A stretch of DNA of 41,894 bases. Source: Deltaproteobacteria bacterium RIFOXYD12_FULL_57_12. Its GTDB lineage: Bacteria > Desulfobacterota > Desulfobulbia > Desulfobulbales > BM004. The number at the start of each line of letters is the position of its first letter. The stretch's first letter is position 1. The position numbers were made by a program, and so were the translations under genes. Where the stretch lies: positions 13,365-55,258 of the forward strand of contig MGTE01000048.1 of assembly GCA_001799275.1 (NCBI GenBank), written 5' to 3'. A model generated the notes under the pieces. That model worked only from the letters and a program-made list of their open reading frames with translations, searched no databases and was not told the origin of the DNA. Of this stretch, positions 1 to 41,894 are shown one piece after another.

Positions 1-1
1 C

Positions 2-85
2 ATCGCCATCAGCAGCGAACCGGGCGAGGGGACCACGGTAACCATTGCCCTGCCTATCGTCGGGGCTGGCGGGAATGTTGGTTAG
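2..85 (+). CDS. Sensor histidine kinase, C-terminal fragment
   Basis: Only the last 27 codons are in the window, ending at a TAG. The reading frame gives ISSEPGEGTTVTIALPIV, which is the usual end of a HATPase_c domain: the G-x-G-T-x-x-x-x-x-LP strand that closes the ATP-binding fold of histidine kinases. The gene therefore starts upstream of the window. No receiver domain follows, so this is either a classical kinase or one whose other domains are N-terminal. It converges on the DUF1003 gene, whose stop lies 15 bases further on. What the kinase senses cannot be said from this fragment. Confidence 0.75.
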   Translation: MAISSEPGEGTTVTIALPIVGAGGNVG

Positions 86-100
86 ACGCCGCTAAAACGC

Positions 101-805
101 CTACCTGCGGCCTCGCACTTCGTCGATGAGTTCCATCTGTATTTCCTGGATCGCCACCAACCGTTCCCATTGGTGCGATAAGAGATGATCGAGCTTCTGG
201 TGAAGATGGCGAATCTCCAGTTCGGCCTTGAGATTCACCTGATAGTCTCGCATTGCATGCAGACGGTCGCGGGCCTCTTGACGATTCTGGCTCATCATGA
301 TCACCGGCGCCTGGATCGCGGCCAGACACGACAAGATGAGATTCAGGAAAATAAACGGGTACGGATCAAAAGGCCGTGCAACCAGGACGGTGGTATTGAT
401 CCCGATCCAAGCAAGGAGAACGACCACGAACCACGTGATAAAAGTCCAACTCCCGCCCACAGCAGCAATATGGTCCGCCAACCGTTGCCCAAGCGTCGCG
501 GCAGATTGCAACTCCTCATCAGGATTCCGTGAGAGAATTTCCTGCTGCCGCAGATTTTCAAGAACCTCATCCTCAATCGCGGTCAACTCTCCCTTCTCAG
601 CCTTAAGAAGTGACTGCACATACTCGTGACGAAACTTCTGAAGGTCTTCCGAACAGATCCAGCCTTCCTCGGACCAGCTTCCGACTTTTTTTTGGATCAG
701 CTCAGCGACTGCCGGACGCACGAGAACTCCCGGGTGCAATGTTGAGAGTCGGTCACTGCCGCAGATTTGGCAAACTCGGCGTTTTTTAGCATTCGTGCTG
801 TTCAT
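101..805 (-). CDS. DUF1003 family membrane protein
   Basis: A 234-residue protein. The N-terminal part has a CQICG pair that could be half of a metal site, followed by a charged, probably helical segment. Two transmembrane helices follow (about residues 120-140 and 148-172). The second carries DPYPFIFLNLILSCLAA followed by IQAPVIMMSQNRQ, the signature of DUF1003, and a charged coiled-coil tail of about 60 residues follows. The family is membrane-bound and has no established biochemical role. I chose the ATG at 803-805 because GGAG lies nine bases upstream. The frame stays open for 78 more codons, but that stretch runs into the mobile repeat at 921-1097 and is not family-like. Family call is firm; function unknown. 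Confidence 0.85.
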   Translation of the reverse strand: MNSTNAKKRRVCQICGSDRLSTLHPGVLVRPAVAELIQKKVGSWSEEGWICSEDLQKFRHEYVQSLLKAEKGELTAIEDEVLENLRQQEILSRNPDEELQSAATLGQRLADHIAAVGGSWTFITWFVVVLLAWIGINTTVLVARPFDPYPFIFLNLILSCLAAIQAPVIMMSQNRQEARDRLHAMRDYQVNLKAELEIRHLHQKLDHLLSHQWERLVAIQEIQMELIDEVRGRR

Positions 806-920
806 AAATCTAATCTCCGATGGCGGATTCTTAACCAAAGTTTTTGCGGCATGCACCGTAATGCCTCTGCGCAACAGTTGGCATCTACCCGAACCGGGCG
901 TGATCATATGGAATATAGTA

Positions 921-1097
921 GAGCCTCTTGCAAAATGAACATCTACTCCGATCGGCGAAAAATATCCTGCGTGGCGTCTTCCTTGTGAAATCGTCCTCAA
1001 CTTAGCACTGCTACGCTTTCGAGTGATTTCACAACTCATCCTTGCTCAGAATATTTTTTTCTCGATCTCGCAACGACGTTCATTTTGCAAGAGGCTC
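921..1097. mobile_element. MITE-like inverted-repeat element, copy 1
   Basis: The element is bounded by perfect 20-bp terminal inverted repeats, GAGCCTCTTGCAAAATGAAC at 921-940 and its reverse complement at 1078-1097. AGTA at 917-920 is repeated at 1098-1101, which fits a 4-bp target duplication. A second, shorter copy lies at 30982-31113. It shares the first 80 or so bases and the last 45, but has a different and shorter centre. At 177 bp there is no room for a transposase, so it must be moved in trans if it is still mobile. The TIR resembles small IS-derived elements, but I cannot assign a family. Confidence 0.75.
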
Positions 1098-1479
1098 AGT
1101 AGAGTTAGGTTAACCAAAAAAACAGCAGGATGACAACCCCAAATAAGGCATTATCCTGATCGGTAATTCTCTCGGTGCAATCATTTCGCCGCAACACCAG
1201 GGAGTCTTTGCATCCACGTTGACACTTGGCACATGAAGGTGTTACTCCAATCCGGTAAACATCAGGATGAAACAACCGCTGGAGAAAGAGCATGAAATCG
1301 TGGGTTTTGCAGCTTCAATGGGGCGAGGCATTTTCTCTCCTTGAAGGCTTTGCCGAATCTGCGCATCCTGCTTTCGCGTCATCTCGACCGGTTAACTAAA
1401 TTTTCAGAGGGTCGAAATCATAATGCAGGTGAAGCGTTTCGGTGTCCAGGCTTCTTAACACTGTCCGGATTTTCAGATA
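1098..1479. other. Intergenic region without a convincing gene
   Basis: This 382-base gap lies between the inverted-repeat element and the MFS gene. A 62-codon minus-strand frame at 1105-1293 has a CAKC pair and a hydrophobic end, but it has no ribosome-binding site or recognisable family. A short string, GTTAACCAAAAAA followed by GCAGGAT, occurs near 1110-1131 and again in similar form at 41405-41426. I see no clear promoter or terminator. Confidence 0.4.
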
Positions 1480-2667
1480 ATGATTATGAATCTTAGTCCT
1501 TTCTTATTTCTCTGCGTCACCGGGCTGTTGGCAATTTTCAGCTCCACCATATCCAAGAGCCCGGTGCTGCCGCTTTTTGCGACGCATCTGGGAGCGGGGC
1601 CGTCCGGCGTCGGCTTTATTGCTGCCATCTCCGCCTTTGCCGGAGTCGCGTTCAGCGTCCCGGCCGGCTTGCTGGCGGACAGGTTCGGTAAAAAAAGACT
1701 GCTCGTCGCATCCGCCGCTATCTTTGCCTCGGCCCCTTTCTGCTATTTTCTGGTGACGAACATCTGGCAGCTCGCCCTGGTTCGATTCTATCATGGTTTC
1801 GCAACCGCCATTTTTCTGCCGGTCGCCATGGCCCTGGTCTCCGGCCTTTCCAAAAAGGAGCGGGGTGAAAAGCTCGGCTGGTTTTCAACCGCTACCTTGG
1901 CGGGGCGGTTCATGGCGCCGGTCATCGGCGGCGCTATTCTCGGCTATTTCACTCTAACATCCTCCCTGGGCTACACGGTTGTCTACTCTGTCTGCGGCGC
2001 CGCCGGCATTGCCACCTTTATCTTGGCGCTCCAACTGCCAGCGCCGGAGGAAGCAATTCATACCGATCAATCCTGGCCGGAGAGCTTTCGCGCCTTCAAA
2101 ACCGTAGTCCTGCAACGGCAGATTCTGATCACCTGTTTTGTCGAGGCGGCCATTCTTTTTGCCTATGGAACATTCGAGACCTTTCTCCCTCTGTATGCCG
2201 TAAATAATGGGCTCACGGCCGCCCAGGTCGGGATTTTTCTTTCGGGCCAGATCATCGTGCTGGCGCTCACCAAGCCGATCATGGGGAAATTTTCCGATGC
2301 CCACGGTCGTCGGCCCCAGATCATTGCCGGCGGCTTGCTTGGCGCACTATGCATCGGCGGCTTCTCGCTGGCGCATTCCTTTTTCCCTATGCTGTGTCTC
2401 AGTATTGCTTTCGGCTTGAGCCTGTCGATTGTTACTTCGGCAACATCGGCCTACATTGCCGATCTGAGCGGCAAGGAGGCGAGGGGTTCGGCAATGGGGC
2501 TGCTTGGCTCGATCATGGATATCGGCCATACCACCGGGCCGTTGCTTATGGGATTTGTGGCGTCTTCATTTGGATACGCCCAATCCTTTCTGGGAGCCGC
2601 CATCGTTCTTGCAGGTATAACTCTCTTTTTTATACAAAATCGGTATAATACGACTGATGTATTTTGA
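1480..2667 (+). CDS. MFS transporter, drug/metabolite exporter type
   Basis: A 395-residue protein with about twelve hydrophobic segments, normal for a 12-helix major facilitator. The loop between helices 2 and 3 reads GLLADRFGKKRLL, the MFS motif A (G-x-L-x-D-R-x-G-R/K-K-R). Its second-half equivalent is GKFSDAHGRRP, between helices 8 and 9, which shows the internal duplication. The overall look is that of DHA1-type H+-coupled exporters in the inner membrane, but the substrate cannot be predicted. Two ATGs are possible, at 1480 and 1486, and neither has a good ribosome-binding site. It is followed after 86 bases by the hybrid kinase at 2754 on the same strand. Confidence 0.88.
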   Translation: MIMNLSPFLFLCVTGLLAIFSSTISKSPVLPLFATHLGAGPSGVGFIAAISAFAGVAFSVPAGLLADRFGKKRLLVASAAIFASAPFCYFLVTNIWQLALVRFYHGFATAIFLPVAMALVSGLSKKERGEKLGWFSTATLAGRFMAPVIGGAILGYFTLTSSLGYTVVYSVCGAAGIATFILALQLPAPEEAIHTDQSWPESFRAFKTVVLQRQILITCFVEAAILFAYGTFETFLPLYAVNNGLTAAQVGIFLSGQIIVLALTKPIMGKFSDAHGRRPQIIAGGLLGALCIGGFSLAHSFFPMLCLSIAFGLSLSIVTSATSAYIADLSGKEARGSAMGLLGSIMDIGHTTGPLLMGFVASSFGYAQSFLGAAIVLAGITLFFIQNRYNTTDVF

Positions 2668-2753
2668 GACCGGCGGCGGTGATGACCAGTGCCGGTCTGG
2701 ATGCGATCACTGGTCTGCACCAAGGCGTGACTAAGAAAATCGAGGATGTTTGC

Positions 2754-5165
2754 ATGCGATCATCTGTCGGAGTTATGAACGACACAAAAAAATTTATCTT
2801 GGCCTGTGGTTTGATTTTGGCCGCCATCGGTTGCATGGTCCTTGTCGGCTGGTCCGGAGGGTGGCGTGTACTCACCGGTGTGCGTTCAGAATATATTCCC
2901 ATGGCGCCCAATTCAGCCATGTTGTTTCTCCTGCTTGGCACCTCCTTGATCAGCCTGGCGGTCCGATCAATCGACCGTCTTGTTCGATTCTACTGTTCGG
3001 CGGTAGCTATTGTCTGTGTGTTGGTGGCGGGGACGGCCCTGTTTGAGTTGGTGACGGGCGTCGATCTTGCCAGTGATCACTGGCTTTTTCGTAACGCGAC
3101 AGGCGTGCTCGATGGAATTGCCATCGGTCGCATGTCGCCGATCAGCGCCGTCATTTTTCTGCTGGCAGGAGTTTTGCTGCTGTCGTTATACCGCAAAGCC
3201 AATTCCGTTATCGGTTTGCTAGGGACATGTATCCTGCTGGCTGGCCTGGTGAATACGATGGGCTACTGGTTCAACGCGCCGTTACTTTATGGCGGCGACG
3301 TAAGACCGGTATCCCTGTTTTCCTCGCTGTTGTTTATGATCCTGGGCTCAGGCCTGGTCGCGATTGCCGGCACCTCGGTCTGGCCGCTTAACAGATTATT
3401 TGAGCAGACGACCAGCGCTCGACTGCTGCGGCAACTCCTGCCAGTAATTTTTGTCATTACCGTTGGAGAGGACTGGCTTATTGCCAGGATTTCTGATCAG
3501 TCCAACCAGCACGGGGTGCTGATCTCGGCCAGCATGGCGATTTTTTCCTTGTTGGCCGTTTATCCGCTCATATCAAGGGTTATCAGGGGGGTTGGCCAGG
3601 ACATCGACCAAAATACTGCCACGCTACAGGAAAACGAACGCAAACTTTTCACCTTTCTTGATTCCTTGCCGGTTGGTGTTTTCGTAATTTCACAAGATGG
3701 CGGGGCGAATTATGCGAATGGTACGGCGGCAAGGCTCTTGGGCAGGGAGGCGGGGAAGAGCGTTGGCGTTGACAAGCTGGCACCACACTATCACGCCTAT
3801 GTCTCCGGGACGGACCAGTTGTATCCTTCGACCAAAATGCCGCTTGTACGCGCCCTTGCCGGGGAAAGCTGCGAGATCGACGACATGGAGATCCGAATGG
3901 AGGGAACACGGCGCCAATTAAAAGTTTTTGGTCGGCCGGTCTATGACCAGGACGGAAAGATCCAATATGCCCTTGCTGTTTTTCAGGACATAACCGAACA
4001 AAGGCGCGCCGAAGAAAAGATGATCAAGGCCAAGAATCTCGATTCCTTGGGTCAACTGGCCGGCGGCATAGCCCATGATTTTAACAACCTGCTGCAGGGA
4101 CTTCTGGGCAATATTTCCCTGGCGAAGATGTTTACCCCCGAGACCGGCAAGGCCTATGAATTCCTGAAGAACGCTGAAAGCACATACTCCGCTGCCAAGA
4201 GTCTCACAAACCAGCTTTTGGCCTTTTCTAGCGGTGGTCTGACAGTCAAAAAAACGATTTCGCCAACCGGTGTTATCAAAGAGACTGTCGCCTTCACGTT
4301 GAGCGGTTCGAATGTCAAGGCTGTCTTTGATCTGGCTGATGATCTGCCAACTATCCATGTCGATGACGGTCAGTTGCGTCAGGTCATCAGCAATATCGTG
4401 CTCAATGCCCGCGAGGCCATGGCCGCAGGCGGACAGATCACCATAAGCGCCGCCACCGTCCGCCATGAAAAGCAGACAACCCCTACTCTTGCGCCAGGGC
4501 AATATTTGAGGATTTCCATCAGGGACCAGGGCCCCGGCATTCCTCCTCAACTACTTGTCAAGATTTTTGATCCCTATTTCTCGACCAAGGATCGTGGGAC
4601 ACAGAAAGGCATGGGGTTGGGGCTGACTTTAAGCAACACGATCATCGTCAAACACGGTGGAGCGATAACCGTGGATTCGGTGCTCGGCAAGGGCACAACA
4701 TTTCATGTCTTCCTGCCTACAGCCGGTGAAACCTCGCGTCCTGATCTTGCCGGGCCGTCGGCAATCAAGCCTGTGTCCGGCAAGAAACGGGTACTCGTTA
4801 TGGACGATGATGCGGCTGTTTCAACGGTTGCAGCCTCTTTTCTTGATCAGCTTGGGTACCTGGCCGAGATTGTCCCGGATGGCGGTCAAGCGATCGATGC
4901 TTTTCGGAAAGCCAAGGTCGAGGACCGGCCTTACAGCCTGGTCATCCTTGATCTGACGATTCCCGGCGGTATCGGCGGCTTGGAGGCCTTGCGGAAATTG
5001 CAGGAGATTGATCCGGATGTCAAGGCGGTTGTTTCGAGTGGTTATGCCATGGATAAAACCATGCTTGAGTATTCCAAACATGGCTTTATCGGAGTGCTGG
5101 TCAAGCCCTATAAACTTGAAACCATGCAGGAGATACTCGCTTCGGTGTTCCCTGTACGGAAGTAA
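2754..5165 (+). CDS. Membrane hybrid histidine kinase (8 TM-PAS-HisKA-HATPase-REC)
   Basis: An 803-residue orphan sensor. About eight hydrophobic helices fill residues 15-280 and form an integral-membrane input module without a periplasmic domain. A PAS domain (about 290-415) follows. The HisKA box GGIAHDFNNLLQG has its phospho-acceptor at about H441. The N-box is near 546 and the G-box KGMGLGLTLSN near 620, followed by a receiver domain with MDDD at about 683, phospho-acceptor D733 in LVILDLTIPG, and K784. The H-D-F-N-N-L form is typical of NtrB-like PAS kinases, often paired with a C-terminal receiver. The ATG at 2754 is preferred because GAGGA stands seven bases upstream. The same frame could begin with a TTG at 2664 overlapping the MFS stop. 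No dedicated output regulator lies next to it. Confidence 0.9.
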   Translation: MRSSVGVMNDTKKFILACGLILAAIGCMVLVGWSGGWRVLTGVRSEYIPMAPNSAMLFLLLGTSLISLAVRSIDRLVRFYCSAVAIVCVLVAGTALFELVTGVDLASDHWLFRNATGVLDGIAIGRMSPISAVIFLLAGVLLLSLYRKANSVIGLLGTCILLAGLVNTMGYWFNAPLLYGGDVRPVSLFSSLLFMILGSGLVAIAGTSVWPLNRLFEQTTSARLLRQLLPVIFVITVGEDWLIARISDQSNQHGVLISASMAIFSLLAVYPLISRVIRGVGQDIDQNTATLQENERKLFTFLDSLPVGVFVISQDGGANYANGTAARLLGREAGKSVGVDKLAPHYHAYVSGTDQLYPSTKMPLVRALAGESCEIDDMEIRMEGTRRQLKVFGRPVYDQDGKIQYALAVFQDITEQRRAEEKMIKAKNLDSLGQLAGGIAHDFNNLLQGLLGNISLAKMFTPETGKAYEFLKNAESTYSAAKSLTNQLLAFSSGGLTVKKTISPTGVIKETVAFTLSGSNVKAVFDLADDLPTIHVDDGQLRQVISNIVLNAREAMAAGGQITISAATVRHEKQTTPTLAPGQYLRISIRDQGPGIPPQLLVKIFDPYFSTKDRGTQKGMGLGLTLSNTIIVKHGGAITVDSVLGKGTTFHVFLPTAGETSRPDLAGPSAIKPVSGKKRVLVMDDDAAVSTVAASFLDQLGYLAEIVPDGGQAIDAFRKAKVEDRPYSLVILDLTIPGGIGGLEALRKLQEIDPDVKAVVSSGYAMDKTMLEYSKHGFIGVLVKPYKLETMQEILASVFPVRK

Positions 5166-5237
5166 TTCTACTGGCCGTAGAGAAAATTGTAATGACTGTT
5201 TTGCCGCCGTGAACAGAAGCACGCCAGAGGTACAATA

Positions 5238-5912
5238 ATGGAAAGGCGATGGTGGATAGTGATGGGGATGCTTCTGACCCTGGCTGGTTGCGCCGGCAAC
5301 ATGGGCGGGGTGCCCGGCGGGCCGAAGCCTTTTGGAGGCAAGGAGTATAAAATCGCCCCACCGCGGGTCAGCCTGTCGCGCGAGGTGAAGGTGGTTGTGA
5401 TGCTGCTTGATGATGAGCGGCCACCCATGGACCACGAACTCGACTGGGTCGGTCAGGCCAATCCATTCGGCAACACCATGGGCCAGCCCAAGGAAGTTGG
5501 CAAGGAATTCGACCGGGCCATTAAGGCCGGGCTTGTCGCCTGCCCCAATATCCGCCTTGTTGCCCCTGAGATGTTTCTTGAAACCCGCGATGCCGATCTG
5601 GTCATCTCCGGCCGCATTCTTCGCTGCGAGGCGGAGAAGACAATCGGCCCGCGAACGGTCGATATTCATGGCCGGGCTAGGGTTGAAATCGTGTTGCGCA
5701 ACGGTCAGGGCAATGCCATCGGTAACGGCCCGCTGGCATTTGCCAAGGATGTACTGGTTCCTTGGAAATCGTTGTTCCTGAATGCATGGCCGGACGAGCC
5801 GCCACCGGGCTACACTGCCTCGGCAGTGGAGAAGGCGATCCAGCAGGTGGTGGAATCCTTCCTCGCCAGCAAAGAACTGGCCGAAGTCCTCGCTGCTTGG
5901 GAACGCCCGTAA
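5238..5912 (+). CDS. Putative lipoprotein of unknown function
   Basis: A 224-residue protein. The start MERRWW, a hydrophobic stretch and the lipobox LAGC at residues 15-18 predict a type II signal peptide with lipidation at C18. The residue after the cysteine is Ala, so sorting to the outer membrane is likely under the E. coli rule. The mature part has a beta-strand-rich segment with a VVVMLLDDERPP motif and ends in an amphipathic helix. It faintly recalls YajG/LptE-like periplasmic lipoproteins, but I cannot place it in a family. AGAGG lies upstream of the ATG. The glycosyltransferase start follows 21 bases after the stop, so the two genes are probably co-transcribed. Confidence 0.8.
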   Translation: MERRWWIVMGMLLTLAGCAGNMGGVPGGPKPFGGKEYKIAPPRVSLSREVKVVVMLLDDERPPMDHELDWVGQANPFGNTMGQPKEVGKEFDRAIKAGLVACPNIRLVAPEMFLETRDADLVISGRILRCEAEKTIGPRTVDIHGRARVEIVLRNGQGNAIGNGPLAFAKDVLVPWKSLFLNAWPDEPPPGYTASAVEKAIQQVVESFLASKELAEVLAAWERP

Positions 5913-5933
5913 TTCGGTCCCTTTGGAGTGGCC

Positions 5934-7085
5934 ATGGATATCCTTTTCTGGCTGGCCATCATATTGCTGGCCGTAATTACCGCCGCCTGGCTGGAGGCGG
6001 CCGTTGGCCTGCGCCGGATGACGGAGCTTGGGAAGGTGCCGGCCCTGCCTGTGGGAATCGGCCCCCGGGTGTCGGTGATCATCCCGGCCTGCAACGAGGC
6101 GCGGACCATCGAACCGGCCCTGGCCTCGGTCCTGGCCCTGGATTATGAAAATCTTGAAATTATCGTGGTCAACGATCGCTCCACCGATGACACCGGCGCG
6201 GTGCTGGCCCGGCTCGGGCAACGCCATCCCCGGCTGCAGATTCTTACCGTCACGAAACTGCCTGATGGCTGGCTGGGGAAGAGCCATGCCCTGCAGTTCG
6301 GGGCTGGCCAGGCCAGCGGTGACTACCTGCTTTTCACCGATGCCGATATCGTCATGGAAAAGAGTGTGCTCGCCCGGGCCATGCACCATTTGCTGGCCAA
6401 TCGGCTGGATCATCTGTGCATGATTTTTAAAAATACCGCGCCCGGCGGCCTCTTGAACGCGATGATGCTGGAACTCGGCGGCGGCTTGCTCCTGTTGTTC
6501 AAGCCCTGGAAGGCCAAGGACCCGCGGAGCCGGTTCTTCATGGGGGTCGGCGCCTTTAACCTGGTGAGGGCCGCGGCTTATCGGGAGATCGGCGGCCATC
6601 GGGCCGTGGCCATGCATCCGATCGACGATGTGATGTTGGGCAAGGCGCTTAAGAACAGGGGTTTTCGCCAGGAATGCCTGCTGGGCCACGGTTTTGTGTC
6701 GGTGCCCTGGTACGCCACGGTGCGGGAATTGATCGCCGGCCTGATGAAGAACACCTTTGCCGCCTACCAATACAGGCTCAGCCTGGTGGCTCTGGGCGTA
6801 TTTTTTCTCTTTCTGCTCGGAGTGCTGCCGGTCTGGGCTCTTTTCTTCTCCAGCGGCACCACTCGGATGCTGTTCGCCGCTGCCATCGGGTTCAGGCTGC
6901 TCTCTTTTGTTCACGGTTTCAGCCGGATCGGCATGCCGCCCTGGAATGCGGGTTTTGCACTTCTCACCCCCTACCTGAACATCTATATCGCGATCAAGGC
7001 CGCCTATACCACGATCCGGAACAAAGGGATCACCTGGCGAGGCACTCATTATCCCCTTGATCGGTTAAAGGGGGATATGCTTTGA
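5934..7085 (+). CDS. Family 2 glycosyltransferase, membrane-bound
   Basis: A 383-residue protein. One N-terminal transmembrane helix is followed by a GT-A catalytic domain starting VSVIIPACNEARTI, with the nucleotide-sugar motif VVNDRSTDD, the metal-binding DADIV (DxD-type) and an acidic pair in HPIDDVMLGKALK at the general-base position. Two or three hydrophobic helices follow at the C-terminus. The layout matches GT2 enzymes of the HpnB/CrtQ type, which glycosylate hopanoid or carotenoid-like lipids, and other lipid glycosyltransferases. No hopanoid gene is in the window, so the acceptor is open. I prefer the ATG at 5934, with TTTGGAG five bases upstream, over the in-frame GTG at 5928. Confidence 0.87.
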   Translation: MDILFWLAIILLAVITAAWLEAAVGLRRMTELGKVPALPVGIGPRVSVIIPACNEARTIEPALASVLALDYENLEIIVVNDRSTDDTGAVLARLGQRHPRLQILTVTKLPDGWLGKSHALQFGAGQASGDYLLFTDADIVMEKSVLARAMHHLLANRLDHLCMIFKNTAPGGLLNAMMLELGGGLLLLFKPWKAKDPRSRFFMGVGAFNLVRAAAYREIGGHRAVAMHPIDDVMLGKALKNRGFRQECLLGHGFVSVPWYATVRELIAGLMKNTFAAYQYRLSLVALGVFFLFLLGVLPVWALFFSSGTTRMLFAAAIGFRLLSFVHGFSRIGMPPWNAGFALLTPYLNIYIAIKAAYTTIRNKGITWRGTHYPLDRLKGDML

Positions 7086-7398
7086 CTCGTTCGATGTCAT
7101 CGTGACAAATCACATGGGCATCGATTCTCATGTTGCGTGATACATCTCTTTCTTGTCAACAGGAGATACTGACTGCAAGAATTTTATAACCCAAAGCACG
7201 TTAATCCATTCCTCTCCTCTGTCATGCAAGTTGTTTATTGGGGGGATGCCACTTTGATTTTTTTTGTAGAAAAATTCTTTTTGCATGAGTAACTTGCGAT
7301 GTGGGGTACGGCGCTGGCCACCAGCGTTGGCGCCTTGATTATCAGTAAAGTGTGTAAAACTGTAGCCATACGGAACAGAACAGCGAGGGGGAGGGGTT
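7086..7398. promoter_or_regulatory. Upstream region of the H-NOX gene
   Basis: This 313-base gap has no gene. It holds an AT-rich block at about 7255-7285. At 7312-7326 there is a perfect inverted repeat, CGCTGG-CCA-CCAGCG, about 75 bases before the H-NOX start, that could be an operator or an mRNA hairpin. GGGGGAGGGG just before the ATG at 7399 is a strong purine-rich ribosome-binding site. I could not identify a convincing -35/-10 pair or sigma-54 site. Confidence 0.35.
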
Positions 7399-7923
7399 AT
7401 GAAAGGTGTCATTGCGGATTGTCTTGCCAAACTGGTCATTGAAAAATTCGGTAAGGAAAAATGGATGGCAGTGCTTGAAAAGGCCGGCCTGCCTCGGGAT
7501 ACGATTTTTTTGGCCGTTGAGGATGTTGATGACCAGGCGGTGATCAGGGTTATCGAGGCCACCTGCAAGGTTCTGAATATTTCCATGACCCAGGCCGCTG
7601 ACGCCTTTGGCGAATACTGGATGACCAGTTTTGCACCGAAAATATATAAAACCTATTACCGGGATGCCCGCACGGCAAAGGATTTCATCCTGAAGATGAA
7701 TTTCGTCCACGCAGAAGTTACGCAAACGATTCGGAATGCCAGGCCGCCCAAGTTCGGGTATGAATGGAAGGATAATAACACCTTGGTCATGAAGTATAAT
7801 TCAACCCGGGGCCTGATCGATATCATGGCCGGCCTGATAAGGGGGGTTGGTAAATATTATCAGGAAGACATTCAGGTAAAAAAGATCAGCAATACGGCTC
7901 TGGAAATCTTCTTTCCGTCCTAG
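7399..7923 (+). CDS. hnoX: H-NOX haem nitric-oxide sensor
   Basis: A stand-alone 174-residue H-NOX (HNOB) domain with the family opening MKGVIADCLAKLV. The proximal haem ligand is H104 in NFVHAEV. ARPPKF (114-119) carries the proline that distorts the haem. Y133-x-S135-x-R137 is the strictly conserved Y-x-S-x-R triad that binds the haem propionates. The position matching the O2-binding distal tyrosine of the Thermoanaerobacter protein appears to be I142. That predicts a five-coordinate NO sensor that excludes O2, as in facultative and anaerobic bacteria. Family members bind a partner kinase or cyclic-di-GMP enzyme in the cytoplasm. Here the next gene, in convergent orientation, is a REC-GGDEF-EAL protein. 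Confidence 0.93.
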   Translation: MKGVIADCLAKLVIEKFGKEKWMAVLEKAGLPRDTIFLAVEDVDDQAVIRVIEATCKVLNISMTQAADAFGEYWMTSFAPKIYKTYYRDARTAKDFILKMNFVHAEVTQTIRNARPPKFGYEWKDNNTLVMKYNSTRGLIDIMAGLIRGVGKYYQEDIQVKKISNTALEIFFPS

Positions 7924-7967
7924 CGGAGGACCGAGGACGTAAGTGGGCGGCTCTTATCCTCCGCCGA
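7924..7967. terminator. Possible hairpin between convergent genes
   Basis: CGGAGGA, just after the H-NOX stop, is the reverse complement of TCCTCCG near 7959-7965. The loop is about 28 bases, and there is no T-run on either strand. It could help terminate transcription from both sides, but this is a weak call. Confidence 0.25.
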
Positions 7968-8055
7968 AATAACAGCCGCTTGCGATATCCCAATTCTTCT
8001 TGCCCACCACGCGAATGACTCACCGCTTGTCGAAATGAATACCCTGCGCTTCAGG

Positions 8056-9840
8056 TTACACCTTCTCGGCCCGCAGCAGGTCAAAGAGTTTCGATGCTGG
8101 CACTGGTTTGCTGAATAAAAACCCCTGGTACTGTTGACAGAACCCGTCCTGCAAAAAAGCTAGCTGTTCTGCCGTCTCGACGCCCTCGGCAACGGTGAGC
8201 AGATTGAGACTGCTCGAAAGAAAGATGATGGTCGAGGCAACGGCGCGGCATCCTTTATCGCCGGGCAGATCCATGATAAAGGAACGGTCGATCTTGAGTT
8301 CATCCACCGGCAGCTTGCGCAGATAGCTGAGGGAGGAATAGCCAGTGCCGAAATCGTCGATGGAGAGTTTGATCCCCATCTCCTTAATCTGCCGCATGAG
8401 CACGATCTTTTCTTCAATATCTTCTGCCAGCAGGCTTTCCGTGATTTCCAGGGTCAAAAGCGCCGGGTTGATACCGCTTTCGTCAAGGCAACGGCGGACC
8501 ATGGCGGCCAAGTCCGGGCTGGTAAACTGTTTGACGGAGAGGTTTACGCTCATGGAGAGGTCAGGATAGCCGGCCCGGTGCCACTCCTGCAACTGCCGGC
8601 AGGCCTCTTGGAGAACCCAGGCGCCGATGGGCACGATGAGTCCCATTTCCTCGGCCAGGGGAATGAAATCACCGGGCGAGACAAAACCGTCCGGGCTGTC
8701 CCAGCGCACCAGGGCCTCGACTCCTCGGATGAAACCGCTCCCCACATCCACCTTGGGCTGATAGTAAAGAACGAACTCCTGCCGCTCGACTCCCTTGCGC
8801 AACCTGTTCTCGAGACTGAGGCGTTTTTCGTACATGGAATTTATGGCAGAGGATGAAAACTGAAAGGTATCTCCACCGTTGTTCTTGGCATAATCCCTGG
8901 CGCTGGAGGCAAGACGGAGCAGGTCGCCTCCGTCGTCGCTCTCAACCGGAAAGGTGGCAATGCCCAGGCTGGCGGTGACGTAGATTTCCTTGCCCTCCAC
9001 CACCAGCGGGGGGCGCAACGCCTGGAGAATACGGCCGGCAACGATGGCGGCCCCTTCCGTTCCTCGAATGCGCTTGAGAAGCAGTGAAAAAACGCTCGCC
9101 TCCATGCGGAACAGATTCTTCTCGCTTTCGGCATTAGGGCCAGAAACGCGTCCGAGCAGGTCGACCTCCCGGATAACGCCCACAATCCGGTGCGCTACCT
9201 GGCGCAAAACCTCGTCGCCGGCAGAAAGGCCGATGGTGTCGTTAATCCGGTCGAAGCGATCGAGTTCAATGCTCAGAAGCCCCAAACCCTCCTGATAGCG
9301 TCTGGCTTCCCGCAGGGCACGATCGAGGGCCTCGAGAAACATGCGACGGTTCGGCAGGCTGGTGAGGGGATCGTAATAGGCCAGCTGATCAAGAAAGGAT
9401 TTGGCAGCCAGCGTGTTCCGGACTCGCAGCCCCAGTTCGCTCTGGTCCACCGGTTTCGCCAAAAAATCCGAGGCCCCGAGATCAAGGGCCCGGATCTTGT
9501 CCTCGCTGTCCGACGAAGCGGTCAGAATGATGACCGGCAAATGCTTGAAGCGGGAGTGGGAGCGCACCGCCGACAAAATCTCGAAACCGGAAACCTCGGG
9601 CATGAGAAGATCAAGCAGGAGGATATCAGGGCAGGTCTCCTCGATAAGCCGCATGGCCTCGACGGAACGGTCGACCAATACGAATTTGTGATACCCGAAC
9701 TCCTCCAGAAAGAACTGAACGACCCCCATCGTGATCGGTTCGTCATCGACGATCATGATGGTGGCTTCGGTCATGTGCTGGAAGTTGTATTTGACGCGCG
9801 AGTACACCCCGTCGTTTGTGTCAGTATCCGTGTTTTGCAT
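8056..9840 (-). CDS. Response regulator with degenerate GGDEF and intact EAL domain
   Basis: A 594-residue cytoplasmic protein. The receiver domain covers about 24-140, with VDDEP, phospho-acceptor D77 in LLLDLLMPE and K129. A GGDEF-fold domain (about 145-330) has RMEAS where active enzymes have R-x-GG-D/E-E-F, so diguanylate cyclase activity should be lost. The EAL domain (about 345-590) keeps the catalytic features EALVRW, NLSVKQF, EITES, IDDFGTGYSSLSYL, ELKID and EGVET, and so should hydrolyse cyclic-di-GMP. The ATG at 9838-9840 has CGGAG eight bases upstream. It is the last gene of the minus-strand run, 120 bases after the two-HPt kinase, which is the natural phosphodonor. The architecture resembles HnoB-type outputs of H-NOX relays. 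Confidence 0.92.
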   Translation of the reverse strand: MQNTDTDTNDGVYSRVKYNFQHMTEATIMIVDDEPITMGVVQFFLEEFGYHKFVLVDRSVEAMRLIEETCPDILLLDLLMPEVSGFEILSAVRSHSRFKHLPVIILTASSDSEDKIRALDLGASDFLAKPVDQSELGLRVRNTLAAKSFLDQLAYYDPLTSLPNRRMFLEALDRALREARRYQEGLGLLSIELDRFDRINDTIGLSAGDEVLRQVAHRIVGVIREVDLLGRVSGPNAESEKNLFRMEASVFSLLLKRIRGTEGAAIVAGRILQALRPPLVVEGKEIYVTASLGIATFPVESDDGGDLLRLASSARDYAKNNGGDTFQFSSSAINSMYEKRLSLENRLRKGVERQEFVLYYQPKVDVGSGFIRGVEALVRWDSPDGFVSPGDFIPLAEEMGLIVPIGAWVLQEACRQLQEWHRAGYPDLSMSVNLSVKQFTSPDLAAMVRRCLDESGINPALLTLEITESLLAEDIEEKIVLMRQIKEMGIKLSIDDFGTGYSSLSYLRKLPVDELKIDRSFIMDLPGDKGCRAVASTIIFLSSSLNLLTVAEGVETAEQLAFLQDGFCQQYQGFLFSKPVPASKLFDLLRAEKV

Positions 9841-9960
9841 TAAAACGTCTCCGATTGTTAGTTCGTTTCCAAACAAGCCTCTCTACTGAACGGATAGTTT
9901 TTGCAAGTAATCTTACCAACGAAATCCCGTTGCTCGAATCCGAGTTTCTCAACAAATGCA

Positions 9961-12900
9961 TCAGGGAGTCTTTCCTGTGGTCGGTGGCACCACCGCTCCG
10001 GCCAGACCCTTCACCTGGGCAAACATCCGGCCCGTCGCCTCCAGGTCGCCTGCCTTGGCAAAACCCTCGAGCTGCAGGGCGGGTTCGGTGAAATCATCAT
10101 ATCCGACCGACCCGGCAGAGCCTTTCAGCCAGTGGGCAAGGGCCGCAAGTTCCACCATATCCTGGCGCTCCCAGGCCTGATCCATCTTCTCAATCTGGTT
10201 TCCGAGTTTTTCGACAAAACTGAGGATGAGCGGCTGCAACCGCTCCTTGCCAGCCAGACGCGAGACAACCGGTCGGGCTATCGCCATCCCTGGCTCGCCC
10301 GACACTAGGACGTCCCTGTCCGTCGGTCGGGCTTTCATTACCCTCCTTGGCTCGTCCGACACCCGGGCGTCCATACCCATTGGTCGGGGGGGTGTGCTAT
10401 CCGGGGTCGGTGCCGCGACGCCGTCGGAAACAGATGAATTTAAGGCAGCCGGCGAGGTTGGTTCCTTGCCCGATAAAGCCACCCGTGCGGCCATGGCACG
10501 CAGATCGGCAATGGCCGCCACCGCCTCAGGGCCGCGCCCTTGCTTGGCGAGTTTTTCAAGGGTTGCCGCCGGTTCGGTGAAGACATCAAAGCCCAACGTA
10601 CCGCCAGCGCCTTTCAGCCAGTGGGCAAGAGATGCCACCTCCGCCAGATCGCCGGCATCTCCGGCCCGTTCCAGGGTCGTCATATGTTCGTGCAGTCGCT
10701 CGATAAATCGGCCGATCAGCTGTCGGAATTTCTCGTTGCCAGCAGGTAGCCGGGAAACGATGGGCGGCCCGCCCAGGCTTTCGCCATCCCTGGCTCGCCC
10801 GACACTAGGACGTCCCTGTCCGTCGGTCTGGCTTTCGCCATCCCTGGCTTGCCAGACACTAGGACGTCCCTGTCCGTCGGTCGACATAACCGGGCTGGCG
10901 GTATCGGCGATTTGGGCCGCAACCGGCTGGCCTCCGAGCAAATCGGCCATGAACTCCATAAACCGATCAATCACGATCGGCTTGGTAAAATAGCTGGAAT
11001 AGCCGGCGTCGAGGCATTCCTGCTCAAAGCCCTTCATGGCGTTGGCAGTGAGGGCGACGATCGGCGTGGTGATTCCTTTTTGCCGAAGGGCGCGGGTGGC
11101 TGCGAAGCCGTCCATGATCGGCATCTGTACGTCCATCAGGATGGCGCCGTAGTCATCGCGTTCTCCCTTGGTTACACCGACCTCACCGTTTTCCGCCTCA
11201 TCAACGGCAAGCCCCGCATCCTCGAGAAGAAGCCGCACAAGCTCACGGTTCTCGGCGCCGTCGTCCACCACCAGCACTCGCTGGCCAGCCGGGAACCGCC
11301 AGCGCCCCGCCCCGACGCCGGATTCCTCTTCCGCGGCCAACAGGACTTCATCGGGCTGCAGAAAGACGACCCCGGTCAGGTCGCCGGTGGGAAGAATCAC
11401 GTTGAAGGTACTGCCATGGCCCGGCTCACTCGTCACTACAATGTCGCCGCTCATGGCGCGGGCAAACCTGCGGCTGATCGCCAGCCCCAGACCGGTGCCG
11501 CCGTACCGGCGGGTGGTACTTGAATCGGCCTGCACAAAGGGATCGAAGATTGCCTCCAGCCGATCCGCCGGCATGCCGATCCCGGAATCGATGATGGCGA
11601 TCCTCAATCGCGGTCGGGCATTTTTTTCCATCCCTGGCTTGCCCGACACTAGGACATCCTTGTCCGTCGGTCGGGCTTTCGCCATCCCTGGCTCGCCCTC
11701 GAACCGGCAGGAGACGGTGACCCCGCCCTGGTCGGTGAACTTGATGGCGTTGCCCGTCAGGTTGAAGATGATCTGCCGCAGTCGCACGGGGTCCGTCTCG
11801 ATCTCGCGGGGCAGCGCATTTTCAGCCCGAAAATCAAGGGTGATTCCCTTTTCCCTGGCCTTTACCCCCAGCATCTGGATGACCTCGCGGATCGTTTGAT
11901 AGGGCTCGACCCGTACCTTCTCGATTTCCAGATGGCCCGATTCGACCTTGGAAAGATCGAGGATATCGTTGATGATCTCGAGGAGGTTCCGGCCGCTCCT
12001 GTGGATCGTGTTGAGATACCGGAGGCTTTCATTCTCGTTTTTCACATAGCCGCGCTTGAGCAGCTCGGTGAAGCCGAGGATGGCATTCATCGGTGTGCGG
12101 ATCTCATGGCTCATGTTGGCCAGGAAGGCGCTCTTCGCCTGGTTGGCCTCTTCGGCCTTCTGCTTGGACTGCCGCAGTTCGATCTCCTTGGCCTCGAGTT
12201 CGGTGATATCGTCGAAACTCACCAGAACGCCGGCGTGCCGTTTGCCGTCGCCCAACACCGGCGAGCAGTTAACCTTGAAGGTAAACGAGCGGCCATCGGC
12301 GAGATGGATCCAGAGCGGACGGTTGGAAAGAACCCGGCCCTCAGCCAGGGCCGTTTCCCACGGCCGCAACCCCTTTTCGATCGGTCTGCCCTCCTTGTCC
12401 GTCCACGGCAGTTCACCCGCCCGATACCCAATCAGCGAGTCGGCAGGCTTGCCAACCATGGTGGCAAAGGCCTGGTTGGCGAGGACGATATGCTCCTTGC
12501 GATCAAGGATCAGAAGACCCTCGGCCATGGTGTCGAGGGCGGCCCGCACCCTGGCGGGAATGGCCCGGGAGGGATCGAGTTGTCGAAGCACCTTGCCGAG
12601 ATAGAAATAAAAGACGAAGAAGCAGCCCAGAGCCATGAACACGACCAGGCGGAACACCGGATTGTCGAGCACCGCCCAGATGCCGTTGCCGACGAGCGGC
12701 ACGAAGCGCAGCTCCAGTTCGCCCCATTTGCTGTCGCCGGAATAAATGGGCACCCGGACCTGCGATTCCCGGGAATATTCGTCTGTCATCGGCTGCCAGT
12801 TTTCAGCATGGTCAGCGACCGCCACGAGATATTCACCGTCGTCGCGATGCAGCCCAATGGAAAGAAGATCGGGATTCCTGGTGGCCAGGAGCGTGAAGTC

Positions 12901-13101
12901 ATCGACCAGCCGCTTGATGTCGGCCTTTGCCACCAGGGCCGTGCTGTAAACGGCGAGCGCCTCGGCGAGCACCGTCCGCCCCTCCCGCACCGCCGCCATC
13001 CGATCCGGGACGAGCCCGAGGTAGCTGGCGAGCATGATCAGACTGGTGATCATGCCCACCAGTCCGAAAACGATACGAAATTTTGGGTTGAGAGTTATCA
13101 T
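9961..13101 (-). CDS. Hybrid histidine kinase with REC and two HPt domains, carrying inserted 54-bp repeats
   Basis: A 1046-residue inner-membrane phosphorelay protein. A transmembrane helix at about 9-31, a periplasmic sensor of about 115 residues and a second helix near 150-172 are followed by a PAS domain (about 185-305). HisKA has H332 in MSHEIRTPMN. The HATPase has NLTGNAIKF, DSGIGMP and GGTGLGLAIS. The receiver has D657 in LMDVQMPIMDG. Two related HPt domains follow, with AHWLKG histidines at H827 and H990. Three stretches (about residues 468-497, 741-776 and 904-944) are encoded by copies of a 54-bp palindromic repeat: inside the HATPase loop, between REC and HPt1, and between the HPts. 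The gene starts 43 bases after the giant surface protein, with no clear Shine-Dalgarno. The neighbouring REC-EAL protein is its likely target. Confidence 0.92.
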   Translation of the reverse strand: MITLNPKFRIVFGLVGMITSLIMLASYLGLVPDRMAAVREGRTVLAEALAVYSTALVAKADIKRLVDDFTLLATRNPDLLSIGLHRDDGEYLVAVADHAENWQPMTDEYSRESQVRVPIYSGDSKWGELELRFVPLVGNGIWAVLDNPVFRLVVFMALGCFFVFYFYLGKVLRQLDPSRAIPARVRAALDTMAEGLLILDRKEHIVLANQAFATMVGKPADSLIGYRAGELPWTDKEGRPIEKGLRPWETALAEGRVLSNRPLWIHLADGRSFTFKVNCSPVLGDGKRHAGVLVSFDDITELEAKEIELRQSKQKAEEANQAKSAFLANMSHEIRTPMNAILGFTELLKRGYVKNENESLRYLNTIHRSGRNLLEIINDILDLSKVESGHLEIEKVRVEPYQTIREVIQMLGVKAREKGITLDFRAENALPREIETDPVRLRQIIFNLTGNAIKFTDQGGVTVSCRFEGEPGMAKARPTDKDVLVSGKPGMEKNARPRLRIAIIDSGIGMPADRLEAIFDPFVQADSSTTRRYGGTGLGLAISRRFARAMSGDIVVTSEPGHGSTFNVILPTGDLTGVVFLQPDEVLLAAEEESGVGAGRWRFPAGQRVLVVDDGAENRELVRLLLEDAGLAVDEAENGEVGVTKGERDDYGAILMDVQMPIMDGFAATRALRQKGITTPIVALTANAMKGFEQECLDAGYSSYFTKPIVIDRFMEFMADLLGGQPVAAQIADTASPVMSTDGQGRPSVWQARDGESQTDGQGRPSVGRARDGESLGGPPIVSRLPAGNEKFRQLIGRFIERLHEHMTTLERAGDAGDLAEVASLAHWLKGAGGTLGFDVFTEPAATLEKLAKQGRGPEAVAAIADLRAMAARVALSGKEPTSPAALNSSVSDGVAAPTPDSTPPRPMGMDARVSDEPRRVMKARPTDRDVLVSGEPGMAIARPVVSRLAGKERLQPLILSFVEKLGNQIEKMDQAWERQDMVELAALAHWLKGSAGSVGYDDFTEPALQLEGFAKAGDLEATGRMFAQVKGLAGAVVPPTTGKTP
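10271..10390 (-). repeat. 54-bp palindromic coding repeat, site 1
   Basis: A full unit lies at 10283-10336 and a decayed unit at about 10337-10390. A 12-base tail of another unit precedes them at 10271-10282. The kinase frame reads the full unit as ARPTDRDVLVSGEPGMA. The site lies in the linker between the two HPt domains. Within the unit, GCCCGAC pairs with GTCGGGC around an inner GGAC/GTCC, and GCCA-TCCC-TGGC makes a second small hairpin. Confidence 0.85.
10774..10885 (-). repeat. 54-bp palindromic coding repeat, site 2 (tandem pair)
   Basis: Two head-to-tail units at 10783-10836 and 10837-10885 are preceded by a short unit tail. They lie in the same orientation as site 1, but the kinase reads them in another frame, giving TDGQGRPSVGRARDGES. 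They sit in the linker between the receiver and the first HPt domain. The third forward frame of the unit would meet a TAG, so only the two frames actually used are open. Confidence 0.87.
11612..11698 (-). repeat. 54-bp palindromic coding repeat, site 3
   Basis: One unit at about 11627-11680 is followed by the first 18 bases of another (11681-11698) and preceded by a unit tail at 11612-11619. It is read in the same frame as site 1 (ARPTDKDVLVSGKPGM). It lies inside the ATP-binding domain, between the N-box and the DSGIGMP box, where a surface loop is expected. Confidence 0.85.
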
Positions 13102-13144
13102 GGGCAGCGTCAGTTATACCATTTGGCGTGGCTCCGCACAAACA

Positions 13145-16100
13145 TCATGACCGATCCTGCTCGGATGTCAGCGTCGGAGCCTCGGGCTCGTCTTGCTTGG
13201 TCCCATCGGCCAGGATCGTTTCCAGCGACTCTTCGTCCTCTTCTTCGTCTCGGCGGCCGGCCAAGATGGGCAGGGGGTCGGCGATCTGCCAGGCAGGCAT
13301 CGAGGAAAGCAGCGAGCTGAGGAGCATACCACCCCGCACCAGCCAGATCACGTACCCGACCGAGAGTCCGGTGGAAACAGCAATGGCGGAGCCCACCACC
13401 GTTCTTTCAAGCTTCGCCTCTGCCGTACTCTCTTCCTTCATGGAATCGAGGGACTTGCGGATCAATTCGTACTGGGCGACCGTCATCGGTTCAAAAAAGT
13501 ATTCGGTGTCTCCCAACACCGCGTTTGCCGGCAGCAGCCCGCTTGTATCCGATCCGCCGTAGAACTGCGATCCACCCTGGTTGCGGCCGACAATGCGCGC
13601 AAAACTCTCGGTCGCCGAATTCGCGCCCAGGCTCGATTGAGACCCAAGGGCGGATTTATCCTCGGCGCCGGCCTTGGCCCGGGCCATTCTATCCTGACCA
13701 TTCCCGGTGGCAAGGACAAAGTTTCTGAGGAGTTGCTGCAGGGTGTTTTCCCCTTTGTCTGCATCCCCGCTCTCGGCAGCCTCTTTCTCAGCCGTTGCCG
13801 GAGGCTCCACCTGTTCCATGATGTCAGGAAGGGGTGGCGTCTGCAGGATATCAATCCGCAGGTCGCTGCGTGGCGTGACACTGATCGCCGCAGTGGCAAC
13901 CCCGCTCTGGGCCGCCACCGTGATTCCGTCTTCCGACGATTCCACATTGAAGCTGCCGGCAGCGACAGATCCCGGTGTCGGTAAAAAACGCACACCGGCC
14001 TGCGCCTGGGCAAAGGTGATGAACGTGCCTCCCGGGATAGGGGTCAGGCCATCGGCCTGAAACAAGGTGCCGTTGGTTATGCCGCTTATTTTGAAGTACG
14101 CGACCTCGGACCCGTCAGCGGGATGTCGGTCGATCACGATGGGCCCGGACAACGTATTCTCGGCGGTTGTGATCGAAGCCACCATCGGGGTGTCGCCAAT
14201 CCCGATCCCGACTACCGGCTTGCTGTCGGTTACCAAGGCAATGCCATCATCGATGCGGACCGAGATGGTGAACGGCCCGTAATAATTGGCAGAAGGCGTA
14301 AAAACGATCGCGGCGAGCAGTCCATTCACCGCGCCGATGGGACCGCTCGCCGTCCAGGTGCCGCTTGCGGCATCGTAGACAGATGCCGTGGTCCCGACCA
14401 CGGATGTACTCAAACTGCCAGCCGCCGGCGCGGAAAGGCGAAGAGACGCAGTCACCGTTGCGCTGTCCGCGTCGGTGATGACGATGTCCGTCAGATTGAG
14501 GGGAGTATCCTCGACATACCTCTCCGCAGTACTCAGATTGGTAGCCATTGGTATGTCGTTCGACGGTGTGACATCGATAGCCAGCTGCGCTGCCACCGTA
14601 CCGAGGCCGGCATCGTTTACCGTGAACTCGAAGCTGGCAAGTGGCGCGCCGCTCGCGTTAGCAGCCGGCGTGTAGACCAGGTTGGCGATATCAGCCGCCA
14701 GGATCGTATCACCGTCAGTCGCCGCTACCCCGGAGAGTTTAAGCGTGCCACCGGCAAGGCTCTGGTTGTTGATCGTTACCGACACCAGGCCGTTTGCCTC
14801 GACATCGGTAAAGGTGAAGTCGCCGGCCACGAAGGTATAAGCAATGTCTTCGGCTGTGGTCACGGTGTTCTCCAGCGCCATTGGCACGTCGTTCACCGCT
14901 GTGACCTCGATGTCCAGCTGCGCTGCCACCGTACCGAGATCAACATCGTTCACCGTGAACTCGAAGCTGGCAAGTGGCGCGCCACTCGCGTTAGCAGCCG
15001 GCGTGTAGACCAAGTTGGCGATATCAGCCGCCAGGATTGTATCACCGTCAGTCACCGCCACCCCGGAGAGTTCCAGCGTGCCACCGGCGAGGTTCTGGTT
15101 GGTGATCGTTACCGACACCAAGCCGTTTGCCTCGACATCGGTAAATATGAAGTCGCCGGCCCCAAAGGTGTAGGCAATATCCTCGGCCGTTGTCACCGTG
15201 TTCGCCAGCGCCACCGGCACGTCGTTCACCGGCGTCACGTCCAGAGCTATGACGCCATCCGCCGGCCCTGCGCCGTCCTGATCCTCGATGTGGGTAATAA
15301 TGCTGGTGTCTGCGTCGTAATGCGTGGCCGGCACAAAGACCAGCGCCGCCAGGGCGGCGTTTACCTGGGCCACCGTAGCGGATATACTCCAGATGCCGGT
15401 TGCGTCCGTATAACTCTCACCGTTCCCGCTCGCCGCGGAGAGGCTGCCGGCACCGGGAGCAGCCAAAGTAAGGATGACGGTGATCGTTGCCCCGAAATCG
15501 ACATCTGTCACCACGATATCGTCAAGGGGGACAGACGGTGCGTCCTCGAGGTATGTCTGGGTCTGCGCCAGATTGGTGGCGGTTGGTGCATCGTTTACCG
15601 AGGTTGCATCCACCGAGGTGGTATTGTCGACCACCGGCCCGGCAAAGGCGTCATCGACCGTGATGCTGAAGGTAGTGGTTTCCACCCCCCCTGGCACCAC
15701 CCGGTTGTCGACAGGGCTGAAGACCAAACCGCGAATGGCATTGGTGGCAGCCGTGGCAGTGCCGGTGTAGGAATAGATTCCGCCGCCAAGATTGACAAAG
15801 CCGCCCAGGTTGGAGAGGTTGCCCTTCGCTCCATCATCGAGGGCAACCGTCACCTGCAGATCAGCCGGGTCCGGATCGGTGATCGTCACCGTGCCAAACG
15901 GCAGCAGGGTGCCGGTGTCGTTTACCGCTTGCCCGGCCACGGTGCCGCTGATGGCCGGTGCGTCGTTCATCGAGGTGGTGATGACCGTGGTCGCGTTGTC
16001 GGTGGCAGGGGCAGCGATGGTGTCGTCAACAATGATGGTGAAGGTGGTGGTCTCCGTATCATTCGGCGCCGCCCGGTTGTTGGCCGGTTCGAAGATCAGC

Positions 16101-19100
16101 CCCTGGATGGCGGTGGTGGCAGCGGCCGGGGTGCCGGAGAAGACATAGACTCCGGTGCCGGGTCCGGTTTCGACAAAGCCGTCCAGGTTGGTGAGCACCC
16201 CTTTGGCAGCATCGTCAAGGGCGACCGCCACGTCGAGACTGAGGCTGTCGGGGTCGTCGATGGTCACCGTCTGAAAGGGCGAAACGACAGCGGTGTCGTT
16301 GACGGTCTGGTTGCCGACCGCGCCGCTTATGGTGGGTGGGTTGTTGGCCGACCCCAGGTCGGTCACGGTCAGGATGCCGCCGACAAGACCACCGGCGGTG
16401 GCGGCATTGCCAAAGGCATCGCGGCTGAAATCGGCCGCGATATCCAAGGTGTCGGCCCCTCCCGCGGCACCGACGCCGGCCGTCGCCTCGATAGATGCCG
16501 CCGTCGCGGCGGTGAACTCGAGGACCAGGGTAGTGTTGTCGATGATAATCAGGCTGCCCACGTTGGCAAGGACAAAAGAGAGGTCCGGAGTTGTGCCGCC
16601 GTCGTCGTTCACGTCCCAGAGCAGGTGGCTCCAGTCGACGTAACCCTTGATGTCGGTACCTGCCGCAGCAATGGTGGTGAAATTGGTGCCGATGATGGTG
16701 AGGGTGTCGGTGGAGGCGTTGTAGTCGGCGCTGGTAAAGGTGGTAATCGGTGCCAGGGTATCCACCTGAAAGGATTCCGAGGTGACGTATTCGCTCGGGC
16801 TTGAACCGTCGTTAAGCCTGAAGCGCACCTGTACAGTACTGTTGTCAACGGCGCCCAGCAGGTGACCCGGCGCCAGGTCGGAACTTTTGGCAAAAAAAGT
16901 GAAGCTGTGGGTGGTGGCCGCGGCAAAGCTGGTGGCGGTGCTCCAGCCGGAGCCCGGATCAGCCCATCCCGCTGACAGGGCCGACGCGCCTACCGGTGTG
17001 TACCAGCTTGTACCGCCGTTATCGCTGTATTGAAAATCGAAAAGGGTGACTGCGTCGGCCTGGGGATCCCTGCCTTTCCAGGAAACAGTCACCGTGCCGC
17101 TGCCGTCGGCGGCCTGGGAGATCTGGGCCGCGGGGATCTCGTTATCGACCTGAAAACCGCCAGCCAGAGAAGTCGTTTGGTTCCACAAAAAGATATGGGG
17201 CTGGGTCACTGTTTCGGCGGTGCCGTTGTTCAATTCAGTCACCGCGCCCCAGCTCGTGCCATTCCAGAGAGCGTAATTGATATCGTTGCTCATGTCGAGT
17301 ACCGACAACATAATACCATTGCCGTCGGGATTTGGATCAAGGAAGACGCTGGTCGGTACGGCGCCGACATTGATGGACAAGCCTGCGATCCAGCCGCTGC
17401 CAGCCACCCAGGTCGCGGACTTGACCAAATTCGACGGCCCCGGCTCGCTGCAGACCGCAAGCGCCTCGCCGGACTGGGCTTCGAAGGCCATTGCCAAACC
17501 GGGGAAGGTGGTGCCCGGCGCCAACGAACCCCAGCCCACGGTATCGACGAAACCGGCCCCATCCCAGATACTAAGGACAACGGCGCCAGCGGTGTTTATA
17601 ACCCCCACTGCGATGCGGTCGCTGGTGGGAGCGCCGGCGACATCGATCCAGAGCGGCGCCCCGCCGCCGGTGGCGAAGGCCACTGTCTCCGCGCCCCATG
17701 AAGAGCCATCCCATACTCGATAGTACAGAAAATTCGTCGAGTTCTTGCCGTAAAAAACAAGGGCGTCACCGCTTTGCTCCTCATAAACAACAGTGAGCGA
17801 GGTCTGCTCCGTGGCGGCGATTCCCGTCGTATCGAGGGTTAGCGCATGGCCCCAGGCCGCACAGTCCCAGACCAGGACATAGTCGTCGGCATTACTGTCG
17901 CTCACCACCAGGACCATCTCATCGGTCAGAGGATTGGCAACAAGGCGGATCTGCTGGGGTTCAGCGCCTGGATAAACGGTGTTCGCAATCAAGGCCGGCG
18001 CTGTCCAGTTTTCGCCGTCCCATAGACTGTAGCGCAACATCTGGCCTGCCGGCCGAGTGCTGTCGTTCCAGACGAGAACCGCGTCGCCGGACTGCTGCTC
18101 GTAGGCCACGGCAACACCCCACCTGGCCGGGTTAGTTACCGTGCCCAACGGATTGAGCGGCAGGCCGTTCCAGACCGGGCCGTCGCCGATCATCCCGGTG
18201 ATGCTGCCCCCCGGCTCAATGCCGACCACGATCTTCTCGCCCCGGGTCGGAGCGTCGGCGCCCTGCACGATTCGCCAGCGGTCGGTAAGGGTAACGGTGT
18301 CCTGCTTGCCGGCAAAGGCCGCCCCGTCCCAATCGCTTTGCTTCGGCTTGTTGGTATTCTCTGACCAGAAAGCAGCGTCGAAATCGTACCCGCCGATGGG
18401 CACGATGAACCAGTCCTTGTTGTTGCCGCTGTCGACCGAATTGTAGGCGACAGCTGGTTTTTCGCCGGCATCGGAGGGGGAAGCCTCAGACCTGTGCAGA
18501 TCGACGTACTTGATCGCGGTCGCGGCCCCGTTCTTCAGGTCCACTTCCCACTTGGTCGCCCCGTCGGTGGAATCGAGACGGAGGAACTGGCCTGGCGCTC
18601 CCTGCAGGGTCAGTGTACCACCGGCGTTAATGGTATAACGCTTGCCGGCCTGAAAAAGCAGGGTATCGGCGACGGTGACCGTCTTGGTCAGGTTGTAAAA
18701 GGAAATATCGTTGGCGAGCAGGGACTGGCTAGTGCCGTCGAGAACAACGGTACCGTTGTTATGGTTGAAGGTGCCGGTTTTGACGATATTCCCGCGCACC
18801 GTCATGATGCCGCTCGAGGCAGTGAAGGTACCGCCGCTGATCGTGAGGTTACCGTTGATGTCAATGGCATAGGAGCCGCCGTTAAAGGTCTCGACGGATT
18901 CAAGGGCCGGGGTGGTGACGTTGCCGCCCGGGCTATATTTATGACTGTTCGGGAGGTAGAGCTCGATGCCGGCGCCGGTCACGGTGAGATCATTGCCGCT
19001 GACACTGTAGAGGATATCGGGATCGACCGCCGCTCCCTTGGCCGCGGCCAGGTCAGCGTTGGTGATGGTGCCGCCGTTGTCGTGCCGGACGATGAGATGG

Positions 19101-20074
19101 TTGGCATAGATATTGATATTGGAAAGAGCCGCGCCCTTGGCAACGGTGACAGTGGCGCCCTGGTAGGTGGGGTCGTTGTCGAGATAGAGCGCCATGGCAT
19201 CCCCGGCGCTGGTGTTGACGTTGAGGGAAAAACTACCAGAGGCATTAGTCAGCGTCGAGCCAACGCTTACTCCGTTTACCAGGAATTGGACCGAGGCGTT
19301 GGCTCCGATCGAGGTCACGCCCTCATCGGCATACACCGTACCTGAAATATTCACCACGGGCAGGAGATAGGTCCAGCTGGCGCGGATGCCGTCATCTACT
19401 GCCACAGCCGTTTCCACCGTTCCGGCGACGTATTCCAGAATCCAGTCGCCACCAAGCTTTGTGCTGCCTGTGGGATTGGTACTGGCCGCCACGTCGGCAC
19501 CGGTAAGGGTGCGAACTGCTTCGAGCAGCGACCTGCCTTCCTCGCCGGCGGCCAGATTGCAGCCGTAGAAAAGGATATCCGCCCCGCCGGTCAAAGCGCC
19601 TGCCCAACTTGCAAGACTCTCGGCCTGACGCTCGATGGTTTCGGCGGTCAATTGCCCGGACCCCAGGCGAACCACCCCGTCTCCGCCATGTGAAAAAACG
19701 TGCACGGCCGCAATTCCCTGATACTGCCGGAGGACCTCGGTGATCTGTTCGATTCCGTCACGGGCGCCATCCAGAACTACTGTGATCAGTTGTCGTCCAT
19801 CTTGATTCGTTGCCAATGAATCCAGCAACGGAGCCAGGCCATCGATATTTTGATCGACAAAAATAAGTTCCTGCGGCGACTGGCTGACGCTTTCCATGGC
19901 GGGGGGGGGCGAGACAACGACCGCGGCATCGGTCCAGAGGCCGGGCACAATCGGCCAGGAATCCACCGGGATCATCCCGGCGTCAATGGGGAGCAGCACC
20001 CCATCGCCGGACATCAGAACCCGCGGTTCGAGTTGTTCAAAGATCAGTCCGGTTTTCGGGTATCTCTTTATCAT
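13145..20074 (-). CDS. Giant LEPR-XLL / DUF4347 surface protein with cadherin-like repeats
   Basis: A 2309-residue predicted exported or cell-surface protein. The N-terminus has FEQLEPRVLMSGDG, the LEPR-XLL motif seen at the start of very large secreted proteins. A DUF4347 domain follows (about 65-240, with HVFSHGGDG and ILFYGCNLA). Next come beta-rich and propeller-like segments (about 560-1010), an FN3-like part, and a series of Ig/cadherin-like repeats with PTISG and VNDAPTA joints (about 1240-1960). Two neighbours at about 1616-1725 and 1726-1835 are almost identical. Near the C-terminus two hydrophobic segments (about 2210-2245) and an acidic tail suggest anchoring. An adhesion role is inferred. 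The start lies 38 bases after the UbiB-family stop and the kinase follows after 43 bases. No type I secretion genes are in the window. Confidence 0.87.
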   Translation of the reverse strand: MIKRYPKTGLIFEQLEPRVLMSGDGVLLPIDAGMIPVDSWPIVPGLWTDAAVVVSPPPAMESVSQSPQELIFVDQNIDGLAPLLDSLATNQDGRQLITVVLDGARDGIEQITEVLRQYQGIAAVHVFSHGGDGVVRLGSGQLTAETIERQAESLASWAGALTGGADILFYGCNLAAGEEGRSLLEAVRTLTGADVAASTNPTGSTKLGGDWILEYVAGTVETAVAVDDGIRASWTYLLPVVNISGTVYADEGVTSIGANASVQFLVNGVSVGSTLTNASGSFSLNVNTSAGDAMALYLDNDPTYQGATVTVAKGAALSNINIYANHLIVRHDNGGTITNADLAAAKGAAVDPDILYSVSGNDLTVTGAGIELYLPNSHKYSPGGNVTTPALESVETFNGGSYAIDINGNLTISGGTFTASSGIMTVRGNIVKTGTFNHNNGTVVLDGTSQSLLANDISFYNLTKTVTVADTLLFQAGKRYTINAGGTLTLQGAPGQFLRLDSTDGATKWEVDLKNGAATAIKYVDLHRSEASPSDAGEKPAVAYNSVDSGNNKDWFIVPIGGYDFDAAFWSENTNKPKQSDWDGAAFAGKQDTVTLTDRWRIVQGADAPTRGEKIVVGIEPGGSITGMIGDGPVWNGLPLNPLGTVTNPARWGVAVAYEQQSGDAVLVWNDSTRPAGQMLRYSLWDGENWTAPALIANTVYPGAEPQQIRLVANPLTDEMVLVVSDSNADDYVLVWDCAAWGHALTLDTTGIAATEQTSLTVVYEEQSGDALVFYGKNSTNFLYYRVWDGSSWGAETVAFATGGGAPLWIDVAGAPTSDRIAVGVINTAGAVVLSIWDGAGFVDTVGWGSLAPGTTFPGLAMAFEAQSGEALAVCSEPGPSNLVKSATWVAGSGWIAGLSINVGAVPTSVFLDPNPDGNGIMLSVLDMSNDINYALWNGTSWGAVTELNNGTAETVTQPHIFLWNQTTSLAGGFQVDNEIPAAQISQAADGSGTVTVSWKGRDPQADAVTLFDFQYSDNGGTSWYTPVGASALSAGWADPGSGWSTATSFAAATTHSFTFFAKSSDLAPGHLLGAVDNSTVQVRFRLNDGSSPSEYVTSESFQVDTLAPITTFTSADYNASTDTLTIIGTNFTTIAAAGTDIKGYVDWSHLLWDVNDDGGTTPDLSFVLANVGSLIIIDNTTLVLEFTAATAASIEATAGVGAAGGADTLDIAADFSRDAFGNAATAGGLVGGILTVTDLGSANNPPTISGAVGNQTVNDTAVVSPFQTVTIDDPDSLSLDVAVALDDAAKGVLTNLDGFVETGPGTGVYVFSGTPAAATTAIQGLIFEPANNRAAPNDTETTTFTIIVDDTIAAPATDNATTVITTSMNDAPAISGTVAGQAVNDTGTLLPFGTVTITDPDPADLQVTVALDDGAKGNLSNLGGFVNLGGGIYSYTGTATAATNAIRGLVFSPVDNRVVPGGVETTTFSITVDDAFAGPVVDNTTSVDATSVNDAPTATNLAQTQTYLEDAPSVPLDDIVVTDVDFGATITVILTLAAPGAGSLSAASGNGESYTDATGIWSISATVAQVNAALAALVFVPATHYDADTSIITHIEDQDGAGPADGVIALDVTPVNDVPVALANTVTTAEDIAYTFGAGDFIFTDVEANGLVSVTITNQNLAGGTLELSGVAVTDGDTILAADIANLVYTPAANASGAPLASFEFTVNDVDLGTVAAQLDIEVTAVNDVPMALENTVTTAEDIAYTFVAGDFTFTDVEANGLVSVTINNQSLAGGTLKLSGVAATDGDTILAADIANLVYTPAANASGAPLASFEFTVNDAGLGTVAAQLAIDVTPSNDIPMATNLSTAERYVEDTPLNLTDIVITDADSATVTASLRLSAPAAGSLSTSVVGTTASVYDAASGTWTASGPIGAVNGLLAAIVFTPSANYYGPFTISVRIDDGIALVTDSKPVVGIGIGDTPMVASITTAENTLSGPIVIDRHPADGSEVAYFKISGITNGTLFQADGLTPIPGGTFITFAQAQAGVRFLPTPGSVAAGSFNVESSEDGITVAAQSGVATAAISVTPRSDLRIDILQTPPLPDIMEQVEPPATAEKEAAESGDADKGENTLQQLLRNFVLATGNGQDRMARAKAGAEDKSALGSQSSLGANSATESFARIVGRNQGGSQFYGGSDTSGLLPANAVLGDTEYFFEPMTVAQYELIRKSLDSMKEESTAEAKLERTVVGSAIAVSTGLSVGYVIWLVRGGMLLSSLLSSMPAWQIADPLPILAGRRDEEEDEESLETILADGTKQDEPEAPTLTSEQDRS
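14570..15225 (-). repeat. Two near-identical cadherin-like repeat units in the surface protein
   Basis: Two consecutive units of about 109 codons each start VPVALANTVTTAEDIAYTF and VPMALENTVTTAEDIAYTF. They share almost all residues, including ILAADIANLVYTPAANAS. The DNA is also nearly identical over long runs, which points to a recent tandem duplication or gene conversion. The other repeats of this protein are much more diverged. Confidence 0.85.
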
Positions 20075-20112
20075 GCCAGGTTAGGGACATTGTTTTCTTT
20101 CATTATGATGCA

Positions 20113-21810
20113 CTACATGCGCCCGCGGCGCAGAATCATCACCAGCAGCCAGAAGCCCATGATGCCGGCGACCACGAAGCCCAGCAGGCCGATAACCGGA
20201 ATCTCGCGCCACTTGGGCGGGATGCCGGAGAGGATGATGAGCGAGGAGCCGATGATTAACGCAGCCAGCACAATGGCAAAGGCGATGCGGTTGCTGGTCC
20301 GGTCCTGAGTGAAGAGCAGCGGTTCCAGGCCGCGGTGTTGGAACTCAATGGTCATCCGACCCTGGCGGGCCTGTTTGAGAATGCTGCGGAGTTCCCTGGG
20401 CACCTCTTTCAAGAGATAAACGAACTCGGCAACCGAATCGATCATCTCGCTGGCCAGCCGTTTCGGATGGCGGCGACTTTTCTGGATCTGCCGGATGAAC
20501 GGTTCGGCATGGCCGGCTATTTCAAAATCCGGGTCCAGCTGCCGGCCAAGACCGTCGGCGCTGCTGATGGCCTTAAGCATCACAAAGTAGGAGGGCTTGA
20601 TCCGCAGGCCGTGGCGGACAAGAATTTCCAAGAGCAGGTTCAGAACCTTGCCGACTTCCAGATCCTTAAGGGGCAGGTAAAAAAACTGATCGATGAATTC
20701 GGTCAGATCCCTTTCCAGTTCTTCCTGATCAGGTTCCCGGGTGAAGGTTGTCAGTTTCAGGACCGTGTCCGTTACCTTTCTGTCGTCCCGGTTGACGATC
20801 TGCATGACCAGATCTGCAAAATCCTCGCGTTCCTGCCGGCTGATACGGCCCATCATGCCGAAGTCCAGAAAGCAGATGACATTGCCGGGCAGGATGAAGA
20901 TGTTGCCCGGATGGGGGTCGGCATGAAAAAAACCGGCCATGAAAATCTGCTTCATGATCAGGGTGGCGCCGCGCCGGGCGATCTCCGGCAGATCGTATCC
21001 AGCCTGCCGGAGCTGTTCCACCTGGGAGGCTTTTATGCCATCCACGTATTCCAGGGTCAGCACAAGTTTTGTGGAGTAGTCCCGGAACACCCTGGGCACG
21101 TACAGGGTGTCATCATCGAGAAAGCGCCGGGCAAAGGGCTCGATATTGGACGCCTCGGTGACGTAGTTGATTTCTTTGCCCAGGTTGCGGGCGAACTCCT
21201 CAATGATTCGGGTGGGGCGGTAGATCTCCAATTCTTCGAGATGTTTTTCCGCCAACCCGGCCAGGTGGAGCATGATCTCGAGATCCACCTCGATCAGTTC
21301 CTGGATGCCGGGCCGCTGGATCTTCACCACCACCTCGCCGGCCCCGGCCAGTCGCGCCCTGTGCACCTGGCCGATGGAAGCGGCGGCCAGCGGCGTCGGG
21401 TAAAAGTGCTCGAAAATTTCCTCCGGAAAACGGCCCAGTTCCGACTTGATGATCTGCCTGACCTCTTCGTAAGGGAAAGGTGGCACCCGATCCTGGAGTT
21501 TGGCCAGTTCCTGGAGATAGGGCAGGGGGATGAGATCGGGACGGGTCGAAAGGATCTGCCCCATCTTGATGAAGGTGGGGCCCAGCTCTTCCAGGGCTCG
21601 GCGAAACCGTTCGGCCCGGCTCAGCTTTTCGATATGCTCCGCCTTTTTTCTGGAAATCATCTGCAGGCCGATTTCCAGGTACTCCTCCAGCCGCAGGGTT
21701 TCCAGAAGATCGCCGAATCCGTACCGGAACAGGGCGCGAAGGATCTGGCGGTAGCGGTTGATGTGGCGGTAGGTGCGGCCGATGATACCGATTCTGCGGA
21801 TGCTCAGCAT
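20113..21810 (-). CDS. ubiB: ABC1/UbiB family atypical protein kinase
   Basis: A 565-residue protein of the AarF/ABC1/UbiB family. It carries the family's K-x-G-Q element in FIKMGQILSTRPDL, the alanine-rich nucleotide loop AAASIGQVHRA, the invariant lysine in VVKIQRPG, the E-x-D-type EINYVTEASN, the catalytic HADPHPGN and the metal-binding FLDFGMMG. Two transmembrane helices close the C-terminus (about 505-555). The family supports quinone or isoprenoid lipid metabolism through ATPase activity. In an anaerobe the quinone would be menaquinone, which is inference. The ATG directly abuts the TAG of the phasin-like gene upstream, indicating translational coupling. The giant surface protein begins 38 bases downstream. 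Confidence 0.92.
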   Translation of the reverse strand: MLSIRRIGIIGRTYRHINRYRQILRALFRYGFGDLLETLRLEEYLEIGLQMISRKKAEHIEKLSRAERFRRALEELGPTFIKMGQILSTRPDLIPLPYLQELAKLQDRVPPFPYEEVRQIIKSELGRFPEEIFEHFYPTPLAAASIGQVHRARLAGAGEVVVKIQRPGIQELIEVDLEIMLHLAGLAEKHLEELEIYRPTRIIEEFARNLGKEINYVTEASNIEPFARRFLDDDTLYVPRVFRDYSTKLVLTLEYVDGIKASQVEQLRQAGYDLPEIARRGATLIMKQIFMAGFFHADPHPGNIFILPGNVICFLDFGMMGRISRQEREDFADLVMQIVNRDDRKVTDTVLKLTTFTREPDQEELERDLTEFIDQFFYLPLKDLEVGKVLNLLLEILVRHGLRIKPSYFVMLKAISSADGLGRQLDPDFEIAGHAEPFIRQIQKSRRHPKRLASEMIDSVAEFVYLLKEVPRELRSILKQARQGRMTIEFQHRGLEPLLFTQDRTSNRIAFAIVLAALIIGSSLIILSGIPPKWREIPVIGLLGFVVAGIMGFWLLVMILRRGRM

Positions 21811-22125
21811 CTAGCCGGCCGGCTCCTTATCCTTGCCGGAGGCGGCAACGATTTCGTCCAGGCGCGTTTCCAGCTTGGCCAGGTCATCACGGGTGGCCAG
21901 GTTCATTTTCGTGAGGGTTTTTTGCACCATGTCGCTCACCTTGTTTTCAACGTCGGACCGGGCCTGCTCTGATTTTTTTCTGAGTTCCTCCAGGATCTCC
22001 CGGCCTTCCTGTTCCGAGAGTTTACCCTTTTCAATTATTTCCCTGGCCAGTTCCTCGACTTTTTCCTTGGTCAGAAAAGCCAGGCCAACGCTGGTGAACG
22101 CTACCTTCTTCATGAAATCCAGCAT
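21811..22125 (-). CDS. Phasin-like small helical protein
   Basis: A 104-residue protein. A short hydrophobic N-terminal helix (MLDFMKKVAFTSVGLAFL) is followed by a long charged, heptad-like coiled coil with a GKLSEQEGREIL turn. This is the pattern of the PhaF/phasin-related family often annotated as polyhydroxyalkanoate synthesis regulator phasin. The ATG at 22123-22125 is set by an excellent AAGGAGG eight bases upstream. The gene abuts ubiB without a spacer. No PHA synthase is in the window, so a role in polymer granules is unproven; a membrane-associated partner of the UbiB-like kinase is an alternative. Confidence 0.75.
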   Translation of the reverse strand: MLDFMKKVAFTSVGLAFLTKEKVEELAREIIEKGKLSEQEGREILEELRKKSEQARSDVENKVSDMVQKTLTKMNLATRDDLAKLETRLDEIVAASGKDKEPAG

Positions 22126-22208
22126 GCTCGTACCCTCCTTTTGAGTGTGGGGCAAGGGATGAAAAACCTTGAGTCAGTGGCGACGCAACCCGCATCTGCC
22201 CATCTGTC

Positions 22209-22236
22209 ATTATAGAAATTAGGGGAGAAAAAGCCA
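22209..22236 (-). promoter_or_regulatory. Candidate promoter for the phasin-ubiB-surface protein run
   Basis: On the minus strand a perfect TATAAT (22209-22214) lies 16 bases from a weak -35, TGGCTT (22231-22236). It sits about 85 bases upstream of the phasin-like start. The weak -35 suggests an activator or low basal strength. The only evidence is the motif match and position. Confidence 0.4.
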
Positions 22237-22294
22237 CAATTCTTATGGCGGTGGTCATGCAGGAAGAAAACAAACCGAATTATTTCTCTCTCAG

Positions 22295-22390
22295 TCAAAA
22301 TATATTGCGGATGGCTGTGCAATCAATTTCATTTAGTGAAACCTCCGGGTTTGCCGGAGAAGGCTGACTCTTCCTAAAAAAGGCTCTTTA
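22295..22390. repeat. Diverged intergenic repeat, copy A
   Basis: This stretch of about 96 bases matches 31264-31369 from end to end with many substitutions. Shared blocks are AATATATTGC, GA-GGCT-TGC-AT-A-TTTCA, GTTGCCGGAG or its variant, and a final AAAAGGCTCTTTAT. In this copy CTCCGG pairs with CCGGAG across a five-base loop. It ends exactly at the start codon of the HD-domain gene and so forms that gene's leader. It could be a decayed mobile repeat or a structured RNA. Confidence 0.55.
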
Positions 22391-23526
22391 TGAAACCACT
22401 CATCGATACCCAAGAGTTTCTGGCCCTTTCCTCCTTTCTCAACTACCAGTTGTCCGGGGAGCCGGTCAACTGGCGAGGGGTACTCGGTCTCATCATCAAA
22501 GGCAGCCTGCCGCCCGGTGACGAAGAAATTCTCATGGACACCATGGCGTATCTTGAAGAGGCCTATGGTCAGCAGAAACGACGGCTTGGCCCCCTGGCCA
22601 TTCTCCATCCGATCCGGGCTGCGGCCCTGCTGGTCCGCTCCCAGGAGCAGCCGTCCATTCTTGAGATTCTCACCACTCTGCTGCACGACCGGCACGAAGA
22701 TATCCGGCAGGAGCAGTATTCGCCGGAAACATGGACTCACCTCGATGAGCGCTATCAGAGGCTTATCCAGCGCATCGACGCCAATGCCAACTGGTTTCTC
22801 CACGAACGGCTGCACTACCTGACCAAGATGCCTGGCCAGAAATACCACGAATACCTGGGCAACCTTTTCAGCAAGGCGCAGCAGACGCCGGAACTGGCAG
22901 CCATCAAACTGGCCGACCGGCTGGACAACACCCTGGACCTGCGAATCGATCTCCATGAGTTCACCGACTCGGTGCACTGCTTCCAGGTTATTTTCGACAC
23001 AATTTTTACCAACGCCTACAAGGGATTACGGTTGGAGCATGCGCACCCGGTGGCCCGCAAGATTAACGGCGCCATGCGCCTGTACCAGCTTTACAAAAAT
23101 ACGGTGCTCCTGACCCTGCTGCGAACAGCAGGTCTCGTCCTGCCTGAATATGGGGGAAAATTGCTGCACTCCCTGGCCGTGGCCAGTATCCGCGAGGCCC
23201 AGACCATCCTGCTGCACACGTTCGCCTACCACATTCCCGACCCGGCCGACCAGCGAGCCCTGCTGCTTGAGGTCATGACCTATGCCCACCGGGACGGGTT
23301 CAGTCAGATCAGCGAAAGCGGCACCCAGCGCCTGGATGGCCTGTTTACGGGGCACTTCACCTTTGACAGCAAAGAGGCCAAGAAGCAGGGACTGGAGACC
23401 CTTTATCAGGACAAGTGGCTCATGGGCCTTTCCGCCGCCGCCTTTCTGGTGCTTTTTGCCAGCTTCATCAACGACTCGCAGTTCAGGATCAAGGGCATCG
23501 AGCCCGCTGGGATTTTTCCGGTCTGA
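22390..23526 (+). CDS. RelA/SpoT-type HD-domain phosphohydrolase-like protein
   Basis: A 378-residue protein with a predicted all-helical HD fold. AILHPIRAAALL (about 70-81) matches the first metal-binding helix of SpoT-type hydrolases. LLHDRHED (about 98-105) gives the HD dyad, in the place of LLHDVVED in RelA/SpoT. IKLADRLDN (about 172-180) matches VKLADRLHN. The rest is helical with one C-terminal hydrophobic segment near 340-355. There is no synthetase, TGS or ACT domain. Hydrolysis of (p)ppGpp or a similar nucleotide is a family-based guess, and the Arg-His change next to HD may alter specificity. There is no clear Shine-Dalgarno; the leader is repeat copy A. Confidence 0.7.
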   Translation: MKPLIDTQEFLALSSFLNYQLSGEPVNWRGVLGLIIKGSLPPGDEEILMDTMAYLEEAYGQQKRRLGPLAILHPIRAAALLVRSQEQPSILEILTTLLHDRHEDIRQEQYSPETWTHLDERYQRLIQRIDANANWFLHERLHYLTKMPGQKYHEYLGNLFSKAQQTPELAAIKLADRLDNTLDLRIDLHEFTDSVHCFQVIFDTIFTNAYKGLRLEHAHPVARKINGAMRLYQLYKNTVLLTLLRTAGLVLPEYGGKLLHSLAVASIREAQTILLHTFAYHIPDPADQRALLLEVMTYAHRDGFSQISESGTQRLDGLFTGHFTFDSKEAKKQGLETLYQDKWLMGLSAAAFLVLFASFINDSQFRIKGIEPAGIFPV

Positions 23527-23551
23527 CAGATGCCGCCTCCCGAACCGGTGT

Positions 23552-26500
23552 TCATGACGGAACGGAAATCCTATTCACTTCCATCTCCAGGGCCTGCAAG
23601 CGGCCTTCCAGAAAACGCCAGCTTCTTTCCACGTCCTTCTGTGCCTTACCCATCAATTCGTCGAACATGGCCGGATTGGTGATTTTCAACGCCCGATAGC
23701 GGTTTTCGTTCATGGCATAATCGGCAAAGGGGATGGCCGGCGCCTTGCTGTCAATGATGAGCGGGTTCGTACCCGCCATCTCCGACAACGGGTTATAACG
23801 GTAAAGCGGCCAGTGGCCGCATGCCACTGCTTTTTTCTGCTGGTCAAGTCCCTTGGCCATATTGATCCCGTGGTTGATACAGTGGGAATAGGCGATGATC
23901 AGGGACGGTCCGTCATAGGCCTCAGCCTCGTTAAAGGCTTTGACGACCTGGGCCGGATTGGCGCCCATCGCCACTTTAGCCACATAAATGTTACCATAGG
24001 TGGCGAAGATCATGCCGATGTCCTTTTTGGGCATTCTTTTGCCGCCGGCGGCGAACTGGGCGGTGGCAGCCCTGGGGGTGGATTTTGACATCTGGCCGCC
24101 GGTGTTGGAATAGACCTCGGTGTCCATGATCAAGACATTGACGTTTTCTCCCGAGGCCAGCACATGGTCCAGACCACCGTAACCGATATCATAGGCCCAG
24201 CCGTCGCCGCCGAAGATCCAGACCGACTTTTTGACCAAATAGTCGGCCACATGCAATAATTGCATGGCCTTGGGAAAGCGGCTGTCTGCCAGATTTTTTT
24301 TCAACTCGGCAACCCTTTCTCGCTGGGTTTCGATTTCCAACTGAGTGGTCTGGGGCGAGTTGAGCAGTTCCAGTTTCCGGACGTTGTCGATGACCCCGGC
24401 TGCTTCCGCTTCCTCCAGAAGTTCCGCTGCCTGGGAAGCCATTTTGTTGACGGTCTGGCGCATACCAAGCCCGAACTCGGCATTATCCTCAAACAGGGAA
24501 TTGGCCCAGATCGGTCCCCGGCCGTCAGCCCTCTTGCAGTATGGCGTTGTCGGCAGATTGCCGCCGTAGATTGAGGAGCAGCCCGTGGCATTGGCGATCA
24601 TCATCCGGTCGCCAAACAGCTGGGTGGCGAGCTTGATGTACGGTGTTTCACCACAGCCAACACAGGCGCCGGGGTATTCGAAGAGCGGCCGGCGCAGCTG
24701 ACTGCCCTTGATGGTGGCCGGATTGATCTCGCTATAATCCAGTTCGGGCAGAGCCAGAAAAAATTGATAATTGACCGATTCGCGCTGCCGCACCTCCTCG
24801 GTATTGGTCACCATCTGCAAGGCCTTGTCTTCTGTTTTGTTGCCGTCCGCGTCTTTTTTGCGGGCCGGGCAGACTTGAAAGCAATGGCTGCAACCATTGC
24901 AGTCCTCAGTGGACACGGCAATGACGAATTTGCGGCCACTGAACTGTTTGCCCACGGCGTCAACGCTCTTAAAGGCAGCCGGCGCACCGGCAAGCGCATC
25001 CTGGCCGACGACTTTCATGCGGATTGAGGCATGGGGGCAGACCAGGGAGCACTGGCCGCACTGGATACAGGTGGCTGCATCCCACACCGGCACCTCCACG
25101 GCGATATTGCGCTTTTCATACTGGGTGGTGGCGGTGGGCCAGGTGCCGTCACAGGGCATCTGGGAAACCTTGATGGAATCACCCTTGCCTTCGATCATTC
25201 TGGCCGTGACCTCTTTAACAAAGGCCGGCGCATCATCCGGCACGGTTGGCGGCAACTGGTGGCCGGTGATCGCCGTTGGCACATCAACGCCGACGATATT
25301 ATTGACCGCCGCGTCAACGGCGTCATAGTTCATCTTGACCACCTTGTCACCCTTGGTGCCGTAGGTTTTCTTGATGGCGGTCTTGATGGAATCAATGGCC
25401 TCGTCTTTGCTGATGACATTCGAAATCAGGAAAAAGGCGGTCTGCATGATCATGTTGATGCGGGCGCCAAGACCGATGGCTGCCGCCAGGCTCAGGGCGT
25501 CGATGATGTACAATTTCAGTTTTTTGTCAATTATCTGTTTTTGGACCTTGGCCGGCAGGTGATTCCAGACCTCGTCCTTGTTGAATGAGGTGGTGAGCAG
25601 AAAGGTGCCGCCCTCCTCACTGTTGGCCAGCATGTCGTACTTATCGAGGAATGTGAAGTTGTGGCAGGCAATAAAGCTTGCCTTGTTGATGAGATACGGG
25701 GCCATGATCTTGTTCTTGCCGAACCGCAGATGGCTGGTGGTAATGGAGCCGGATTTTTTTGAATCGTAGACAAAATATCCCTGGGCGCTGTTGTCGGTCT
25801 CGGTACCGATAATCTTGATGCTGTTCTTGTTGGCGCCCACGGTGCCGTCGGCGCCCAGGCCGTAGAACATGGCCCGGCAAACATCGCGGCCTTCGATATC
25901 AAAGGATTTATCGTAATCAAGGCTGGTAAAGGCCACGTCGTCATCCGGTCCCACGCAGAAATGGTTTTTGGGGTTGGCTGCGGCCATATTGTCAAACACG
26001 GCCTTGACCATGGCCGGGGTGAATTCGGCAGAGCCCAGACCGTAGCGGCCGCCCAGGACTATCGGCGCCTTCAGCAGGATACCGGCGTCCTGCGCCTCGC
26101 CGACCACGGTCCGGACATCCTGATACAGCGGTTCACCGGCAGCACCCGGCTCCTTGGTGCGGTCAAGCACGGTGAGGCGCTTGACACTATCCGGAAGGGC
26201 ACCGATCAGCGCTGTTGCGTCAAAGGGTCTGAACAGCCGTACCACGATCAGGCCGACCTTCTGTCCCTGGGCCACGAGATATTCCACCGTGGCCCGCACC
26301 GTCTCGGCCCCGGAACCCATGATGATGATGACATCCTCAGCGTCGGCAGCGCCAAAATAGTCAAAGAGATGATACTTGCGGCCGGTGAGTTGGGCAAATC
26401 TGTCCATGGTCTCCTGGACAATCTCCGGCACTGCCGCATAAAATTTATTCACTGTTTCACGGCCGGTGAAGTTGACATCCGGGTTCTGGGCCGTGCCCCG

Positions 26501-27145
26501 CATCATCGGCCGGTCCGGAGAAAGACCGCGCTTACGGTGTTCGATAATCAGCTCTTCATCGATCATGGCCCGCATGTCATCTTCCGAGAGTTGCTCGATT
26601 TTCTGGATTTCATGGGAGGTGCGGAAACCGTCGAAGAAATGCATGAAAGGCAGGCGTGACTTGAGCGTTGACTGGGTAGCGATCAGTGCCATGTCCTGGG
26701 CCTCCTGGACGTTCTGGGAGCCGAGCATGGCCCAGCCGGTCTGACGGGCCGCCATGATATCGCTGTGATCCCCGAAAATGGACAAGCCCTGGTAAGCCAG
26801 AGCCCGGGCTGAGATATGAAAAACCGTGGGGGTCAACTCGCCGGCAATTTTATTCATGTTGGGCAAAAGCAGCATAAGGCCCTGGGAGGCTGAAAAAGTA
26901 GTGCAGAGGGCGCCGGTGGTAAGCGAGCCGTGCAGTGATCCTGCCACCCCCGCTTCGGACTGCATCTGGCTCACGGCCGGCACCGAGCCCCAGATATTCT
27001 TCTGACCGGCATTGGCCTTGGAATCCGACTCAGCGGCCATGGAGGTTGACGGGGTGATGGGATAGATGGTGATGATTTCGCTGGTGGCGTAGGCCACATG
27101 GGTGCAGGCCTGGTTGCCGTCAATTGTTACCATTGTGCGTGACAT
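23552..27145 (-). CDS. nifJ: Pyruvate:ferredoxin (flavodoxin) oxidoreductase, single chain
   Basis: A 1197-residue cytoplasmic enzyme of the homodimeric PFOR type, which interconverts pyruvate plus CoA with acetyl-CoA, CO2 and reduced ferredoxin. Domain order is canonical. The N-terminal pyrimidine-binding domain has VAYATSEIITIYPITPSTSM. The core and gamma-like domains follow. Two 4Fe-4S clusters come next, in CIQCGQCSLVCPH (about 692) and CNGCSHCFQVCP (about 748). The TPP domain has GACVGCGETPYIKL and, later, GGDGWAYDIGYGG. The length matches the family. The start at 27143-27145 has AGGAGA six bases upstream; a longer open frame exists but is not family-like. It lies 89 bases after the carbonic anhydrase gene. 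Direction of use in vivo is not visible in sequence. Confidence 0.97.
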   Translation of the reverse strand: MSRTMVTIDGNQACTHVAYATSEIITIYPITPSTSMAAESDSKANAGQKNIWGSVPAVSQMQSEAGVAGSLHGSLTTGALCTTFSASQGLMLLLPNMNKIAGELTPTVFHISARALAYQGLSIFGDHSDIMAARQTGWAMLGSQNVQEAQDMALIATQSTLKSRLPFMHFFDGFRTSHEIQKIEQLSEDDMRAMIDEELIIEHRKRGLSPDRPMMRGTAQNPDVNFTGRETVNKFYAAVPEIVQETMDRFAQLTGRKYHLFDYFGAADAEDVIIIMGSGAETVRATVEYLVAQGQKVGLIVVRLFRPFDATALIGALPDSVKRLTVLDRTKEPGAAGEPLYQDVRTVVGEAQDAGILLKAPIVLGGRYGLGSAEFTPAMVKAVFDNMAAANPKNHFCVGPDDDVAFTSLDYDKSFDIEGRDVCRAMFYGLGADGTVGANKNSIKIIGTETDNSAQGYFVYDSKKSGSITTSHLRFGKNKIMAPYLINKASFIACHNFTFLDKYDMLANSEEGGTFLLTTSFNKDEVWNHLPAKVQKQIIDKKLKLYIIDALSLAAAIGLGARINMIMQTAFFLISNVISKDEAIDSIKTAIKKTYGTKGDKVVKMNYDAVDAAVNNIVGVDVPTAITGHQLPPTVPDDAPAFVKEVTARMIEGKGDSIKVSQMPCDGTWPTATTQYEKRNIAVEVPVWDAATCIQCGQCSLVCPHASIRMKVVGQDALAGAPAAFKSVDAVGKQFSGRKFVIAVSTEDCNGCSHCFQVCPARKKDADGNKTEDKALQMVTNTEEVRQRESVNYQFFLALPELDYSEINPATIKGSQLRRPLFEYPGACVGCGETPYIKLATQLFGDRMMIANATGCSSIYGGNLPTTPYCKRADGRGPIWANSLFEDNAEFGLGMRQTVNKMASQAAELLEEAEAAGVIDNVRKLELLNSPQTTQLEIETQRERVAELKKNLADSRFPKAMQLLHVADYLVKKSVWIFGGDGWAYDIGYGGLDHVLASGENVNVLIMDTEVYSNTGGQMSKSTPRAATAQFAAGGKRMPKKDIGMIFATYGNIYVAKVAMGANPAQVVKAFNEAEAYDGPSLIIAYSHCINHGINMAKGLDQQKKAVACGHWPLYRYNPLSEMAGTNPLIIDSKAPAIPFADYAMNENRYRALKITNPAMFDELMGKAQKDVERSWRFLEGRLQALEMEVNRISVPS

Positions 27146-27234
27146 GAGTCTTCTCCTGTGTCGATTTTTTTTCAAATGAGTTTCTTCCAAGTTGTCAGCC
27201 CTGCAATGTGCCGAGGTCAACTTGTGTTTTCTGT

Positions 27235-27864
27235 CTATTTTTGCCGGTAAATTGAAGAAATTTGCTCCGGTCCGGTAATAGTGACGTCCAGTTCTGTTAA
27301 TATTCCGTCCTTGATACTGTAGATGCAGCCATGCACGGAAAGCTGGCGTCCTGATTTCCAGGCCTGCTTGACAAAGGTTGTGGAGCAGACATTACCCACC
27401 TGTTCAATAACGTTAAGTTCACACAGTCGGTCGAACCGCTCTTCAGCATCTTGCAGAACATAGAATTCTTGTCGATGGAATCGATAAACGTCCCGGATGT
27501 GACCAAGCCAGTTGTCAATCAAGCCGTGCTCTTCTGTTTCCATGGCTGCCTTTACACCGCCGCAACCGTAATGGCCGCAGACGATGATATGTTTTACAGC
27601 CAGCACCTCCACGGCATACTGGATAACAGACAAGCAATTCAGGTCGGAATGGATGACCATATTGGCAATATTGCGGTGTACGAACAACTCGCCGGGCAGC
27701 ATGCCGACAATCTGGTTTGCCGGAACCCTGCTGTCCGCGCACCCGATCCACAAATACTCCGGGGCCTGCTGCGCGAAGAGTTTTTTAAAAAAATCCGGAT
27801 CCTCTTGCTTGATACCGGCAGCCCAGGCCCTGTTCTTTGCCAACAGATGTTTTAGTTCGCTCAT
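27235..27864 (-). CDS. can: Beta-class carbonic anhydrase
   Basis: A 209-residue protein with the full beta-carbonic anhydrase site. C42, D44 and R46 lie in CADSRVP, and H98 and C101 in CGHYGCGG. These are the zinc ligands and the Asp-Arg dyad, at the same residue numbers as in E. coli Can. It interconverts CO2 and bicarbonate. No signal peptide is seen, so it is cytoplasmic. It stands between purE (46-base gap) and the PFOR gene (89-base gap) on the same strand, which suggests supply or removal of CO2/HCO3- for the neighbouring enzymes. The Shine-Dalgarno is weak. Confidence 0.96.
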   Translation of the reverse strand: MSELKHLLAKNRAWAAGIKQEDPDFFKKLFAQQAPEYLWIGCADSRVPANQIVGMLPGELFVHRNIANMVIHSDLNCLSVIQYAVEVLAVKHIIVCGHYGCGGVKAAMETEEHGLIDNWLGHIRDVYRFHRQEFYVLQDAEERFDRLCELNVIEQVGNVCSTTFVKQAWKSGRQLSVHGCIYSIKDGILTELDVTITGPEQISSIYRQK

Positions 27865-27910
27865 TGTTGCGCCGAGTTAGTTTTTGTTTTCAGAAATGAC
27901 GCGACCAGCC

Positions 27911-28405
27911 TCAGCCCTGCCGCATTTTCGCTGACAATTTATGCAACTCCTCACGGGTCCTTTCCCTGAACCTGTTTAACTCCTGGGCGATCTCAGGATA
28001 TTTAATAGACAAAATTTCGCAGGCCAGGTAGGCGGCGTTCTTGGCGCCGTCCACCGCCACGGTGGCCACCGGAATGCCGGGCGGCATCTGCACGGTTGCA
28101 TACAACGCATCGACCCCGTGCAAAGCGCCCGAGGCCAAGGGTACGCCGATCACCGGCAGGGTGGTATGAGCGGCGATCACCCCTGCCAGATGGGCTGCCA
28201 TGCCGGCCCCGGCAATGATTACTTCAAGGCCGCGCTCTCTGGCAGTTCGGGCATATTCCGCGGTTTTGTCCGGCAATCGGTGGGCGGAGCTGATGTCCAT
28301 TTCACAGGGCACGCCCATTTCATCAAGAACAGTTGCTGCTTTTTTCATGATCGGCAGGTCCGACTCGCTGCCCATGAGAATTCCAACCAAAGGTTTTTGT
28401 GACAT
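27911..28405 (-). CDS. purE: N5-carboxyaminoimidazole ribonucleotide mutase (PurE)
   Basis: A 164-residue protein, the usual size for bacterial class I PurE. It has GSESDLPIM (12-20), SSAHRLP (about 39-45), [19 protein letters not shown] and the [15 protein letters not shown] loop. It works in purine synthesis, moving the carboxyl group of N5-CAIR to make CAIR. Its start has AGAGGAG at the right spacing. No purK is adjacent. A stand-alone class II PurE uses CO2 directly on AIR, and sequence alone by eye does not separate the two classes, so its placement beside carbonic anhydrase is notable. Confidence 0.96.
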
Positions 28406-28450
28406 TCTTTTGCTCCTCTTTTCTTTTTTGACTACCGTGCGTTGAATATT

Positions 28451-30223
28451 TCACCTTTCGGCCGCAATCAGTGCAATCAAGGCCTGAGCCGCGGCTTCTG
28501 GACCGCTGGCCTCATAGCCGGGAATGCCGAGCCTGGTCCGCAGCTGGCCAATTCTCGTGCCTGTGGTAAATGCCGCATGAAATGTTTTTTCAGCCAGTGC
28601 TTCGTGTAGTTCTTTGTACTGCGGCGGGCCGAAAATATTAGCGAAATAGCTGTGGACAAGTCCGGTTGACGTTGTCGTGCCCTTGGCCATGACCGCGCCT
28701 TCGCGGAACACCTGCAGGGCCTGCTCTGCATTATCGAACTGCTCGACAATAGGGTGTTCCCCATCCACCTCCTCGTAGTTATTGGCATAAAACAGGAAAT
28801 CAATGGCATAGCCGTGCAGCACCTCTTCAATGGTGGTGACCGGCAACACCACGCGAGCATTCACCTTCTGGGGGCTCATGATGATTGCCCGGTCGATCTG
28901 GCCAAAGGCATAGCCCTGCTGCAGATCATCCAGTCGGATAAACGCGCCGATTTCAGTGCCATAGCCAATCAGCCGACCATCCTGGTCGATTTCCAGGGAG
29001 CCCATGTCGTCAGCCACGATTCGCATCTCCTGAACCAGATCTCCACCCAGAATACGGAGGGCTTCCAGGGATTCTGATTTGCCGGCTGCCGTATCGCCAA
29101 TGATCAGCAGCGTGGCGTCCTTACCGCCCTTGAGCAGGATGCGAACCATTGCCCCGTGAAAAGGCTGGCGACCTTTTTTCATCATGGCAATGTTGTGAAG
29201 GGTCAGGATCATCTTTTTCAGATAGCCGAAATAGCCGAAGCGCTCCTCCAGGGGAACAGCTGCCGTCAGCAGGTTGTTCTCCCGGTCGTCAAAGAACACA
29301 GTGGGCAGAGCGCCAAACCGTGCCATATGCTCAGGCGGAGCACCAAAAACGTAGACGGCCTCGGGTCCGGCGGCGATCTGTTCGTTGCTGGCCAGTTCAA
29401 ACAGGTTGGCAAGGGATAAGCCAAGCCCCATAAATCGCCGGTGAAAATAAACAAAGATGATTAACGATCCGACCCTGGCCGGATAACAGAGCCATTCCCG
29501 GCCGGAGAGATCAAGGCCTTCAATGGGATTTTCATCAGCGGCCAGGAATTGACCGGTGCGTTTGTTCATCGGCGGATCGATAACAAAGGGCGGCGCAAAC
29601 CAGACCTGGCGGATAAAGGGAACTCCCGCCAAGGCCTTTTTATACATGGGTGGCATGGTCCACTCTTTTGGTACGGCGATCAGGCCCGCATCGCAGCCGG
29701 CGGCAACGTGCCGGTAGATTCGAGGATGGGTACCGGTTATGTTTTCGCACATGTCCCGGTACAGCGCACGCACCTGGTGGGCCAGGGCAACCAGGGTGTC
29801 ATTGAAGGCCCGGTATGGTCGCCGGTTAAAACCATCAGGCCCGGCTTCGGCAAGCAGAACCATGTATCGGTCAAACGATCGCCAATAATCGTACAATCTT
29901 TCGACAAATTGATGCAGGGCCAGACGATGCCGACTATCAGTCAGGATTGTAGCAGTCGGGAGAATCGAGACCACCTGCTCAATGGGATGTTCGCTCAAGG
30001 CTCGCAGGATATTGATCAGTTTCCGCAGATCACGTTCGTTGGCCACATCCGGACCAAGCGAATCGAGCAGAGAAGAGTCGTTGCGACAAAGCTCCTCCAC
30101 AAAGGCCTGCACCATGTCCGCAAAAACATCGCTTGAGAGCAGTTCTCTTTTTGATTCACATATTTTGCCGTCGGAATAGATGATGTACTGCTGTCCTTCC
30201 CTGGCAAACGATTTCATGGTCAT
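28451..30223 (-). CDS. PEP carboxykinase-like P-loop protein
   Basis: A 590-residue protein. The first 330 residues are not recognisable. The C-terminal part fits the PEP carboxykinase/HPr kinase fold. It has a Walker A GDTAAGKSE (about 376-384), the acidic IVADDMGSL element, and TGLVHSYFANIFGPP followed by a HEALAEK region. That region corresponds in order to the segment after the substrate loop in ATP-dependent PEPCKs. The P-loop differs from the canonical GLSGTGKTT, so true carboxykinase activity is uncertain; a small-molecule or protein kinase role is possible. GGGAG precedes the start. The gene leads the purE-can-nifJ run and has a folded leader with an intrinsic terminator upstream. Confidence 0.7.
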   Translation of the reverse strand: MTMKSFAREGQQYIIYSDGKICESKRELLSSDVFADMVQAFVEELCRNDSSLLDSLGPDVANERDLRKLINILRALSEHPIEQVVSILPTATILTDSRHRLALHQFVERLYDYWRSFDRYMVLLAEAGPDGFNRRPYRAFNDTLVALAHQVRALYRDMCENITGTHPRIYRHVAAGCDAGLIAVPKEWTMPPMYKKALAGVPFIRQVWFAPPFVIDPPMNKRTGQFLAADENPIEGLDLSGREWLCYPARVGSLIIFVYFHRRFMGLGLSLANLFELASNEQIAAGPEAVYVFGAPPEHMARFGALPTVFFDDRENNLLTAAVPLEERFGYFGYLKKMILTLHNIAMMKKGRQPFHGAMVRILLKGGKDATLLIIGDTAAGKSESLEALRILGGDLVQEMRIVADDMGSLEIDQDGRLIGYGTEIGAFIRLDDLQQGYAFGQIDRAIIMSPQKVNARVVLPVTTIEEVLHGYAIDFLFYANNYEEVDGEHPIVEQFDNAEQALQVFREGAVMAKGTTTSTGLVHSYFANIFGPPQYKELHEALAEKTFHAAFTTGTRIGQLRTRLGIPGYEASGPEAAAQALIALIAAER

Positions 30224-30261
30224 GATTTTTCTCCCGCCTGCGCTTTTTGTGGAAAAAGAGC

Positions 30262-30307
30262 AAAAAAAAGGTCGAAGATCACTGGTGTATCCAGTAATTC
30301 CTCGACC
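30262..30307 (-). terminator. Intrinsic terminator or attenuator before the PEPCK-like gene
   Basis: On the minus strand GGTCGA pairs with TCGACC, and ACTGG pairs with CCAGT inside it, followed at once by a run of eight T. This is a textbook rho-independent terminator, placed only 38 bases upstream of a start codon in the same direction. That position fits conditional read-through. Confidence 0.8.
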
Positions 30308-30470
30308 TCTTATTCCAGCCCGCGCTCACTTTCGAGCCCGTCTGGACCTGCTGCCGTTATCTGTTATCGACCGCAAAAACCCCGCGCCATCTTTTGGAAG
30401 GATTGCGCGGCTAAATCTGACAAGCTTTGCAAGAAAGCCTTTCAGATTTCTGTCTGATAGTACCCTTTAA
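30262..30470 (-). ncRNA. Structured leader or small RNA candidate
   Basis: Read on the minus strand, this gene-free stretch folds into four successive hairpins. The first is AAATCTGA with TCAGATTT (30413-30449), which has further internal pairing. The second is CCGCGC with GCGCGG (30382-30410). The third is CCAG...CTGG enclosing GCTC/GAGC (30315-30345). The fourth is the terminator hairpin. It ends 38 bases before the start of the PEPCK-like gene. It is either an attenuator/riboswitch leader for that gene or an independent sRNA. I could not match it to a known RNA family. Confidence 0.5.
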
Positions 30471-30524
30471 AATACCTTTGCTGTTCAGGATGTCAAGTCG
30501 AAAAAAAGAAAGCGCATCCTCGAA

Positions 30525-30893
30525 TTATTCGAATCCAGTTGGAGCCGATAAGGTAAAAAGGATTATTCTCTCTCCTGTTACTGTGCTGATATCCGTGTGC
30601 AGACTTTTTACTTTTTGTCCGGTAATGGACTCCACCACAGCTTCCAACAGGGGCCTGCCCTTTTCCAAAAGGGTGATCCGTACCTGCTTGATCAGTTCTC
30701 GGCCGTTGTTCATTTCCCCGGGCTTGGAAAGCTGGTGTTCTGCTTGGGTGAGAACTCCCTTGAGTCGTACCAGGACCATGTCGCCGATGATATAGGTTTT
30801 AGTTTCCAGGGGACCTCTGCCCATGTATTCCTTTTCGAACTTGATGATGGCGTCACTGATTTCGGCCTCAATCTGTCCCTTTGTTTTTTTCAT
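30525..30893 (-). CDS. DUF2294 (MpsC-family) protein
   Basis: A 122-residue protein beginning MKKTKGQIEAEISDAIIKFEK and containing the GRGPLETKTYIIGDMVLVRL and DISTVTGERIILFTL segments typical of DUF2294 (Pfam MpsC). The family is small and soluble. It was named for a proposed link to membrane-potential or inorganic-carbon transport systems, but its activity is not established. The start at 30891-30893 fits the family length; the open frame continues upstream without family similarity. The ribosome-binding site is weak. The inverted-repeat element (copy 2) lies about 90 bases upstream. Confidence 0.8.
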   Translation of the reverse strand: MKKTKGQIEAEISDAIIKFEKEYMGRGPLETKTYIIGDMVLVRLKGVLTQAEHQLSKPGEMNNGRELIKQVRITLLEKGRPLLEAVVESITGQKVKSLHTDISTVTGERIILFTLSAPTGFE

Positions 30894-30981
30894 GGCGCTG
30901 GTCTCGTCACATGATGATGTCGAATAGATCGATTTTCTCGGATTCCGGCCTGTAATCCAAGGAACCAATTCTTTGAATTAA

Positions 30982-31113
30982 GAACCTCTTGCAAAATGAA
31001 CATCTACTCCGATCGGCTAAAAATATCCTGTGCGGCGTCTTCCTTGTGAAATCGTCCTTGCACGGAAGATTTTTTTCTCGATCTCGCTACGACGTTCATT
31101 TTGCAAGAGGCTC
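30982..31113. mobile_element. MITE-like inverted-repeat element, copy 2
   Basis: This is a 132-bp relative of the element at 921-1097. The left end GAACCTCTTGCAAAATGAAC differs from the right end's complement at one base. TTAA flanks both ends (30978-30981 and 31114-31117), consistent with a 4-bp target duplication. The centre is about 45 bases shorter than in copy 1. It lies between a good promoter and the DUF2294 gene. Confidence 0.75.
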
Positions 31114-31208
31114 TTAAGTAAGCCGGTCATGACGGGGATCTTGTTTATAATTTCAATTTTCGCGACAAGATCTTTCCCGTCCGCTCTTTCTGGTCGGCCA
31201 AATATTGT

Positions 31209-31236
31209 ATTATACTCGACACGATGCTTGACACAA
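31209..31236 (-). promoter_or_regulatory. Candidate promoter upstream of the DUF2294 gene
   Basis: On the minus strand TTGTGT (31231-31236) and TATAAT (31209-31214) are separated by 16 bases. The -10 is a perfect match. Transcription would cross the inverted-repeat element before reaching the DUF2294 start about 310 bases downstream. The rest of 31114-31365 holds repeat copy B and no recognisable gene. Confidence 0.5.
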
Positions 31237-31263
31237 GCTTTCAAGGTGCTCAACGTGGAGCCA

Positions 31264-31369
31264 TCAGAATATATTGCAGACGGCTTTGCGATTAGTTTCA
31301 GCTAGCCAAGCCCTCGGAGTTGCCGGAGGTGGCAGATTTTCCGACAGGCTCACAGAAAAGGCTCTTTAT
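31264..31369. repeat. Diverged intergenic repeat, copy B
   Basis: This is the counterpart of 22295-22390, with the same order of conserved blocks from AATATATTGC to AAAAGGCTCTTTAT. It lies just beyond the 3' end of the EF-hand protein gene and overlaps that gene's last codon. On the minus strand it reads CGCAAAGCC in one block, a string also seen in cyclic-di-GMP riboswitches, but the rest of that fold is not evident. Confidence 0.55.
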
Positions 31370-32841
31370 CTGTGTTCTACCGCCAGCAAGCCGGGATTCA
31401 CGGTCATCACATGGTACATGCCGTTCAGGTTCGCGGTCATGTCCCGCAAGAACTCACGCATTGCATCCTCGGAGTAGTTGGCATCGCAGAGGTCTTTCAT
31501 CTCCCGCTTGAGCGCCAGGTCGAGTGCCTCCTGGGGAGATTTGTACAGGCAAATGCCGCCGAACACGTTCCAATGCCGGCTCTTGTCCGCGCCATCTTCC
31601 ATGTTGCCGGGCAGAAGAAAATTGTCAAGGGCGAGCGAACCGGGCAGCGCCTCGCGGGAGATCGACTTGATCCAGGCGTACGGAATGCGGATGGCCTCGT
31701 CGAGCAGGCCGACCGCCTTCTTTTTGTCGCCGTCCTTTATGCGGAGCGCCTCGCGCAGAAGAAGCACCATCGGCAGGTTGTGGTTCTCGACATTTGGGTC
31801 CTGGAGTCTTTTGCTGGTCCGGGCGACAGCACGAAGGTAACGCGGATCATGCTGCGCAAAGGCGATGAGCTGGCGAAAGTCATTTTCCCGGGCCGTGCTC
31901 TTGTAGTACTGCCATTCGGCGCGCTGCAGGTAGTTGGCGAGATGCGTGAGGTTTCGCGGCGGCCCGAGAGTTTCGAAGTCGTAGGCCAGACCGAGATCGA
32001 TCAGAATGTGATCGGAGACAACCTTGAGTACGGTGCGCCAATCCTGTTTTCCCGCCTTGAACTCGGCATAAAGCGGCGAGCCGAGCACCTCGCGCAGATG
32101 ATCGCGCAAGGTAAGGAGTTTGAGTGGAAACTCCGGTTGGCCGCGCACCGTGAGGGTCTCGGCATCCTCGACCAATTCCATAAGCGCGAGGAGTAGTTCG
32201 TACTGCGCGCCCGACCGAAAGAGCGCCTTCACGTGCGCCAACTTCCGAGCTGCGTATTCACGCTCAATGGGCAGAAGTTGCGACTCACGCTGACGCCAGG
32301 CCTGGTCGAACCGGACCGCTTCATCGTAAACAGCGGCGGTGAGCGCCTCGGGGTAAGAACTCGTACTTGCTGGCGTTGGGATGTTCTTCAGCCAGACAAG
32401 GATTGAATCCGCAGCAAGAGGATAGGGCAGGGCCCAGAGCGGCCGGGGCCGGTATTCCTCGATCGAAATGTAGCGGTAGAGTTCGCGCGGCCGTGGAAAA
32501 TTTCCGTCTTTGAGGTGTGCCTGTTCTTCAGCCGCGTAGGGATCGCCAGCCGAAGCGACAAGTGCGCGGAGGATGCGAAGGTCTTCATCATCGATCATGC
32601 CGTTCTGGTTCATATCGATGCGCCAGACGATGCTGCTTGGCGTATCAAATGGCTTCTGAAGAACGCCTTCAAGTGTTGCCAGATCAGTGGCTGTCCAGCG
32701 GTTGTCGCCATCCAGATCACCCAACATGACCAGCTCCGAGCGGACATCGACCCGGTGGGTTGGGATGGCGAACTTCCAGTAGGCATACCCAAGCGCACCG
32801 AAAAGACAGAGGGCCAAAAGCAGCCGATGCCAGGTTTTCAT
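31366..32841 (-). CDS. Membrane-anchored protein with dockerin-like EF-hand pair
   Basis: A 491-residue protein. A signal anchor occupies residues 5-22 (RLLLALCLFGALGYAYW). Close behind are two calcium loops in dockerin type I spacing: D42-x-D44-x-D46-x-R48...D53 and D76-x-N78-x-N80...D87. The remaining 390 residues are mostly helical and rich in charged and aromatic residues, with no family I recognise. The start at 32839-32841 has GAGGAG six bases upstream. It begins 28 bases after the TPR gene on the same strand, so the two are probably one operon. Calcium-dependent binding at the cell envelope is a reasonable inference. No cohesin domain partner is visible in the window. Confidence 0.75.
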   Translation of the reverse strand: MKTWHRLLLALCLFGALGYAYWKFAIPTHRVDVRSELVMLGDLDGDNRWTATDLATLEGVLQKPFDTPSSIVWRIDMNQNGMIDDEDLRILRALVASAGDPYAAEEQAHLKDGNFPRPRELYRYISIEEYRPRPLWALPYPLAADSILVWLKNIPTPASTSSYPEALTAAVYDEAVRFDQAWRQRESQLLPIEREYAARKLAHVKALFRSGAQYELLLALMELVEDAETLTVRGQPEFPLKLLTLRDHLREVLGSPLYAEFKAGKQDWRTVLKVVSDHILIDLGLAYDFETLGPPRNLTHLANYLQRAEWQYYKSTARENDFRQLIAFAQHDPRYLRAVARTSKRLQDPNVENHNLPMVLLLREALRIKDGDKKKAVGLLDEAIRIPYAWIKSISREALPGSLALDNFLLPGNMEDGADKSRHWNVFGGICLYKSPQEALDLALKREMKDLCDANYSEDAMREFLRDMTANLNGMYHVMTVNPGLLAVEHR

Positions 32842-32869
32842 CCAATTCTCCTCAACCCTTTGGCTTCCT

Positions 32870-34504
32870 TCATTCCTTGACCGAGCCCTTGAAGCGTTCG
32901 TAGAGCTGCCGGCCATCCTCGTCGCCGAGATCCGCGGCCTTTTTCAGGTCCTTCACCGCGGATTTCAGATCGCCCTTATGATAGAAGGCCCCGCTTCTCT
33001 CGACGTAGGCCCGGCTGTGATCGAGGTGCAGGGCAATGTACTTGTCCCAGCCTCTGATGATCCGGTCCCAATCCTTTCTCCTTGTTAAAACCCAATCAAG
33101 AAGGAGAAAGGTATCGAAGTCGTTGGGATCCAGATCAACAGCCCGATCGAGATCGACCAGGGCGTCATCGAGCTTGTTCTGGTCGATGAGCGCCTTGGCC
33201 CGCCGGAGGTAAAGAATGGCGCTGTCCGGATTGGCCCGTAGCGCGTTGTTGTATTCCCCGATCGCCGCCTGCGGGTCGCTGCTTTTCTGATGGGCGTAAC
33301 CTTTCTGCTCGAAACCGATAGCAAGCCGCTTCTTCTGCTCCGCAACCGCCTCGTTGCCAGGGCTCAAAATATCCGCCTGCTCAATGTCGCGGAGCGCCTC
33401 GTCTCGCCGCTTCATGCTGGCGAGAATTTTCGACCGGAGGTCATAGTAATCGCAGTCGTGAGGCCACAATTCGATGGCGCGGTTGATGTCCCGGAGCGCT
33501 TCGTCCGCCTTATCCAGGAAGAATCTGATGCCAGCCCGCCTTTTCAGAAACATCCCGTCATCACCAAACGAGATGGCCTTTGTCAGCAGCAACTCAGCAT
33601 TGGCATAGTTGCTCTTTGAGGCCTCCAGGTCGCCGGCATCGTAATAGGGGTACCCTTGCAGGATCGCCAGTCTGGGATTCTGCGTAAGATACCCGATCGA
33701 TTCGTCGATGATCTCCTGCATTTCTTCGTATGAGCCTCCCCATCGGGGGGTAATGCCGCTCAGGTACTTTGCGCGCAGGTGGAGAGACGCCGGTTCCACC
33801 TCCAGCGCCTTTGCCAGCAGTGGTTTCCCGGCTCTGGGCTTATTTGACCTGTCCATCCCGACCAGCAGATAATAAGGCATGATGCCTTTCGCATGTCTCT
33901 GCAGGGCCTGCTGAATGTCTTGTTCGGACTTGGAGAGGTAGAATTTCATCTCCTGGAACTGCTTGTCCGAAGTTTCCGAAGCCCACTTGCCGCCCCTCAA
34001 CTCAAATGCCAAGTTGTAGAAGTACTTGGCTCGGGCAAGGTAAGGGAGATAGGAGTTGGGAAACTCCGCAATCCAGCGGTTGAACAGACTCTCGTACGAG
34101 CGATCGTTGATCCAGAATGCCTCGTAGGCGGCGATGATGTCATCCTCGAGGCGCACATCCCTTATCGCCGCCTCCTGGCGCTTCTCAAGCAGCGCATTCA
34201 GGTCGGCGAACTTCCCCTGGAACAGCATGGAACGGATCTGGGGGATGGGAGAAACGCCTGTCGTTACGACATCCCGGCCCGCCGGGAACGGTTTCTCCCT
34301 GTGATTATCGACGGGCCTGGACACCCCTGCTGGCAGGCTCTGCTGCGGAATGGTCTGCGGGGCAGGCTTTTGCGCAGAAGCGGGCGGCGGGTCATCGCTA
34401 AAGTGGACGCCGCCCTTTTCATCGACCCATCGATATATTTTGCCGTACGCCGCTGTATTCCAGGCCAGGAACAACGCCAGAGCAACGAGAATCATCTTCA
34501 TCAT
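32870..34504 (-). CDS. DUF4124-TPR repeat exported protein
   Basis: A 544-residue protein. The signal peptide MMKMILVALALFLAWNTAAYG is followed by a DUF4124 module, KIYRWVDEKGGVHFSDDPP (about 22-40), a small envelope domain common in proteobacteria. A proline-rich linker follows, then roughly nine tetratricopeptide-type helical repeats to the end. AGAGG precedes a double ATG at 34499-34504, and I use the first. TPR arrays bind other proteins, so this is probably an envelope scaffold. It stands between the AT-rich secreted-protein genes and the EF-hand gene, all on the minus strand. Confidence 0.82.
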   Translation of the reverse strand: MMKMILVALALFLAWNTAAYGKIYRWVDEKGGVHFSDDPPPASAQKPAPQTIPQQSLPAGVSRPVDNHREKPFPAGRDVVTTGVSPIPQIRSMLFQGKFADLNALLEKRQEAAIRDVRLEDDIIAAYEAFWINDRSYESLFNRWIAEFPNSYLPYLARAKYFYNLAFELRGGKWASETSDKQFQEMKFYLSKSEQDIQQALQRHAKGIMPYYLLVGMDRSNKPRAGKPLLAKALEVEPASLHLRAKYLSGITPRWGGSYEEMQEIIDESIGYLTQNPRLAILQGYPYYDAGDLEASKSNYANAELLLTKAISFGDDGMFLKRRAGIRFFLDKADEALRDINRAIELWPHDCDYYDLRSKILASMKRRDEALRDIEQADILSPGNEAVAEQKKRLAIGFEQKGYAHQKSSDPQAAIGEYNNALRANPDSAILYLRRAKALIDQNKLDDALVDLDRAVDLDPNDFDTFLLLDWVLTRRKDWDRIIRGWDKYIALHLDHSRAYVERSGAFYHKGDLKSAVKDLKKAADLGDEDGRQLYERFKGSVKE

Positions 34505-34574
34505 CGGCCACCTCTTCTGTACGAGCAGTTTTTCTGTCAACTGTTAACCTATCAATCAAACACCCTTTTGGTCT

Positions 34575-35279
34575 TCAGAATGTTAGGATTTTCCATTCAC
34601 CCCGCATATCTTGGATAAAAGTAAGCTGAAATGAGTACCTTTGCCCGTCTCTTGTAGTAATTAAATGATAATTAACTGAACCACCTGATATATTGGCAAA
34701 AACAATTTGATTTTCCTGGGCGATTTTTAATCGTTCTGCTGGACGAAGCGTTAAAAAATGTCTTTTGAATGCTTCCTTCGACCTATCGGCAAAATAGTTT
34801 ATGGCTAGCTCGATGTTATTGTTAGCTAACGCCTTACACATTTTACTCCAAATTGATTTAAGGTTTTGGTCCAGCTCTTTTTTCCCCTGTTCAGATAAGC
34901 TACTGAGGTCCTGAGGTTCTTTAGAATTTTTCAAATTTTCCCAGTTATTATTTACAATGTCTTCTTTTTGCTTCACACGTTCTAGTTGATTTTCAGATAG
35001 TTCTTTCTTCGCATCTTTGATTTTGCGGGCCAATTCGTTTATAAAATATTTTTCTTGGGTGGTTAAATTATTCATTATTTCCGGTTTACTACACGCTGTG
35101 AACATCAATGCGGTTCCTGCAAGATCATTATATGGAAATTTTTTCATTTGGTTGGATTTGTCATGTATGAAATCCCTGCAAATTGACGTCTGATTAAGGA
35201 TAAATTCTTCCGGAGTACTGTGGGAAAGATTTGGAAAAAAAACAATAAAAGCCAAGATTAGAATTGGTTTTGTCTTCAT
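34575..35279 (-). CDS. Secreted protein of unknown function, AT-rich gene
   Basis: A 234-residue protein. A signal peptide (KTKPILILAFIVFFPNLSHS) is followed by a lysine- and asparagine-rich, helical middle section. A C-terminal beta-like part, ISGGSVNYHLITTRDGQRYS, resembles the small NTF2- or DUF4878-like fold used in lipoprotein stalks, but that is only an impression. TGGAG precedes the ATG. The coding DNA is clearly richer in A and T than the genes on either side, which suggests acquisition by transfer. No family recognised. Confidence 0.7.
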   Translation of the reverse strand: MKTKPILILAFIVFFPNLSHSTPEEFILNQTSICRDFIHDKSNQMKKFPYNDLAGTALMFTACSKPEIMNNLTTQEKYFINELARKIKDAKKELSENQLERVKQKEDIVNNNWENLKNSKEPQDLSSLSEQGKKELDQNLKSIWSKMCKALANNNIELAINYFADRSKEAFKRHFLTLRPAERLKIAQENQIVFANISGGSVNYHLITTRDGQRYSFQLTFIQDMRGEWKILTF

Positions 35280-35501
35280 ATCATATTGACTCCATGAGTG
35301 GATTTGCTAATTGACCAAGAAATGCTCGGCTCATGATTTTTTCCCAGGTGTGTCGTCTGGGAGTATCATAGAGGACTTGAGGTTATAAGGTTTGTTACAC
35401 CAAACATCTTTAACAGACAAAGAATCTTATAATCTGACGTACGTCCCCTCATTGCTCCCACTATGCCAGGACACGCAGAGTAGCTATCAACAGGACAGCC
35501 G

Positions 35502-36095
35502 TTATTTTTGCCCCATCCGCTGTCGTGCTAACGCTGCCAACTCGCGAGCCTGCTTGGCGTTCTGTATGGCTTTATTGCCATTTTCAGTTTGCGTAGAGGC
35601 AATGCTATCCCAAATTCGAGCGGCGTTCTCGAAGGCATTAATGGCGTTTTGCCATTGTCCGGATTGGGCATAAGAATTTCCTTGATTGTATTGGCTAGCC
35701 GCCTGTTCGTATATCTCCACGACTTTGACTTGCGCTTCCACGATTTGGACTTGCGCTTCCTTCTGAGCTTCGTACTTACGTTGACTCTCCAAGTATCTCT
35801 TGATGTTTGATACGTTTTCTCTGCATAATTGGACATTTGCCTTGGAAGATTTTTCGATCTTTGGGCAACGGCAGTTTTTCATCAAAGATGCTTTCTGGTA
35901 ATATTTTTCTGCCGTTTCATAAAGTTGAATTGCCCTGGCCTGTTGTTTTTGTTCCGACGCCGCCATAGCACTATTATATAGTCTTTTAGCTTCATCCATC
36001 GTATCGTCGCATATGTCCGCGGAAACATATAACGGATGGGCAAGAACAAGTAACAACGCTGCCACGAAAACAAACATGTTTTTCGTACCGTTCAT
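35502..36095 (-). CDS. Secreted helical/TPR-like protein of unknown function
   Basis: A 197-residue protein. A signal peptide (MFVFVAALLLVLAHPLYVSA) is followed by a helical repeat with AKRLYNSAMAASEQKQQARA and a TPR-like QYNQGNSYAQSGQWQNAINA. Between them are a coiled coil, KYEAQKEAQVQIVEAQVKVV, and four cysteines (two in CRC, one in the first mature residues, one in VQLC) that could form disulfides. The ATG at 36093-36095 has a purine-rich GGGAGAGAGAGG upstream. The open frame extends another 65 codons without signal or family likeness. Like its neighbour at 34575 it is AT-richer than the region. Unknown role. Confidence 0.7.
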   Translation of the reverse strand: MNGTKNMFVFVAALLLVLAHPLYVSADICDDTMDEAKRLYNSAMAASEQKQQARAIQLYETAEKYYQKASLMKNCRCPKIEKSSKANVQLCRENVSNIKRYLESQRKYEAQKEAQVQIVEAQVKVVEIYEQAASQYNQGNSYAQSGQWQNAINAFENAARIWDSIASTQTENGNKAIQNAKQARELAALARQRMGQK

Positions 36096-36346
36096 CCTCT
36101 CTCTCCCTGTTTGAAAAATTTGCTTTTTGCAGTCACCCGCTCCGCTTTTGGCGAACTTGACTAAAACCGAATTAATGAATTCTATGCTTGCCGTCTCCCA
36201 CGGGTCATATTTTACGGTTTTCATCCCTGCCGCCCGTATGTCGTCGGAGTTTGTCACCGTAGTCAATAACGTCCCCGAGTTTCTGCCCATTAATCAAAAG
36301 TTGATAAACAAATGAACAGCGTCCCGCATGCCCCCTGTGGCGGAAG

Positions 36347-38287
36347 TCAGTTTGCCGCGAACTCGTCTTCCAGATGGATCGCATCCGCCGGAAAAAGACC
36401 GAGCGCTGTGATCTGCCGTTGGGCCGCAGTGACATCGGCCGTAAAGAGCACGACGATCAGATCTTTCATGGCACGCGTACAGCATACGTAAAAGAGACGC
36501 CTAGTCCTCTCGACAGCCGTTTCTTCTCCCTCGCGCCTGTTTGCCTCGTCTCTGTCTGAGAGCGGCTTGATTCCCAAATATTTGTCATAGGAGAATTGAA
36601 CGTGGGTACCCTCATCATCGTCTAGGACAACAAGCACGCGCTCAAATTCCGCACCCTTGATGCCTTGCTGTGTCGAGAACGGAGAGTCGTTGTTCACGTA
36701 TTTGTAGTAACCCCAGAACTGAGGCGCCGGGCATGCGAGGAAGGCGTCCATAGCCGAAACTTCCTTGGTAAGCTCTTCGCCGTCATCCTCAGCAGCCTCG
36801 GCGTTGTAGCCTTCCTCCGCTTCGACTTGGGCTGGCAGATTCAAATATGAGAGCACCCGCGGGTCAAGGGCGATTACCCTCGACTCATGAATATGACGAA
36901 GAACATCGGCATTGGTTGCGTCTGATCCCAGTTCCATCATCTGCTGAAGGCTCTCGGTAAATCGGCGCAGCTCGCCAAGCCGTTCAGCTACGTTTACCCC
37001 GATCAGGTTTTTGCGGTCCAAGAGCGGTGATTGGCTTCTGAGAATCTGCATCGCCTCGAACTCGTTACCCTTCTTGCTGGCGTTCACAAGCGGCAGAACA
37101 AAGTTGTTGAAGGGGCGCACCGGCCACGCGGTCCCGTCCAGGAATCCGTTTTTGAACTTCTCTGGAGCCTTATCATTCAGTGCCGCGTACAGATCGTTGA
37201 ATCCCAGCCGCTTGGCGGCCATTCGGTGGACGATGACGAGGAGCTTCACGGCTTCATTGCCCTCATCTGTAAGCCACGCGGGATCATCATTTTTTCCAGC
37301 AGCCCAAGCGCGTACCTGTGCGATCCGCTGATCGCGTCTCTCGTCAATGGGAAGGATGAAGAGGTGCGCGCTGCCTGGCACGCTGACCAAAGCATCCTCC
37401 GGTCCGATCATCCTGCCACGCTTCTGAACTAGGCCATCCCCGTCTCGTCGGATCGCATTAGCGACACTGAGTACAGTTGCAGGACATCGGAAATTTTCTG
37501 GCTTCGTGATGTTCACCCAACCCAGACCAGCCGAGATTGCGCCGATCCCTGTCGGGTAGATGCGCTGCATCGGGTCACCAAAGAAACCGAGACAAAACCG
37601 ATCTCCCAGTTCCTCATCCACCGCTTTGAGAGCCACCACGACGTTCTCCATTGTGTCCTGACTCTCATCGACAAAGAGAAACGGATATTGTTGGGCGAGA
37701 AGGCTCCTCATCAACGGACGCTCGACTATGAGCTGCGGCACCATTTTTATGATGTCGTCGTGGCCGAGGATTCCGTTAACGTAGTCGCTACCCGTTCCAT
37801 AGGTGAAGGAGCGGACTCGACTAATTCGCGCCCGCTGCTGTTCATAGCGGGCCATGTCGCTCTGGCTCTTGTCGCGCGTGCGCTGCTGCACGCGAGGCCC
37901 GAAATTTGCCGCTGTCTCCCGTAGCTTCACGAGTTTTTCGTCAATCCGATTTATCACCCACCCCTGGATGTCAGACTGGAATGACCGAACCAGCGACCAA
38001 AAGAAGCTATGAATGGTCGCGACGTGGACGAGGGGATTGTTCCCCACATCCGCCCAAATCTCACTGGCCGCGATAACCGTGTAAGTGACGCAAGCGACTT
38101 TCTGTCGGCGCAGCTTCAGTCTTTCGCCATGCTTGTTGAGGATCTCTGCGAGCCCCTTAATCAAGGAAGTGGTCTTCCCAGAGCCGGCTCCCGCGATCAT
38201 CAAGAAGCTTCGCGGTGGCGATGAGTTCAGGCAGTCGTAAAGCTCCCGATCCGCCTCGGTATCTTTTTGTTGAGCGCGGCTGGTCAT
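36347..38287 (-). CDS. gajB: UvrD/PcrA-like helicase, GajB-like
   Basis: A 646-residue superfamily 1 helicase. Motif I is AGAGSGKTT (32-40). Motif Ia is in ACVTYTVIAASEI, motif II is VDESQDT (about 205-211), and motif III is GDPMQRIYPTG. Motif IV is near NFRCP, motif V is in STQQGIKGAEFERVLVV, and motif VI is in FYVCCTRAMKDL (about 597-608). Its ATG overlaps the stop of the OLD nuclease gene in an ATGA, so the two are translated together. This OLD-plus-UvrD pairing defines Gabija anti-phage systems, in which GajB works with GajA. It is longer than the roughly 500-residue GajB of Bacillus cereus, so a divergent subtype is likely. Confidence 0.85.
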   Translation of the reverse strand: MTSRAQQKDTEADRELYDCLNSSPPRSFLMIAGAGSGKTTSLIKGLAEILNKHGERLKLRRQKVACVTYTVIAASEIWADVGNNPLVHVATIHSFFWSLVRSFQSDIQGWVINRIDEKLVKLRETAANFGPRVQQRTRDKSQSDMARYEQQRARISRVRSFTYGTGSDYVNGILGHDDIIKMVPQLIVERPLMRSLLAQQYPFLFVDESQDTMENVVVALKAVDEELGDRFCLGFFGDPMQRIYPTGIGAISAGLGWVNITKPENFRCPATVLSVANAIRRDGDGLVQKRGRMIGPEDALVSVPGSAHLFILPIDERRDQRIAQVRAWAAGKNDDPAWLTDEGNEAVKLLVIVHRMAAKRLGFNDLYAALNDKAPEKFKNGFLDGTAWPVRPFNNFVLPLVNASKKGNEFEAMQILRSQSPLLDRKNLIGVNVAERLGELRRFTESLQQMMELGSDATNADVLRHIHESRVIALDPRVLSYLNLPAQVEAEEGYNAEAAEDDGEELTKEVSAMDAFLACPAPQFWGYYKYVNNDSPFSTQQGIKGAEFERVLVVLDDDEGTHVQFSYDKYLGIKPLSDRDEANRREGEETAVERTRRLFYVCCTRAMKDLIVVLFTADVTAAQRQITALGLFPADAIHLEDEFAAN

Positions 38288-40557
38288 AGCGCCGCCTCCG
38301 CGTCGCCCGCTGCTACAGCAGCCGCAGGCTCGATTACCTCCGGCAGTGGTGCAGGCTGCTCGAGGCTGACCACGCTAGCGAGCCATTGCAAACCTTCTTT
38401 GATGTAGAGCGGCACATTCCAACTCGCGGGGTGTTCGGTCAGAACGCCCAGGGCGAACTTCGTCTTATCGAACGACTTTCCACTGACTCGTTTGTGGAGG
38501 CCGGACGCAAGTTCGGCGGGTGTCCCGGGGTTCCCACGAAGCTTCAGACCGACGTGCTGTTGAGTCGCAGCCTGGCACCATGCTGCGTTTTCAAGCCCAA
38601 AGGCCTCTTCCAGCGTTCGCCCGCGCAGGCTGGCCGTCGCGCCATTCCATGTCACATTCGTCGGGACTTGATAAGTCACGCGGACCTTGAAGCCGTTGCC
38701 GCCTTCCGCCTGATGTAACTTTTCGTCGTCGGTCGCAGCGAGCAGCTCCGCAACCGTCTGCTTTTTTGGTAGCCACTGGATCAAAGTCTGGTTTGAAGTG
38801 AGCGCGCCCGGCTCAGATGGCAAACACGCCTTGCCGGATTTCTTCACAGGCGGCTGATCTGCTTCGGCGCTTGGAACCTCGAAATCTGTATCTTCGTCCT
38901 CATCCTCCTCACCGGCAGCAACGAACTTCACACTGTCCAAGTCGGTGATCACGAGCGCAACAAGACCGAGGAACTCAATCAGTGACTTGAAACGATAGGC
39001 AAAGGCACCGCCTACCTCCAGAATGGACAGGCAGGACGACCGCAGGGAAACAGCTTCCTTCTCCTGCTCAATCATTACAGGGAGCAGGAGCCGCTCAACG
39101 TTGCCCTCGACGAGAATGGCTGCGTCCGCGAAGAAAAGGTCGCAATGAGTTAGCTTCAGATACCTTTGCAGGAAATCCCGCTCGTTCGGGGTCTGGCTGT
39201 AGAACACGGAGAGATTCAAAACCTCGGTCGTCTGCTCGCCACCAATATTCTGCCGCCTGAAATATCGGATAGGTTGGAAGCCACGTTCATAGAGAATATG
39301 AGGCGAGTGGGTCGTCACGACCGTCTGACTTTGGAAAACGCCGCCGTCCTCTTCGCCACCCTTCATGAGATCGAGGACGTTTCGAATAAAAACCTGCTGA
39401 AGCTGGGCGTGAAGATGCACCTCTGGCTCCTCTATGAATACCAGGTGCAGTAGAGCGCGTTGCTCCTTGTCCGCGACCCATCTGCCGTGATGGTCGAGTA
39501 TCTCGACCACCATATAGATGAGGTTCTTAAAACCGAGGCCGTTGTAGGTGTCGGGAAGCCTAAGAGCCTCCGCGCCATCACCTAGAACGTAATGCACGCG
39601 AGCATCCTGACTACTCATGATTGTGGCTGGGTTGAGAGCCGACTTGATCTCTAGCCGGGGATTATGGAGGCCAGGATAGCCGAGCTTTGAGAGGCGACAG
39701 AGCGTGTCTTTGAACACGTCGGCCAAGTGTTCATTAAGCCCAATCTCGGAGTCGAATAGCGCCCTAAGTGCGCTGTGGTCTTCCTGCCGTTGATCGAGGT
39801 TGCGTTTGTAGAACCTGCTTAATCGTTTGGAGAGGTCTTCGGATCGCCCTGCGCCCGTTACTGTGCCCGCTACCGGGTCGGTCAAATGCCGTTGCGCACT
39901 AACATTATCGACCTTGATGAGGGATTTTAGGATCGCCGCGCCGCTAGGCTCCTTGCCAAGTAGCAGTGGCTCGTATCCCTCATGAGGATTGTGAACGTCA
40001 TCGAACTGAGCCCGATCGAGGGCGTAATACTTGAACTCAAATTCATTCTGAAGCTCGTTCTTGAGATAGTCGGTCAGGTTTATTGGCCATGGCACATATT
40101 TTTCATTCTCCCGCTTTACCAAAGCGGCCGCCTTTGTCTGAGCTTCCGCGCGAGCTGCACGGAATTTTGCCAGAAGCTCCGTCGGATTACGCGGCGCAAA
40201 TTCTATCCGAATACCGACTTGCGTCCCGCGCCACGCCGTACTCGGCAACAACGGCATCACAAGGTAAAGGTCGTTTGCTGTCACCTCGAACCAAAGGTCC
40301 AAACTTATCGAAGGAAACTCTGGCTGTTCCGCGCCGCCCGCGGGAAGGTTGCCGAGGTTGTCAAAACCCCTCCAGCAAACCGAGCTAAAATCGTACAGGG
40401 AAAACTTAGAGCCGGATGCAAATGAGTACAGTGCCTGTGTTGCCGAGGTCTTCCCGCTGTTGTTCGACCCGACAAAAATTGAAATATCAGAGGCAAGCTC
40501 GATGTAAACATCTCGCAGCCGCCTGTAGTTCTTTATTCTGTATGAGTGTAGATGCAC
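38284..40557 (-). CDS. gajA: OLD-family ATPase/TOPRIM nuclease, GajA-like
   Basis: A 757-residue class 2 OLD protein. The N-terminal ABC-type ATPase has Walker A GSNNSGKTSA (30-39). A long insertion follows, then a signature-like YNGLGFKNLIYM, Walker B LVFIEEPEVHLH (about 371-382) and the H-loop TTHSPHI. The TOPRIM nuclease part has AILVEGNVER (about 478-487, catalytic Glu) and VITDLDS (about 535-541, D-x-D). An acidic low-complexity insert, EEDEDEDTDFEVP, follows directly. The gene starts with GTG at 40555-40557, preceded by AGGGGG. GajA in Gabija is a nicking endonuclease controlled by nucleotides. At 757 residues this one is well over the usual 580, mainly through the ATPase insertion and C-terminal tail. 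Confidence 0.87.
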   Translation of the reverse strand: MHLHSYRIKNYRRLRDVYIELASDISIFVGSNNSGKTSATQALYSFASGSKFSLYDFSSVCWRGFDNLGNLPAGGAEQPEFPSISLDLWFEVTANDLYLVMPLLPSTAWRGTQVGIRIEFAPRNPTELLAKFRAARAEAQTKAAALVKRENEKYVPWPINLTDYLKNELQNEFEFKYYALDRAQFDDVHNPHEGYEPLLLGKEPSGAAILKSLIKVDNVSAQRHLTDPVAGTVTGAGRSEDLSKRLSRFYKRNLDQRQEDHSALRALFDSEIGLNEHLADVFKDTLCRLSKLGYPGLHNPRLEIKSALNPATIMSSQDARVHYVLGDGAEALRLPDTYNGLGFKNLIYMVVEILDHHGRWVADKEQRALLHLVFIEEPEVHLHAQLQQVFIRNVLDLMKGGEEDGGVFQSQTVVTTHSPHILYERGFQPIRYFRRQNIGGEQTTEVLNLSVFYSQTPNERDFLQRYLKLTHCDLFFADAAILVEGNVERLLLPVMIEQEKEAVSLRSSCLSILEVGGAFAYRFKSLIEFLGLVALVITDLDSVKFVAAGEEDEDEDTDFEVPSAEADQPPVKKSGKACLPSEPGALTSNQTLIQWLPKKQTVAELLAATDDEKLHQAEGGNGFKVRVTYQVPTNVTWNGATASLRGRTLEEAFGLENAAWCQAATQQHVGLKLRGNPGTPAELASGLHKRVSGKSFDKTKFALGVLTEHPASWNVPLYIKEGLQWLASVVSLEQPAPLPEVIEPAAAVAAGDAEAAL

Positions 40558-40767
40558 GCTTTCTTTTCCCCCTGTTTATTCGAGTTGAATGTACCTCGAT
40601 CTACTATTCACGTTATAATTCCTGACTACGTTGACAAGCTCCCCGCATTCGATTTCAAACAACCTTCTCATAGCAACGAATCGCCTCCAGGTCCATTTCC
40701 AGCAAACCGGGAAAAAGGATGGCCACTTCCCCAGATCAAACCCAATCGCCCGTCTCAGATAAACGCC

Positions 40768-40796
40768 TTGACGTCATAACGTTATAACGCTAATAT
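40768..40796 (+). promoter_or_regulatory. Toxin-antitoxin promoter with overlapping operator palindromes
   Basis: TTGACG (40768-40773) and TAATAT (40791-40796) are spaced by exactly 17 bases. Within the spacer lie two overlapping perfect 10-bp palindromes, ATAACGTTAT (40776-40785) and CGTTATAACG (40780-40789). They are ideally placed for a ribbon-helix-helix antitoxin to block RNA polymerase, the usual autoregulation of such operons. Confidence 0.8.
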
Positions 40797-40816
40797 CCGT
40801 ATTGGAGGTACGAACC

Positions 40817-41050
40817 ATGGGCGCACTCACCAAAAGGGCAACAGTCTATTTTGATCCCGCCATGCACCGGGCGCTGCAGCACAAGGCCCTGGCGACATCC
40901 CGATCCATTTCCGATATCGTCAACGACGCGATACGTCATGCCTTGGCCGAGGATGCCGAAGACCTGGCAGCCTTTGAAGAGCGGGTCAACGAGCCGCTGG
41001 TTTCCTACGAATCCGTGTTGAAAGAGCTCAAGGCCAATGGCCGTCTATAG
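40817..41050 (+). CDS. relB: RelB-type ribbon-helix-helix antitoxin
   Basis: A 77-residue protein. TKRATVYFDPAMHRALQHKA is a typical ribbon-helix-helix N-terminus for DNA binding, with SRSISDIVNDAIRHAL as the second helix. The acidic C-terminal part would wrap the toxin. The ATG at 40817 has GGAGG eight bases upstream; an in-frame TTG at 40802 overlaps that Shine-Dalgarno and is rejected. The end of the gene overlaps the toxin start by 14 bases. It should bind the palindromes in its own promoter. Confidence 0.88.
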   Translation: MGALTKRATVYFDPAMHRALQHKALATSRSISDIVNDAIRHALAEDAEDLAAFEERVNEPLVSYESVLKELKANGRL

Positions 41051-41297
41051 CATCTTTTTTAAAGATTCGGTAACGAAGGACCTGGATTCCATCCCCAAAA
41101 ACGACCTGCGACGGATTATCGAGAGAATAGGCGACCTTGCCGCAAATCCCCGTCCCGTTGGCTGCGAAAAACTCTCCGGTCAGGAAAAATACCGCTTTCG
41201 TCAGGGGAATTACCGCATCATCTATTCGATACAAAATACCCAACTGACCGTCTGGGTGGTCAAGGTCGGCCACCGTCGGAAAGTCTACCGAATCTAA
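41037..41297 (+). CDS. relE: RelE/ParE-superfamily toxin
   Basis: An 86-residue basic protein with the RelE fold pattern. It runs YSIFFKDSVTKDLDSIP, then a helix DLRRIIERIGDLAANPRP, then strands GCEKLSGQEKYRFRQGNYRI, IYSIQ and VVKVGHRRKVYRI. R-x-G-x-YRI-Y and the final GHRRKVYR are hallmarks of the RelE branch, whose members cut mRNA in the ribosome. ParE-like gyrase inhibition is less likely given these residues. It is translationally coupled to the antitoxin and seems intact. Confidence 0.9.
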   Translation: MAVYSIFFKDSVTKDLDSIPKNDLRRIIERIGDLAANPRPVGCEKLSGQEKYRFRQGNYRIIYSIQNTQLTVWVVKVGHRRKVYRI

Positions 41298-41721
41298 GCT
41301 TCCCTGCTTCGCCCGTCGCGTTTGTGGTTCCGGATTGTTTTCCGTTCCATGTCCGGCGACCTGACAAAAACCCGCATAACGAATTCATAACTGCCGTCCC
41401 TGTTTGTTAACCAAAAAAGCGCAGGATATCAAGCGCTAAAAGTACTAGTACCGATACTAGGGCCTACCTCGTAAAACCGACCGGAAATCCTTGCTGGGAT
41501 GAAAAGAGATTTGTCAGGAAGTACTAGGTCTGGGTTGTTTGTCGTGCATTTTTTTCCGCTCCCTCTGTGCATTTTTTTGTTTTGCACAGGGCAGGGGGGA
41601 GGGGCAATCAAAAACAATGGCAGTGAATGGTCTGTTCTTCGGAGATGAAGTTAGGCGTTGCGGCCCTACCGGATTCGTGCTAAATTCTGACCAGACAGAC
41701 CAGAATATATGGGGTGGTACC
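41298..41721. promoter_or_regulatory. Intergenic region before the Phd/YefM gene, with a possible operator
   Basis: This 424-base gap has no recognisable gene. At 41684-41706 ATTCTG and CAGAAT form an inverted repeat around two ACCAGA direct repeats, about 15 bases before the antitoxin start. That is a likely binding site for the antitoxin. Further upstream there is a cluster of TACTAG strings (about 41440-41460), and a TGTGCA/TGCACA inverted repeat separated by T-rich sequence (about 41565-41587). I see no clear terminator for relE. Confidence 0.4.
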
Positions 41722-41894
41722 ATGCGTAGCGAATGGCAATTGCAAGAAGCAAAGACCAACCTGAGTCAGCTCATCAAGCGGGCGGCGAACGGCGACGCCC
41801 AGGTGGTGACGGTGCACGGCAAACCGACGGCGGTGGTGGTTTCGGTGGAAGAATATGCCCGCCTGATCCGCCACCGGGGCAAGCTTTCCAGCGC
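41722..41894 (+). CDS. Phd/YefM-family antitoxin, cut by the window end
   Basis: The first 57 codons are present. MRSEWQLQEAKTNLSQLIKR followed by a stretch ending VVVSVEEYARLI is the characteristic N-terminal domain of Phd/YefM antitoxins: dimerisation, and DNA binding through the first helix. GGGGTGG precedes the ATG. The C-terminal toxin-binding part and the expected toxin gene (Fic/Doc, YoeB or PIN type) lie beyond the window. Confidence 0.88.
   Translation, partial: MRSEWQLQEAKTNLSQLIKRAANGDAQVVTVHGKPTAVVVSVEEYARLIRHRGKLSS

Follow-up and report, generated by a model that had tools for sequence, protein, structure and literature searches.

The window, by which we mean the whole 41,894-nucleotide stretch of DNA analysed, carries on its minus strand two open reading frames (ORFs) at the positions proposed in the initial annotation, the first with a GTG start and the second with an ATG start (Table 1). 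The junction between them reads GCGCTATGACC, and the stop of the first gene and the start of the second share an ATGA. In Pfam searches, the product of the first gene matched AAA_15 (E 7.9e-43) and OLD-like_TOPRIM at residues 475-541 (E 9.1e-15), and that of the second matched UvrD-helicase (E 7e-15); the SF1 motifs checked in the helicase (I to VI) are all kept, and motif II is DESQD. The description of the locus as an OLD ATPase-TOPRIM gene that overlaps a UvrD-like helicase gene by ATGA was therefore accurate in its ORFs, domains, and junction. Both products are also longer than the classic proteins, as had been claimed, with 757 and 646 aa against 578 for Bacillus cereus GajA (BcGajA) and 494 for BcGajB (PMC10822852); a Paenibacillus pair near the Bacillus type has 591 and 505 aa. 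The acidic insert that had been placed directly after the TOPRIM D-x-D is present as the run E550-E560, downstream of D539-x-D541.

Table 1. Positions of the gajAB genes and their parts in the window
Feature	Position	Strand	Evidence
gajA (long form), OLD-family ATPase-TOPRIM nuclease, 757 aa, GTG start	38284..40557	-	PADLOC PDLC00095 + Pfam
gajB (long form), UvrD-like SF1 helicase, 646 aa	36347..38287	-	PADLOC PDLC00143 + helicase motifs
gajA stop/gajB start overlap, ATGA	38284..38287	-	
GajA ABC/OLD ATPase domain (AAA_15, residues 4-421); Walker A K36, Walker B E376/E377, H-loop H417	39295..40548	-	Pfam; invariant 84/84
GajA TOPRIM domain (residues 475-541): E484, G485, E488, D539, D541	38935..39135	-	Pfam + alignment
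GajA linker after TOPRIM D-x-D (residues 542-586), 45 aa, net charge -8	38800..38934	-	
Acidic core of GajA linker, E550-E560 (EEDEDEDTDFE)	38878-38910	-	
GajA C-terminal helical nuclease part (residues 587-733), invariant T648, E650, K698	38359..38799	-	
GajA C-terminal tail (residues 734-757), unconserved, low model confidence	38287..38358	-	
GajB Walker A, AGAGSGKT, residues 32-39	38171..38194	-	Motif check
GajB motif II/Walker B, VDESQD, residues 206-211	37655..37672	-	Motif check

Both Proteins Match Gabija Models over Their Full Length

When the proteins were compared with full PADLOC profiles, a check that the initial annotation had proposed, both were identified as GajA and GajB over their full length. 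The best match of the 757-aa protein is the GajA model PDLC00095 (E 2.9e-270, residues 2-738, 752-position profile), and that of the 646-aa protein is the GajB model PDLC00143 (E 6.8e-241, residues 1-640, 632-position profile). NCBIfam returned distant relatives only, all below their cut-offs. The pair thus combines the OLD-type ABC ATPase fused to TOPRIM that characterizes GajA with the adjacent UvrD/PcrA/Rep-like helicase, downstream in the same operon, that characterizes GajB. A pair near the Bacillus type matches another PADLOC GajA model, of 574 positions. PADLOC thus has GajA models of both sizes, and the source pair clearly belongs with the large ones. We conclude that it is a genuine large-type Gabija, a form that is already in the defence catalogues.

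Long GajA Proteins Form a Clade That Has Travelled with Its Helicase

In a maximum-likelihood phylogeny built from 44 GajA sequences without the linker and tail columns, the source GajA lies in a well-supported long clade (25 rows, support 100/99), itself nested in a clade of large GajA proteins (35 rows, 100/99). The short, Bacillus-like GajA proteins (six rows, 100/99), among which BcGajA-type proteins fall, stand separate. Three branches of this tree, those of P2 Old and of two distant relatives, are very long and leave its deep root unsure. The nearest rows to the source protein are Deltaproteobacterial, Burkholderiales, Verrucomicrobial, and Planctomycete proteins. The suggestion that the pair could be a distinct subtype is thus borne out as far as a phylogenetic clade is concerned, but not as a novelty: the clade already lies within the curated GajA and GajB models, so the subtype is no discovery.

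A scan of bacterial genomes yielded 80 loci with 45-85% identity to the source GajA, from Proteobacteria, a Deltaproteobacterium, Planctomycetes, Verrucomicrobia, Bacteroidota, Actinobacteria, and others. Because these loci were chosen by GajA similarity, the phyla are a sample, whereas the presence of the helicase is an independent observation. A helicase gene lies downstream of gajA in all 80, and the frames overlap in 77, indicating that the pairing is not due to chance. The overlap is 4 bases long in 49/80 (ATGA in 45 and GTGA in 4) and 8 bases long in 25/80; at two loci the genes are 3 bases apart, and one locus has an interrupted gajA. In short Gabija pairs the overlap ranges from 4 to 11 bases or gives way to a small gap. 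The ATGA overlap is therefore not the hallmark of Gabija for which it had been taken. Pairwise distances of GajA and GajB in the long set (81 pairs) are closely correlated (Mantel r 0.96, p 0.0005), which indicates that the two proteins travelled together.

Among the relatives of the source organism the system is rare. A close copy was found in one of 57 other relatives (86% identity) and in none of 11 same-family genomes, and among 243 genomes sampled across the class the source and the 86% relative were again the only two with close copies. A search for the empty site in the same-family genomes with two flanking genes gave no match there. Long-clade genes are carried on plasmids of Rhizobium, Sinorhizobium, Klebsiella, and others. 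This patchy presence, together with the plasmid copies, is typical of an accessory system that has spread horizontally.

Some individual loci deserve mention in their own right. In the Klebsiella plasmids CP052288.1 (L104 12001-14246) and CP052287.1 (115146-118596), gajA is matched in pieces while gajB is annotated, and one of the two records has an IS3 transposase at gajA, apparently a long Gabija in decay. The filamentous Pseudomonas phage PfAC02b (L109 3977-7899) carries a GajA-GajB pair of its own, a distant large relative of 647 + 660 aa. On a Phaeobacter plasmid (L105 12000-16579), genes for a DNA repair exonuclease and an AAA ATPase come immediately after large gajAB, in an SbcCD-like order.

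Active Sites and Location of the Extra Length

Each catalytic residue of GajA that is named in Table 1, in the ATPase, the TOPRIM domain, and the helical part, is invariant in 84/84 long-clade members. In a direct alignment, BcGajA has E379, E383, D432, and D434 where the source protein has E484, E488, D539, and D541. The profile alignment to the structure of Burkholderia pseudomallei OLD (BpOLD; PDB 6NK8) ends before T648, E650, and K698, and these three are probably the counterparts of BpOLD T506, E508, and K562, as judged from their pattern and conservation (for residue roles see PMC10822852 and PMC6755086). The nuclease site accordingly contains the glutamate, the D-x-D, the second metal site, and the lysine of a TOPRIM active site, four residues being aligned with solved structures and three assigned by pattern and conservation.

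A model of the nuclease part alone reached a pLDDT of 90.6, and its closest solved structures are BpOLD and Xanthomonas OLD (XccOLD), followed by BcGajA; the superposition on 6NK8 gave a TM of 0.39/0.55 and an rmsd of 7.9. The model of the full-length monomer is moderate (pLDDT 73, pTM 0.60), and its comparison with GajAB gave low global TM-scores (~0.2-0.35 by query length); we rely on it for the fold family alone. A search of a viral structure library returned nothing significant.

According to the initial annotation, the extra length of GajA lies in the acidic insert and a long C-terminal tail. From E484 onward the source protein has 274 residues, and most short GajA proteins have ~190-213 (outliers 168 and 246). 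Roughly half of the extra length, however, falls in the ATPase part, with 338 residues before N339 compared with 251-258 in short GajA; from N339 to E484 there are 145, compared with 122-126 (one outlier, 141). The ATPase part of BcGajA contains a dimerisation insert (PMC10781630). The "long" tail amounts to just 24 poorly conserved residues past 733, and we rejected it as a functional domain on account of its size, lack of conservation, and low model confidence.

An Acidic Loop Beside the Nuclease Site

In the 84 long-clade proteins, the linker from D541 to T587 comprises 29-72 residues (median 51) and has a median net charge of -11; the charge is -5 or below in 76/84, and in 61/84 the linker ranks in the top 1% for acidity among equal-length stretches of its own protein. 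In large GajA proteins that do not belong to the clade, this position is occupied by 17-30 residues, with charges of 0 to +6 and one of -1. On the GajA tree the acidic state requires three changes, for example one gain and two losses. The acidic stretch need not be simply disordered: in the nuclease-part model, built from a shallow alignment, it forms short strands (~542-545, 557-561, and 571-577) with a block pLDDT of ~82 or more.

BcGajA has a lysine-rich specificity loop, K436-K442, at the same position, and its cleavage becomes non-specific when the lysines are replaced (PMC10822852). The source GajA has no such lysine-rich loop and is acidic there, so that in the long clade, by sequence, the charge is reversed at a site of known importance. 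We found no description of this GajA charge reversal in the open-licence papers searched. It is the only new lead to come from the locus; the rest is known.

What the acidic loop does is a matter of interpretation, and the altered triggering envisaged in the initial annotation, like any effect on the choice of substrate, would be conjectural. The linker may be a neutral, drifting spacer without a regulatory role, which would be compatible with the identity of the system as Gabija. Its length and sequence vary freely, and eight of the 84 members (Actinobacteria and Magnetococcales) have a short, near-neutral version of 29-32 residues with a charge of -4 to +3. Against this, the charge is one-sided in most of the clade and absent from the large relatives outside it, and neutral drift would not be expected to keep it over such divergence; we regard a spacer as a serious candidate, though it has somewhat less than an even chance. 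That the loop serves as an electrostatic gate is a speculative suggestion drawn from its charge and position, and we hold it to be doubtful to tentatively plausible. In its full form, in which an acidic, DNA-mimicking lid has replaced the basic loop to give a sequence-independent nuclease that is shut electrostatically and opened only by DNA fed from GajB, we consider the idea unlikely, but if true it would mean that there is a different self/non-self switch within Gabija.

Genomic Context and Alternative Identities

Among the window genes tested, no other PADLOC defence genes were found near the pair, and toxin-antitoxin genes were the only such neighbours. A divergent ribbon-helix-helix antitoxin and ParE toxin pair lies just upstream of gajA (40802-41297), and a Phd/YefM antitoxin gene followed by an ORF for a PIN-like toxin lies at and beyond the right end of the window (L092 1904-2684). 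On the other side, a segment at 34501-36000 with a GC of 0.40 (~0.55 around it) may be a recent insertion; two small function-unknown proteins adjoin the defence pair there. Elsewhere, the window encodes a 2309-aa protein (13145-20074) with DUF4347 and cadherin/Ig-like domains and an LEPRVLMSGD-like N-terminus, likely a large surface protein, and the same contig has an esterase-like gene with a shortened, rearranged second copy (L092 4088-4831 and 5278-5829).

Several relatives have defence genes as neighbours. The clade member on Sinorhizobium meliloti pC lies beside Shedu and an E1-E2 type gene, that of E. coli EC26 beside a type I restriction system, and that of E. coli 2017.20.01CC with a DUF262 pair near conjugation genes; a Sphingomonas relative outside the clade is flanked by Shedu and AbiE. 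A PADLOC and Pfam scan of 116 neighbouring ORFs, run without a control set, gave matches to type I/III restriction, MADS, and NERD-UvrD; we give these no weight as a test.

An OLD nuclease and a UvrD helicase could instead constitute a housekeeping module for recombination or repair. Both families have repair members, the remaining genes of the window are ordinary chromosomal genes, and one archaeal OLD class works in the cell cycle rather than in defence (PMC12796447). Housekeeping modules, however, are kept vertically, whereas this pair is patchy among relatives, has its nearest kin spread over phyla, occurs on plasmids and beside conjugation genes, and has defence genes next to its clade relatives; we judge a repair function to be improbable. 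That the pair belongs to another OLD-type defence system has next to nothing in its favour. The protein has a weaker match to AriA (E 1.6e-52) and one to retron_eff_Eco8 (E 5.4e-14) that is far below the cut-off, but the GajA models score far higher than either, and the architecture of the pair refutes such an assignment. PARIS (AriA-AriB), in which ATPase and TOPRIM are on separate proteins and there is no helicase, is ruled out by the fused TOPRIM and the overlapping helicase gene. A class 3 OLD of the retron Eco8 type would have a reverse transcriptase and an ncRNA beside it; no such gene was found among the flanking ORFs examined, and the Eco8 effector model reached 52 bits where its cut-off is 250. 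A lone class 1 OLD such as P2 Old is ruled out by the helicase partner, present at this locus and at 80/80 related loci.

The identification as Gabija is supported by the full-length PADLOC matches, the tree, and the invariant catalytic residues. We therefore predict, with a probability of roughly 85%, that the pair is a horizontally acquired, long-form Gabija anti-phage system. We found no published phage test of any long-clade member.

A Working Model for the Long Form

By analogy with the Gabija systems that have been studied, GajA would form a tetrameric core braced by GajB, and its ATPase part would keep the nuclease closed as long as the cell is healthy. The trigger of Gabija has been ascribed either to nucleotide depletion (PMC8136825) or to phage DNA ends without RecBCD (PMC12407980). 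If the latter applies here, GajB would engage exposed phage DNA ends that are not occupied by RecBCD, and GajA, thus released, would cut the phage DNA with two metals. In the Pseudomonas aeruginosa model RecB is needed for self protection (PMC12407980); the host genome of our pair encodes RecB (906 bits, above the curated cut-off), so a DNA-end trigger is possible in this organism, and by analogy we give it about even odds. Specific to the clade, and speculative, is the proposal that the acidic loop acts as a DNA-mimic lid by the active site, one that has to move aside to let DNA in. With such a lid in place of the lysine loop, the sequence specificity of BcGajA would be expected to be lost, and the released long form might cut like BpOLD, with no sequence preference.

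Comparison with Known Systems

The Gabija models of PADLOC (GajA, PDLC00095/PDLC00093; GajB, PDLC00143/PDLC00111) resemble the source pair in their end-to-end matches, gene order, and overlapping frames; they are equally large (752 and 632 positions), and there is no difference at the family level. The solved type system, from B. cereus VD045, likewise pairs an OLD ATPase-TOPRIM protein with an SF1 helicase, but its GajA and GajB are ~180 and ~150 aa shorter, a lysine-rich loop stands where the source GajA is acidic, its near kin form a separate GajA clade, and motif II of their GajB is of the DEYQD type rather than DESQD. Nearly all structural work on Gabija concerns this one short Bacillus system, whereas a large, widespread branch has the reversed charge by the nuclease site; conclusions on specificity, nucleotide sensing, and viral inhibitors may therefore not carry over to that branch.

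The class 2 OLD proteins BpOLD and XccOLD (PDB 6NK8 and 6NJV; 594-595 aa) are the best structural matches to the TOPRIM part and appear to have the T-x-E and K pattern (metal B and catalytic lysine) in common with the source GajA; we did not see an acidic loop described for them (PMC6755086). In P. aeruginosa PA14 Gabija, the GajB motif is reported as DESQ, as in the source GajB, and it is the targeting of ends lacking RecBCD by that system (PMC12407980) that we have adopted as the working model. The Gabija of Providencia stuartii has a GajA of 736 aa, which shares its large size with the source protein and whose critical E465 is compatible with the 690-aa group as well as with the long clade; it is active against T4 in E. 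coli DH5alpha (PMC12935923), indicating that a large GajA is able to defend.
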